From NCBI GenBank assembly GCA_022567555.1, contig JADFGT010000012.1:1-44151 (forward strand): a stretch of 44,151 nt of DNA, read 5' to 3'. This document shows positions 1 to 44,151 of this stretch, piece by piece. The notes beneath the pieces are model-generated. The model was not told the DNA's origin. It searched no databases and saw only the letters and a program-made list of their open reading frames with translations. The translations under genes were made by a program, and so were the position numbers. How positions within the stretch are numbered: position 1 is the first letter of the stretch; each line of letters opens with the position of its first letter. This DNA comes from Armatimonadota bacterium (GTDB taxonomy: Bacteria; Armatimonadota; Fimbriimonadia; Fimbriimonadales; ATM1).

Positions 1-49
1 CGCCGTCGATGGTGAGCGAGATCGTGCCGGCGCCTACGTCGGTGGTCAT
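1..49 (-). CDS. nuoG: NADH-quinone oxidoreductase subunit G, N-terminal 16 codons (partial)
   Basis: Reading the minus strand from the ATG at 49 gives MTTDVGAGTISLTIDG and then runs off the window edge. This resembles the start of a ferredoxin-like 2Fe-2S domain, as expected for NuoG, the iron-sulfur subunit of the complex I electron-input arm. The start codon overlaps the nuoF stop in an ATGA junction, the usual sign of translational coupling in nuoF-nuoG. Only 16 residues are visible, so the call rests mainly on position after nuoF. Confidence 0.7.
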   Translation of the reverse strand, partial: MTTDVGAGTISLTIDG

Positions 50-1317
50 GTGTTGGCTCCCTTCGGCGCGCCAACGGCCTGGCGAAAGTCCTGCAGGGCG
101 CTGGTAGCGGGGCTGACGGCCATCTGCCCCAGGCCGCACAGCGATGCGGATCGCATCACGGTCACTAGTTCGTCGATGTCGCGCAGCGCCGCGGTTTTCT
201 GAGCGTCGTCGCCGCTGCGCAGCCGCGCCAGTGCCGCCACCAGCCGTCCGCTGCCTTCGCGGCAGGGCGTGCACTTGCCGCACGATTCCCGCGCATAAAA
301 GAGCGTCGTCCGCCAGATGAACGTGACGATGCACGTGTGTTCGTTCAAAAAGATGCAGCCGCCCGAGCCCACCATCGTGCCTACTTCCACCAATTCCTCG
401 TAACCGATGATCGCCTTTTCGCATTGCTCCTTGTTGATCATAGGCACCGAAGAACCCCCGGGAACGCACGCCTTCAATTCGCCGCCTTTCATGCCGCCCG
501 CCAACTCAAGCAGTTCCATCAGAGGCATGCCGAATTCGATTTCATAGTTGCCCGGTTTATTTACATGGCCGGAGACGCTGAATATCTTTGTGCCCCGGCT
601 GTTCTTTGTGGACGCGCCGATCATGGCGTACCAGTCGCCGCCGTTCACAACAATGTGCGGCACGCAGGCGAAAGACTCCACGTTGTTTATGAGCGTCGGC
701 AGGTTCCACAGGCCCTCTATCGTGGGGAACGGGGCATGCGGGAACTTCAGGCCGGGCATCCCGCGCTCGCCCATCAAACTCCTCATCATGGCGTTCTCTT
801 CACCGCACTCATAAGAGCCCGCGCCCATGTGCACGTATATGTCGTGATCCCAGCCGCTGCCCAAGATGTTCTTGCCCAAGAAGCCGTTTTCATATGCCTC
901 GTCAATCGCCATCTTGATTGCCCGCGCGCAGTCCATGAACTCGGCGCGAATGTAGACGTATCCGACCTCGGCCTGAATTGCATAGCCCCCGATAATCATC
1001 CCCTCGATCATCAGATGGGGCGTGTTCTCCATCAGTTCCTTGTCTTTGAACGTTCCCGGCTCGCCCTCATCGGCGTTGCACAGAACATAGTGCGGCTTGG
1101 TCTTTTCTTTGGGGACGCTGTTCCACTTCATCCAGGTGGGGAATCCGGCGCCGCCTCGCCCGCGCAGTCCGCTCTTCTTCACTTCATCTATCACGGCCTG
1201 GCGCTCCATCGTGAGCGCCTTTTTTAAGCCCACATATCCGCCCTCGGCCATGTAGCCGGCGATGGCGCGGTATTCAGGGTCGCCGGAGTGCTTTAGGAGG
1301 AGTCTCGTTTCGGGCAT
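46..1317 (-). CDS. nuoF: NADH-quinone oxidoreductase subunit F (51 kDa, NADH/FMN site)
   Basis: NuoF binds NADH and FMN and passes electrons to the iron-sulfur chain of complex I on the cytoplasmic side. At 423 aa the length is normal. GRGGAGFP at residues 53-60 belongs to the FMN/NADH fold. CNADEGEPGTFKD and the glycine-rich GAGSYECGEE segment follow. The N3 4Fe-4S cluster is provided by C346, C349 and C352 in ESCGKCTPCREG plus C394 in SLCG. The stop overlaps the nuoG start. nuoE, its usual direct upstream partner, lies about 14.4 kb away at 15695-16321 on the same strand, with unrelated plus-strand genes between, so nuoFG seems separated from the rest of the operon and must have its own promoter. 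Function is well supported. Confidence 0.97.
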   Translation of the reverse strand: MPETRLLLKHSGDPEYRAIAGYMAEGGYVGLKKALTMERQAVIDEVKKSGLRGRGGAGFPTWMKWNSVPKEKTKPHYVLCNADEGEPGTFKDKELMENTPHLMIEGMIIGGYAIQAEVGYVYIRAEFMDCARAIKMAIDEAYENGFLGKNILGSGWDHDIYVHMGAGSYECGEENAMMRSLMGERGMPGLKFPHAPFPTIEGLWNLPTLINNVESFACVPHIVVNGGDWYAMIGASTKNSRGTKIFSVSGHVNKPGNYEIEFGMPLMELLELAGGMKGGELKACVPGGSSVPMINKEQCEKAIIGYEELVEVGTMVGSGGCIFLNEHTCIVTFIWRTTLFYARESCGKCTPCREGSGRLVAALARLRSGDDAQKTAALRDIDELVTVMRSASLCGLGQMAVSPATSALQDFRQAVGAPKGANT

Positions 1318-1421
1318 CTTTCGGCGGGAAGTCTACCTGCTCTCTCCTTTCTCTCAACTCCTGCGGGCGAGGCTCCTTCCGGGCCGTTGCTCACACTGAG
1401 GTTCGCCCCTGGCGACGCTGC

Positions 1422-1427
1422 CATACT
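1422..1427 (+). promoter_or_regulatory. -10 element CATACT, leaderless-type promoter for the VOC gene
   Basis: CATACT lies exactly 6 nt before the ATG at 1434, so transcription would begin at or beside the start codon. There is no Shine-Dalgarno sequence. The same geometry recurs at several genes in this window. No clear -35 box was recognised. Confidence 0.4.
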
Positions 1428-1433
1428 GGGGAT

Positions 1434-1832
1434 ATGGACGGCAAGACAGAGACGGCGGCTGGAATCTCCGGCGGGACGCCGACGATCTTCGTATCCAACA
1501 TGGACGAGGCGGTCCGGTTCTACACCGAGGCGCTCGGCCTGAAACTCGCTTACCGCGCGGGCGACCATTGGGCCTCTGTGGACGCCGGCGATGGCTTGAC
1601 CCTCGGCCTCCACCCCGCGACGGAGCGCGCGCCTGCGCCGGGCACGCCGGGATCGGTGCAGATCGGCCTCAACGTGACCGGGCCTATCGAAGACGTGGTG
1701 GCGGCGCTGAAGAGTCGCGGCGTTCCGTTTCGGGGCGAGATTGTGGATGACGCGGAAGGCGCCATAAAACTCGCCTTCTTCACCGATCCGGACGGGAACG
1801 TGTTGTATCTGTGTGAGGAGATGGGGCGGTGA
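1434..1832 (+). CDS. VOC-superfamily (glyoxalase/bleomycin-resistance-like) protein
   Basis: This 132-aa protein shows the paired beta-alpha-beta-beta-beta pattern of the vicinal oxygen chelate superfamily. TPTIFVSNMDEAVRFYTEALG is the opening strand-helix. FFTDPDGNVLYLCE near the C terminus is the typical last strand, with E supplying a likely metal ligand. Members include glyoxalase I, dioxygenases and antibiotic-binding proteins, so the substrate cannot be deduced. It is a single small domain that probably dimerises. It stands alone between nuoF (opposite strand) and the sugar symporter. The ATG at 1434 was chosen because a -10-like hexamer ends 6 nt before it. Confidence 0.85.
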   Translation: MDGKTETAAGISGGTPTIFVSNMDEAVRFYTEALGLKLAYRAGDHWASVDAGDGLTLGLHPATERAPAPGTPGSVQIGLNVTGPIEDVVAALKSRGVPFRGEIVDDAEGAIKLAFFTDPDGNVLYLCEEMGR

Positions 1833-1841
1833 ATCGGGCAC

Positions 1842-1910
1842 GTGATATAGAGTAATAGTTCGCAGGAGAGGATGATGAGACGGGTTTGGGGCTTGCACTT
1901 GTGGCCGCCG
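1842..1910 (+). repeat. Degenerate duplicate of the promoter/leader/signal-peptide start of the protease-HEAT gene
   Basis: Bases 1859-1888 match 3646-3675 at 28 of 30 positions, covering the ribosome binding site AGGAGAGG, a double ATG and the first signal-peptide codons. Similarity continues on both sides, including a TATA-like -10 (1844 region against 3633-3638) and the following codons with a one-base indel. In this copy the reading frame gives only MMRRVWGLHLWPP and stops. It is probably the remnant of a lost gene or a recombination scar, and it lies 42 bp before the symporter start. Confidence 0.7.
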
Positions 1911-1951
1911 TGATGACCGGCGTCGTCCTTCGGAGACCGGACGGGTAATCC

Positions 1952-3292
1952 ATGCAGCCACTCTCTCTCTCCCAGAAACTCCTCTACGGTTCCGGCCACT
2001 TCGGCATCAGCCTGCTGGCATATTTCATCGTGCAGTGGCTGCAAGATTTCTATTTCCCGGCTTCCGAAGGCCGCCCGGCCCTCGTGGCGTACAGTCTGGT
2101 CATTTTGGCATTGTCCATCGGCAGGTTCACGGACGCTGTGAACGACCCGCTTATCGGCTACTGGAGCGACCGGATAACGACTCGCTGGGGGCGCAGGAAG
2201 CCCTTCATGCTCGTCGCGCTTCTTCCGCTGGTTCTCACCTTTGTGCTTCTTTGGCATCCCCCTGCGCAGACGCTCGCGCAAACGAACTTCTGGTGGCTCG
2301 TTGCGGTTCTGGCCGTCTACCTGTTCGCATTCACCGCCTATGTGGCGCCGTATCTTGCACTGCTGTCCGAACTCACTGCAACTTCTAAGGAGCGAACCAA
2401 CCTCGCCACATTGCAAGGGTTCTTCAACCTGTCGGGCATCGTCGTGGGGGGGGCGGCCGCGGAACTGCTGCTAAGCAATTATGGGTATCAGGGCACGGCA
2501 TGGATGGTCGCGGCAATCGCGTTCGTTTCCCTCGCCCTGCCGATCATCGGCCCGAGCGAACGCGTCAAACGGGCCGACGCGCACCCCCAGCCGCCGCCGT
2601 TTCGCTCAATCCGCATGATCCTGCAGAACAGGCCGTTCCTCTGTTACATAGCCAGCAAAGTTGTCTTTCTGGGAGGAATGATGACCTTGATTGCGGCGCT
2701 GCCCTACCTTGTGGAGCACCGTCTCGGGCTGCCGAGCAGCAAGGCCGGCATTATGACGGCTGTGGCGGTGCTCTGCGGAATGGCGGCGATGCCTGTTGTG
2801 ACGGCGCTGGTGCGGCGGCGCGGACTGAAGTTCGCCTATATCTCCTCCATTCTTTGGTTCGCGGTGACACTGCCGCTGTTGGCAACCTTCGGCGTTTGGC
2901 ATGACCCGGTCATTGATCTTTGGTACGCCCGAGGAGTAACCGCTCTGTGCGGCCTGGCACTCGGCGGCCTGTTCGCTCTGCCTTACGCAATTCTGTCGAA
3001 CATTACCGACTATGACCGCAGCCGCACGGGGATCAGCCGGCAGGGAATCTTTTTCGGCGTGCAAGGCCTAATCATGAAAGCGGCTTATGCAGGCGGTCCG
3101 GCTCTCGCTCTCTTTATCATCTTCTTCGGAACGGGAACCACGACGGAACCGTCGGCGCTCGGCCTCATACTGATCGGCCCAATCACCGCCATCGCGGTCC
3201 TAATCGGCGCCCTCATCTTCCGCGCATATCCCGAAGCGGAGGTCGAAGCGGCGGTGCGAGAGTCGCACGCCCAGGCGGCGAGCGAAGGCTGA
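1952..3292 (+). CDS. MFS transporter of the glycoside-pentoside-hexuronide (GPH) cation symporter family
   Basis: The 446-aa integral membrane protein has about 12 hydrophobic segments. The segment DAVNDPLIGYWSDR followed by RWGRRKPF is the characteristic loop 2-3 region of the GPH family (MelB/XynP-like), which imports sugars or glycosides with Na+ or H+. Its substrate cannot be told, and no glycoside hydrolase lies nearby. The ribosome binding site is weak. A G8 tract at 2446-2453 falls inside the coding sequence, within a Gly-Gly-Ala stretch. The degenerate leader duplicated from the 3659 gene lies immediately upstream. Confidence 0.88.
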   Translation: MQPLSLSQKLLYGSGHFGISLLAYFIVQWLQDFYFPASEGRPALVAYSLVILALSIGRFTDAVNDPLIGYWSDRITTRWGRRKPFMLVALLPLVLTFVLLWHPPAQTLAQTNFWWLVAVLAVYLFAFTAYVAPYLALLSELTATSKERTNLATLQGFFNLSGIVVGGAAAELLLSNYGYQGTAWMVAAIAFVSLALPIIGPSERVKRADAHPQPPPFRSIRMILQNRPFLCYIASKVVFLGGMMTLIAALPYLVEHRLGLPSSKAGIMTAVAVLCGMAAMPVVTALVRRRGLKFAYISSILWFAVTLPLLATFGVWHDPVIDLWYARGVTALCGLALGGLFALPYAILSNITDYDRSRTGISRQGIFFGVQGLIMKAAYAGGPALALFIIFFGTGTTTEPSALGLILIGPITAIAVLIGALIFRAYPEAEVEAAVRESHAQAASEG

Positions 3293-3328
3293 GGTGTATA
3301 TGCCTCGGCCCGTCCTCGGGGGGGGGCG

Positions 3329-3541
3329 CTAACCGGCGGCGGGCTTTTGGCGGCGAATGATCTCGGCGAGATGCCGGAGGGCCTCGTTCACCGACTTTGA
3401 GTCAGGGAAGAACTCCGCCACGTCGGGCTCGAGCACGACTACGTTGCTGCCGTCGGCGAAGCGCCCGGCGTACTTGCCGCGTTCGCCCTTGCCGAAGTCG
3501 TACTCCGGCCGCATCTCAGGTTCGTTCTGTTCCTTCTTCAT
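3329..3541 (-). CDS. Small conserved protein, antitoxin-like
   Basis: The 70-aa protein begins MKKEQNEPEMRPEYDF, has a central segment GKYAGRFADGSNVVVLEPDV and ends in a helix SVNEALRHLAEIIRR. This architecture, a short beta strand next to an amphipathic helix, is common in small orphan proteins resembling the DNA-binding half of type II toxin-antitoxin modules. No toxin gene adjoins it: the neighbours are a convergent symporter and a divergent protease. The antitoxin idea is therefore only inference from general appearance. A G9 tract at 3318-3326 lies just beyond its stop codon. Confidence 0.65.
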   Translation of the reverse strand: MKKEQNEPEMRPEYDFGKGERGKYAGRFADGSNVVVLEPDVAEFFPDSKSVNEALRHLAEIIRRQKPAAG

Positions 3542-3632
3542 AGTCTCTTCGTTCTCTCGGTGCGGCTGCCCGAGCGCTGATAGACTGTACTCTATCTGCT
3601 GTCTCGACCTCCCACATTCGGCCCGTGTCTGA

Positions 3633-3638
3633 TATAAT
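3633..3638 (+). promoter_or_regulatory. -10 element TATAAT for the protease-HEAT gene
   Basis: A perfect TATAAT lies 20 nt before the first ATG at 3659. It is followed by an AGGAGAGG ribosome binding site at 3651-3658, so this gene has a short conventional leader. No convincing -35 hexamer is visible. Confidence 0.55.
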
Positions 3639-3658
3639 GTCGTCGTTCGTAGGAGAGG

Positions 3659-5227
3659 ATGATGAGACGAGTTTGCGGGTTTGTGCTTGTGGCTGCGGCG
3701 CTGCCCGGCTTCGCGGCGCAGGGCGACGCGGCAAAGGTCTTCGCGAAGGCGAAGGACGCCGTGGTCACCATCACGACGCCGAGCGGCTCGGGGACGGGGT
3801 TTGTGATTGGGGATGGGACATTGCTAGTCACCTGCCACCACATCATTTCTACAGATCTCAAGTCAAGCAACCCGTACCGCGATATCCCATACCGCGCATC
3901 ACTTATCTCACTCAGCCTCGAAGGCATAGTAGTAGCGTCTGTATACGCCTATGATGCCGAGAAGGATATCGCTATCCTAAAACTGAACAGACCAGCACCG
4001 AAACGACTGACGCTTCTTGAATCCGGCACACTGAATCCGGGTACAAAGATCTTCGTGATCGGTACCGCGCTCGGTTTCTTAGAGCAGACGATTACGGAGG
4101 GCATTGTGAGCGGAGTTCGCGAGACACATTCCGGATCGCTCCTGCAGATCACGGCGGCCATCAGCCCCGGCAGTTCGGGCAGTCCGGTGCTTACTGCGTC
4201 GGGGAAAGTTGCTGGGGTGGTCGTCGGTTCTCTTGAGGAAGGCCAATCGCTAAACTTCGCAGTGCCCGCGGATGAAGTCCACGCGCTCCTGCGATCACGG
4301 GCACGTGCAACGAACATTGACTTTGAGAAGCTAAGGGAATCATATGAAGCCAACAAGGCCGCGCGTATAAAGGACCTCGTCGGGAAACTGGACGGCCGGT
4401 GGGGGGACGAGGCAGCGAGGAAACTGTCAGGAATGAGCACAGAAGGTGTCTTGGCTTTGAGCGCCGCCGCGCGGGAAGGAAATCCCGCGGTGCGCGGCCG
4501 GGCGGTAGATGGACTCATCCGGGCGCTCGCGGACACGGATTCCTCGGTCCTCCGGTCTGCCGCGTTGGCGCTGGGGGTTATCGGCGACAAGCGCGCCGTC
4601 GGACCGCTCATCCGGGCGCTCGCGGACACGGATTCCTGGGTCCGCCGGTCTGCCGCGTGGGCGCTGGGGCATATCGGCGACAGCGCAGTCGAGCCGCTCA
4701 TCCAAGCGCTCGCGGACACGGATTCCTGGGTCCGCTCGTCTGCCGCGGGGGCGCTGGGGCATATCGGCGACAAGCGCGCTGTCGAACCACTTATTCGGGT
4801 GCTCGCGGACAGCGATCCCGACGTCCGCTGGTCTGCCGCGTGGGCGCTGGGGCTTATCGGCGACAGCGCCGTCGAGCCGCTCATCCGGGCGCTCGCGGAC
4901 AGCGATTCCTGGGTCCGCATGTATGCCGCGTTGGCGCTGGGGTATATCGGTGACAAGCGCGCCGTCGAGCCGCTCATCCGGGCGCTCGCGGACAGCCATC
5001 ACTCGGTCCGCATGGATGCCGCGTCGGCGCTGGGGCGTATCGGCGACAAGCGCGCATTGCAGGCCCTGCGGAGAGTGTTGAACGACCCAGACCAACACGT
5101 GCGCGCTGCTGCGAGGGAGGCGATTCGCAAGATCGAGGGGAGGTTGTCGAGCTCGCAACTCACCTGCCTTGTGAGGGCGACGGCATCAGAGAAGGGGGCG
5201 CATTGCCTACTGAACCTCGGCGAGTAA
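3659..5227 (+). CDS. Secreted trypsin-like serine protease with C-terminal HEAT (PBS-lyase-type) repeats
   Basis: The 522-aa protein starts with a signal peptide (about residues 1-22, ending GFAAQG). Next comes a chymotrypsin-fold domain (about 25-215) with triad candidates H61 in VTCHHI, D103 in EKDIAIL and S173 in GSSGSPV, as in DegP/HtrA-type proteases but without a PDZ domain. A linker leads to seven HEAT-like repeats of 30-31 residues (about 282 to 495), each with the pattern AVEPLIRALADxDxxVRxxAAxALGxIGD. Such repeats usually form a protein-binding solenoid. Export to the periplasm is inferred, and the substrate is unknown. ATG 3662 fits the ribosome binding site spacing slightly better than 3659. 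The gene overlaps the convergent gene at 5207 by 21 bp. Confidence 0.88.
   Translation: MMRRVCGFVLVAAALPGFAAQGDAAKVFAKAKDAVVTITTPSGSGTGFVIGDGTLLVTCHHIISTDLKSSNPYRDIPYRASLISLSLEGIVVASVYAYDAEKDIAILKLNRPAPKRLTLLESGTLNPGTKIFVIGTALGFLEQTITEGIVSGVRETHSGSLLQITAAISPGSSGSPVLTASGKVAGVVVGSLEEGQSLNFAVPADEVHALLRSRARATNIDFEKLRESYEANKAARIKDLVGKLDGRWGDEAARKLSGMSTEGVLALSAAAREGNPAVRGRAVDGLIRALADTDSSVLRSAALALGVIGDKRAVGPLIRALADTDSWVRRSAAWALGHIGDSAVEPLIQALADTDSWVRSSAAGALGHIGDKRAVEPLIRVLADSDPDVRWSAAWALGLIGDSAVEPLIRALADSDSWVRMYAALALGYIGDKRAVEPLIRALADSHHSVRMDAASALGRIGDKRALQALRRVLNDPDQHVRAAAREAIRKIEGRLSSSQLTCLVRATASEKGAHCLLNLGE
4502..5053 (+). repeat. Six near-identical in-frame 93/90-bp tandem repeats encoding HEAT units
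   Basis: The units are 93, 90, 93, 90, 93 and 93 bp. Those joined by GDKRAV have 31 codons and those joined by GDSAV have 30. Phrases such as GCGCTCGCGGACACGGATTC recur almost unchanged at DNA level, including synonymous positions, which points to recent duplication or gene conversion. A seventh, diverged unit follows (ALQALRRVLNDPDQ...). Confidence 0.9.
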
Positions 5228-5875
5228 GGTCTGTTGAGCACGTTCGAGGAGATCGTCGAGGGCAATTTCCTGTGCCGCAAGAATGGAGGGCAATTCGTAA
5301 CTCGCTTTCATGATAGTATTGAGAGGGTTTCCTTCCTCGCGGACATTGTACTTGGCGAGTTCCTCCTTGTCGGCGGCGACAGCGTGCAAAGAAAGACCGG
5401 CGAGAAGGGTGTTTGCCTCCATTGCATTACTGCGGAACGATTCAAACATCTCTCTCACTTTCTTGGAGTCACGTTTTAGTTGGGCTCCTAGGTAGGCCCA
5501 AGACAAGAGTGCTGCCGATAATGCTCGAAAGCTTGACATGTAATCGGCAAACGCCTTGATTCTTCTCTTTTGCGATTCCGTAAGCGTCTCTGGCGGCAGT
5601 TGGTCGGCTCCAACGATAAAGGCATCAAGAGCAAAGGAGTAAAAAGAACTGCAAGTCCCGCTCAGCGCAGCAGTTGCGTCTTGCGTGGCTACTATGCTGT
5701 CTGCTATTTGTCTGAACGCCTCGACCTTGAGTCTTCTTCGTTCGTTAGCCTGGCTGCGCTTCCCCTGCAGAATGTGAGTCAGCCAAATACCTGCCAAGAC
5801 AATTCCGACCGTGAGAATCGTGCTCACGACCTCCTTTATGATCTCCTCCCATGCCATGTGATTTAGCCCTAGCAC
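5207..5875 (-). CDS. Hypothetical single-pass membrane protein
   Basis: I do not recognise this 222-aa protein. One hydrophobic helix near the N terminus (VVSTILTVGIVLAGIWLTHI, about residues 16-35) is followed by a basic stretch and then a largely helical, charged soluble domain of about 180 residues with few prolines. It probably sits as a membrane-anchored cytoplasmic helical bundle. The internal Met 7 (ATG at 5857) is an equally possible start. Its end overlaps the end of the convergent protease-HEAT gene by 21 bp. Codon use is less GC-rich than in neighbouring housekeeping genes, compatible with accessory status. Confidence 0.6.
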   Translation of the reverse strand: MLGLNHMAWEEIIKEVVSTILTVGIVLAGIWLTHILQGKRSQANERRRLKVEAFRQIADSIVATQDATAALSGTCSSFYSFALDAFIVGADQLPPETLTESQKRRIKAFADYMSSFRALSAALLSWAYLGAQLKRDSKKVREMFESFRSNAMEANTLLAGLSLHAVAADKEELAKYNVREEGNPLNTIMKASYELPSILAAQEIALDDLLERAQQTLLAEVQ

Positions 5876-6037
5876 GCTCCAGCCTACCTCGGACTACGAC
5901 GGGTGGGTCGCCGGTGTGATGGTTGAATCGGGTGCTACGGACATGGTCGCTGCAAAGTCAGACCCTGTTCGGCAAGACAGTAAGCGACTATGTCCACGGC
6001 ACCCGCGCGAGGGAACGTCTCCGACGGTTCGCGTAGG

Positions 6038-6604
6038 TCATCCGTACCGGTCAACCACATTCCGTAACGTTTCACTGTTCCGTTTGACGGCACCGACATA
6101 GGTGCGCAACCGCTCGTATTCAGCCGTGAGTAGCGGACACTCCTCCCAGATTTCCTCGCCGTCAATCACTCGCTGTATCCGGCCTTTCAATACGTCCACC
6201 CCGAATTTGGCCCTAAGAACATCAGGCTGGAACAAGACCCATGCGAAAAATCCTTCCCAATACTCTCTTTCCGCATCGCCGAGATCGTCCCAAATCCTGT
6301 CCAAGTAATCGTGGACTACGCACGCCTGCTGCCGTTCCGCCGTTTCGTCTCCTTCTAGCTCCCTCCGTTGTCGCATGAACTCCCGAAGCCATTGAGGAAA
6401 GGGGTCCGCAAGACTCCACGAATTTCCGAACTCCTGGTACCAGGGGTGATCGCGAATGCGATGCATAGGCCCTAAGGTCTCGTGCGCTTTGTCCTTCTCT
6501 TTGTGCATGTCGAAGTACGATCTGCCGAAAACGAGGAAGTCAATGACCGCATGAACCCACCCACTTGGCATACTCTGCTTGCCTCCGCTCTTCAATTCTC
6601 CCAA
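6038..6604 (-). CDS. Hypothetical protein with conserved-looking His/Asp-rich N-terminal region
   Basis: The 188-aa protein is not recognised. It has a notable N-terminal stretch with VHAVIDFLVFGRSYFDMHKEKD followed by LGPMHRIRDHPWY. The spacing of His and Asp residues would suit a metal site, but I cannot assign a family. The rest is mostly helical and acidic (RRELEGDETAERQQ, EECPLLTAEYERLRTYV), with no signal peptide or transmembrane helix. It is isolated between two minus-strand genes. The 162-bp gap on its 3' side (5876-6037) shows no gene or clear signal. Base composition is lower in GC than in the flanking genes. Confidence 0.6.
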   Translation of the reverse strand: MGELKSGGKQSMPSGWVHAVIDFLVFGRSYFDMHKEKDKAHETLGPMHRIRDHPWYQEFGNSWSLADPFPQWLREFMRQRRELEGDETAERQQACVVHDYLDRIWDDLGDAEREYWEGFFAWVLFQPDVLRAKFGVDVLKGRIQRVIDGEEIWEECPLLTAEYERLRTYVGAVKRNSETLRNVVDRYG

Positions 6605-6710
6605 TAGTACAGAGGGCGACTGCCGTGTTCCCTGCTCGGGATGAACCCCTTTTTACCCGTTTATGTGTCCGTGTCCTTTCGATTTGGGAAAAGTGGGAGG
6701 TAGAGGGAAC

Positions 6711-7991
6711 TTAGCCCATATCGTCCAAGAGCGACTGCACGGCGTCTTCCGTACGCGAAGTGGCGGCTTGCACGGCTGCGCGTTTGTCTTGTGAATACTG
6801 GTCGCGGTATTCACGCAAATCAAAAGGTTCCCCGAGGCGGACGAAGCAGCGCTTCTTGCCTTTGATACGCGAGTCGCCCAGGACCTCGATCTCCAAACGG
6901 CGCAGCGTCTCGATGACACGCTCAGGCGTCGGGTTTTCCGCGATGTAGCCGTCGCGCACGGCGACCCAGTTCGAAAGGCGGTTCAGGTCGTGCAACAACG
7001 GCCGGATGTGGTCGCGCATCTCCGACAGCAGGCGAACTTCGTACACCGTTTCCGGCACAAGGTCCGGACGCGTCAGCGAGTTCACCTTTTGGAAGAGCGC
7101 GCGCATTTTATCCGGCAGGGTGCGCCCGAGCGCTTCCGGTTTCACGCCCAACCGCCCCGCAACCTCGGCGAGGATCGCTTCCCGCACGGCCTCGATGCGG
7201 GGATTCATATAGTCTCGCTCACCGGCCTCGAGACCATACACCCTCTCGGCGGAGCGAAGCACCGCGTCGCCAACGCGACGCAACCGAGCGTAAGCGTCCG
7301 AAGGCGCCGGCCTTCGCAGACCCAATGCACGCTCCAGACGCCCGATAGATGACGTGACCTCATTGCTCATGTCCTGAACGAAGCGGTATTTCATCGCCAC
7401 CGGCTGGATGAAAAGCGGCGCGTCCGTTCCGGCCTTCCGCATGTCCTCCATCGCAAAGAACATCAACTGAAACGTTCCGTTGTGGAACGGCAGAAGCGAA
7501 TCGTTCTGGCTGTACACTTCGCCTTCGGGGAAGATTACAAGTTTCGTGGCCGGTTCGCTTAGCAGTTTGCGCGTCATCCGGAACGAGTCCCTATCCGGAG
7601 CGCCTCGGACGATTGAATACACGCCGCACCTTTGCAGGAGCGCGCCTATCAATCCCCAACAGGCGTCGAAGGTCTCCCTCGCGGCAACGTAATGAAACGG
7701 CATTCCGGCCCTGCGGGAGAGATGGAACATTACAACAGGTTCGATCGCGGTCGGGTGGTTCGGCGTGATGACCACCCGGTCTCGACTTAAGTCTCGGAAC
7801 CTCTCCAGGTCCTCATCCCGGTACACGACCGACACAACCCCGTAACGGCGACGCAGAATCAGAGGAACGAGCAAGCGCGAGCAGCCGAGAACAAACGGAC
7901 TGGGTTTGGGCGGCCGGAAGGCGAGTGCGGACCTCTTCGCGACCGGCCCGGCCGCCGCTTCTGCGGTTTTCTGTCCGGCTTTCGTACTCAC
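6711..7991 (-). CDS. PlsC-type 1-acyl-sn-glycerol-3-phosphate acyltransferase family protein
   Basis: This 426-aa protein carries the lysophospholipid acyltransferase motifs. Motif I is NHPTAIEP (H79 to E84), motif III is FPEGE (about residue 158), and aromatic and basic residues lie between. It probably transfers acyl chains to a glycerol-phosphate-type acceptor at the inner membrane. Motif I is H-x4-E rather than the usual H-x4-D. A C-terminal extension of about 200 residues is longer than in classical PlsC. I chose GTG 7991 because GGGAGG sits 7 nt before it. The longer reading from 8042 would have to translate through a perfect 13-bp hairpin at 8010-8040 that more likely ends the upstream selenoprotein transcript. 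Confidence 0.8.
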   Translation of the reverse strand: MSTKAGQKTAEAAAGPVAKRSALAFRPPKPSPFVLGCSRLLVPLILRRRYGVVSVVYRDEDLERFRDLSRDRVVITPNHPTAIEPVVMFHLSRRAGMPFHYVAARETFDACWGLIGALLQRCGVYSIVRGAPDRDSFRMTRKLLSEPATKLVIFPEGEVYSQNDSLLPFHNGTFQLMFFAMEDMRKAGTDAPLFIQPVAMKYRFVQDMSNEVTSSIGRLERALGLRRPAPSDAYARLRRVGDAVLRSAERVYGLEAGERDYMNPRIEAVREAILAEVAGRLGVKPEALGRTLPDKMRALFQKVNSLTRPDLVPETVYEVRLLSEMRDHIRPLLHDLNRLSNWVAVRDGYIAENPTPERVIETLRRLEIEVLGDSRIKGKKRCFVRLGEPFDLREYRDQYSQDKRAAVQAATSRTEDAVQSLLDDMG

Positions 7992-8009
7992 GGCTCCCTC
8001 CCAGGAAAC

Positions 8010-8040
8010 GGAAAGCGTGCGGCCTCGCCGCACGCTTTCC
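8010..8040 (-). terminator. 13-bp perfect inverted repeat, likely transcription end after the selenoprotein gene
   Basis: GGAAAGCGTGCGG (8010-8022) and CCGCACGCTTTCC (8028-8040) are perfectly complementary around a 5-nt loop. It lies 45 bp downstream of the selenoprotein stop and just before the acyltransferase ribosome binding site. There is no U-tract, so rho-independent termination is not certain. RNA stabilisation or processing is an alternative. Confidence 0.55.
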
Positions 8041-8084
8041 ATGATAGCCGAATTCGGGCAGCCCGGCGCCGTCCGAATCAGTTG

Positions 8085-8699
8085 CTACGCGCCTTCCGCC
8101 AGTATTATCTTCAGCGCCTCTTCGGCCTCTTTCGGCTTGAACCCCATGGGCCCCCGGCCGCTCTTGTACGCTACCTTACCGTCCTTGCCGATTATGTATA
8201 TCCGGTCGGGCCAGCCGTGATAGGCGAGTTCCACGGTGTTTTCCATGTTGTCAATCACGGTGGGAATAGAGATCTTGAGGTTTGCGACGCACACGCCGGC
8301 TACCGCCTGCCGCTCCTCAGCGGTCGTCGGGTCCGCGACGATTATGCCTTCCCGGTCATTTCCTCTTGTTCTCCAGCCATCGGTCGGGTGCGCCTCTTTG
8401 ATGTAGACTATTTTGAAGTCCACCGTGTTCTTGTATTCCTTGTACATTCTTTCGAGTTCGCCAACCTGGCGACGGAAGGGCGGTCACGTGTAACTGCCGA
8501 AGATGAGCAACGTCGGCCGCTTGCCGAAGTTGTCGCTCAACGTGAACTTCTTTTCGGTGTGCAGAATTGTCAGGCTGAAATCCGGGGCTTTGTCGCCCTC
8601 TTTGAGGTTGTCTGGGGTCCGCTGGGGTCGCTGGGCCGCGAGCGGCGCCAGCAGCGCTAGGCCCGCCAGGCCCGTCAGGAGCAGAGTGAGCGTTCTCAT
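8085..8699 (-). CDS. Iodothyronine-deiodinase-like selenoprotein (thioredoxin fold), Sec at residue 72
   Basis: Read through one in-frame TGA (8486-8484), the minus strand encodes 204 aa. Residues 1-22 form a signal peptide or anchor (MRTLTLLLTGLAGLALLAPL). A redoxin domain begins at GDKAPDFSL. The active site reads FGSYT-Sec-PPF, and residues 99-109 read YIKEAHPTDGW. Both match the iodothyronine deiodinase family (FGSCT-Sec-PPF and YIEEAH..DGW), as does the later PDRIYIIGKDGKVAYKSGRGP. A SECIS-like hairpin follows the TGA. The product is probably a periplasmic thiol/selenol oxidoreductase or reductive dehalogenase-like enzyme; its natural substrate is unknown. C158 or thereabouts (GVCVAN) might be a resolving thiol. 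ATG 8699 is preferred, with TATATG 5 nt upstream; a start at 8747 is possible. Confidence 0.88.
8458..8486 (-). promoter_or_regulatory. Bacterial SECIS element directly 3' of the Sec UGA
   Basis: On the minus strand, UGA (8486-8484) is followed 11 nt later by UCGCCA (8472-8467), the loop GGU (8466-8464) and UGGCGA (8463-8458), a perfect 6-bp stem. The GGU begins 17 nt after the UGA. In the known E. coli fdhF SECIS a GGU apical loop lies 18 nt after the UGA. A few lower pairs (UUC at 8477-8475 with GAA at 8453-8451) could extend the stem. SelB binding is the expected function. Confidence 0.8.
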
Positions 8700-8758
8700 G
8701 ACTCCATATACGCAGAAACGGGCCGAAAGTTCTCCCGCATGATGCAAACGGGTCCCCT

Positions 8759-8899
8759 TCAGTTGGTGGGCAATTCGTCCCCCGTGACTGCGCGGCCGTT
8801 CGGGAGGTGCGGAACAGAAATACTGGCCCTATCTTCCGATGCGCGCAGCACGTCTGTCCAACTCGCGCTCAACCATCCGGACACGCGATCAATATCCAT
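8759..8899 (-). CDS. Possible small hypothetical protein (low support)
   Basis: An ATG at 8899 opens a 46-codon frame (MDIDRVSGWLSASWTD... ending DELPTN) with reasonable amino-acid composition. It finishes 60 bp before the selenoprotein start on the same strand. No ribosome binding site is evident and I recognise no family. The 243-bp gap 8748-8990 otherwise holds only the hslU promoter, so this could equally be non-coding. Confidence 0.25.
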   Translation of the reverse strand: MDIDRVSGWLSASWTDVLRASEDRASISVPHLPNGRAVTGDELPTN

Positions 8900-8973
8900 A
8901 TTGCCGGGCAAGTATCTGGCGAGTACAAGATAGAGGGTTTCGTCACGGAGGCCGGAGGTTCGTGCCGCACGGG

Positions 8974-8979
8974 TAGAAT
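8974..8979 (+). promoter_or_regulatory. -10 element TAGAAT for hslU
   Basis: TAGAAT ends 11 nt before the hslU ATG, which predicts a leader of only about five nucleotides. No Shine-Dalgarno sequence is visible in that space. Confidence 0.4.
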
Positions 8980-8990
8980 CGGTCTGAGAA

Positions 8991-10448
8991 ATGGATCTGC
9001 CCATCGAGGAACTCACTCCGCGCCAGATCGTAGCCGAACTGGACCGCTACATCGTCGGTCAGGAGAATGCGAAGCGCGCCGTCGCCATCGCCATGCGCAA
9101 CAGGTTTCGGCGCCAGCGTCTGCCCGCCGACCAGCGGGAAGACATCATGCCGAAGAACATCTTGATGATCGGGCCGACCGGCGTGGGAAAAACGGAGATC
9201 GCCCGGCGTCTGGCCCAGCTGGCGAAGGCGCCGTTCATAAAGGTGGAGGCCACCAAGTTCACGGAGATCGGCTATGTGGGCCGCGACGTGGACAGCATGA
9301 TCCGAGACCTGGTAAGCGTGGCCGTACGCCTGGTTGAAAAAGAAAAGATCGAGGAGGTTCGCCCGAAGGCCGAAGCGCGCGCGACTGACCGCATAACCGA
9401 CATCCTTATGCCGCACCCCCGCGAGGCACCGCGCCCGGAGATGAGCGCGCACCCGCTGTTCCAGGCCTTCGAGCGAATCGCGGGCGAGCCCGCGCAGTCC
9501 GGCCAGCCCGGGCAGGCGTCAACCGAGCAGGATGGCGAAGAGGAGAGATTGAAGGCCGAAGAGGCCATCGAGCGCCAACGGGCGAAGCTGCGGACCCAGG
9601 TGGAGGCCGGCGCGCGCGACGACGACGTGATCGAGGTCGAGGTTGAAGAGGCCCAGACACCGTTCCTACAAGTGTTCACGCCGCAGGGAATGGAGGAGAT
9701 GGGACTCGACCTGTCCACTCAGCTCAGCCAGGCGTTTGGTAAACATCAGGCCACACGGCGCGTTACAGTCGCCGAAGCGAAGGCCCTCCTGACCGAAGAG
9801 GAGGCCCGAAAAATGATTGACCAGACCTCTATGACCAAAGAGGCGATTGAGCGGACGGAACAGACAGGCCTCATCTTTCTGGACGAGATAGATAAAATCG
9901 CCGGACGTGAAGGCGGCGCAGGGCCGGACGTTTCGAGAGAGGGAGTGCAGCGCGACCTTCTGCCGATTATCGAAGGTTCAACCGTAATCACGAAGTATGG
10001 GCCGGTCACCACGGACCATATCCTTTTCATCGGCGCCGGTGCGTTCAACGTAAGCAAACCGAGCGATCTCGTGCCGGAACTTCAAGGGCGATTGCCGATC
10101 CGCGTGGAACTTACCGACTTGGGCGAGTCCGACCTGCGGCGAATCTTGAAAGAACCGAAGAACGCGCTGACCAAGCAGTATGTGCAACTGATGATGACTG
10201 AAGGCGTCAGTCTGGAGTTCACAGAAGACTCGATTGACGAGATCGCACGAATGGCGCATGAGGTGAACACGAAAACGGAGAACATCGGCGCGCGCAGGCT
10301 TCATACTGTGATGGAGAAACTGCTTGAAGACATCATGTTCGACGCGCCGGACGTGGGACCGCACAGAATCGTTATTGACGCTGAGTTTGTCCAAAACAAA
10401 CTTTCGGACCTCGTTGAAGACACCGACCTTTCGAAATACATCTTGTGA
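8991..10448 (+). CDS. hslU: ATP-dependent protease ATPase subunit HslU (ClpY)
   Basis: HslU is the hexameric AAA+ unfoldase that feeds proteins into the HslV peptidase. The 485-aa sequence has the N-terminal [17 protein letters not shown] signature, Walker [10 protein letters not shown], the I-domain insert (about residues 110-240), Walker [12 protein letters not shown], sensor segments near [15 protein letters not shown] and the C-terminal tail DTDLSKYIL, whose last residues insert into HslV. hslV usually lies directly upstream in an operon. Here upstream is the divergent selenoprotein gene and no hslV is visible in the window. The gene is followed 16 bp later by the hydantoinase gene, probably co-transcribed. 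Confidence 0.96.
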
Positions 10449-10464
10449 CTCTGCCCGCGATTCA

Positions 10465-12012
10465 ATGACCCGTTTCGATCCAGCAAGAGTCGGACTGTTC
10501 ACAGAACTGTTCGCCAGCGTGGCGGAGGAGATGGGCGCGGCGCTGGAACGAGTTTCCTTTTCCCCGAACATAAAGGAACGGCGCGACTACTCCTGCGCGG
10601 TATTCGATGCGGAAGGGCGCCTGATAGCGCAGGCGGCGCACATACCCGTGCACCTCGGCGCGATGGAGTTTCTAATGCGTCATTGGTTGGCGCACGGACC
10701 CTCCATCGAACCGGACAGGCTGTACGTGACCAACGATCCGTATTTCGCTGGGACGCATCTGCCGGATATCTCGGTGATTCGGTCGGTGGAGGCGGGCGGA
10801 CTGCGTGTCGGATATGTGGCGAGCCGGGCGCATCACGCGGATATAGGCGGCGCCGCGCCGGGCAGCATTGCGCCGGCGAAGACGATAGAGGAGGAGGGTC
10901 TGGTCATCCCGCCTCAGGAACTCACGAGAAGGGCCGCCGACTGGATCGCCGCCTCGTCGCGGACGCCGGAGGAGCGGCTGGGCGACCTGGAGGCGCAGCG
11001 GGCGGCGGCGGCCATCGGGGCGCGGCGCTTCGGCGAGCTGGCCGGCCGCTGCGGCGAGGCCCTGGCCGCCCGCATCGAGGAGTGCCTGGCCTATGCCGAG
11101 GCGCTCACAAGGGCGGCCCTGCGGAACATACAGGCTGGCGCCTACCGGGCCGAGGACGTGATCGAGGGCCTGCCTGGGCCCGATCCCACGGCCCGCCTCC
11201 GCCTAAGCGTGACCGCGCCGGGCGACGGAACCATACGCTTCGACTTCGCGGACACCGACGCTCAGCGGCCGATAGGCCTGAACGCCACCGAGGCCGTGAC
11301 CCGCTCGGCCTGCTACTACGTCGTCCGCTGTCTGGCCGGCGACGCGCCGACGAACGGCGGCTGCTGGGCTCCCGTCACAGTCGCCGCGCCGCCCGGCACC
11401 CTCGTCAACGCGACGCACCCGGCGCCCGTGGTGGCCGGGAACACGGAGACAAGCCAGCGCATAGTGGACCTGATCCTGCAGGCCCTTGCCCCGGCGCTGC
11501 CGGACCGGGTCCCCGCGTGCAGCCAGGGGACCATGAACAACCTGGCACTCGGCGCCGACGACTGGGCCTACTACGAAACGGTCGCAGGCGGCGCAGGCGC
11601 GGGCCCGGCGCGGCCCGGAGCCCACGGAGCGCACACTCACATGACGAACACGCGCAACACGCCGGTTGAGGCCCTGGAGATCGAATTGCCGCTGAGGGTA
11701 CGACGATATGAACTCCGGCGCGGGAGCGGCGGAGCGGGGCGCCACACCGGCGGAGACGGGGTGGTCCGGGAGATCGAGGTCTTGGCTCCGGACGCCATCC
11801 TGACCCTGATGACCGGCCGCCGGGACAAGGGCCCTCCCGGGGCGGGCGGCGGCGAACCTGGCCGGCCGGGCAGGAACACGCTCATTCGCGGGGGTGCGCG
11901 GCAGGCACTGCCGAGCAAAGGGATCGTTCGGCTCCACGCCGGCGACCGGATCAGGGTCGAGACGCCGGGAGGGGGCGGCTGGGGCCGGGCTGAAGCGGCA
12001 GTGGTCGAGTAG
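10465..12012 (+). CDS. Hydantoinase B / oxoprolinase family protein (HyuB-like)
   Basis: The 515-aa protein begins MTRFDPARVGLFTELFASVAEEMG and contains ERRDYSCAVFDAEGRLIAQAAHIPVHLGAM, NDPYFAGTHLPDISV and, near the C terminus, GGAGRHTGGDGVVREIE and VETPGGGGWG. All are typical of the B subunit of N-methylhydantoinase/5-oxoprolinase enzymes, which hydrolyse cyclic imides with ATP. A HyuA partner normally accompanies it, but none is here, so it may pair with a subunit encoded elsewhere. GC content rises sharply from about 10980 to 11990. No ribosome binding site is obvious; the start was chosen by alignment to the family N terminus. Confidence 0.9.
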   Translation: MTRFDPARVGLFTELFASVAEEMGAALERVSFSPNIKERRDYSCAVFDAEGRLIAQAAHIPVHLGAMEFLMRHWLAHGPSIEPDRLYVTNDPYFAGTHLPDISVIRSVEAGGLRVGYVASRAHHADIGGAAPGSIAPAKTIEEEGLVIPPQELTRRAADWIAASSRTPEERLGDLEAQRAAAAIGARRFGELAGRCGEALAARIEECLAYAEALTRAALRNIQAGAYRAEDVIEGLPGPDPTARLRLSVTAPGDGTIRFDFADTDAQRPIGLNATEAVTRSACYYVVRCLAGDAPTNGGCWAPVTVAAPPGTLVNATHPAPVVAGNTETSQRIVDLILQALAPALPDRVPACSQGTMNNLALGADDWAYYETVAGGAGAGPARPGAHGAHTHMTNTRNTPVEALEIELPLRVRRYELRRGSGGAGRHTGGDGVVREIEVLAPDAILTLMTGRRDKGPPGAGGGEPGRPGRNTLIRGGARQALPSKGIVRLHAGDRIRVETPGGGGWGRAEAAVVE

Positions 12013-12116
12013 CGCAGAATCCGCTCCGAGGACCCCCTTCACGAGAGCCGCTTACATTGCGAAGAGTTCTCACAAGATCGGGCCGAAAAGGCCAGATTAT
12101 TGCACCCGGTTTCAGG

Positions 12117-12122
12117 TATAAT
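12117..12122 (+). promoter_or_regulatory. -10 element TATAAT upstream of gyrB
   Basis: A perfect TATAAT lies 74 nt before the gyrB ATG, so gyrB, unlike many genes here, has a real 5' leader of about 65 nt. The -35 region (around 12094-12099) is weak. Confidence 0.5.
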
Positions 12123-12146
12123 TCTGTCGTCTACAAGCCCTCTCTT

Positions 12147-12166
12147 CAGCCCCTATCGCGGGGCTG
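12147..12166 (+). promoter_or_regulatory. 7-bp hairpin in the gyrB 5' leader
   Basis: CAGCCCC (12147-12153) pairs perfectly with GGGGCTG (12160-12166) around the loop TATCGC. It falls in the predicted untranslated leader, 30 nt before the start codon. A role in mRNA stability or control of gyrB is possible but unproven. Confidence 0.4.
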
Positions 12167-12196
12167 TCGAAGCGCAGGGAAGGCGCTACATTTCGC

Positions 12197-14236
12197 ATGG
12201 CAAAGGCATCCAGGTCAAAGAACTCACCGAAACCCACGGACGGGCAGGAGCAGAGGGACATAGGGCACGCCAGTTCGGACTACACAGCCGCCGACATTCA
12301 AGTTCTCAAAGGGCTTGAGGCGGTCCGCCAGCGCCCTGCAATGTTCATCGGCGACACGAGCGTGCGCGGCCTGCATCATCTTTTTAACGAGGTCTTAGAT
12401 AACTCGATTGACGAGGCCCTCGCTGGGCACTGCGACCGCATCGTCTGCACGGTTCACACGGACAACTCCCTTAGCGTCGCCGATAACGGGCGCGGTATTC
12501 CGGTGGGCATACACGAAGAGTATAAGATATCCGCGCTCGAAATCGTGATGTGTACTCTCCATGCGGGAGCGAAGTTTGGCGGCGGCGGATACCGCATCAC
12601 AGGGGGCCTTCACGGCGTCGGAGTGTCATGCGTGAACGCTCTTTCAGAATGGTGTGAAGTCACCGTTCAGCGGGATGGAAAGAAACACGAGCAGCGCTAT
12701 GAGCGCGGTGTGCCGGTCGCCGACGTAAAACTCCTTGGAAATACCACTGAGCGCGGCACAACCACCCGCTGGATGGCGGATCCGGAGGTTTTCGAAGAGG
12801 TCAAGTATGACTCAAACATCCTCAAGACCCGTATTAGGGAACTTGCGTACCTCAACTCCAACATCACGATCGAATTTGTGAACGAGCAACAGCCGGATCA
12901 AAACGAGCTGTTTCAATTCAAAGACGGAATCGTTGCGCTCGTCGAGCACATAAACGAAACGCATGTATCTTTGCATAAGCCCATCTATTTCAAGCGCAGC
13001 CGCGATGAGACGGAGATAGAAGTCGCTCTGCAATACCATGACGGCTACAAAGAGACTCTAATCACTTATGCCAACAACATAAACACCATCGAAGGTGGAA
13101 CCCACGCGACCGGGGCGAAGACGGCGCTCACTCGCGTAATAAACCAGTACGCGCGGAAGATGCACTTCATCAAGGAGAAGGACGTAAACTTACTTGGAGA
13201 AGACGTGCGCGGCGGACTAACGCTGGTGGTTGCAGTCAAATTGCTCCACCCACAGTTTGAAGGCCAGACGAAAACCAAACTCGGCAACAGCGAAATCGAG
13301 GGGCTGGTCACGTCCGTGTTCCATGAATGCCTGACGGAGTTCCTCGACGAGAACCCCGACGTGGCGCGTAGGATCGTCGAGAAGTCGCTTACGGAACAGA
13401 GAGCGCGGGAAGCGGCGCGCAAGGTGGCGGAAGCCGTGCGGCGAAGCGGCGCAGTGGAGTCGTATGGTCTCGCAGCCAAACTGGCGGACTGCAGCGAAAA
13501 GGACCCTGCCAAAACGGAACTGTTCATAGTGGAAGGAGACTCCGCCGGAGGATCGGCAAAGGGCGCGCGAGACCGGCGGTACCAGGCCGTTCTGCCCATA
13601 AAAGGCAAGATATTGAACGTAGAACGCGCGCGAGTTGACAAGGCGCTCGACAATGAGGAGATAAAAGCGCTGATCTCCACTTTGGGCACGGGTATTGACG
13701 TCTCCATCTGGCGTGAACATGACGAAGATGAGGAGCCGTCATCCAATGGTTTCGACATCAGCCGGCTTCGATACGGAAAGGTCATCATCCTTACCGATGC
13801 CGACGTAGACGGTGAGCACATACGGACGCTTCTGCTCACGTTTTTCTACCGATACATGAAGCCTCTGCTTGTCAACGGACACATTTATTTCGCACAGCCG
13901 CCTCTCTTCACAATCAAAGTAGGTAAGAACGAGCGCTACTTCGCGCAGTCGGAAGAGGAACGGGACGAAATCCTAAAAACCATTAAACGAAAGAAGGACG
14001 TGCAGATCACACGATTCAAAGGATTGGGCGAAATGAACGCCGAGCAGTTGGAAGAGACAACCATGAATCCAAAGGAACGAGTGTTATTCCGGATAAAGTA
14101 TGATCCTCTCGACCAGATCGAACGGGACCACACAGAAGATGTTTTTTCCAGGCTGATGGGCGAAAGGGTGGACTTGCGGCGCGAGTTCATCGAGTCGCAC
14201 GCAAAAGAAGCGACCGACCTCGATTGGCATTACTAA
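12197..14236 (+). CDS. gyrB: DNA gyrase subunit B (type IIA topoisomerase ATPase subunit)
   Basis: The 679-aa protein has the GHKL ATPase domain with DNSIDEALAGHCD, DNGRGIPVGIH and GGLHGVGVSCVNALS. The transducer domain follows, then the TOPRIM domain with EGDSAGGSAKGARDRRYQAV and ILTDADVDGEHIRTLLLTFF. It ends with the GyrB tail (QITRFKGLGEMNAEQL). It drives ATP-dependent negative supercoiling together with GyrA. ParE is very similar, and without a neighbouring gyrA or parC the distinction rests on overall appearance. The N-terminal 30 residues are a charged extension ahead of the conserved YTAADIQVLKGLEAVR. An AGGGAAGG-like sequence precedes the ATG. Confidence 0.95.
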   Translation: MAKASRSKNSPKPTDGQEQRDIGHASSDYTAADIQVLKGLEAVRQRPAMFIGDTSVRGLHHLFNEVLDNSIDEALAGHCDRIVCTVHTDNSLSVADNGRGIPVGIHEEYKISALEIVMCTLHAGAKFGGGGYRITGGLHGVGVSCVNALSEWCEVTVQRDGKKHEQRYERGVPVADVKLLGNTTERGTTTRWMADPEVFEEVKYDSNILKTRIRELAYLNSNITIEFVNEQQPDQNELFQFKDGIVALVEHINETHVSLHKPIYFKRSRDETEIEVALQYHDGYKETLITYANNINTIEGGTHATGAKTALTRVINQYARKMHFIKEKDVNLLGEDVRGGLTLVVAVKLLHPQFEGQTKTKLGNSEIEGLVTSVFHECLTEFLDENPDVARRIVEKSLTEQRAREAARKVAEAVRRSGAVESYGLAAKLADCSEKDPAKTELFIVEGDSAGGSAKGARDRRYQAVLPIKGKILNVERARVDKALDNEEIKALISTLGTGIDVSIWREHDEDEEPSSNGFDISRLRYGKVIILTDADVDGEHIRTLLLTFFYRYMKPLLVNGHIYFAQPPLFTIKVGKNERYFAQSEEERDEILKTIKRKKDVQITRFKGLGEMNAEQLEETTMNPKERVLFRIKYDPLDQIERDHTEDVFSRLMGERVDLRREFIESHAKEATDLDWHY

Positions 14237-14276
14237 ACGAACGATAGTGCGGCGATGAGAGTCGTTAAGACGTCTC

Positions 14277-15641
14277 ATGCGGGTTTTCGCAATCCCGGTT
14301 GCGGTGCTGATTTCGGGGCTGCTGTTCCTGCTGGCGCTCCCGCCCGCCGACCTGCACTATCTGGCGTGGCTCGCTTTTGTACCTCTGTTTCTCGCAGTCG
14401 GTGGGCGAGGGTTCGCGGTCGGGTTCGCCGCAGGGCTGGGTGTCTGCCTTGTTTCTATGGCGGTCGCTTCGTGGGGTCTCTTTTATCCGCCAAACTTGCC
14501 GGACGGGAATCCCAGTTGGATTTATCTTGGGTTTGCGTTGTTCGGGCTGGCCGTCGGCCTCTTAGGCGGCCTGGCCGGCGAAACGAAAACGCTCACCGTC
14601 GGCCGGGTTTTGCTCTACGCGGCGTGGGGAGTCCTGTTCGAAGCGGCGATGCTCGTTTACATGCCGGCCCATGTAGCCCTGACACAGTACCAGGTCCCCG
14701 GCGCGCTCCTGGTTGCATCCGCGGCCGGGATCTGGGGCGTGTCGTTTCTGGTCTGGGCCGTCAATCTTCTTATCGCCCACGCGGTCGCCGCCCGACGCCT
14801 GCGAGTCGCCGGTGCGGCGGCGCTCGTTCCCATTGCGCTGTGGGCTGTCCCGTGGAGTTCAGAGGGCCGCGAGGGAGATTACACAGTCGCGGCGATCCAG
14901 ACGGAAGCGTTTGAACTGGAAGACTTGGCCCGTCTGAACCGGCGTGCCGGCGATTTAGGCGCCGACTTCGCTGTCTGGCCGGAACTGAGCGGCATGGTTG
15001 CGTCCCCGGGCGGCGATACAGGTGCTCTGGTCGCGCTCGCGGCCGAGGAAGGGCAGCCGCCGTTCGCAACGAGTTTCCAAGACGGCGTCCGTCCGATGCC
15101 GCACAACGCGGCGGCACTGTTCTCCGGCGACGGCGAGTCTGCACGATATCTGAAGCGCAAACCGTTCGGCGCCGAGTCTCAGATGCATAGGCCGGGAAAG
15201 CAGCCGGTTGCTATACAAACCGATCAGTGCAAGGTCGGCCTAAATATCTGCTACGACACCTGCTTCCCGCACGTGATGCGCGACACGGTCCGCCGCGCGG
15301 GCGCAGAGATTATCCTCCTTCCGAATATGGACCCAGTCTCACCGAGGGGCGTTGTTCAGGCGCTCCATGCCGCGTACACGCCTTTCCGCGCCGCAGAACT
15401 GGGCGTGCCGATTGTCCGGGCCGACATTACCGCACACTCGATGATCGTGGATGGCACGGGCCGCATCCTGGCTCGTGCCGCTTCAGGGACGGAAGAGGTG
15501 ATTGTAGAGAGAGTCAACCTTCGCCGCGGCCAAACGCTTTATCTTCGTCTCGGCGATTGGTTCCTTTATTTCTGCGCAGCCGTCGCGGTTGCCGGCCTCG
15601 TTCGAATTCGGTTCGGCCGCACAAGTGGCAACAGAGGATAG
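14277..15641 (+). CDS. lnt: Apolipoprotein N-acyltransferase
   Basis: Lnt adds the third acyl chain to the N-terminal cysteine of lipoproteins at the periplasmic face of the inner membrane. The 454-aa sequence opens with six to seven hydrophobic helices (residues 1-190) and continues into a nitrilase-fold domain. The catalytic Glu-Lys-Cys set is visible as E236 in VWPELS, K293 or K295 in YLKRKPFG and C325 in NICYDTCFP. A last membrane helix lies at about 422-445. It is somewhat shorter than E. coli Lnt. Its presence agrees with the lipoproteins at 23331 and 29070 and implies a diderm envelope. A G8 tract overlaps the stop codon region at 15641-15648. Confidence 0.92.
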   Translation: MRVFAIPVAVLISGLLFLLALPPADLHYLAWLAFVPLFLAVGGRGFAVGFAAGLGVCLVSMAVASWGLFYPPNLPDGNPSWIYLGFALFGLAVGLLGGLAGETKTLTVGRVLLYAAWGVLFEAAMLVYMPAHVALTQYQVPGALLVASAAGIWGVSFLVWAVNLLIAHAVAARRLRVAGAAALVPIALWAVPWSSEGREGDYTVAAIQTEAFELEDLARLNRRAGDLGADFAVWPELSGMVASPGGDTGALVALAAEEGQPPFATSFQDGVRPMPHNAAALFSGDGESARYLKRKPFGAESQMHRPGKQPVAIQTDQCKVGLNICYDTCFPHVMRDTVRRAGAEIILLPNMDPVSPRGVVQALHAAYTPFRAAELGVPIVRADITAHSMIVDGTGRILARAASGTEEVIVERVNLRRGQTLYLRLGDWFLYFCAAVAVAGLVRIRFGRTSGNRG

Positions 15642-15694
15642 GGGGGGGAACATCCGTCACTCCCACTTTACGCGGCGCACAAGTGCGAGGGGAA

Positions 15695-16321
15695 TCAGTC
15701 CTGCGCAGAGGCCTGTTCTGTCTTGTGCAGTTGCGCTTGCGTGACTTCGTCGGCCAGCCGCACCGTCGTCGGCTCTTCCGTATTACGCAGCCTCTCGATT
15801 AGGGTGTCCACGTCTTTTTCGGCGGCCGGCCCGATGTATTCGTCTGCCACCATCAGTACGGGCGCCCGGTCGCAGGCGTCCAGGCACTCGACCTCCTCCA
15901 GCGTAAACGTGCCGTCCGGCGTGGTCTCTCCCCAGTCAACGCCCAGTTTGGCCTTCAGATAGTCAGCGATTCGATAGGCGCCGCACAAGGCGCACGCAAT
16001 GCATGTGCAAACTTCGATCACATGCTTTCCGACCGCATGCCTAATGTGATACATCGTGTAAAAAGTGGCGACGCCCTCAACCTCCGCGTAACTCCGGCCC
16101 AATCGAACGGCCACTTCGGCAACGGCCTCCGCCGGAAGATTTCCGCCGTACTCGCGTTGGGCTATCCATAGGGCCGGCAGCATGGCCGACTTTCTGTCCG
16201 GATAGTGGGTCAAGAGGTAGTCGAGTTCTTTGACCCCTCTATCGCTGAACCGCAGTTCGACCTCACCCGGCTTCGGTGCCTGCGGCCGCTCCTCCTTTTC
16301 GGTCAGTTGTATTAGGTCCAT
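15695..16321 (-). CDS. nuoE: NADH-quinone oxidoreductase subunit E (24 kDa, 2Fe-2S)
   Basis: NuoE carries the N1a 2Fe-2S cluster beside NuoF. The 208-aa protein has the thioredoxin-like domain with cluster ligands C105-x4-C110 (VCTCIAC) and C146-x3-C150 (CLDAC), plus the conserved EVEGVATFYTMY segment. The last 35 residues are an extra, poorly conserved tail. It is the last gene of the minus-strand nuoA-C-D-E group. nuoF, normally next, is 14.4 kb away beyond four plus-strand genes. Confidence 0.95.
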   Translation of the reverse strand: MDLIQLTEKEERPQAPKPGEVELRFSDRGVKELDYLLTHYPDRKSAMLPALWIAQREYGGNLPAEAVAEVAVRLGRSYAEVEGVATFYTMYHIRHAVGKHVIEVCTCIACALCGAYRIADYLKAKLGVDWGETTPDGTFTLEEVECLDACDRAPVLMVADEYIGPAAEKDVDTLIERLRNTEEPTTVRLADEVTQAQLHKTEQASAQD

Positions 16322-16331
16322 GTGAATCTCG

Positions 16332-16390
16332 GTTTTCAGTTTTCGGTCATCAATCTTCAGTTAACGGCACATCGTCCGAGAACTGAAAAC
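16332..16390. repeat. Inverted repeat in the nuoD-nuoE spacer
   Basis: GTTTTCAGTTTTCGG (16332-16346) and CCGAGAACTGAAAAC (16376-16390) are complementary except at one position, with a 29-nt loop. A further copy of the motif (GGAAAACCGAAAACC) follows. The 83-bp spacer is AT-richer than its surroundings. The hairpin lies inside the nuo transcript and could modulate readthrough or mRNA decay. Confidence 0.6.
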
Positions 16391-16404
16391 GGAAAACCGA
16401 AAAC

Positions 16405-17622
16405 CTACCTATCAATCTCCCCCAAAACGATGTCGATGCTTCCGATTACGGCTACTACGTCGGCTATCAACCGGCCGATGCACATCTGCCTCAACGCCTG
16501 GAGGTTCATGAAACTGCTCGGGCGTTCATGAAAGCGATAGGGCATGTTGCTTCCGTCGCTGACGAGATAGAATCCCAACTCGCCTTTCGGCCCTTCGATG
16601 CAGGCGTACGCCTCGCCCACCGGCGGATGATAGCCCTCCGTCCACAGTTTGAAGTGGTGGATCAGCGATTCCATCGAACTGTCGAGTTCCTCGCGGGGGG
16701 GCGGGACGACCTTGCGGTCGGTGCTGGTCCACGCTCCTTCGGGCAGGCCGTCAATCACCTGCTCAAGAATCTTGCACGACTCCTTCATCTCTGCAATGCG
16801 CACGAGGAACCGGTCGTAGACATCGCCATGTTTTCCGACAGGAATGAGGAAGTCATACTTCTCGTATCCGCTGTAAGGGTTCGTCTTGCGCAGGTCCCAC
16901 TCCACGCCGGAGGCGCGCGCGATAGGTCCGCCGCAGCCGAGCGCAAGCGCATCTTCCGCCGAAATGACGCCCACATGCCGGGTGCGCTCGATCCAAATCG
17001 GGTTCTTGACCAGCAGTATTTCGATTTCGTGCAGCGCGTCCGGAAACTCTTTCAGGAACTTTCGAAGTTTCGCCTCGAACCCGTCAGGCATGTCGCCCCG
17101 AAGGCCCCCGGGCACTATCCAACTGCACATCATCCGCACGCCTGTAAACATCTCGAACATGTCGAGTATCTTCTCGCGTTCCCGGAAGATCCAGAAGAAT
17201 GGAGTCATCGCGCCGAGGTCCAGCGCGTGCGTTCCCAGCCAAACACAATGGCTGGTAATGCGGCTGAGTTCCGTGAGCATCACGCGCAGCGCGTCACAGC
17301 GAGGCGGAATCTCGATATCGAGCAGTTTTTCGACCGCCAACGTGTATGCGAGGTTGTTTCCGTTGGTGGACAGATAATCCATCCTGTCCGTCATCGTCAC
17401 GCATTTGGAGTACTGTTGATATTCCCCCTCTTTCTCCATGCCCGTATGGAGATAACCGATCTGGCAGTCGAGGTCAACAATCGTCTCACCCTCCAATTCC
17501 AGCACGACGCGCAGAACACCGTGCGTACTGGGGTGCTGCGGCCCCATGTTCAAGACCAGCGTGTTCTCGCCTTTCTTCTCGAACACCGTTTCGGTGGAGG
17601 GCATGAAGGTGCGTTCAGGCAT
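16405..17622 (-). CDS. nuoD: NADH-quinone oxidoreductase subunit D (49 kDa)
   Basis: NuoD forms part of the quinone-binding Q-module of complex I, next to NuoB and NuoC. The 405-aa protein has the hallmark LNMGPQHPSTHGVLR near residue 25, GYLHTGMEKE, DRMDYLSTNGNN, and the C-terminal RFHERPSSFMNLQALRQMCIG ending in the conserved DIVLGEIDR. It is separate from nuoC, not fused. A 70-bp AT-richer spacer (17623-17692) divides it from nuoC and 83 bp from nuoE. Confidence 0.97.
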   Translation of the reverse strand: MPERTFMPSTETVFEKKGENTLVLNMGPQHPSTHGVLRVVLELEGETIVDLDCQIGYLHTGMEKEGEYQQYSKCVTMTDRMDYLSTNGNNLAYTLAVEKLLDIEIPPRCDALRVMLTELSRITSHCVWLGTHALDLGAMTPFFWIFREREKILDMFEMFTGVRMMCSWIVPGGLRGDMPDGFEAKLRKFLKEFPDALHEIEILLVKNPIWIERTRHVGVISAEDALALGCGGPIARASGVEWDLRKTNPYSGYEKYDFLIPVGKHGDVYDRFLVRIAEMKESCKILEQVIDGLPEGAWTSTDRKVVPPPREELDSSMESLIHHFKLWTEGYHPPVGEAYACIEGPKGELGFYLVSDGSNMPYRFHERPSSFMNLQALRQMCIGRLIADVVAVIGSIDIVLGEIDR

Positions 17623-17692
17623 TTTTCGTTTGTCAGTCGTCGTTTACGGCTCTATCGTATTGCGTAGGCTTTTCACTATCAACTGTGACCTG

Positions 17693-18295
17693 TTACCTCC
17701 CCGACACGTCTTCCGAACCGGTCTTTCCTTCGAAACTCTCTCCGGCATGGGGCATGGAGATGTCTTCGACAGCCGGGCCCTTGACACCCTTGGCGAAATC
17801 TACGTCTTCCCCCCCCAGAGGATACTCTTTGCGGAGCGGATGGCCCGCCCAGTCGTCCGGCAAAAGGAACCGCTTCAGTTTTGGATGGCCTTCAAACTGC
17901 ACACCGAACAGGTCCCAGATTTCGCGCTCGGGATACTCGGCGCCGGGATATACTGGTATCAGCGAAGGCACGGGCACGCCGTCGTCCGCGCCGGCCTTCA
18001 AAAAGATTCGCGAGTAATACTTCAACGAGTAAAGGTTGTATATGATTTCGAAACGTTCCGGGAGGTCGCGCTCATGTTTCCACTTGCTGTAGTCTACGCA
18101 GGTGCACTCAGAAAAAAACTTGTACTCCAGTTCCGGGTCGTCGCGCAGAAACAGGGCGACTTCGCGCAGCGCCTCACGCTTGATGCAAATGAACGTGTCG
18201 CCGCGAAACTCTTTGACCTTTATGATGGCGTCCGGAAACCTCTCACGAACGCGCACGACCTCCAACCGCTCTCCGTTCAAGACCGGCGCCGGCAT
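17693..18295 (-). CDS. nuoC: NADH-quinone oxidoreductase subunit C (30 kDa)
   Basis: This is a Q-module structural subunit of complex I. The 200-aa sequence contains the family signature YPEREIWDLFGVQFEGHP (about residues 120-137) followed by LKRFLLPDDWAGHPLRKEYPL. Its ATG overlaps the nuoA stop (ATGA at 18293-18297), so it is translationally coupled to nuoA, exactly where nuoB is normally found. A C8 tract (17809-17816) lies within the coding sequence near the GGED codons. Confidence 0.95.
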   Translation of the reverse strand: MPAPVLNGERLEVVRVRERFPDAIIKVKEFRGDTFICIKREALREVALFLRDDPELEYKFFSECTCVDYSKWKHERDLPERFEIIYNLYSLKYYSRIFLKAGADDGVPVPSLIPVYPGAEYPEREIWDLFGVQFEGHPKLKRFLLPDDWAGHPLRKEYPLGGEDVDFAKGVKGPAVEDISMPHAGESFEGKTGSEDVSGR

Positions 18296-18795
18296 CAGGT
18301 GGCGCTCCCGGCCGTTTCGGCGGCCGCCGGCGCGACCGAGGGAGGCACCGGACGCGGCTCATCCGAGACTTCGGGGCCTTCGGCCAAGTCACCCAATTTC
18401 GCGGGATGCAAGGTGGCGCTCACCTCCCAATCCAGCGCCCCTGAGCGGATGACGTATGCGTCGCCCAAAAACCAGAGAAACATATAAACCATCACGGCCC
18501 AAAAGCTGTATGCCGCCGCCGGGTGGCCGGTCTCCGTCCAGTCGCGGAAAACCGCCATCCAACTCCACAGGAACACGACCTCAATATCGAACAGGATGAA
18601 TAGCATCGCCACCAGAAAGAACTTGATGGGAAACCGCTCGCGCGCACTGCCGACCGGCTCCACGCCGCACTCGTAGGGCGCGCTCTTATAAGGGGTGATG
18701 CGCTTTGGGCCGAGCAGCCACGAGAGCGTCACCATCGCCGTGCAAATCACGGCCGCCAAAACTAACAGAAGCACGATCGGCAGGTATGGGTTCAC
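18295..18795 (-). CDS. nuoA: NADH-quinone oxidoreductase subunit A
   Basis: NuoA is a three-helix membrane subunit. The 166-aa protein shows helices at about 5-28, 58-80 and 95-113. The conserved loop [33 protein letters not shown] matches the family's YECG and FD(V/I)E motifs. Family members are usually about 120 aa; here about 45 extra C-terminal residues rich in Pro, Ala and Glu follow [14 protein letters not shown]. The start is GTG at 18795. nuoA is the first gene of the group and runs directly into nuoC. Confidence 0.93.
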
Positions 18796-18885
18796 AGCTC
18801 CGGGTCCACGGCCCCTGACCTCGGGCCTTTTCCGGCTTCGATTCGCCTCGCAAGGCCGAGTTTAGGTGCAGTGCGAGTGTACCTG

Positions 18886-19362
18886 CTACCAGACGTCGGC
18901 CACTCTCTCTTGAGGCGTCATCGAGGCCAACTGCTCCAGGTGGTAGATGTCATGGCAGACCATCATGCTCGCCAGGGCGCCTACGGTCGTCGTGCCCCGC
19001 TCCGGGTGCTCGACGGTCTTCGCGAAGTCCTCCGGTTTGAGGCCTCGGACGTAGGCCACGGTTTCCCCTCGCGCCTTCCGCCAGATGGCCAGCGAGTCCG
19101 ACGGGTCCTTCGAGGCGTAGTCGTTGTCGGTCGCCCTTTGGCTCTCGTCCCATACGGGCACCGGCGAGCCGGGCGATGTGACGCCGGTGCGGATGCGGTC
19201 CAGAAAGATCGGCTCCCAGTCGGCCAGGTGCGCCAAGACCTCGCGGGGTGTGAACCTCTCCGGGTCGGGCCGCGCGTCAACCTGCTCGGGCGAGAGACGC
19301 TCAAACTCGCGCCTAATCAAACCGGGCATCATTTCGAGGGCCGAGACCAGATACGGGTTCAT
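18886..19362 (-). CDS. DinB/YfiT-family putative metal-dependent protein
   Basis: The 158-aa four-helix-bundle protein has the three-histidine pattern of the DinB family: H in VLAHLADWEPIFLDRI, and two in MMVCHDIYHLEQL near the C terminus. Members include bacillithiol S-transferases and mycothiol-dependent isomerases; many have no known reaction. I chose ATG 19362 because TATAGT lies 7 nt upstream, and because the family begins near MNPYLVSALEMMPGLI. The longer frame from 19419 has an arginine-rich, non-family N terminus. It lies upstream of nuoA on the same strand with a 90-bp gap. Confidence 0.85.
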   Translation of the reverse strand: MNPYLVSALEMMPGLIRREFERLSPEQVDARPDPERFTPREVLAHLADWEPIFLDRIRTGVTSPGSPVPVWDESQRATDNDYASKDPSDSLAIWRKARGETVAYVRGLKPEDFAKTVEHPERGTTTVGALASMMVCHDIYHLEQLASMTPQERVADVW

Positions 19363-19369
19363 GGCAATG

Positions 19370-19375
19370 ACTATA
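19370..19375 (-). promoter_or_regulatory. -10 element TATAGT, leaderless-type promoter for dinB-like gene
   Basis: On the minus strand TATAGT is followed by CATTGCC and then the ATG at 19362, a 7-nt spacer that puts the predicted transcription start on the start codon. Confidence 0.45.
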
Positions 19376-19485
19376 CTCCGGCCGGGAGACGAGGTACGCC
19401 GGCCGCTCACCCGGCGCAACCCGCATATTCGCCCTTTGCCGGCCTGCCGGCGACCGGCGGTCGCCGGTCACGGGCGAGATGGCCC

Positions 19486-19491
19486 CATAAT
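19486..19491 (+). promoter_or_regulatory. -10 element CATAAT, leaderless-type promoter
   Basis: CATAAT is followed by CTGTT and then GTG (19497) and ATG (19500). The 5- to 8-nt spacing leaves no room for a ribosome binding site. This promoter is divergent from that of the dinB-like gene. Confidence 0.45.
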
Positions 19492-19496
19492 CTGTT

Positions 19497-20102
19497 GTGA
19501 TGGATATCTACGATGCCTGGAACGAATCCCTGGAGGACATCAAGAAACGGGTGACCGGCACCGGGACCTGGAACGCCCTGAACATCGCCGTGCCGGTGGC
19601 ATTCGAAGACGGCGTGTACGTGCTGGGCTTCCCGCAGAAGGAGGCTCCGCAGATGGGCCACCTGCGGATGGCCGGCACCCAGAGGGTGATAGAGAAGGAG
19701 TTAGAGAAGCGCTTCGGCGCGGAGGTCCGGCTGCAACTCTTAGAGGGCATCACCATCAAGGAGTGGAACGCCCACAAGCGCCGCCGCGCCGAAACCGACC
19801 GCCTGGGCGACGAGGCAGCGGCCCGGGATGCGCTTCGGGCCAAAGCCGCCGCCAGTTGGGACACCGTGTTCGAGAAGATAAGCCACGAGTACGGGGCCAC
19901 AGAGAACAAGGCGATGCCGCAGTCGAAGGCGCGCCTTCTCGAAAGATGCGTTGACCTGTGCGCGGAGGCGGTCACCGGCCGCGACATGGACGACGCGGGC
20001 GAGCGCAACTTCGCGCGGTGCCTGGATCGCATCGCCACCTATTGCGAGGTGCCGAGCGCTATCGTCGCCCGGCTGGTGCTGGAGAGGGCAGGGCGGCTTT
20101 GA
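19497..20102 (+). CDS. Hypothetical protein, possible DnaX-tail/DnaA-N-like domain
   Basis: The 201-aa soluble protein has two parts. The first (about 1-90) contains TWNALNIAVPVAFEDGVYVLGFP, QRVIEKELEKRFGAEVRLQLLEG and IKEWN. This strand-helix pattern resembles the small domain at the C terminus of DNA polymerase III tau and the N terminus of DnaA; that is my impression only. The second part is helical with an RRRAETDRL linker and ends in CLDRIATYCEVPSAIVARLVLER. Start is GTG 19497 or ATG 19500. It is followed by the composite repeat at 20143. Confidence 0.7.
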   Translation: MMDIYDAWNESLEDIKKRVTGTGTWNALNIAVPVAFEDGVYVLGFPQKEAPQMGHLRMAGTQRVIEKELEKRFGAEVRLQLLEGITIKEWNAHKRRRAETDRLGDEAAARDALRAKAAASWDTVFEKISHEYGATENKAMPQSKARLLERCVDLCAEAVTGRDMDDAGERNFARCLDRIATYCEVPSAIVARLVLERAGRL

Positions 20103-20142
20103 CCGAGGCCGTCGTTCTGGGCTGCGGCGCTCCCATGATGCA

Positions 20143-20279
20143 GGGTGCCACGGCTTCCGGAGCCCGTTTAGCCAATGAATGGACCCGTTAGGCGGCTCCC
20201 GGAGTCCATTTAGCCAACGAATGGGCCCATCAGGCGGTTCCCGAAGCCCGTTCACTCGATGAGTGAAGCCGTGGCACCC
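20143..20279. repeat. Composite repeat: 42-bp tandem units inside a 15-bp inverted repeat
   Basis: GGGTGCCACGGCTTC (20143-20157) and its exact reverse complement GAAGCCGTGGCACCC (20265-20279) flank 2.7 copies of a 42-bp unit (20153-20194, 20195-20236, 20237 onward). Each unit contains CCCGTTTAGCCAATGAATGG or a close variant. It sits in the 204-bp gap between two convergent genes, where a bidirectional terminator would be expected. A REP- or MITE-like element is an alternative. Confidence 0.85.
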
Positions 20280-20306
20280 GGCCTCAACGGAAAGCGACCG
20301 CCGGAC

Positions 20307-21211
20307 CTACGGCCGGAGGCTGATGGAAGTAACGTCCACCAGCCCGCTCAGGATCTGGCGTCGCTCGCCGGTGGCCCAGTCCCCGACTTCCGCCATGCTC
20401 TGCCAAACGTACTTCTCGTCTTCGTAGCGGACCAACCGGCGTGTGGATACCGTGGCATAGTGGGTCCTAGCGGGCCAAAAGCCCACGTCGTATCCGGAAC
20501 AGACACGCAGAGCCCGCCTACGTGCCCAGTCAATCCGATAGACAATGTAAGATCCCCGCAGCGTGCTGTTCCCGAGATAAGTCACTACCCATGCGATATT
20601 CTTCTTCTCGTCGTACAGCAGGTCAACGAACTCCTCGATCTTCGTGCCGATTCCGAGTTCCGTTCGCTCGCCTTTAAGTTCGATGTAAGCGCCTTTGCCG
20701 CCGAGTTGCAGGACCAGGTGGCCGGGGTGCTTCGGGTCCGATGACCTGGCCTCCAACCACATGTCCCCCGGCGACCACGGGCCCCGACCACTCCTTCTCG
20801 CGCGGGCACGGCCTTCCCGTCCCTGATGCGGTACGTCGTGTCGCCGATTACGTACGCTGGGTCCCCGGGCCGGTCGCTCCCCGGGCTTCTGCGTGAATGC
20901 ACCCACTTTCCCGCCGCGATCCGTCTTGGCTTCAGGGTCCGAACGTCGGCGATCCACAGTTCGTCCCCCTGCGGCCCATCCTGCACCCATGCGATGCGGT
21001 CTTTCCCGGCCCAGCGGACGAAGCCGCACTCCTTATCGCCGAACGTGACCTGCTTGCGGTGCTCGCCGGTGAAGTCGGACAGGTAGACCTTGAAGTGGCT
21101 GATCCTGGCGTCCGGCGGCGGGTAGTAGAACCTCGCGGTGTAGGCGACCGTCCACTCCACCTCCGGCGCGTTTCCCACGAGCGGCGCCAGGGCAAGAAGC
21201 AGGGCTATCAT
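20307..21211 (-). pseudogene. Secreted beta-propeller (TolB/WD40-like) protein, frameshifted
   Basis: The frame opens at ATG 21211 with a short signal peptide (MIALLLALAPLVGNAPE) and runs through FKVYLSDFTGEHRKQVTFGD, AWVQDGPQGDELWIADVRT and VIGDTTYRIRDGKAVPAREGVVG. It then loses sense near 20780. In the next frame the protein continues as PWSPGDMWLEARSSDPKHPGHLVLQLGGKG to the stop at 20307. Adding one G to the GGGGCCC run (plus 20779-20785) would restore about 300 codons. The repeated D(x)W and YL-type blades suggest a propeller, function unknown. It is either a genuine pseudogene or a sequencing error in a homopolymer. Confidence 0.75.
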
Positions 21212-21217
21212 GACCGA

Positions 21218-21223
21218 ATTATA
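21218..21223 (-). promoter_or_regulatory. -10 element TATAAT, leaderless-type promoter of the frameshifted gene
   Basis: On the minus strand a perfect TATAAT is followed by TCGGTC and the ATG at 21211. The 6-nt spacer places the expected transcription start on the A of ATG. This is the clearest example of the leaderless pattern in the window. Confidence 0.55.
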
Positions 21224-21250
21224 GGCGGGCTCCGGCCCGCGACGCCGGGT

Positions 21251-21277
21251 GGCACGGTCTGTCTTGCAAGCCGTGCC
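21251..21277. repeat. GGCACGG/CCGTGCC hairpin between two decayed genes
   Basis: GGCACGG (21251-21257) pairs with CCGTGCC (21271-21277). The 13-nt loop holds the palindrome CTTGCAAG. The GCCACGG/CCGTGGC arms of the 20143 element are similar in sequence, so these may be members of one dispersed repeat family. Confidence 0.5.
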
Positions 21278-21283
21278 GCTTCC

Positions 21284-21715
21284 ATGACGCGCGCCTCTGT
21301 GACGGTGACGCACGGCTCGGCCTTCGGCTCAGCATGCGGCGCCCGCCTCATCTTGGATGCGACTCGCGTCGCCCCTCATCCGTCCCAATTTCATCTGGAC
21401 CGGGCCGTTGAGGTGGCTCAGGAACTCGCCGCCGGGCAGACCTATTTGACCCATCCAGCGCATGTTCACGACTACGAGGAGGCGGATCTGGCGCTGCCGC
21501 AGGGGGTCAGTTTGCCGCATGACGGCCTGCGGATACGGGTCTCAGGATGGAGAATCTCGCAGAATGCTCGAAGTATCCCTAAAGAAAAGTTCGCAATCTA
21601 CCGGAAATATGACTGGGGACGGCCGATCCAGACCCAGCCACGGCGCCGACCGGATGAGCCGAGGTTGAGCGAAGACCGAGCCGGCCTGTCGGAGAGAGGG
21701 CCATGCCAAAACTGA
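21284..21715 (+). pseudogene. C-terminal remnant of a metallo-beta-lactamase-fold hydrolase (PhnP-like)
   Basis: The frame from ATG 21284 encodes ARLILDATRVAPHPSQFHLDRAVEVAQEL, then QTYLTHPAHVHDYEEADLALPQGVSLPHDGLRIRV (about 21340-21550). This matches the C-terminal part of PhnP-like MBL-fold hydrolases (usual form: DALR..PHP..F....ALE.A, TYLTH.SH..DH, LP.GV...YDGL.I). The N-terminal HxHxDH metal site is missing, and the first 20 residues and the Arg/Pro-rich tail do not look family-like. The end overlaps the following gene. It is probably a truncated gene rather than a functional enzyme. Confidence 0.55.
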
Positions 21716-21915
21716 TAGGCCTGATGTGCGCGCTTGCGGCCCTTGCCGCCGGGGTAATAGCGAAGACTGACCCGGCGACGGCGATAATGCGCGCCCTTAT
21801 CGCATTTATCGCAGGCACCATGCTCACCCAAGTCTGGTATGTATTCTTTGCCGCCCGAGTGACCACGGCGAGCCGCGCGCCGGAGACCGATTCCGAGGAG
21901 GAGAAGGCCGCCTAA
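21703..21915 (+). CDS. Small two-helix membrane protein
   Basis: The 70-aa protein has two hydrophobic helices (about residues 4-20 and 28-50; LIGLMCALAALAAGVIA and ALIAFIAGTMLTQVWYVFF) and a short acidic cytoplasmic tail (ETDSEEEKAA). I do not recognise the family. It ends 18 bp before the sigma factor and probably shares its transcript, so a role in membrane signalling to the sigma factor can be imagined but is not shown. Confidence 0.65.
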   Translation: MPKLIGLMCALAALAAGVIAKTDPATAIMRALIAFIAGTMLTQVWYVFFAARVTTASRAPETDSEEEKAA

Positions 21916-21933
21916 GGGTGCGGGGAGAAGCGC

Positions 21934-22719
21934 ATGGCAGGACTTTCGCAGCATCAATTGAGCCGCCTCTGGAGCGACTTTAAGAACGACGGCAGCCGTG
22001 AGGCGCGCAATGCCATCATCCAGAACTACTCCTATCTCGTCAAGATCACCTCAGGCCGCGTCGTCACGTCCATGCCCGCCGGCCTCGACCGGGAAGACCT
22101 GGTGAGTGCCGGCACGATCGGCCTGGTGAAGGCAGTTGACCAGTTCGACAGAGGCCGCGAGGTCAAGTTCGAGACGTACGCCATCGCCCTCATCCGTGGC
22201 GCGATACTGGAGATGCTGCGGGGCGAGGACTGGGTGCCCCGTTCAGTCCGCGAGAAACTGAAGGCCCTCGACAGAACGCTCGTCGCTCTCGAGGCGAAAC
22301 TGGGCCGGCCCGCCACGGAAACTGAAATCGCCGATTCAATGGGCCTCACGGAACAGGACCTCCGCGTGATTGTCCAGCAGGCAGGACGGACAGGCGTTCT
22401 ATCCCTGGACGACGTGATGTCCGGTTCCGAGGGCGAAGAGCACATTCACTTCATTGAACTGATCGTTGATGAAAACAGCCTGCCTGACCAGGAGACAGAG
22501 GGCCGCGAAGTCCGCCGTGTCCTCAGCGACAGCGTAGACAGACTGCCCGACAGGGAGCGCCTCGTCGTAGCCTTGTACTATTACGAGGGCCTGACGTTCA
22601 AGGAGATAGGCCGCGTGCTGGGTGTTTCGGAGAGCCGTGTCTATCAACTGCACACTCAAGCGATGACCCGCATCCGCGCAAACATGCGCGAGCAAGGAGA
22701 AACGTACGCGGCGCCATGA
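21934..22719 (+). CDS. RNA polymerase sigma factor, FliA/WhiG (sigma-28) type
   Basis: The 261-aa sigma-70-family protein has region 2 (NAIIQNYSYLVKITSGRV to DREDLVSAGTIGLVKAVDQFD and FETYAIALIRGAILEMLR), region 3 (VPRSVREKLKALDRTLVALEAKLGRP) and region 4 (LPDRERLVVALYYYEGLTFKEIGRVLGVSESRVYQLHTQAM). YYYEGLT and SRVYQLHTQA are hallmarks of FliA/WhiG/SigF-like factors. FliA normally controls flagellar genes, but none are seen here. A GGGGAGAAG ribosome binding site precedes the ATG. The small membrane gene upstream and the small acidic gene downstream probably form one operon. Confidence 0.92.
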   Translation: MAGLSQHQLSRLWSDFKNDGSREARNAIIQNYSYLVKITSGRVVTSMPAGLDREDLVSAGTIGLVKAVDQFDRGREVKFETYAIALIRGAILEMLRGEDWVPRSVREKLKALDRTLVALEAKLGRPATETEIADSMGLTEQDLRVIVQQAGRTGVLSLDDVMSGSEGEEHIHFIELIVDENSLPDQETEGREVRRVLSDSVDRLPDRERLVVALYYYEGLTFKEIGRVLGVSESRVYQLHTQAMTRIRANMREQGETYAAP

Positions 22720-22814
22720 GGACGTTCGGCGTTAGACGTCTGAGATTGAAGGCCGCAAAAATGCACAACGGGGGACTGAGAATCGAGATCTGAGACCCCC
22801 GGAGGAGGAAGGCC

Positions 22815-23096
22815 GTGGCTTATGACGGTCAAGACATTCCACGGGTAGACCCCTATCCCCACGTTAGCGACCGGGTAAGGCCGGCGGAGCAGAACCCGAA
22901 CCGAAAACAGCGCCAGCAGCGGGACGATGAGCGCAAGGCGCCCGATGACGTGTTGGACCTGCACGACGAAGAGGCCCGGGACGACGACCCGCGCTCTCAA
23001 GGAGGGCAAGCGCCCGCGGACGAGGGGGTACCCGCCAAGGAGCGGCCCGACAGCGAGGACGAGGACTCCGGAGACTCGCTCGACATATCTGCCTGA
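22815..23096 (+). CDS. Small acidic, probably disordered protein
   Basis: The start is GTG 22815 with an unusually strong ribosome binding site, GGAGGAGGAAGG, 1-12 nt upstream, which is my main reason to accept it as a gene. The 93-aa product (MAYDGQDIPRVDPYPHVSDR..., ending SEDEDSGDSLDISA) is almost all polar, rich in Asp, Glu, Arg and Pro, with no predicted core, so it is likely disordered. No family is recognised. It follows the sigma factor by 95 bp and may be an accessory of it. Confidence 0.7.
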   Translation: MAYDGQDIPRVDPYPHVSDRVRPAEQNPNRKQRQQRDDERKAPDDVLDLHDEEARDDDPRSQGGQAPADEGVPAKERPDSEDEDSGDSLDISA

Positions 23097-23330
23097 GCGA
23101 GACCCGGCGCCCAGCGCCGCCTGCGGCCTCGGGAGCGCCGGCCGCGCCCTGCGCGCGCGGCGGGTACATCGTTCCGGCACCTGGTGAGAGGCACTCTCCG
23201 TCTCGCACTCCTCCGATTGGCACGGGTTTTGCTGGTTAGACGGGTGTCGCCGCCGCACGGCCGCCGGTCGGACGGCGTACGCAACCGGGGGTATTCTCTC
23301 CCCGTTATCCTTGGGAGGAAAAAAACGATC

Positions 23331-24407
23331 ATGAACTTCATAGCCCGGTTTTCTGTGCTACCGCTGATTCTGGTTACGCTCGCCGGCTGTGGATGCGGCG
23401 GGGGTTCTGCATCCCGACCTATCGCCGAATTCAACAGCCGGAAGATCTCTGAGGAGACCTACTTAAAGCGGCTGGAGACGATGGCAAACGTCCGTGTCGT
23501 GATTAACGGCCAGACCGTGTCGGCGCGCGTCGCCGAGCCGTTGAGCCAACAGGCGCTGCGAGTGCTTTTGAGCGAACAGGCCATCCTGCAGGCCGCGCAG
23601 GATGAGGGTGTAGAGCCTTCGAAAGATGACGTTGAGCGCCGCAAGGACTTGCTTTCTGAGATTAACCCGAATTACATCAGCCAGCAGAAAGAGTTCGGCC
23701 TGACCAACAGCGACATAAACTGGCAGATACGGATGCAACTCGCGAATGAAAACCTCGTGAAGCGAGGTGTGGACGAGAAGACGTTGGAGGATATCGAGGA
23801 GTTCATTAGAGATAATCCGGAGGATTTTATTCAACCCGCCACTGTAACCATGCGATGGATCGTAGTTGACAGCGAAACCAAGCGGGATGAAGTGGATAGG
23901 GATTTGGGCCAAGGCCTGACGTTTGGACACGTGGCCAGCGAGCGCAGCATTGTGCGGAACGCCGATCGCACAGACGGCTCGTACCCTGCGACGTCCGGTG
24001 TACCGGTGCCGGTAGCGATCAACCGGTTCGCTGAAGACCTTAGGACCGTTGTCGAGAAGACAGCAGAGCGCGAAATCAGCGACTGGTTTGATATTCAGGG
24101 CCAGCACGTGAAAATATACATCGAGTCAAAGGTGCCCGAGCAAAAGGTCGAGCCTACGGCAGCGCAAAAGGAACTCATGAGAATCCAGTTGACGGTTCAG
24201 GAAGGCCGGCTGAACAACAACCTGAACCTGCTTGTGACCAAGAAACTGATGGACGCTAATGTGACCGTGCATCCGCCCTATCTGCGGAAGATGTGGAACA
24301 CTTTCACAAAGAGACTGGGCGACCAACTGGCTGATCTGTTTCCGGAGAGGGCCGGCGAGGCGACTCCGGCGGGCGGCGGAGTGGACGTCGGGGGCGAGCC
24401 GGAGTAA
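23331..24407 (+). CDS. PpiC/SurA-like lipoprotein (peptidyl-prolyl isomerase-type chaperone)
   Basis: The 358-aa protein has a lipoprotein signal peptide with lipobox LAGC (C20). A SurA/PrsA-type N-terminal helical domain follows (ISEETYLKRLE..., LLSEQAILQAAQDEGVEPSKDDVERRK), then a parvulin-like segment (ATVTMRWIVVDSETKRDEVDRDLGQGLTFGHVASERS...). Those of its class help outer-membrane or secreted proteins to fold. The parvulin portion is divergent and may be inactive. GGGAGGAA lies before ATG 23331. The longer frame beginning at 23184 lacks any signal peptide and was discarded. The 234-bp gap before it (23097-23330) has no further gene. Confidence 0.82.
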   Translation: MNFIARFSVLPLILVTLAGCGCGGGSASRPIAEFNSRKISEETYLKRLETMANVRVVINGQTVSARVAEPLSQQALRVLLSEQAILQAAQDEGVEPSKDDVERRKDLLSEINPNYISQQKEFGLTNSDINWQIRMQLANENLVKRGVDEKTLEDIEEFIRDNPEDFIQPATVTMRWIVVDSETKRDEVDRDLGQGLTFGHVASERSIVRNADRTDGSYPATSGVPVPVAINRFAEDLRTVVEKTAEREISDWFDIQGQHVKIYIESKVPEQKVEPTAAQKELMRIQLTVQEGRLNNNLNLLVTKKLMDANVTVHPPYLRKMWNTFTKRLGDQLADLFPERAGEATPAGGGVDVGGEPE

Positions 24408-24420
24408 GTCGCCGCCCGAC

Positions 24421-24735
24421 CTATCGTGGCCGCCTAAGCGCCTCAGCAAGCCGGGCCACCTCGTCCGAACTCATCTCGCCCGATTCCACGAATTGGGCGA
24501 GATGAGCTTCTACGTTTTGGAAGTCGGGCGAGGAAAATGACAGCAGCGGCGGCCGCGTTGTGTCGAGGGCACAGAGAGTGATGCGAAACCCGGCCTTCTT
24601 ATCGCCATAGACGCGCGTCCCCAGGCCGGTCTCTATCAAGTCCGGCACCGAAGTGTAGATTCCCGTGACTTCGCTGAAGCCCTCATCGTCAAACTGCTCG
24701 GTCACCCAGAAGATGCGACGAAACTTTATGCCCAC
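24421..24735 (-). CDS. Hypothetical conserved protein
   Basis: The 104-aa protein (MGIKFRRIFWVTEQFDDEGFSEVTGIYTSVPDLIETGLGTR..., ending EVARLAEALRRPR) starts at GTG 24735, 9 nt after the S9 peptidase stop, on the same strand. The close spacing suggests one operon. It looks like a compact alpha/beta domain with a C-terminal helix and no signal peptide. I do not recognise a family. Confidence 0.65.
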   Translation of the reverse strand: MGIKFRRIFWVTEQFDDEGFSEVTGIYTSVPDLIETGLGTRVYGDKKAGFRITLCALDTTRPPLLSFSSPDFQNVEAHLAQFVESGEMSSDEVARLAEALRRPR

Positions 24736-24744
24736 GTCAACACC

Positions 24745-26835
24745 TCATCTTGCACGGGAGCGCGCCGGCTTGCCGATGTATTTCTTCCACCAGCGGAGGA
24801 TCTCGCCCAATCTGTGGATGCGGAGGTCGGGCGGCCCGCTACGGCTGAGGCCGTGGCTCGTTTCCGCCGGATAGCGCACGAACCTGGTCGGCACTTTCCT
24901 CAGTTTTAGCGCCGTGTACACCTGTTCGGATTGCTCCACGTTGCAGCGCAGGTCTCCTTCGCTGTGAATCACCAGCGTCGGCGTTTTCACGTTTCCGAAA
25001 TACTTAATCGGGCTCTGGTTCCAAAGCGTCTCAGGCCGGTCCCATGCGTTGCCGTCCCAATAGCGGTCCGGCACGAGCGGAAAGTCGCTGTTCCCGGCCA
25101 TGCTCACCAGGTTAGAGACGCACCGGTCTGTGATCGCTCCGGCGAACGCGTTCGTGTGGCCGACAACCCAGTTCGTCATGTACCCGCCGTAACTTCCGCC
25201 CATCACGCCCATGCGCTTTCTGTCCACATATGGCTGCGACCCCATGAAGCGAATCACCGCCTGCACGTCCTCCCAGTCCTTGTGCCCCCAGTCGCCTTTG
25301 ATGGCGCTGCAGTGGGCTTCGCCGTACCCCTTGCTGCCTCTCGGGTTGCTGTAAAAAACGGCGTAGCCGTTCGCCGTCAGCACCTGAAACTCATGGAAAA
25401 ACGGCACGCCGTACTGGCAGTGCGGCCCGCCGTGAATCTCCAGCACGGCCGGGACCTTTCCGCCCTTTTTGAATCCGGCCGGTTTCAGGACCCAGACGTG
25501 GATTCGAGTCCCGTCCTCCGACGTGACCCAGTGCTCCTCCGGTTTTGACAACTCCATTTCCGAAAGGAGCGGCCCGTTAAAGTTCGTTAGGTTCTTCTCG
25601 CGCACTACCTTCGCCCCGACTGTACCCACCGCGATTTCGTTCAACTTCAAGGACGAGCCCACGCTCAAAGCCATCCGTTTCCCCGACGCGCTCAGATTTC
25701 CCATCCCGAAATCGCCCGGGCCCTTCGTGTGGAATTGAGTCGGCCCGCCACGCGCATCAACCGATGCCACGTGCTGCTCGCCATGCCACCCGACAGTAAA
25801 GAACAGTCGCTTCCCGTCAGGAGTCCATTGTACGTTCGCGCCGAAGACCGCCTCCCGCGTGTCGCTGAGCGTGACAGCCGCCACGCAATAGTCCTCGCCT
25901 CCGGTGAGGCTCTTGGGGCGGCCTGTCCTTGCGTCGCAGACGAACAGGTGGTCGTTCTTGGCGCCCCAGATGTCCTCCCGCCCCTCTCTTCCAACGTACG
26001 CCAGACGCTTTCCGTCGGGCGACCAAAGCACGCTTTCTCTGGTGCCGTCCGGCTGATTCGGGATCTCCTTGATTTTTGCACTCTTTACGTTCAGGCGGTA
26101 GAGACGCTGCTTCCACGGCTTCAGCAGCGCATTCCGGTCCAGATTTGCGGCGATCGCCAACTCCTTCGAATCCGGTGACCAATCGAAACCGATCCATCCG
26201 GTCGGGTCTTTGTCAAAAACCTTTCGGTGCTCGCCGGTGTTTGCGTCCACCACGTAAAGATGGTGCCGCTGTCCGTTAAAGTACCCGTCGCCGTCGAGGC
26301 GGTACCAGAGGTCTTCGATGGTCCGGGCGGGCGTGCTGCGGCCGGTTTCATCCCGTTTCTTCTTGGCCTCTTGGGTCCATTCAGGGTCTTGCTCGCGGAA
26401 GGTCACGGCAATTTTGGATCCGTCGGGAGACCATCTGAACTCGCCGATAGCGCCTTCCGGGAACTTCGTCAATGCAACCGCTTCGCCTCCTTGCGCGCTC
26501 ATAACGAAAATCTGCGCTTTCGGTTTCTCGCGTCCGCTCAGAAACGCCATCCGCGTGCCGTCCGGCGACCAGCGCCCGTGGCCGTCCTTGCCGCCGCTCG
26601 TGAATTGACGCGGCTCGCCGCCGTCCGCGTCCACGACCCACAGGTTCGTGACGTATTCGTTCTTCTCGCCGACGTGCTTCTTCGAAAAAAGGACCCGCCG
26701 GCCTTCCGGCGATATCTGCGGATCGGATACCAGATGAAACTTCAGAATGTCTTCCGGTGTGATCTTTCGCTTGCGCGGCCCCCTCTTCGGTGCCTGTTTA
26801 GCGGCCGGGGAGCGCTTTCGTCTTCCACGTCTCAT
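24745..26835 (-). CDS. S9-family prolyl oligopeptidase / acylaminoacyl peptidase
   Basis: The 696-aa protein has an N-terminal beta-propeller of PD40/TolB-like blades (repeated WSPDGxxxAF/LxxR, about residues 30-410) and a C-terminal alpha/beta hydrolase. The triad is S548 in GGSYGGYM, D628 in HSEGDLRC and H661 in TSHGLSRSG. It cleaves short peptides after proline or removes N-acylated residues; which one is unclear. The first 28 residues are strongly basic and not a signal peptide, so a cytoplasmic location is likely. ATG 26835 is preferred over 26934 because it follows a TAAAAC -10-like box by 7 nt and avoids overlap with the divergent gene. Confidence 0.93.
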   Translation of the reverse strand: MRRGRRKRSPAAKQAPKRGPRKRKITPEDILKFHLVSDPQISPEGRRVLFSKKHVGEKNEYVTNLWVVDADGGEPRQFTSGGKDGHGRWSPDGTRMAFLSGREKPKAQIFVMSAQGGEAVALTKFPEGAIGEFRWSPDGSKIAVTFREQDPEWTQEAKKKRDETGRSTPARTIEDLWYRLDGDGYFNGQRHHLYVVDANTGEHRKVFDKDPTGWIGFDWSPDSKELAIAANLDRNALLKPWKQRLYRLNVKSAKIKEIPNQPDGTRESVLWSPDGKRLAYVGREGREDIWGAKNDHLFVCDARTGRPKSLTGGEDYCVAAVTLSDTREAVFGANVQWTPDGKRLFFTVGWHGEQHVASVDARGGPTQFHTKGPGDFGMGNLSASGKRMALSVGSSLKLNEIAVGTVGAKVVREKNLTNFNGPLLSEMELSKPEEHWVTSEDGTRIHVWVLKPAGFKKGGKVPAVLEIHGGPHCQYGVPFFHEFQVLTANGYAVFYSNPRGSKGYGEAHCSAIKGDWGHKDWEDVQAVIRFMGSQPYVDRKRMGVMGGSYGGYMTNWVVGHTNAFAGAITDRCVSNLVSMAGNSDFPLVPDRYWDGNAWDRPETLWNQSPIKYFGNVKTPTLVIHSEGDLRCNVEQSEQVYTALKLRKVPTRFVRYPAETSHGLSRSGPPDLRIHRLGEILRWWKKYIGKPARSRAR

Positions 26836-26872
26836 AAAGGCGGTTTTACCCCGCTGCTGCGAGAGATGCACC

Positions 26873-26878
26873 CATAAT
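26873..26878 (+). promoter_or_regulatory. -10 element CATAAT, leaderless-type promoter of the DUF3187 gene
   Basis: CATAAT is followed by ACAGAAC and the ATG at 26886, a 7-nt spacer. The 50-bp gap is shared with the divergent S9 peptidase gene. Confidence 0.45.
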
Positions 26879-26885
26879 ACAGAAC

Positions 26886-27887
26886 ATGCGGGCACTTCTT
26901 GCGCTTCTGTGTCTACTGCCGATGATAGGCGCATGGCCGCAGATGCCGATGGATACGCGGAACCACAGGGCGCTTTCGCTGCTGTTTCTCAGGTTCTCGC
27001 CCGCGCAGGAGGCGCTGCCGCCCGGCTCGGAGCAGTGGACGTTCATCTACACGAACGCAAACGACTTCCGCGTCCTGCCCGGAATCGGCAATCCCGTCCT
27101 GCAAGAGGACTATGAGATCTCGCGCCTGCTGATAGGTTTTCGGACTTCGCCCTCGCGTGGGACCGAATGGTATTTCGAACTGCCCCTGGTCGCCCGAGGC
27201 GGCGGGTTCATGGACTCCATCATCATTTGGTGGCACGCCCACGTCTTGGGCTGGAGCCGGGGCGCCCGCGAACTGTTCCCGGAGGGGCGCTCCAAGCTTT
27301 CTCGGGCGGGCCGCTATGACGAGGGCTCCGCGTTTGGACTCGGCGACGCGACAGCCGGCTATCGCCGAGACCTGCCCGGTGGCCTGGTGCTTAGGGCGGC
27401 TGCCGAACTGCCGTTCGGCAATTCGGGCGAACTGCTCGGCAGCGGGTCAGCGGACCTCGGTTTTTCGCTTGATGTGTCGCGGCCTTTGGGCAAGCAATGG
27501 ACCGTCGCAGTGCAGGCCGCCGTGGTCCTACAAGGAGACGGCGGGCGGCTGGACGGCGTTCGCGGCCTGGTAGACCAAGAATCCCTCGCGGTGATATGGA
27601 GCCCGAACTCGAAAGACCAATGGGTCGCTCAGTGGCAGAGCGAGCGCGCTCCCGTCGAAACCGGGGTCTCGGGTGCGGACGCGACACACCGGCTCATAAC
27701 TTTCGGCTACCGCCGGCGCATGAGCGCCTCCGAGACGCTTGAACTGTTTTTCAGCGAAGACCGCGATCTGTTCCGGGGCCGGGCCCCGCTTCTCGCGAAC
27801 GTAGGCCCCGATTTCACGTTCGGAGTCATTTACAGAGTCACTCGGCCGGCGCGTGCGCGTGCCTCAGCGGGGCAGGGCAGGGAATAG
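26886..27887 (+). CDS. DUF3187-family protein, probably outer-membrane beta-barrel
   Basis: The 333-aa protein starts with a signal peptide (MRALLALLCLLPMIGAWPQ). It contains the family hallmark WYFELPLVARGGGFMDSIIIWWHAHVLG (about 98-125) and later GLGDATAGYRRDLPGGLVLRAAAELPFGNSGELLGSGSADLGF. Alternating hydrophobic/polar strands to the aromatic C-terminal segment (FTFGVIYRV) suggest a barrel in the outer membrane. The function of DUF3187 is unknown. The end overlaps the convergent gene by 24 bp. Confidence 0.85.
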   Translation: MRALLALLCLLPMIGAWPQMPMDTRNHRALSLLFLRFSPAQEALPPGSEQWTFIYTNANDFRVLPGIGNPVLQEDYEISRLLIGFRTSPSRGTEWYFELPLVARGGGFMDSIIIWWHAHVLGWSRGARELFPEGRSKLSRAGRYDEGSAFGLGDATAGYRRDLPGGLVLRAAAELPFGNSGELLGSGSADLGFSLDVSRPLGKQWTVAVQAAVVLQGDGGRLDGVRGLVDQESLAVIWSPNSKDQWVAQWQSERAPVETGVSGADATHRLITFGYRRRMSASETLELFFSEDRDLFRGRAPLLANVGPDFTFGVIYRVTRPARARASAGQGRE

Positions 27888-28346
27888 TCTTCGCGTGAGA
27901 GACCCCAGGTCCACTTTCCACTTGCCTTCGTGCAAGACCAGGGGAATCTCGACGCCGTCCGGCTCAGGCTGAGTGCCGAGGACCGGGTTTGGGAAAGCGA
28001 CTCGGAACTCCATCATGATAACCTTGACAGCCGCCCGGTCTTCGCCAAGCCAGCGTAGACTGCCGATCCACTCCCACATGAACACGTGGTTCTTCCCGGC
28101 GTCGTTCACGCAGAAGTCCCATTGTTCGTCCAGCGGGGCGATGGGCTCCTCCAGATAACTCAGCTCCACCAGAGCGTCCACGTCTTTGGCCGCTAAAGCC
28201 TGCATGAACGCCTCCGCGGCGGCTTCCGGCGTGTCTCCACGGAAGGTAAGGATCATGAGCGCGACCGCGACGAGCAGGCCGAGCACGCCGAACGCAACAA
28301 TCGGGTTCAGCCGCAATCCTCCGCGCTGGCGGGCGTCGGAGTTCAT
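27864..28346 (-). CDS. Membrane-anchored hypothetical protein, NTF2/DUF4878-like
   Basis: The 160-aa protein has one transmembrane helix (VAFGVLGLLVAVALMILTF) after a short cytoplasmic tail. A soluble domain of about 115 residues starts TPEAAAEAFMQALAAKDVDALVEL, typical of NTF2-like/DUF4878 folds whose ligand is unknown. ATG 28346 overlaps the stop of the upstream gene (ATGA), so I prefer it to a start at 28412. The preceding gene has the same layout and appears to be a paralogue. Confidence 0.7.
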   Translation of the reverse strand: MNSDARQRGGLRLNPIVAFGVLGLLVAVALMILTFRGDTPEAAAEAFMQALAAKDVDALVELSYLEEPIAPLDEQWDFCVNDAGKNHVFMWEWIGSLRWLGEDRAAVKVIMMEFRVAFPNPVLGTQPEPDGVEIPLVLHEGKWKVDLGSLTRRLFPALPR

Positions 28347-28768
28347 CGGCCCGGCACAACCAGCACTTGAACGCCGAACAGGCGAGCGGTTTCTTCTGTG
28401 TCCACTACCCACTTACGTCCCTTTTTACGAATCATCCACTGCGTTCTGTACGCTCGGCCGTCCCGTAAAAAGAAAATGACGGTCGCCCCGGCCACGCCGC
28501 CCTGCAAGCGGACCTCCTCCACTACATACCCCCTTGAACCTGCGACGAATGAGTAAACGCGTCTTCTCAACCCCGGCAGCCAAGAGTCATCTGAGCCGCC
28601 GGAAGCCCGGACGACCGCTTCGTGGTCATCTTCTCCGATGGCGGTTATGAAGGCGTGCAACGCGCCCTCCGGGCCGCTCATCTGGTTTCGTGAGAACACG
28701 ACGAGCGTCAGAGATGCCAGCAGGCTCGAGGCAACGAGACCGGCGGCAGCTGAACGCGTGACTGCCAT
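28343..28768 (-). CDS. Membrane-anchored hypothetical protein, paralogue of the next gene
   Basis: The 141-aa protein has an N-terminal signal anchor (AAAGLVASSLLASLTLVVFS) and a periplasmic domain beginning GPEGALHAFITAIGEDDHEAVVRAS, the same opening as the downstream protein (PEAAAEAFMQALAAKDVDALVEL). The remainder has strands VYSFVAGSRGYVVEEVRLQGG, GATVIFFLRDGRAY and WVVDTEETARLFGV. It is translationally coupled to the downstream gene. Function unknown; the pair could act as one complex. Confidence 0.7.
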   Translation of the reverse strand: MAVTRSAAAGLVASSLLASLTLVVFSRNQMSGPEGALHAFITAIGEDDHEAVVRASGGSDDSWLPGLRRRVYSFVAGSRGYVVEEVRLQGGVAGATVIFFLRDGRAYRTQWMIRKKGRKWVVDTEETARLFGVQVLVVPGR

Positions 28769-28928
28769 CCCTCTGAAGCATACCGCGAACCCGGCTTCTT
28801 CGATTGTCGGTCCCGTGCCGTGATCTCATGAATCGGCCGGCCGGGCCCACTCATCCGGAGCGGAGCGGCCTGCGGGGCCCCCGGGACACACCAAATAGGC
28901 GTCAGGCTGCCGTGCCCGGTCTCCCGGA

Positions 28929-28947
28929 AAGGGTCAAAAAGACCCTT
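28929..28947. terminator. 7-bp hairpin with A5 loop in the 28769-29069 gap
   Basis: AAGGGTC and GACCCTT pair around AAAAA. The 301-bp gap holds no gene. It contains this hairpin, a TATATA box (28987-28992) that may serve the following lipoprotein, and a small GGCGG/CCGCC hairpin (29017-29029) in its leader. Whether the first hairpin terminates anything is uncertain. Confidence 0.4.
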
Positions 28948-29069
28948 CTACAGACGATTTCTGCATCTCGGCGGACGATTCCGGGGTATATAGTTCCAGC
29001 CGCTCCGGAGGGTTGAGGCGGAAGCCGCCCCTTCGGTGGGTGAAATAAACCGATTGGGAGGTGAGAGAT

Positions 29070-29201
29070 ATGAAACGATTGTTCGCGATTCTTCTGACGA
29101 TTGTCGTGCTCGGAGGGGTCCTCGCCGGCTGCGGCGGAGGAGACGACGCCGGAGACGGTGACGGGACCACGAACTCGGAGGACAGCAGCAACGGAGACTG
29201 A
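29070..29201 (+). CDS. Very small lipoprotein (43 aa)
   Basis: A strong GGGAGGTGA ribosome binding site precedes ATG 29070. The product has a full lipoprotein signal peptide (MKRLFAILLTIVVLGGVLAGC, lipobox LAGC) followed by only about 22 residues of Gly, Asp, Ser and Asn (GGGDDAGDGDGTTNSEDSSNGD). It would be a lipid-anchored acidic tail. A terminator follows at 29229. Such mini-lipoproteins can act like entericidins or as calcium-binding surface tags, but nothing here decides. Confidence 0.75.
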   Translation: MKRLFAILLTIVVLGGVLAGCGGGDDAGDGDGTTNSEDSSNGD

Positions 29202-29228
29202 CGTTCTCGAAAGCGAATCGTCAGGGCG

Positions 29229-29249
29229 CCCTCAGCCTTCGGCTGGGGG
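29229..29249. terminator. GC-rich hairpin terminator between convergent genes
   Basis: CCCTCAGCC (29229-29237) pairs with GGCTGGGGG (29241-29249), with one G-U pair, around loop TTC. It lies 27 bp after the small lipoprotein and 9 bp beyond the end of the convergent methyltransferase, so it may serve both strands. Confidence 0.6.
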
Positions 29250-29257
29250 TGCTGAGT

Positions 29258-29884
29258 TTATGGGGTCCCGGCAATGCCCCTGGAGAGTACGCGGGCGGGC
29301 TCGAAGCCCGGCGTGGCCCGCAGGAACGCAGTGAAGCAGTTCTCAGCCACGATAGCCGCGCTCACCGCCACGTTCAGCGACTGAACCATGCCGTAGAGCG
29401 GCACCGCAACCAGTTCGTCGCACAGTTCCTCCACCTCCTTGTCGAGGCCCTCCAGTTCGCGGCCCAGCACAAGCGCCGCGGGGTGCCGCCACTTGACGGC
29501 GCGCAGGGGGAGGGCACCCTCGCAGAGAACCAGGCCATAGGCACGGAAGCCCGCGTCTTTGGCCTCCCGGACCGCCTGCGCCGTATCCACCCACCGGTGG
29601 GGCTGCCATGTGACGGCCGCGAACCCGCCTGAGTAGTCCTTCTCCCTGTCGGAGCCGACGGGAGCGAAGCAGACCTCTTCCAGCCTGAAGCACTCCGCCA
29701 GCCGGAGGATATTGCCGTGGTTTATCCTCTTATCGAGCGGGCAGCAGATGATGCGGATGGGCGCCCGAGGCAGCAGGCTGAACCTGTCCCGCAGGCCCGG
29801 GTCCTCCGGCGCTCTGCCGGCCGCCTCGACGGCCTCCTTCGTGCTCTCAACCGCGCGGCGCTGGGCCTTCGTTTCGGGGCTCAT
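29258..29884 (-). CDS. SpoU/TrmH-family RNA 2'-O-methyltransferase
   Basis: The 208-aa SPOUT-fold protein contains motif 1 INHGNILRLAECF (about residues 54-66), motif 2 AALVLGRELEGLDKEV and motif 3 VPLYGMVQSLNVAVSAAI. Together these form the trefoil knot that binds S-adenosylmethionine. It methylates ribose 2'-OH in tRNA or rRNA; the exact target is not deducible. The N-terminal 40 residues are charged and helical. TAGAAC lies 9 nt before the ATG. Confidence 0.9.
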   Translation of the reverse strand: MSPETKAQRRAVESTKEAVEAAGRAPEDPGLRDRFSLLPRAPIRIICCPLDKRINHGNILRLAECFRLEEVCFAPVGSDREKDYSGGFAAVTWQPHRWVDTAQAVREAKDAGFRAYGLVLCEGALPLRAVKWRHPAALVLGRELEGLDKEVEELCDELVAVPLYGMVQSLNVAVSAAIVAENCFTAFLRATPGFEPARVLSRGIAGTP

Positions 29885-29988
29885 ATAGTAGTGGTTCTAC
29901 CGAATCCGGGCCCGGCGCCGCCCGCCGAATCGCAACGAAACCGTCGCCGCAACCGTAAACATCGTGTACAATCAAGTAAGAGGGTCAT

Positions 29989-30546
29989 ATGACAGCATTG
30001 TGGATTTTTCTCGGCGCCATCGCGTTGCTGCTGTTTATTGCAGCCGCGCTATACAACGGCCTGGTTCGCCTGCGCCAGCAGGCGAACAACGCCTGGAGCC
30101 AGATTGACGTGCAGCTCAGGCGCCGCTATGACCTGATCCCGAACCTGGTGGAGACGGTCAAGGGATACATGCAATATGAGCAGGAAACCCTGGAGAAGGT
30201 GATGCTGGCCCGCCAGCACGCGATTGACGCCCAGGGCGTGCAGCAACAGGCGGAAGCCGAGAACGCGCTTACGCGCGCCATCGGAGGCATCTACGCGGTT
30301 GCCGAGAACTACCCCGATCTGAAGGCAAGCGAGAACATGGCACGCCTGCAGGAGGAACTGAGTGGCACAGAGAACAAGATCTCATACGCCCGCCAGTTCT
30401 ACAACGACTCCGTTATGGACCTGAACACCAAGATCGAACAGTTCCCTTCGAACATTATCGCAGGCATGTTCAGTTTCAGAAGGAAGGACCTGTTCGAAAT
30501 CGAGACTCCCGAGGCGCGGGAGCCGGTCCAAGTCAAGTTCACATAA
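29989..30546 (+). CDS. LemA-family membrane protein
   Basis: The 185-aa protein has an N-terminal transmembrane helix (LWIFLGAIALLLFIAAALYN) and the LemA core NAWSQIDVQLRRRYDLIPNLVETVKGYMQYEQETLEKVMLAR. A four-helix coiled bundle follows, with YNDSVMDLNTKIEQFPSN and MFSFRRKDLFE near the end. LemA often neighbours htpX, as here (9-bp gap), and is thought to act in envelope stress or protease regulation. TACAAT at 29967-29972 and AGAGGG before the ATG give a short conventional leader. Confidence 0.95.
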   Translation: MTALWIFLGAIALLLFIAAALYNGLVRLRQQANNAWSQIDVQLRRRYDLIPNLVETVKGYMQYEQETLEKVMLARQHAIDAQGVQQQAEAENALTRAIGGIYAVAENYPDLKASENMARLQEELSGTENKISYARQFYNDSVMDLNTKIEQFPSNIIAGMFSFRRKDLFEIETPEAREPVQVKFT

Positions 30547-30555
30547 TTCGCAACT

Positions 30556-31551
30556 TTGCGCAGAACCTTCTGGAAGGAAATCGCCGCAAATAAGCGCGGC
30601 AGTTTTATGCTTACGCTCATCATGGCGTTGCTGTTGGCCGCCGTCGCGGGCGGCTTTATGTTTTACTATGTGCCCGACTTCTGGTATCTCGGCTCCATAG
30701 CATCGTTCGTCGTTTGCCTTATCTACTTTCTGATGATGGGCCGGTCCGGCCGTGGCTGGATCTTGCGCCTGGTTCGCGCGCGCGAAGCCACTCCTGAAGA
30801 GAACCAGATGCTGATGAACGTCGGCCACGAGATGTCCATCGCCGCCGGCATTCCCATGCCGAAACTCTACGTTATCGAGGATGATTCTCCAAACGCGTTC
30901 GCCACCGGCTGGGACCCAAAATCGGGAGCCATCGTTTTCACAACGGGGATGCTGAAAAAACTGAACCGGCAGGAACTGCAGGGAGTGATGGCCCACGAGA
31001 TGGCCCACATCCGCAACTATGACATACGCCTGCTGATGACGCTTGCGCTGACGGTCGGGCTGCTCGTTCTGATCCGCGACATCTTCTGGCGCAGTCACTG
31101 GTACGGCTTCGGAGGAGGCCGCTCCCGTTCCCGAGGGGGGGGCGGCGGCCAGGGCGCTATCACGATTTTGATCTTCGTTCTGGTGTTCCTTGCGCCGGTG
31201 TTTGCGCTTATGCTCAAGTTTGCAGTCAGCCGGAAGCGGGAGTACCTTGCCGACGCGACGGCGGCCCAACTGACCCGGTACCCGGATGGTCTGGCCGACG
31301 CCCTGGAAAAACTGGCGGCGGACAAAACGCCTCTCAAAGGCGCTAGCACTGCTACTGCGCACCTGTTCATTGTGAACCCGCTCAAGAAACGCGCCAAGGA
31401 AACCTCCAACGTCTTCAGCACGCACCCACCGATTAGGAGGCGCATACACCGCCTTAGGACCATGGGGTTTCGCGGCCACGGCCTTGACGAAGGCCTGCCG
31501 ATGCCGGAACCGCCATCTGTGCATGGGAGTCCGTCAGGCGAGGGCGGTTAG
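30556..31551 (+). CDS. htpX: M48-family zinc metalloprotease, HtpX-like
   Basis: HtpX degrades damaged membrane proteins. The 331-aa protein has two N-terminal membrane helices (about 18-60), the zinc site HEMAH at 147-151, two further helices around 160-210, and the third ligand in SRKREYLADATA. A glycine-rich insert (GGGRSRSRGGGGGQG) contains a G8 tract (31135-31142). It starts at TTG 30556, 9 bp after lemA, with no better start near. It ends overlapping the convergent pyrD by 4 bp. Confidence 0.93.
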   Translation: MRRTFWKEIAANKRGSFMLTLIMALLLAAVAGGFMFYYVPDFWYLGSIASFVVCLIYFLMMGRSGRGWILRLVRAREATPEENQMLMNVGHEMSIAAGIPMPKLYVIEDDSPNAFATGWDPKSGAIVFTTGMLKKLNRQELQGVMAHEMAHIRNYDIRLLMTLALTVGLLVLIRDIFWRSHWYGFGGGRSRSRGGGGGQGAITILIFVLVFLAPVFALMLKFAVSRKREYLADATAAQLTRYPDGLADALEKLAADKTPLKGASTATAHLFIVNPLKKRAKETSNVFSTHPPIRRRIHRLRTMGFRGHGLDEGLPMPEPPSVHGSPSGEGG

Positions 31552-32498
31552 GTTTTCGTTCGCGACGACCGGCAAACGTCTTGCAACCCGGCCACACACT
31601 CTTGCTGCATTCTCGTTAGCAGTTCGTTGAGTGTCAGTGAGGCCGCCTTTGGGCCGCGATACACAAACGCTGTGTATGATTGACATATGTCTGCGCCCGC
31701 GGAAAGACGATCGTACAAGTCGTTTCCAGTGAATATGCCGCCGACCCCGATGATCTCCAGGCGCTCGCCGCCGGCGTCGCGCACGAGCCGGCAGACATCG
31801 CCTGCGCGTTGCGCGAGCGGTCTGCCCGAAAGACCTCCTTCCTCGGATGACGCCCTGGAGTGAAGGCCGTCGCGTGCAACGGTGGTGTTCGTCGCAATCA
31901 GGCCGCTGATCCCATGCTCGACGGCGAGTTCCGCGACGCGCCGGACATCGTCATCCGAAAGGTCGGGGCTTATCTTCAGGAAAAGCGGCGTACCGCCGGC
32001 CTCCGCGCTTAGCGTCTCCAGCATCCGAGGCAGCAACTCTTCTCGCTGAAGTTCTCGAAGCCCGGGTGTGTTCGGCGAACTCACGTTGATGGCAATGTAA
32101 TCGCACAGCCCACGCACCCGGCGAAGACAGTAAACGTAGTCTTCCACCGCGCTTTCGAGCGGAGTGTCCGCGTTCATCCCTATGTTCACGCCGATAGGCA
32201 GGCTCGTCTGTCGTGCTTCCAGGCGCTCGGCCATCGCCTCGACGCCGTCATTGTTGAAACCCAGCCGGTTGATCAGCGCATCGTCTTCAGGGAGGCGGAA
32301 GATTCTCGGTTTCGGGTTTCCGGCCTGCGCACGCGGCGTCACCGTGCCGATCTCAGCGAACGAGAAACCGAGCGATTCCCAATTGTCCAGCGCGACACCG
32401 TTCTTATCGAATCCCGCCGCCAAACCCAATGGGTGCGCCAACTCCCGTCCGAACGCCCTGCACCGAAGGCGCTCATCGTCGGTCTGCGCGCCCGACAC
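31548..32498 (-). CDS. pyrD: Dihydroorotate dehydrogenase (class 2, quinone-dependent)
   Basis: PyrD oxidises dihydroorotate to orotate in pyrimidine synthesis, giving electrons to quinone. Visible motifs: GLAAGFDKNGVALD, FAEIGTVTPRAQAGNPKPR, INRLGFNNDGVEAM, INVSSPNTPGLRELQ, FLKISPDLSDDD, GLIATNTTV and GVGGIFTGNDLYD. GTG 32498 is the first normal start, but in-frame codons upstream to about 32580 encode KVVRPLLFRLDPERVHRLAL, clearly the class 2 N-terminal helix. The true protein therefore begins near 32591, where no ATG, GTG or TTG exists. ATA at 32591, overlapping the upstream gene's stop, is a candidate. Confidence 0.93.
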   Translation of the reverse strand: MSGAQTDDERLRCRAFGRELAHPLGLAAGFDKNGVALDNWESLGFSFAEIGTVTPRAQAGNPKPRIFRLPEDDALINRLGFNNDGVEAMAERLEARQTSLPIGVNIGMNADTPLESAVEDYVYCLRRVRGLCDYIAINVSSPNTPGLRELQREELLPRMLETLSAEAGGTPLFLKISPDLSDDDVRRVAELAVEHGISGLIATNTTVARDGLHSRASSEEGGLSGRPLAQRAGDVCRLVRDAGGERLEIIGVGGIFTGNDLYDRLSAGADICQSYTAFVYRGPKAASLTLNELLTRMQQECVAGLQDVCRSSRTKT

Positions 32499-32587
32499 GA
32501 GGCCGTTGCTTATCGCCCAGAGCGCCAGACGGTGGACCCTTTCCGGGTCGAGCCGGAACAGAAGCGGCCTGACGACTTTTTCGAAAC

Positions 32588-33934
32588 TTATAGGTACGCC
32601 CCTCGCGATCCGAGATTGTTTGCGATCTCGTTGTTGTCGCAGTCCTCTACTCGAATATTCGCCTCCACATTTGCATTGAGAGTGTTTTCGCGCACTATGT
32701 TCCGGTCGGTGTGATGAAGTTCAATGCCGACCCTGTTGTCCTGTATGTCGTTGTGAAGGATTTTGTGAGAGTGCGGCCTCGGCGCGCGCGGTTTTCCATC
32801 GTCGTCGAGCGGCCTGGTGCCGTGGTCCTGGTCGGCGGCGATTCTTATGCCGACGCCGTTTCTCAAAAAGCGGTTGTTCTCAATCAGCCAGTCTCGGCTC
32901 GTGTCGCGGTCCGGATACGCTTCGGCGAACCTCTCAAGATAGCGGCTCCAAAGGAGTATGCCGTGGCCGTTCGCTTGAAACTGGTTGCTCTTAACCTTCA
33001 TTCCGACGCCGTTCTCCACCGCGATACCCGCTTGCCGATTCATAATGATCCGATTGTCCTCGAGAATGAAATCTTTGCTGAAACCGAGCCAAAAACCGAA
33101 GTTGCACCTGTCGGCGAAGTTACGTCGGAAGATGTTCCCCTGCGAAAACGTAGCCTCGAACGCGATGTTCGGGCTCAGAGAGGCGTCATTCTCTTCGAAG
33201 ACGTTTTCATCGCACCCGCACGTCGTCCCGTCCGGCGCCAGGCCTGCAAGAAAGAACCCGTCCCCCCCCAGCCGCGCCGTGTTTCGGATGAACTTATTGC
33301 GGCAGGAGTTCATAACTGCGAGAAAGCCCGCAGCGTCGGCGCCCATGTGGCCGAAGTGCAACCCACCTTTCCTCGGTTCGAATCTGCAGCAATAGTCGCA
33401 CGAGTTCTCTTCGAACACCGAGTCGCACGTTGAATACAAGTGAATCCCGAAGCCGCTGTTATAGTTGCACTGGTTTCGTGCGACGATCAATCGCTTAGAG
33501 TAATAGATCAGGAGGCCGTTCATCTGATGTTGAACGTCGTTCTGGGTTATCTCGCATGCCTCGCATCTTATGAAGCAGAGACCGCTTCCATACGCCTCTT
33601 CGGGCGGCAGCCATATATCGAGGAAGGTCGTGTTAGGGGCGACCTCAGCCGTCGAACTGATCCGGCACTTTGAAATGCTCAGTTCGGCGCAGTCCTCTGC
33701 GTAGATGCCGTGATAGTAATCGCTAAGCGACAATCCGTGTATGCGCACGCCCGTTCGCCCGACGAGCTGCACGCCGCGCCCATCGCGGTCGCTGCCGACC
33801 AGCGTGACGCCCGCCGCCTCCAGATGAACGCCGTCGGCCCCGATGGATATGCCTTTGGAAAGTAGGTAAGTGCCCGGCTCCAGGCGCGCGCTCTCGCGGA
33901 TCACCATGCCGTCGGTCGGACGGACGGTTTTCAT
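32588..33934 (-). CDS. Right-handed parallel beta-helix protein (NosD/pectate-lyase-like)
   Basis: The 448-aa protein consists of many short PbH1 coils such as GVRIHGLSLSDYYHGIYAEDC, NGLLIYYSKRLIVARNQCNYN, FWLGFSKDFILEDNRIIMNRQAGIAVENGVGMKV and NRVGIELHHTDRNIVRENTL. Members are carbohydrate-active enzymes, periplasmic copper-site NosD proteins or structural proteins. No signal peptide is evident at MKTVRPTDGMVIRES, so it may be cytoplasmic. Its stop overlaps the probable start of pyrD. A TAGCCT -10-like box 7 nt before the ATG suggests a leaderless start. Confidence 0.88.
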   Translation of the reverse strand: MKTVRPTDGMVIRESARLEPGTYLLSKGISIGADGVHLEAAGVTLVGSDRDGRGVQLVGRTGVRIHGLSLSDYYHGIYAEDCAELSISKCRISSTAEVAPNTTFLDIWLPPEEAYGSGLCFIRCEACEITQNDVQHQMNGLLIYYSKRLIVARNQCNYNSGFGIHLYSTCDSVFEENSCDYCCRFEPRKGGLHFGHMGADAAGFLAVMNSCRNKFIRNTARLGGDGFFLAGLAPDGTTCGCDENVFEENDASLSPNIAFEATFSQGNIFRRNFADRCNFGFWLGFSKDFILEDNRIIMNRQAGIAVENGVGMKVKSNQFQANGHGILLWSRYLERFAEAYPDRDTSRDWLIENNRFLRNGVGIRIAADQDHGTRPLDDDGKPRAPRPHSHKILHNDIQDNRVGIELHHTDRNIVRENTLNANVEANIRVEDCDNNEIANNLGSRGAYL

Positions 33935-33984
33935 CGGGCTGAGGCTACCCGAAAGGGCGCGTCAGGTACACTCGCACACCTCCG

Positions 33985-35781
33985 ATGGCCTTCAAAAAGC
34001 GAACCCACGACTGTGGAGAACTGAGGCTCGCGAACGTGGGAGAAACCGTTGCGCTGAACGGTTGGTGCCACAGAATCCGCGACCTCGGCGGGCTGTTTTT
34101 TGTTGACCTGCGAGACCGCACCGGCGTCTGCCAACTCAACTTTGAGATTGAGCGATTCGAGGACCTGCGAGACTTGCGCCACGAGTTCGTTCTTTGCGTA
34201 ACGGGCGAGGTCGTAAAGCGCGCCGAAAAAGACGTCAACCGAAAGGTCCCGACCGGCGAAGTCGAACTCGACGTGAAGGAGTTCGACGTCCTAAGCACTT
34301 GCGACGTACTGCCGTTCCCGCTGTCCGATGAATCGCAAATGAAAACGGCGCCTGAGGACCTGCGGGTGAAGCACCGTTACTTGGACCTCCGGCGGCCGGT
34401 GATGTATCGGAAACTGTTGATTAGAGCCGAGGCCGTGCGTTTGATTCGCGAATATCTTCATGAGAGGGGTTTTGTCGAAGTTGAAACGCCGATCTTCACG
34501 CGCAGCACGCCGGAGGGCGCGCGCGATTACCTCGTTCCTTATCGGCTGAAGCCCGGCCGCTTTTACGCCCTTCCGCAGAGTCCGCAGCAATACAAACAGC
34601 TGCTGATGGTCGCGGGCGTAGAGCGGTATTTTCAGATTGCAAGGTGCTTTAGAGATGAGGCTCAGCGCGCCGACCGCCAGCCGGAGTTCACGCAGTTGGA
34701 CATGGAGATGAGTTTCGTCTACCAGGAGGACATATTGGCCGTGAGCGAGGGGCTTACCCGGCATGTGTGCAACTCTGTAATCGAGAAGTTCGATCTGGAC
34801 CTGGAACCGGTGGGCTCGTTCCCGCGCCTCACATATGAGGAGTCCGTACGCCGCTTCGGAACTGACAAGCCGGACCTCCGATTCGATTTGGAACTGTTCG
34901 ACGTTACGGAGACCGTGCGAACCTGCGAGTTCGGCGTGTTTCGCTCGGCGGTCGAGGCCGGCGGGATCGTGCGCGGAGTGAAATACCCGGGGGGGGCCGA
35001 CCTTTCGCGCAAACAGGTTGGTGAATTGGAGAATTTCGTAAAGGAGTTCGGGGCAAAGGGCCTGGCTCACTTGACGGTCGTCTCGACCGATCCGCCGGAA
35101 TGTAAGGGAATCGCAAAGTTCTTCAAGCGGGAGGAGTTGACGGTGATCATTGGGGCGGCGGACGCACAGCCGAACGACCTGCTGCTTTTCGTAGCGGACA
35201 AAGAGGCCGTTGTTTGCGATGCGTTAGCGCGGCTGCGCAACCTCATAGGGGACAGGTGTAATCTGCGCGACCCGAGGAAACTTCTGTTTTGCTGGGTCCT
35301 CGATTTCCCGCTTGTCTTTTGGGACGAAGAGAATAAGCGTTGGGACCCGTCGCACCATCCGTTCGTAATGCCGAAAACCGAAGACCTCTCGCTGTTGGAG
35401 ACTGACCCCGGCAAGGTGCGCGCCGACTGCTACGACATCGTTTGCAACGGTTCGGAGTGGGCAAGCGGCAGTATAAGGATCCACCGGCCGGACATTCAGG
35501 CGCGCGTTTTCAGCGTGCTCGGTTTGGACGAGGAGGCGCAGAGGCGGCGCTTCGGTCACATTCTGGACGCGTTTCGCTACGGTGCCCCCCCCCACGGGGG
35601 CATCGCGCCGGGAATTGACCGCTTGATTATGTACTTGACCGGCGACGAGAATATCCGCGAGGTCATCGCTTTCCCGAAACTGGGCGGCGGTTACGACCCG
35701 ATGATGGACACTCCGTCCGAGATTGAACCGGAGCAGTGGGAGGAGTTGGGGCTGACGTTACGGCCGGCGGAGGACGACTAA
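33985..35781 (+). CDS. aspS: Aspartyl-tRNA synthetase
   Basis: The 598-aa class II enzyme has the OB-fold anticodon domain (VALNGWCHRIRDLGGLFFVDLRD), motif 1 near the start of the catalytic core, motif 2 ARCFRDEAQRADRQPEFTQLDME, the bacterial GAD insertion (about 290-420) and motif 3 GIAPGIDRLIMYLTGDENIREVIAFPK. Motif 2 reads RDEAQRAD where RDEDLRAD is usual. Whether it is discriminating or also charges tRNA-Asn cannot be judged. Two homopolymers are in frame: G8 at 34989-34996 and C9 at 35585-35593 in the GAPPHGG motif. A 4-bp convergent overlap exists at the end. Confidence 0.96.
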   Translation: MAFKKRTHDCGELRLANVGETVALNGWCHRIRDLGGLFFVDLRDRTGVCQLNFEIERFEDLRDLRHEFVLCVTGEVVKRAEKDVNRKVPTGEVELDVKEFDVLSTCDVLPFPLSDESQMKTAPEDLRVKHRYLDLRRPVMYRKLLIRAEAVRLIREYLHERGFVEVETPIFTRSTPEGARDYLVPYRLKPGRFYALPQSPQQYKQLLMVAGVERYFQIARCFRDEAQRADRQPEFTQLDMEMSFVYQEDILAVSEGLTRHVCNSVIEKFDLDLEPVGSFPRLTYEESVRRFGTDKPDLRFDLELFDVTETVRTCEFGVFRSAVEAGGIVRGVKYPGGADLSRKQVGELENFVKEFGAKGLAHLTVVSTDPPECKGIAKFFKREELTVIIGAADAQPNDLLLFVADKEAVVCDALARLRNLIGDRCNLRDPRKLLFCWVLDFPLVFWDEENKRWDPSHHPFVMPKTEDLSLLETDPGKVRADCYDIVCNGSEWASGSIRIHRPDIQARVFSVLGLDEEAQRRRFGHILDAFRYGAPPHGGIAPGIDRLIMYLTGDENIREVIAFPKLGGGYDPMMDTPSEIEPEQWEELGLTLRPAEDD

Positions 35782-36461
35782 GGCACCGAAAGCGCCTGAT
35801 CGCGTTCCTCCGCACCAAGTTCGCGCAGGCGGCCCTCTTCGATCATCAGAACGCGGTCGGCGGAGCCGAGCATCGTGCGGTCGTGGGTAACCATTACGAG
35901 CGCTCCCTGGCGGTGCTTGCGCAGCAACTCGACGACGTGCAGGCCACCGGCGTGGTCCAAGGACGCAGTCGGCTCGTCGGCGAAGATGACGCGAGGCGAA
36001 TTGAAGAGTGCCCGGGCGACACACACGCGCTGCTTTTCGCCGCCGGAAAGTTCGCCGGGCCTGCGGCGAGCTTTGTCACCCAATCCCAGTTTCTCCAAGA
36101 CTTCCAGCGCTCGGTCAGCGGCGTTCGGCGCGCTGGGATCGCCCAGCATAACGTTTTCTACCGCCGTCAGATATCCGAGCAGATATGGCTGCTGGAAAAT
36201 GAATCCGAACGTGCGTAGGCGCAGTTCCGCGCGTTCGCGCCCCCCCTGCTGGGCGAAACTAATACCGTTATAGAAGACCGATCCCGACGTGGGATCCTTC
36301 AGTCCGCTGAGCAGAAAGAGAAGCGACGACTTGCCGCTGCCACTGGGCCCGAGCACACCCACAAACTCACCTTCGATTATTTCCAGGCCAACCTCTCGGC
36401 AGGCGAAAACCTCGCGCCCGTGGTCCCAGTAGACGAGACTCGCGCCTTCCGTCCGAATCAC
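35778..36461 (-). CDS. ABC transporter ATP-binding protein (LolD/MacB-type)
   Basis: The 227-aa nucleotide-binding protein has Walker A GPSGSGKSS, Q-loop FIFQQPYLLGYLTAVENV, ABC signature LSGGEKQRVCVARAL, Walker B VIFADEPTASLD and the switch histidine in VMVTHDRT. These features and the permease partner place it in the MacB/LolD/FtsE group, which performs mechanical work or lipid/lipoprotein export. GTG 36461, overlapping the permease stop (GTGA), follows GAGGAGGG and is preferred over ATG 36515. Confidence 0.9.
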   Translation of the reverse strand: MIRTEGASLVYWDHGREVFACREVGLEIIEGEFVGVLGPSGSGKSSLLFLLSGLKDPTSGSVFYNGISFAQQGGRERAELRLRTFGFIFQQPYLLGYLTAVENVMLGDPSAPNAADRALEVLEKLGLGDKARRRPGELSGGEKQRVCVARALFNSPRVIFADEPTASLDHAGGLHVVELLRKHRQGALVMVTHDRTMLGSADRVLMIEEGRLRELGAEERDQALSVP

Positions 36462-37639
36462 GCCACCCTCCTCTCGATCACCGATATCGGGTCGAATCGC
36501 CGAAAACGGAACCATACGGTAAGCGCGGCCGCCGCAATTATTGCAACTGGAACCGGAATTGTATAAAGGTATGCGGCAGGGTCCGCCGGATTGAGAGCGA
36601 ACGCCTTCGGGTCCATCACCAAAGTCTTCACAACCGTAAGAACGCCATATGCCGCAGCCGCGCCCAAAGTCCAGCCCGCAACAACAACGAGCGCCGCTTC
36701 CAGCACCGCTCTCCGTATCAATCTTCCCCTCGTGAACCCGATCGCCTGAAGCAATCCAAACTCCCCTTCGCGCTGCGCCAGATGGATACTGATGAGCATC
36801 CCCATCATCAGCGTTATGACCAGAACGAGCATTCCGATAACGAGATTCAGAATCTGGAACAGAACGGCGAGGCTCTCCTGCGTCTCTTGTTCAAGGTTCG
36901 GATACGCGAAAACGTAAGCGCGCTGTCCTTTATACGCCTCAAGCGCCCACGCGTCCAATTCCCTCTGCGCCGCCTCGTCGGGAGCGAACACAAGCAAAAC
37001 GTCCACCGGCGGAAAGTGGTGCTCCGCCAAGTAATCGTATGAAGTGAAAGAGAACCAAATGTCGCTCTCGTAAATGCCCACGATCTCGACGGTTAAGGGA
37101 GAAAAGTTATCTGAATCATCAGGCCGGAGAAGTGCCGACCCGATCCGCAATCCCAAGTTGCGCGCGAGCGGTCGGGAGATTGCGGCCTCCGGTTCGCCGG
37201 CCTTCGGCAGGCGGCCGGTCAGGCCGCTGAGGCCTATCTTGTCAACCACGTACATCGTGTCGTCTCCGGAGAGGCCATAGAGCACGAACGGCCAATCCCC
37301 GACGATGCTGTTTATGTTGAAAACGGCCGTGCGGCAAGAGACCGTGCGCTCGATGGGCGCCGGCGATTCCTGTAGGCGCTCCAGCAGCCGTGGGACCATG
37401 GACGGATCGCCGCGCGCGGAGATGCCCGTGATGTGACGGCTGTAGCCGTAGACCTGCTTCACGGAGAGCGGGATCGAGTTCATTATCGCGACGATGCCCG
37501 CGATCAGGAGCACCGCCAGGATGATGACAAGGACCAGCGGCGCTGACTTGCTCGGGTTTCGGAGCAGGAACACCCACGCGGCCAGCGGCCGGGGGTGGGT
37601 TCGGGCGGTGCGCCTGCGGCTCGATTTCATCTGCGTCAC
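36458..37639 (-). CDS. ABC transporter permease of the MacB/FtsX family
   Basis: The 393-aa protein has one helix near the N terminus (APLVLVIILAVLLIAGIVAIMN), a large periplasmic MacB-like core (about 60-260), then three helices (around 270-300, 325-345, 365-380), with the coupling-helix region REGEFGLLQAIGFTRGRLIRR. This is the type VII ABC architecture. It forms a pair with the ATPase through a 4-bp overlap. No lipid or lipoprotein partner gene is adjacent. GTG 37639 has CATAAT 5 nt upstream; ATG 37630 is the alternative start. Confidence 0.88.
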   Translation of the reverse strand: MTQMKSSRRRTARTHPRPLAAWVFLLRNPSKSAPLVLVIILAVLLIAGIVAIMNSIPLSVKQVYGYSRHITGISARGDPSMVPRLLERLQESPAPIERTVSCRTAVFNINSIVGDWPFVLYGLSGDDTMYVVDKIGLSGLTGRLPKAGEPEAAISRPLARNLGLRIGSALLRPDDSDNFSPLTVEIVGIYESDIWFSFTSYDYLAEHHFPPVDVLLVFAPDEAAQRELDAWALEAYKGQRAYVFAYPNLEQETQESLAVLFQILNLVIGMLVLVITLMMGMLISIHLAQREGEFGLLQAIGFTRGRLIRRAVLEAALVVVAGWTLGAAAAYGVLTVVKTLVMDPKAFALNPADPAAYLYTIPVPVAIIAAAALTVWFRFRRFDPISVIERRVA

Positions 37640-37744
37640 CGCCGATTATGATTCCCCGTGCGGCCGGCGCGGCTCTCCCGCCCCGTTTCGCTCCGGCGAA
37701 AGGGGGCCGGGCCGGGGAGGGGACACAGGCCCTGCGCGCAAGTA

Positions 37745-37750
37745 TATACT
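37745..37750 (+). promoter_or_regulatory. -10 element TATACT for gap
   Basis: TATACT lies 18 nt before ATG 37769, with GGAGGG (37759-37764) between them as a ribosome binding site, the conventional arrangement for a highly expressed gene. Confidence 0.5.
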
Positions 37751-37768
37751 CATAGGACGGAGGGCAAC

Positions 37769-38785
37769 ATGGCAACCAGGGTAGGCATCAACGGCTTCGG
37801 AAGGATCGGTAGACTCACGCTCAGAGCGATTCTGGAGAGGCATCCGGACGAGGTTCAAGTGGTGGCCGTTAACGACCTCGGAGACCCCCACACGAACGCG
37901 CACCTCTTTAAATACGACAGCATTTATGGAACGTTTAAGGGCGAAACGCGCTTCGACGAAGACGAGATATTCATCTCCGGGAATCGCATCCGCTCCTTCA
38001 GGACCAGAGACCCAGCCGAGATTGATTGGGAGTCGGTCGGCGCGCAAGTGGTGGTCGAGGGCACGGGGATCTTTCGCGACCGCGACGGCGCGGGTAAGCA
38101 CCTGGGCACGAGCGTAAAGAAAGTGATTATCACCGCTCCGGCCAAAGGAGACGTGGATCACACGCTCGTGTTGGGCGTAAACGACGACACTTACGATCCG
38201 GCGAATCACCACGTCATCAGCAACGCAAGTTGCACAACCAACTGCCTCGCTCCGATTGCGAAAGTGTTGCTCGATAACTTCGGCATTGAGTCCGGCCTTA
38301 TGACGACCATTCATTCTTACACAAATGACCAGCGTATTCAAGACCAGGTACATAGCGACCTGCGCCGTGCCCGCGCCGCCGCGCAGAACCTTATTCCGAC
38401 AACGACCGGCGCGGCCAAAGCGGTCGGTATCGTGATTCCGGAATTGCAGGGGAAGATGAACGGCTTCGCCATTCGCGTTCCGACGGCGACGGTTTCGGTG
38501 GTGGACCTCGTTGTAAACCTGGAGCGCGCGGCGACATCCGATGCAATCAACGATGCACTGCGCAAGGCCGCCGAAGGACCCATGAAGGGCTACCTGAAGG
38601 TCTGCGACGAGCCGCTGGTGAGCAGCGACTTCATCGGAGACCCCCACAGCGCCATCGTGGACGCCGCGCTGACGCAGACAATGGGCGACCGCATGGCGAA
38701 GGTCGTCGGCTGGTACGACAACGAGTGGGGCTACGCTTGCCGGTGTGCGGATTTGATTAAGTTCTTTGCAGATAAGGGCCTATAA
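37769..38785 (+). CDS. gap: Glyceraldehyde-3-phosphate dehydrogenase, type I
   Basis: The 338-aa glycolytic enzyme oxidises glyceraldehyde 3-phosphate with NAD(P)+. Present are the Rossmann motif GINGFGRIGR at residues 6-15, the catalytic cysteine C155 in SNASCTTNCLAP, the catalytic histidine around 182 (TTIHSYTND), NLIPTTTGAAKAVG and the C-terminal WYDNEWGYACRCADL. ATG 37769 fits both the ribosome binding site and the family N terminus. It is monocistronic, with no pgk or tpi gene adjacent. Confidence 0.97.
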   Translation: MATRVGINGFGRIGRLTLRAILERHPDEVQVVAVNDLGDPHTNAHLFKYDSIYGTFKGETRFDEDEIFISGNRIRSFRTRDPAEIDWESVGAQVVVEGTGIFRDRDGAGKHLGTSVKKVIITAPAKGDVDHTLVLGVNDDTYDPANHHVISNASCTTNCLAPIAKVLLDNFGIESGLMTTIHSYTNDQRIQDQVHSDLRRARAAAQNLIPTTTGAAKAVGIVIPELQGKMNGFAIRVPTATVSVVDLVVNLERAATSDAINDALRKAAEGPMKGYLKVCDEPLVSSDFIGDPHSAIVDAALTQTMGDRMAKVVGWYDNEWGYACRCADLIKFFADKGL

Positions 38786-38841
38786 CCATGCTCCCCGTTT
38801 CGCTCCTGCGAAATGGTGAGGGCGCTCCAGGCGGCGTCCGT

Positions 38842-39873
38842 TCACCTTGAACCGACAACGCGAAGCGTGCCCGCCTCGCCCAATTCGCCCTCAATCGTGA
38901 TCTCGGCGGGCAGAAACTTCCGCACTATATCAGCGTTAGTCAGGAGATGCCGGGTGACTTCAGCGGTCCGTAAGTCCGAGACGCCGTCAATCAGGGCAAG
39001 CGGCAACAGGAGCTGGTCGCATAGGTACTTGTCAATTGCGCCATCTGATCGGATGAGGGCGGCCAATTCGCCTGCGGCCTCGTCCGCCACCTTCTCCGCC
39101 GGCTTTCCGCGCGCGCCCAAGGATGAAGCGCAGCAGCAAGAACCCTCGAACTCGGCCGCAAGAAACAGAAACGTGCCCGGGGACAGCGCGGGCACTTCAA
39201 CCGTTTCGATTTCGACCGGCACGCCGAATCCGGCCAAATGCTTAAGCGCCCTTGCACGCTGGCGCTCGCCGATAGAAAACGGCAAATTGGCCACACCTGA
39301 AATGCCGCGAATACGCTGCAGCCGTCCGCGTTCGGTGGCGGAAATCGGAGAAAGATGAGTCGCGGGTCTGATATCGGCTTGCACAAGACCGCCGCCACGC
39401 GGGTAAAAGCCAGCGCGTTCCATCTTTAGGTCCAAGTCAAAACCGATTCGCCGCATCCATGGAAGATACTGTTTCTCTAAGAAATGAAAAGATGGGCTCC
39501 ACGGAACGTGCGTGCCGCCTTCGATGCTGACGGTAGACGGCGACTCGGCGAAAGAGAGCGGAAGAAAGACGGTCTGCAGAACAAGCGAAGTGGAGCCGGC
39601 GGTGCCGATGTCGAACGTATAATCGCCGGCCCGAATCTCCCCCGGCTCGAATGTCAGTGTCTGCGACCCGAACTGCGCTCCCTCGACCTTTGCGCCGCAC
39701 ACCGCCGCTGCGGCCTCCACCGCCTTCACATGCTGCGGCGCCAGACCGGGCTTCGGCCGGTTCGCGCGTATGTTATGAATCTCCAAAGGCTTGCCCGTGA
39801 GCGCGGAGAGGGTGAGCGAACTCCTGAGAATTTGCCCTCCGCCCTCACCCAACGAGCCGTCTATGCGGACCAT
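38842..39873 (-). CDS. rtcA: RNA 3'-terminal phosphate cyclase
   Basis: RtcA converts an RNA 3'-phosphate to a 2',3'-cyclic phosphate using ATP. The 343-aa protein shows IDGSLGEGGGQILRSSLTLSALTGKPLEIHNIRANRPKPGLAPQH at the N terminus, FYPRGGGLVQ and, near the C terminus, the segment TAEVTRHLLTNADIVRKFL with the presumed nucleophilic His. ATG 39873 begins directly before VRIDGSLGEGGGQ, so the 13 residues from 39912 are excluded. It is transcribed divergently from rtcB with a 346-bp gap. Confidence 0.93.
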   Translation of the reverse strand: MVRIDGSLGEGGGQILRSSLTLSALTGKPLEIHNIRANRPKPGLAPQHVKAVEAAAAVCGAKVEGAQFGSQTLTFEPGEIRAGDYTFDIGTAGSTSLVLQTVFLPLSFAESPSTVSIEGGTHVPWSPSFHFLEKQYLPWMRRIGFDLDLKMERAGFYPRGGGLVQADIRPATHLSPISATERGRLQRIRGISGVANLPFSIGERQRARALKHLAGFGVPVEIETVEVPALSPGTFLFLAAEFEGSCCCASSLGARGKPAEKVADEAAGELAALIRSDGAIDKYLCDQLLLPLALIDGVSDLRTAEVTRHLLTNADIVRKFLPAEITIEGELGEAGTLRVVGSR

Positions 39874-39940
39874 GTCGCCCCCATTTTCCAGCATTCGGCG
39901 GACCGGGTTCACACTTCGCCGCCGACGCGGCCGGATTCCC

Positions 39941-39998
39941 GTTCCCCTGCTCCTCGCAGCACGGCATCATTATGGAAGGCCCCAGGAGCAGGGGGAAC
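39941..39998. repeat. Imperfect 14/15-bp inverted repeat in the rtcA-rtcB intergenic region
   Basis: GTTCCCCTGCTCCT (39941-39954) pairs with AGGAGCAGGGGGAAC (39984-39998), with a one-base bulge and a 29-nt loop. The 346-bp gap (39874-40219) between the divergent genes holds no convincing gene. TACAAT at 40198-40203 is a possible rtcB -10 box, 16 nt before its ATG, with GGCGAGGC between. The hairpin could be an operator, a small RNA or a stable leader structure. Confidence 0.6.
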
Positions 39999-40219
39999 CG
40001 CTCCGGAACAGGATGCGCCCGCGCCGTTCCGCTCCCCACGGTCGCGTCCCATTCGACGCCCATCTCCCACCGATTCCTGCCTGAAACGCCCCGTGTCGAG
40101 CTGCCCGCTGACACTTCCAGCGTCACGGCGCATCTCTGCCGCGGCCGGATGGAACGGCTGCGGAAGCGGAAAGCAGAACGGGCCGGCCCCCAGCGCGTAC
40201 AATAGCAGGCGAGGCAAGA

Positions 40220-41389
40220 ATGAAGAAAATCGGAAGTATTGCCGTTTGGGGCGACCCGGTGGATGAAGGCGCGATTAAGCAGATTCAGAATTGCGCCCGA
40301 AACGCCGCGCGCGCCGCCCTGATGGCCGACCACCATCTGGGCTATGCTGTGCCGATCGGCGGCGTAATCGCCTATGAGGACAAGGTGAGCCCGTCGGGCG
40401 TCGGCTACGACATCTCCTGCGGGAACAAAGCCGTGCTGCTGGACGCCGACGCGGGCGAGGTCCGCCGGAACATCAAGAAGATAATGGACGATATATTCGG
40501 GGCGATCGAGTTCGGCATCGGGCGCACAAACGTCGAGCGCGTAGACCATGAACTGTTCGACGATCCGGCGTGGAAAGTGGAGCCGGCCAACAAACTCAAA
40601 CAGGTCGCGCGCGACCAGCTGGGCACCGTCGGCAGCGGCAACCATTACGTGGACATCTTCGTGGACGAGGAGGAGCGCGTCTGGATCGGCGTGCACTTCG
40701 GCTCGCGCGGCTTCGGCCACAGAACCGCGACCTATTTCATCAAAAAGGGCGGCGGAAAGGACGGCATGCACGTTGATCCGGTGCTCTTCGATGCGAAGTC
40801 GAGTATCGGAGAGGATTACATTCAGTGCATGCGCCTCGCCGGAAGATACGCCTACGCCGGGCGCGACTGGGTTTGCGAACAGGTGGCAAAGATAATCGGC
40901 GCAAAGATACTCGAAGAGGTGCACAACAACCACAACTTCGCGTGGAAAGAGAAACATGGCGGGCGCGACCTTTGGGTCGTTCGCAAGGGCGCAACGCCCG
41001 CGTTCCCCGGCCAAAAGGGGTTTGTCGGCGGCTCCATGGGCGATATCTCGGTGATTATCGAGGGCGTGGAATCGTCGGAAGGTGAGGACTCGCTCTATTC
41101 AACGGTTCACGGCGCCGGGCGCGTCATGTCGCGCACTGCCGCCGCCGGAAAGAAGCGCTGGAATAAGCCGCGTACGGGCGGCAAGATTTCGCACGAGATG
41201 ATGATGGATTGGGTGCGCTCGGCCGGTGTGGAGTTGCGCGGCGCGGGAACGGACGAGTCGCCGCACTGCTACAAGCGGCTGCCGGACGTGCTGGAGCACC
41301 ATAAGGACTCGATCCGAATCCTGCACACCCTCACGCCAATCGGCGTCGCCATGGCGGGGGAGGACGTGTATGATCCGTATAGGGATTGA
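40220..41389 (+). CDS. rtcB: RtcB RNA ligase
   Basis: RtcB joins 2',3'-cyclic or 3'-phosphate RNA ends to 5'-OH ends using GTP and Mn2+. In this 389-aa protein the metal and nucleotide ligands are visible: C67 in VGYDISCGN, H142 in GSGNHYVD, H159 in VHFGSRGFGH, H238 in NNHNF and the guanylylated H297 in STVHGAGR. GGSMGDIS at about 270 is also typical. The size is that of the shorter RtcB group (E. coli RtcB is 408 aa). With rtcA across the gap it forms a minimal RNA repair pair; no RtcR regulator is seen. Confidence 0.95.
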   Translation: MKKIGSIAVWGDPVDEGAIKQIQNCARNAARAALMADHHLGYAVPIGGVIAYEDKVSPSGVGYDISCGNKAVLLDADAGEVRRNIKKIMDDIFGAIEFGIGRTNVERVDHELFDDPAWKVEPANKLKQVARDQLGTVGSGNHYVDIFVDEEERVWIGVHFGSRGFGHRTATYFIKKGGGKDGMHVDPVLFDAKSSIGEDYIQCMRLAGRYAYAGRDWVCEQVAKIIGAKILEEVHNNHNFAWKEKHGGRDLWVVRKGATPAFPGQKGFVGGSMGDISVIIEGVESSEGEDSLYSTVHGAGRVMSRTAAAGKKRWNKPRTGGKISHEMMMDWVRSAGVELRGAGTDESPHCYKRLPDVLEHHKDSIRILHTLTPIGVAMAGEDVYDPYRD

Positions 41390-41409
41390 GGCCAGTTGTC
41401 GGCGGGTGG

Positions 41410-41467
41410 CCCTGAGATTCGAGTGAAGGCTATCAACTGTCTGAGGCCCCTGGCTCCAATCTCAGGG
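41410..41467 (+). terminator. 10-bp inverted repeat after rtcB
   Basis: CCCTGAGATT (41410-41419) and AATCTCAGGG (41458-41467) are exactly complementary with a 38-nt loop. They lie 20 bp beyond the rtcB stop in the 243-bp gap before the protease gene. The long loop and absence of a U-tract make a classical terminator doubtful. Nothing else in the gap stands out except an ATCAACTGT motif (41431-41440 area). Confidence 0.4.
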
Positions 41468-41632
41468 ATCCGTTCCGGCAAATTGACTCGCGCAGGGGGG
41501 ATTGCCCCAGCGCACCGATCCCGTCAGTCCCACGCGAGACGGGCCTGCTGAACCGCCGAACAGGTCCCGAGGTCCCGGAATCGTGCGCTTGCCGCAACGT
41601 CTGCGCCTCCCGCGCAGTACGACCATTCGAAT

Positions 41633-43312
41633 ATGGAACATACGCGCTCGTTGAGACCGTTCGCCGCCGTACTGCTTCTACTCGCCGCCTCCTTTGCCGC
41701 CGCGCAGGACTTCGGGGCGTATCAGAAAGCGCTGGATACCGCCCGCGAGAAGCGCCTCGAGCAAGCGTGGATGGACGCTGCGGAGGCGTATCGCGACGCA
41801 ATTGAGATCAATCCGACCGTGGCCGACGTCTGGAGCCGGCTCGCCCACTGCCTGTTCCGGGCCGAAAAGTATGAGGACGCTATCGAAGCGCACAAGAAAG
41901 TTTACGAGCTGGGCGGCACTTATCCATGGAGTCCGATTTACCAGATTGCGGTGTGCTACACGAAAACGGGGGACAAGGATCGGGCAATCGAGTGGCTGCA
42001 GAAGGCAATGGACCTGGGTTTTCGAGACATCACCCGCGTGCGCAGGGACCGCAACCTGGAATCGCTGCGCGACGATCCGAGGTTTATCGAGATCGCAGCG
42101 ACGGCAGACGTCAGTGAGATGTCGCGCGACGAGGGGTGGCGTTACGACCTTCGGTTTTTGGCAAGGGAAATTGCGAGGCGGCATTACGACCCTTATCGCC
42201 TACACTCCAAAGATGAGTTCGACGCGTTCGTGAAGGAACTACACAATGAGATACCGGTCCTAACAGACCATGAGATAGAGGCCAGGCTGATGATCCTGAC
42301 GCGGATGGCAGGTGACGGTCACACACGACTCTATCCGACGTATGCCCGCGGAGACGCGCGCGAGGCGCTGCCCATCTCGATTTACCTATTCAAAGAAGGA
42401 ATGTATGTCGTCGCTGTGCCGGAGGAACATAAAGAGCTTCTTGGCGCAGCGGTTCTGGCGGTAGGCGCGCATCCGACCGATGAACTTATGCAATTGCTGG
42501 ATGCGATTACTTATCAGGACAACAAGATGGGTCTGCTCGCGAGCGGCCCGGGCTTCGTCCGCTACCCCCAGATTCTGAACGGCCTTGGGCTCATCAGCAA
42601 GCCTAATGAGGTGGAGGTGACAGTCAAGACCCGGGCGGGAGAGACTAAGACGGTGATCTTGAAAACCGAAAATACGACTCAGACCGACGATTGGCTCCTC
42701 GCGCGCAATCTGGCGCCTGGCGATCCGCCGCTCACCATGAAAAGCCGCAACAAGTCCTACTGGTTCGAATACCTCGAGGATGCGAACACCGTCTTCTTCC
42801 AGTATAACCGCGTCCGGTCCGAGCGGGAAGAACCGTTCCCGAAATTCTGCGAACGGCTGTTCGAGTTCATCGAGGAGAACAACGTCGAACGACTTGTCAT
42901 TGACATTCGGTGGAACGGGGGAGGGAACACGCACCTGATACAGCCGCTGATTCACGGGCTTATTAAGTGCGAGAAGATAAACCGGTCGGGCAAACTGTTT
43001 GTCATCATCGGTCGGAACACGTTCAGCGCGGCGATGAACTGCGCTACGGACATTGATATGAACACTGAGGCGATATTCGTAGGCGAACCGACCGGCAGTT
43101 CGCCCAACTTCATCGGCGAGTCCGTTCCTGTTACACTCCCTTACAGCAAGATGACTGGCACGATCTCGGACCTGCACTGGGTCCGCTCTTGGCCTATGGA
43201 CTATCGTTCGTGGATCGCTCCGACGATTTATGCGCCGCCGTCGTTTGAGGCGTACATGGCCAATCGCGACCCGGCGATGGAGGCGATCCTCGCCTATCGT
43301 CACGGCGGATGA
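41633..43312 (+). CDS. Secreted TPR-containing S41-like (tail-specific type) peptidase
   Basis: The 559-aa protein starts with a signal peptide ([18 protein letters not shown]). About three TPR units follow (residues 25-150: [53 protein letters not shown]). A C-terminal S41-like domain follows with [18 protein letters not shown], the nucleophile region [17 protein letters not shown] and [15 protein letters not shown]. The substrate is unknown, and whether the full Ser/Lys site is active is unclear. No PDZ domain is evident. It stands alone after rtcB. Confidence 0.85.
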
Positions 43313-43486
43313 TGGAACCCACGGCAGCCTCCGTCCGTTCGACACCGTCCGGATGGCGTGAGGGTGAAGGGTGAACGGCATCCAAGTCATCTCGTCCTTA
43401 CTACAGAACACCGGTCAACTTTCATCCCGCCGAGATGCAGTGGCATCATCCTTCCACACTGGAGAGGGCGGCAGGATAGAAAGAGC

Positions 43487-43580
43487 GTCGGACCTACCGA
43501 GCCCGACAGGAGTGTCGGACCTACCGGGCCCGATAGGAGTGTCGGACCTACCGGGCCCGACAGGAGTGTAGGACCTACCG
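43487..43580 (+). repeat. 27-bp tandem repeat, three and a half copies, upstream of purE
   Basis: The units 43487-43513, 43514-43540 and 43541-43567 differ at one or two positions; a partial fourth follows from 43568. Each has GTCGGACCTACCG and CCCGACAGGAGT, with GTCGG/CCGAC arms that could pair. The surrounding 287-bp gap (43313-43599) carries no gene. There are no spacers, so this is not a CRISPR array. It ends just before the purE promoter. Confidence 0.9.
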
Positions 43581-43587
43581 ATTGGGG

Positions 43588-43593
43588 CAGAAT
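43588..43593 (+). promoter_or_regulatory. -10 element CAGAAT, leaderless-type promoter of purE
   Basis: CAGAAT is followed by AGGACC and the GTG at 43600. The 6-nt spacing matches the other leaderless-type starts. AGGA could alternatively serve as a minimal ribosome binding site. Confidence 0.4.
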
Positions 43594-43599
43594 AGGACC

Positions 43600-44097
43600 G
43601 TGGCGAATAACCCGATCGTCGGCATCATCATGGGCAGCGATTCCGACCTGCCCACAATGGAACACGCAGAGGCCGTACTCCAGGCCTTCGGCGTGCCTTA
43701 TGAACTGGACATCGTGAGCGCCCACCGCTCGCCGGAGCGCGCCGTGGAATACGCGAAGACGGCCAACGAGCGAGGGCTCAAGGTGATCATCGCGGGCGCC
43801 GGAGCCGCGGCACACCTGGCCGGCGTGACCGCTGCTTACACGACGCTGCCTGTCATCGGCGTGCCGGTCTCTTCGGGCGCTATGAGCGGCCTTGACGCGC
43901 TCTACGCCACGGTGCAGATGCCTCCGGGCGTGCCGGTGGCCTGCATGAGCATAGGGGGGGGCCGCAACGCCGCGCTGCTGGCGGTAGAGATTCTCGCGCT
44001 TTCCGACCCGGCGTTGGCCGGTAAACTGGACGAGTTCCGCCGCGAGCAGGCCGAAAGTGTGGCAAAGAAGAGTAAGCGGCACGGGCGGCAGGGGTAG
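43600..44097 (+). CDS. purE: N5-carboxyaminoimidazole ribonucleotide mutase
   Basis: PurE isomerises N5-CAIR to CAIR in purine synthesis. The 165-aa octamer-forming protein has [77 protein letters not shown] and the C-terminal helix. SDSD, SAHRSP and GAAAHL are typical of class I PurE. A G8 tract (43954-43961) encodes the SIGGGRNA motif. GTG 43600 is preferred to TTG 43582. purK is not visible before the window ends. Confidence 0.95.
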
Positions 44098-44151
44098 GAC
44101 GGGTTTTCAGTTTCGCGTTTCCAGTAATCGTCTATCGTATCTCGTCAATCG

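What the first reader, a model, noticed from the sequence alone, without database searches (positions are those of the whole stretch)
8085..8699. Bacterial iodothyronine-deiodinase-like selenoprotein with a matching SECIS hairpin
Seen: two half-frames join in the same reading frame across a single TGA at the exact place where deiodinases have Sec (FGSYT-Sec-PPF). The next conserved block YIKEAHPTDGW follows, and a perfect 6-bp stem with loop GGU begins 11 nt later, at the same spacing as in E. coli fdhF. Known: vertebrate deiodinases are selenoproteins; prokaryotic deiodinase-like sequences are rare and of unknown role. Here Tyr replaces the Cys two residues before Sec, and a signal peptide suggests a periplasmic place. 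Ordinary annotation would split this into two fragments or call it a pseudogene.
Basis: partly seen in the sequence, partly recalled or inferred. Interest (0 to 1): 0.92.

Follow-up and report, generated by a model that had tools for sequence, protein, structure and literature searches.

The report
Bacterial selenium enzyme resembling thyroid deiodinase
A gene that looks broken by a stop signal is very probably an intact gene for a bacterial enzyme that carries selenium and is related to the enzymes that activate thyroid hormone; such bacterial relatives were already known, but what they do was not, and gene-neighbour evidence now suggests a redox partner.

Summary
The protein matches Pfam T4_deiodinase (3.6e-34); its predicted fold (pLDDT 90) is closest to mouse Dio2 and Dio3. 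The genome encodes tRNA-Sec, SelA, SelB and a SelD that itself holds an in-frame TGA. Of 50 homologues, 34 have TGA at this codon and 16 a Cys codon. The stretch 8-30 nt after the codon folds more stably than synonymous recodings in TGA copies (mean z -1.79), not in Cys copies (-0.10); the window copy alone is not significant (p 0.16). Of 201 genomes drawn from the phylum, 16 of 16 with a TGA copy have SelA. Bacterial Sec deiodinase-like proteins are in print since 2005: a new member of a known kind. Not found in the papers searched: AhpD-like genes or domains, many with TGA in CxxU, lie beside or are fused to deiodinase-like genes (23 of 95 matches in 28 genomes fall in 0.15% of the DNA). I propose an exported selenol redox enzyme with Cys137 as resolving thiol, perhaps recycled by an AhpD-like partner. 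Activity is untested.

The parts
8085..8699 (-). Deiodinase-like selenoprotein gene, 204 codons plus TAG, ATG start at 8699
8484..8486 (-). In-frame TGA, codon 72, read as selenocysteine
   Evidence: TGA at this codon in 34 of 50 homologues, Cys codon in the other 16
8458..8472 (-). SECIS-like apical hairpin, 6-bp stem TCGCCA/TGGCGA, loop GGT, beginning 11 nt after the TGA
8634..8699 (-). Probable signal peptide, residues 1-22 (MRTLTLLLTGLAGLALLAPLAA)
   Evidence: by eye; low pLDDT in residues 1-30; no signal-peptide program run
8702..8705 (-). GGAG, a possible but very close ribosome-binding site (2 nt before ATG)
   Evidence: by eye
8373..8396 (-). EAHPTDGW block, residues 102-109 (deiodinase omega-loop / proton-relay residues E102, H104)
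   Evidence: E102 and H104 invariant in 49 of 49 aligned homologues
8289..8291 (-). Codon of Cys137, proposed resolving thiol
   Evidence: Cys in 31 of 34 Sec copies; the other three have Cys138 (2) or Cys70 (1)

Best explanation
The gene encodes a probably exported, thioredoxin-fold selenoenzyme of the deiodinase superfamily. Strongly supported by sequence: the UGA at codon 72 is decoded as Sec by the genome's own SelA/SelB/SelD/tRNA-Sec with the hairpin just downstream as SECIS (my probability 0.95); the domain belongs to PF00837 and has the Dio2/Dio3 fold (0.97). Inferred: the Sec72 selenolate reduces an oxidised or polarised substrate (a hydroperoxide, a disulfide, or a C-halogen bond), Cys137 closes a selenenyl-sulfide with it, and a thiol partner reduces that bond. 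Gene neighbourhood and fusion point to AhpD-like CxxU/CxxC proteins as that partner in several lineages (0.4). That it is a redox enzyme of this kind at all: 0.75. That its natural reaction is deiodination of thyronines: under 0.05.
For: Family: Pfam T4_deiodinase 3.6e-34; phmmer to mouse Dio3 6.5e-24 and Dio2 3.8e-22; AlphaFold model pLDDT 90, pTM 0.82, best PDB matches Dio2 and Dio3 (E 4e-14, TM 0.70-0.80), then DsbE- and ResA-like oxidoreductases. Sec: tRNA-Sec with anticodon tca, SelA (13), SelB (18), SelD with TGA (19, 35). 16 of 16 genomes with a TGA copy have full SelA against 97 of the other 185 in the same draw; 0 of 3 genomes with only a Cys copy have it. SelD over cut-off in 8 of 8 TGA genomes tested, 0 of 3 Cys genomes. 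Hairpin. Second thiol: Cys137, 138 or 70 in 34 of 34 Sec copies. Partner: of 95 AhpD-like matches in 28 whole genomes (about 181 Mb), 23 lie in the 29 deiodinase loci searched (0.27 Mb), in 14 of the 29 (contigs paired by coordinates); 0 matches in 40 control regions. Fusions: L030, L035, L043, L045, L048. The window's genome has two AhpD-like proteins with TGA in CxxU on other contigs.
Against: The window gene has no AhpD-like neighbour, and only 3 of 16 own-phylum neighbourhoods do, all in one genus, so the partner is extrapolated from relatives. CMD-family proteins with an in-frame TGA were found in only 8 of 13 TGA-deiodinase genomes. The window hairpin alone is not significant (p 0.16). 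5 of 34 TGA copies fall short of -6.5 kcal/mol, a cut chosen after seeing the data, and at least two that pass do so with a hairpin further downstream. In the pair count, the number of pairs with changes on both sides (4) is no more than shuffles give (3.8; 344 of 500), and sliding the partner by +1 gives as many double changes (26) and covariation 0.217 against 0.260. Sec/Cys changed state only about 3 times on the tree, too few for a phylogenetic test. The Sec72-Cys137 distance could not be measured (no coordinates given).
Confidence: 0.65

Rival explanations
1. It is a true reductive dehalogenase: the enzyme removes iodine (or bromine) from halogenated phenols or other organohalides in the environment by the deiodinase half-reaction.
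For: The deiodinase fold is the closest. Five of the six proton-relay residues named for Dio2 (Ser127, Thr129, Tyr157, Glu160, His162; PMC11592359, passages) are present as S69, T71, Y99, E102, H104; Y99, E102, H104 are invariant in 49 of 49.
Against: Dio2-His182 aligns with Pro124 in the window (His in 11 of 34 Sec copies) and the distal Cys with Ile145 (alignment). No dehalogenation gene was recognised among the window neighbours annotated.
Confidence: 0.2
2. A periplasmic ResA/TlpA-like thiol-disulfide reductase or peroxiredoxin that happens to carry Sec; nothing deiodinase-specific remains in its chemistry.
For: Secondary matches to Redoxin and AhpC-TSA and to DsbE- and ResA-like structures; apparent export signal; second conserved Cys.
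Against: No CxxC or UxxC at the active site (Phe or Tyr at +3 in the 49 aligned homologues); the EAHPxDGW loop that it shares with deiodinases is nearly invariant.
Confidence: 0.3
3. Pseudogene, sequencing error, or a genome in which TGA is reassigned.
For: One in-frame stop in an otherwise open gene.
Against: Same TGA in 34 of 50 homologues in Planctomycetota, Verrucomicrobiota and the own phylum; TGA used as stop in neighbouring genes; full Sec machinery.
Confidence: 0.01

Closest known systems
Prokaryotic deiodinase-like selenoprotein family (Pfam PF00837; Sargasso Sea 2005, GOS 2008)
   Same: Sec and Cys forms in bacteria, bacterial SECIS, unknown function (PMC1088965, PMC2398784, passages)
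   Different: Two reviews list the motif as UxxC (PMC9312934, PMC13188914, table passages; the 2008 paper lists none); here it is U-P-P-F, in most relatives U-P-P-F or U-G-P-F/Y, with no Cys at +3 in the homologues aligned
Vertebrate iodothyronine deiodinases Dio2/Dio3 (9h48, 4tr3)
   Same: 31% identity in the structural alignment, Sec at the same site, S/T/Y/E/H relay residues, PPF after Sec, EAHPxDGW loop
   Different: Probable signal peptide; Tyr at the proximal-Cys site (Ala in mouse Dio2); distal Cys replaced by Ile145, with a different Cys at 137; His182 (Dio2) replaced by Pro124; SECIS-like hairpin inside the coding sequence
NCBIfam NF038285 'deiodinase family protein'
   Same: Best NCBIfam match, 2.4e-63, to its C-terminal part
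   Different: Below cut-off (214.7 of 250 bits): the match covers model positions 179-346 only. Whether the EF-hand-bearing planctomycetal relatives meet it was not tested
ResA / TlpA / DsbE thiol-disulfide oxidoreductases
   Same: Thioredoxin fold, next best structures
   Different: CxxC active site absent

Membership tests
Bacterial selenoprotein | In-frame UGA at a position that is Sec or Cys in homologues | tested here: met
   34 TGA, 16 Cys of 50 homologues
Bacterial selenoprotein | SECIS hairpin shortly after UGA with G in the apical loop | tested here: met
   6 bp, loop GGT, 11 nt after UGA; family-level signal only in TGA copies; window alone p 0.16; no Rfam match in the window
Bacterial selenoprotein | SelA, SelB, SelD and tRNA-Sec in the same genome | tested here: met
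Bacterial selenoprotein | Selenium incorporated in the protein | not testable with these tools
   needs 75Se labelling or mass spectrometry
Deiodinase superfamily PF00837 | Match to the family profile above cut-off | tested here: met
   118.6 bits against 27
Deiodinase superfamily PF00837 | Deiodinase fold | tested here: met
   Dio2 and Dio3 are ranks 1 and 2 of 1554 PDB matches with E up to 10
Vertebrate iodothyronine deiodinase | Proton-relay residues Ser, Thr, Tyr, Glu, His, His | tested here: inconclusive
   five of six present; the sixth (Dio2-His182) is Pro124
Vertebrate iodothyronine deiodinase | Distal Cys (Dio2 Cys205) | tested here: not met
   aligns with Ile145; the conserved Cys is at 137
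Vertebrate iodothyronine deiodinase | Deiodination of iodothyronines | not testable with these tools
   no assay; not claimed
Prokaryotic deiodinase-like family as listed in reviews | UxxC motif | tested here: not met
   residue +3 is Phe (45) or Tyr (4) in 49 homologues and Phe in the window
NF038285 deiodinase_rel | Curated cut-off 250 bits | tested here: not met
   214.7 bits, C-terminal part only

The most novel reading that the evidence does not exclude
Bacterial deiodinase-like and AhpD-like selenoproteins form one redox module: the deiodinase-like Sec meets the substrate, an AhpD-like CxxU recycles it, and in some Planctomycetota both sit in one EF-hand-bearing polypeptide with two selenocysteines. 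Vertebrate deiodinases would then share ancestry with an exported selenol redox enzyme that had its own selenium-containing reductase.
Probability: 0.3. Interest if true: 0.75.

Novelty: new member of a known kind. Interest (0 to 1): 0.5.

Why it matters
A 2005 paper left the function of bacterial deiodinase-like selenoproteins open, and a 2026 review still counts them among proteins of largely unknown function (passages). This gene is a short single-domain example with a clear hairpin. The Cys137 pattern and the AhpD-like link give two concrete, testable hypotheses on mechanism, and on the chemistry from which thyroid-hormone deiodinases may have arisen. It also shows how gene callers can hide such genes: the window gene is split in two by a plain ORF list, and the double-TGA fusions would be cut short.

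Tried and rejected
Sequencing error, pseudogene and code reassignment: rejected. Rfam at gathering threshold found nothing in the window. Conserved neighbours of the window gene: hslU and hydantoinase B are shared by 3 of 4 loci of its family and gyrB by 2 (one of these contigs is only 3.5 kb), which reads as vertical synteny. The same script showed a few other shared ORFs between loci (one set in 4 loci, several in pairs of close relatives) that I did not identify. I first read the invariant Pro164 as setting bacterial proteins apart from deiodinases; Dio1 has Pro there too (PMC11592359, passages), so I dropped it. I first took the Pfam CMD match in the fusions to be the part with the second TGA; it is not (L030 residues 466-521, TGA at residue 727), and the part around the TGA is matched by my own AhpD-like profiles. 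My first control for the AhpD link (40 regions of 20 kb or less, chosen by me, from 21 genomes, only four of which hold a locus with an AhpD-like match) was poorly matched, so I added a whole-genome count. Taxonomy: no tool names the genome. GyrB is 52-56% identical to three other genomes of its phylum and at most 51% to seven named Planctomycetota and Verrucomicrobiota genomes, a weak sign that the phylum is a third one. A second structural aligner was not available.

Rows dropped before the 50-homologue counts: matches with E above 1e-10 (L026, L027, a TGG fragment in L042); loci from below the Pfam cut-off without a tblastn match (L066-L069, L072); copies identical over codon plus 48 nt (L025 equals L024; overlapping loci L055, L070, L071). 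The window itself is among the 34 as L020, and three rows are tandem copies of one genome. Counts leave out the window and L020 (49 rows). Alignment A3 for the structure holds 46 sequences, the window among them.

Full report
What is there. On the minus strand, 8699 to 8085 is a 204-codon frame (ATG to TAG) with one in-frame TGA at codon 72, in the context FGSYT-U-PPF. A mechanical ORF list splits the gene into 8085-8447 and 8484-8747. With the TGA read as a residue, the protein matches Pfam T4_deiodinase at 3.6e-34, the C-terminal part of NCBIfam NF038285 at 2.4e-63 but below its cut-off, and mouse Dio3 and Dio2 in the PDB at 6.5e-24 and 3.8e-22. A model built on 46 sequences has mean pLDDT 90; its two best PDB matches are the catalytic cores of Dio2 and Dio3 (E about 4e-14), followed by DsbE- and ResA-type oxidoreductases. 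Residues 1-22 look like a signal peptide by eye.

Is the TGA selenocysteine? The genome (2.95 Mb, 179 contigs, 91.5% complete) has tRNA-Sec with anticodon tca (the next four Rfam matches over cut-off are ordinary tRNA-Leu and tRNA-Ser), SelA, SelB over cut-off and SelD over cut-off, itself with one in-frame TGA. TGA ends three of nine neighbouring genes examined and is internal in none, so the code is not reassigned. In 41 genomes (own and relatives), 8 have a PF00837 match over the cut-off and all 8 hold one TGA; one match also spans a TAA, upstream of the start chosen for that gene. In 201 genomes drawn from the phylum (completeness 90 or more asked for), 19 have a match over cut-off: 16 with TGA, 3 with no stop. 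All 16 have a full SelA; of the other 185 genomes, 97 do (113 genomes in all with E of 4e-62 or better; five with only weak matches not counted); the 3 genomes with Cys copies have none. These genomes are related, so the counts are not independent. SelD is over cut-off in 8 of 8 TGA genomes and 0 of 3 Cys genomes tested. A scan of named genomes gave 26 loci, 24 of Planctomycetota and 2 of Verrucomicrobiota. Of seven of these genomes tested for tRNA-Sec, six have a match over cut-off and the seventh (G043, Cys copy) has none; two with a Cys copy (G044, G045) do have one. Together, 50 distinct homologues with E of 1e-10 or better have TGA (34) or TGC/TGT (16) at this codon.

The hairpin. After the TGA come 11 nt, then TCGCCA-GGT-TGGCGA (8472-8458). 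To separate RNA structure from coding I recoded each homologue 1000 times with synonymous codons (codon use pooled from these regions) and folded nt 8-30 after the codon. TGA copies: mean z -1.79, 19 of 34 at p 0.05 or less, combined p 2e-18 (copies taken as independent, which they are not). Cys copies: mean z -0.10, 0 of 16. Sliding the 22-nt window, the mean z of TGA copies is -1.45 to -1.76 at offsets 6-10 and near zero or above from 14 on; in Cys copies it never passes -0.64. The window copy alone gives z -1.07, p 0.16. On an alignment of 34 TGA copies the 7-pair helix has 71% of cells paired (shuffled mean 61%), 26 cells with changes on both sides (shuffled 13) and covariation 0.26 (shuffled 0.12); against it, the number of pairs with double changes (4) is about the shuffled mean (3.8), and sliding the partner by one column gives 54-55% paired and, at +1, as many double changes (26) and covariation 0.217; loop length varies between copies, which may explain the last. 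With a cut of -6.5 kcal/mol, chosen afterwards, 29 of 34 TGA and 0 of 16 Cys copies have a hairpin. Copies of one family (L058-L062) lack it at the usual place and fold a little further downstream; two of them pass the cut that way. Cys and Sec forms changed about three times on the tree, so the independent contrast has only 3 pairs and cannot reach significance.

Active site. In 49 aligned homologues R76, Y99, E102, H104, R130, D150 and P164 are among the invariant residues. The proton relay proposed for deiodinases (Dio2 Ser127, Thr129, Tyr157, Glu160, His162, His182; PMC11592359, passages) is present except the last, which aligns with Pro124; 11 of 34 Sec copies have His there. Residue 69 is Ser in 34 of 34 Sec copies and Asn in 12 of 16 Cys copies. 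The proximal-Cys position is Tyr70 here; the distal Cys (Dio2 Cys205) aligns with Ile145. Instead Cys137 is present in 31 of 34 Sec copies; the other three have Cys138 (L029, L034) or Cys70 (L054), so every Sec copy has a second thiol at one of three places; 12 of 16 Cys copies have Cys137. None of the aligned homologues has Cys at +3, although reviews list the family as UxxC.

Company it keeps. In five of five planctomycetal proteins scanned whole and in four scanned with the second TGA read (one of them again) the domain follows EF-hand matches, which are below cut-off in L030 and L045. In L030, L045 and L048 (Sec in the deiodinase domain) and L035 (Cys there) the frame ends at ...CFY-TGA and goes on with MGH; a 6- to 7-bp hairpin follows that TGA in all four, without a control. 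Pfam CMD matches a part upstream of that TGA (over cut-off in L030 and L045, below it in L048 and L035); my AhpD-like profiles match the part around the TGA in L030, L045 and L048, not in L035. L043 (Cys) has a CMD match over cut-off after its deiodinase domain. CxxU is the motif listed for AhpD-like selenoproteins (PMC1088965, passages). L063 of the own phylum (Cys) is fused to a BD-FAE hydrolase.

The AhpD link was tested twice. A profile from two AhpD-like proteins found independently of neighbourhood (L094, L098) matched 25 times, 19 of them with a CxxC or CxxU and 12 with TGA, in 416,800 bases of deiodinase loci: 16 of 42 loci (13 of 26 named, 3 of 16 own-phylum), some matches weak (domain E up to 0.03). 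It matched 0 times in 743,618 bases, 40 control regions of 21 genomes. A profile from six such proteins (L093-L098) gave, at 21 bits, 19 matches in 13 of 42 loci, 11 with TGA, and 0 in the controls. Searched in 28 whole genomes (25 that hold the 26 named loci, and three of the own phylum, G154, G162, G166, picked because they had a match), it found 95 matches in about 181 Mb (rounded sizes). By coordinates, 23 of the 95 lie in the 29 deiodinase loci of these genomes (268,929 bases, 0.15% of the DNA; about 0.14 expected), spread over 14 of the 29 loci; contig identity was inferred from agreeing positions, five of the 23 belong to one locus (L042), and several are fused to the deiodinase gene itself. 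The 26 named loci were fetched by the deiodinase protein alone, so they are not picked for this link.

The window gene has no such neighbour. Its genome has two AhpD-like proteins with TGA in CxxU (CHYU, CEYU) on other contigs. A CMD match with one TGA is present in 8 of 13 TGA-deiodinase genomes and 0 of 3 Cys genomes; I looked at the motif in five of the eight, and it is CxYU in each.

Mechanism proposed. Supported: family, fold, Sec decoding context. Inferred: export; Sec72 as catalytic selenolate; Cys137 as resolving thiol; recycling by AhpD-like or another thiol protein. The substrate is open: peroxide, disulfide or organohalide. Thyronine deiodination is improbable in a bacterium and not claimed.

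Novelty. Sec and Cys deiodinase-like proteins with bacterial SECIS were reported in 2005 (4 Sec, 6 Cys; PMC1088965) and 2008 (22 Sec, 21 Cys; PMC2398784), and are in reviews of 2022 (PMC9312934) and 2026 (PMC13188914); of all these I read passages, not whole texts or supplements. So the gene is a new member of a known kind. The link to AhpD-like proteins and the double-TGA fusion were not in those passages; the searches for deiodinase with AhpD, bacterial deiodinase (27), deiodinase-like with selenoprotein (88), and deiodinase with Planctomycetes or Planctomycetota (47, 84) gave listings in which no title or abstract start speaks of it. The 2026 review does list another fusion, arsenite methyltransferase with AhpD, and operons of Prx-like with AhpD-like genes, so the principle has precedent.

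Noticed in passing
L030:4284-6821, L045:4164-6821, L048:4329-6794 (+): Planctomycetal genes with two in-frame TGA: EF-hand, deiodinase-like domain (U-G-P-F/Y) and an AhpD-like part (C-F-Y-U); L035 has Cys in the first and TGA in the second.
   Followed up: partly
L030, L032, L033, L035, L036, L041-L043, L045, L048, L052, L084, L085, L088 (also L031, L038 with the first profile): AhpD-like CxxU/CxxC genes or domains within a few kb of the deiodinase-like gene, far more often than their genome-wide density gives.
   Followed up: yes
genome G225, contig C195, 4645-23643 (L042 lies in it, by coordinates): A cluster of nine AhpD-like matches around a Cys-form deiodinase-like gene in an Isosphaeraceae genome.
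   Followed up: no
L071, genome G212 contig C134 3160-4939: Three deiodinase-like genes in tandem, each with its own TGA.
   Followed up: no
L093, L094 (window genome, contigs C21 and C46): Two AhpD-like proteins with TGA in CxxU; with SelD and the window gene the genome has at least four predicted selenoproteins.
   Followed up: partly
L063, L064, L065: Cys-form deiodinase-like proteins of 489-550 aa in genomes without SelA; L063 is fused to a BD-FAE hydrolase domain, the other two were not scanned.
   Followed up: no
residue 69 of the alignment: Ser three residues before the active site in all 34 Sec copies, Asn in 12 of 16 Cys copies: a neighbour that changes with Sec/Cys.
   Followed up: no
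L058-L062: TGA copies of one family lack the hairpin at the usual place and may have moved it some nucleotides downstream.
   Followed up: partly
window 8700-8990: The gene is divergent from hslU (8991-10448); hslU also lies next to it in two of the three other loci of its family.
   Followed up: partly
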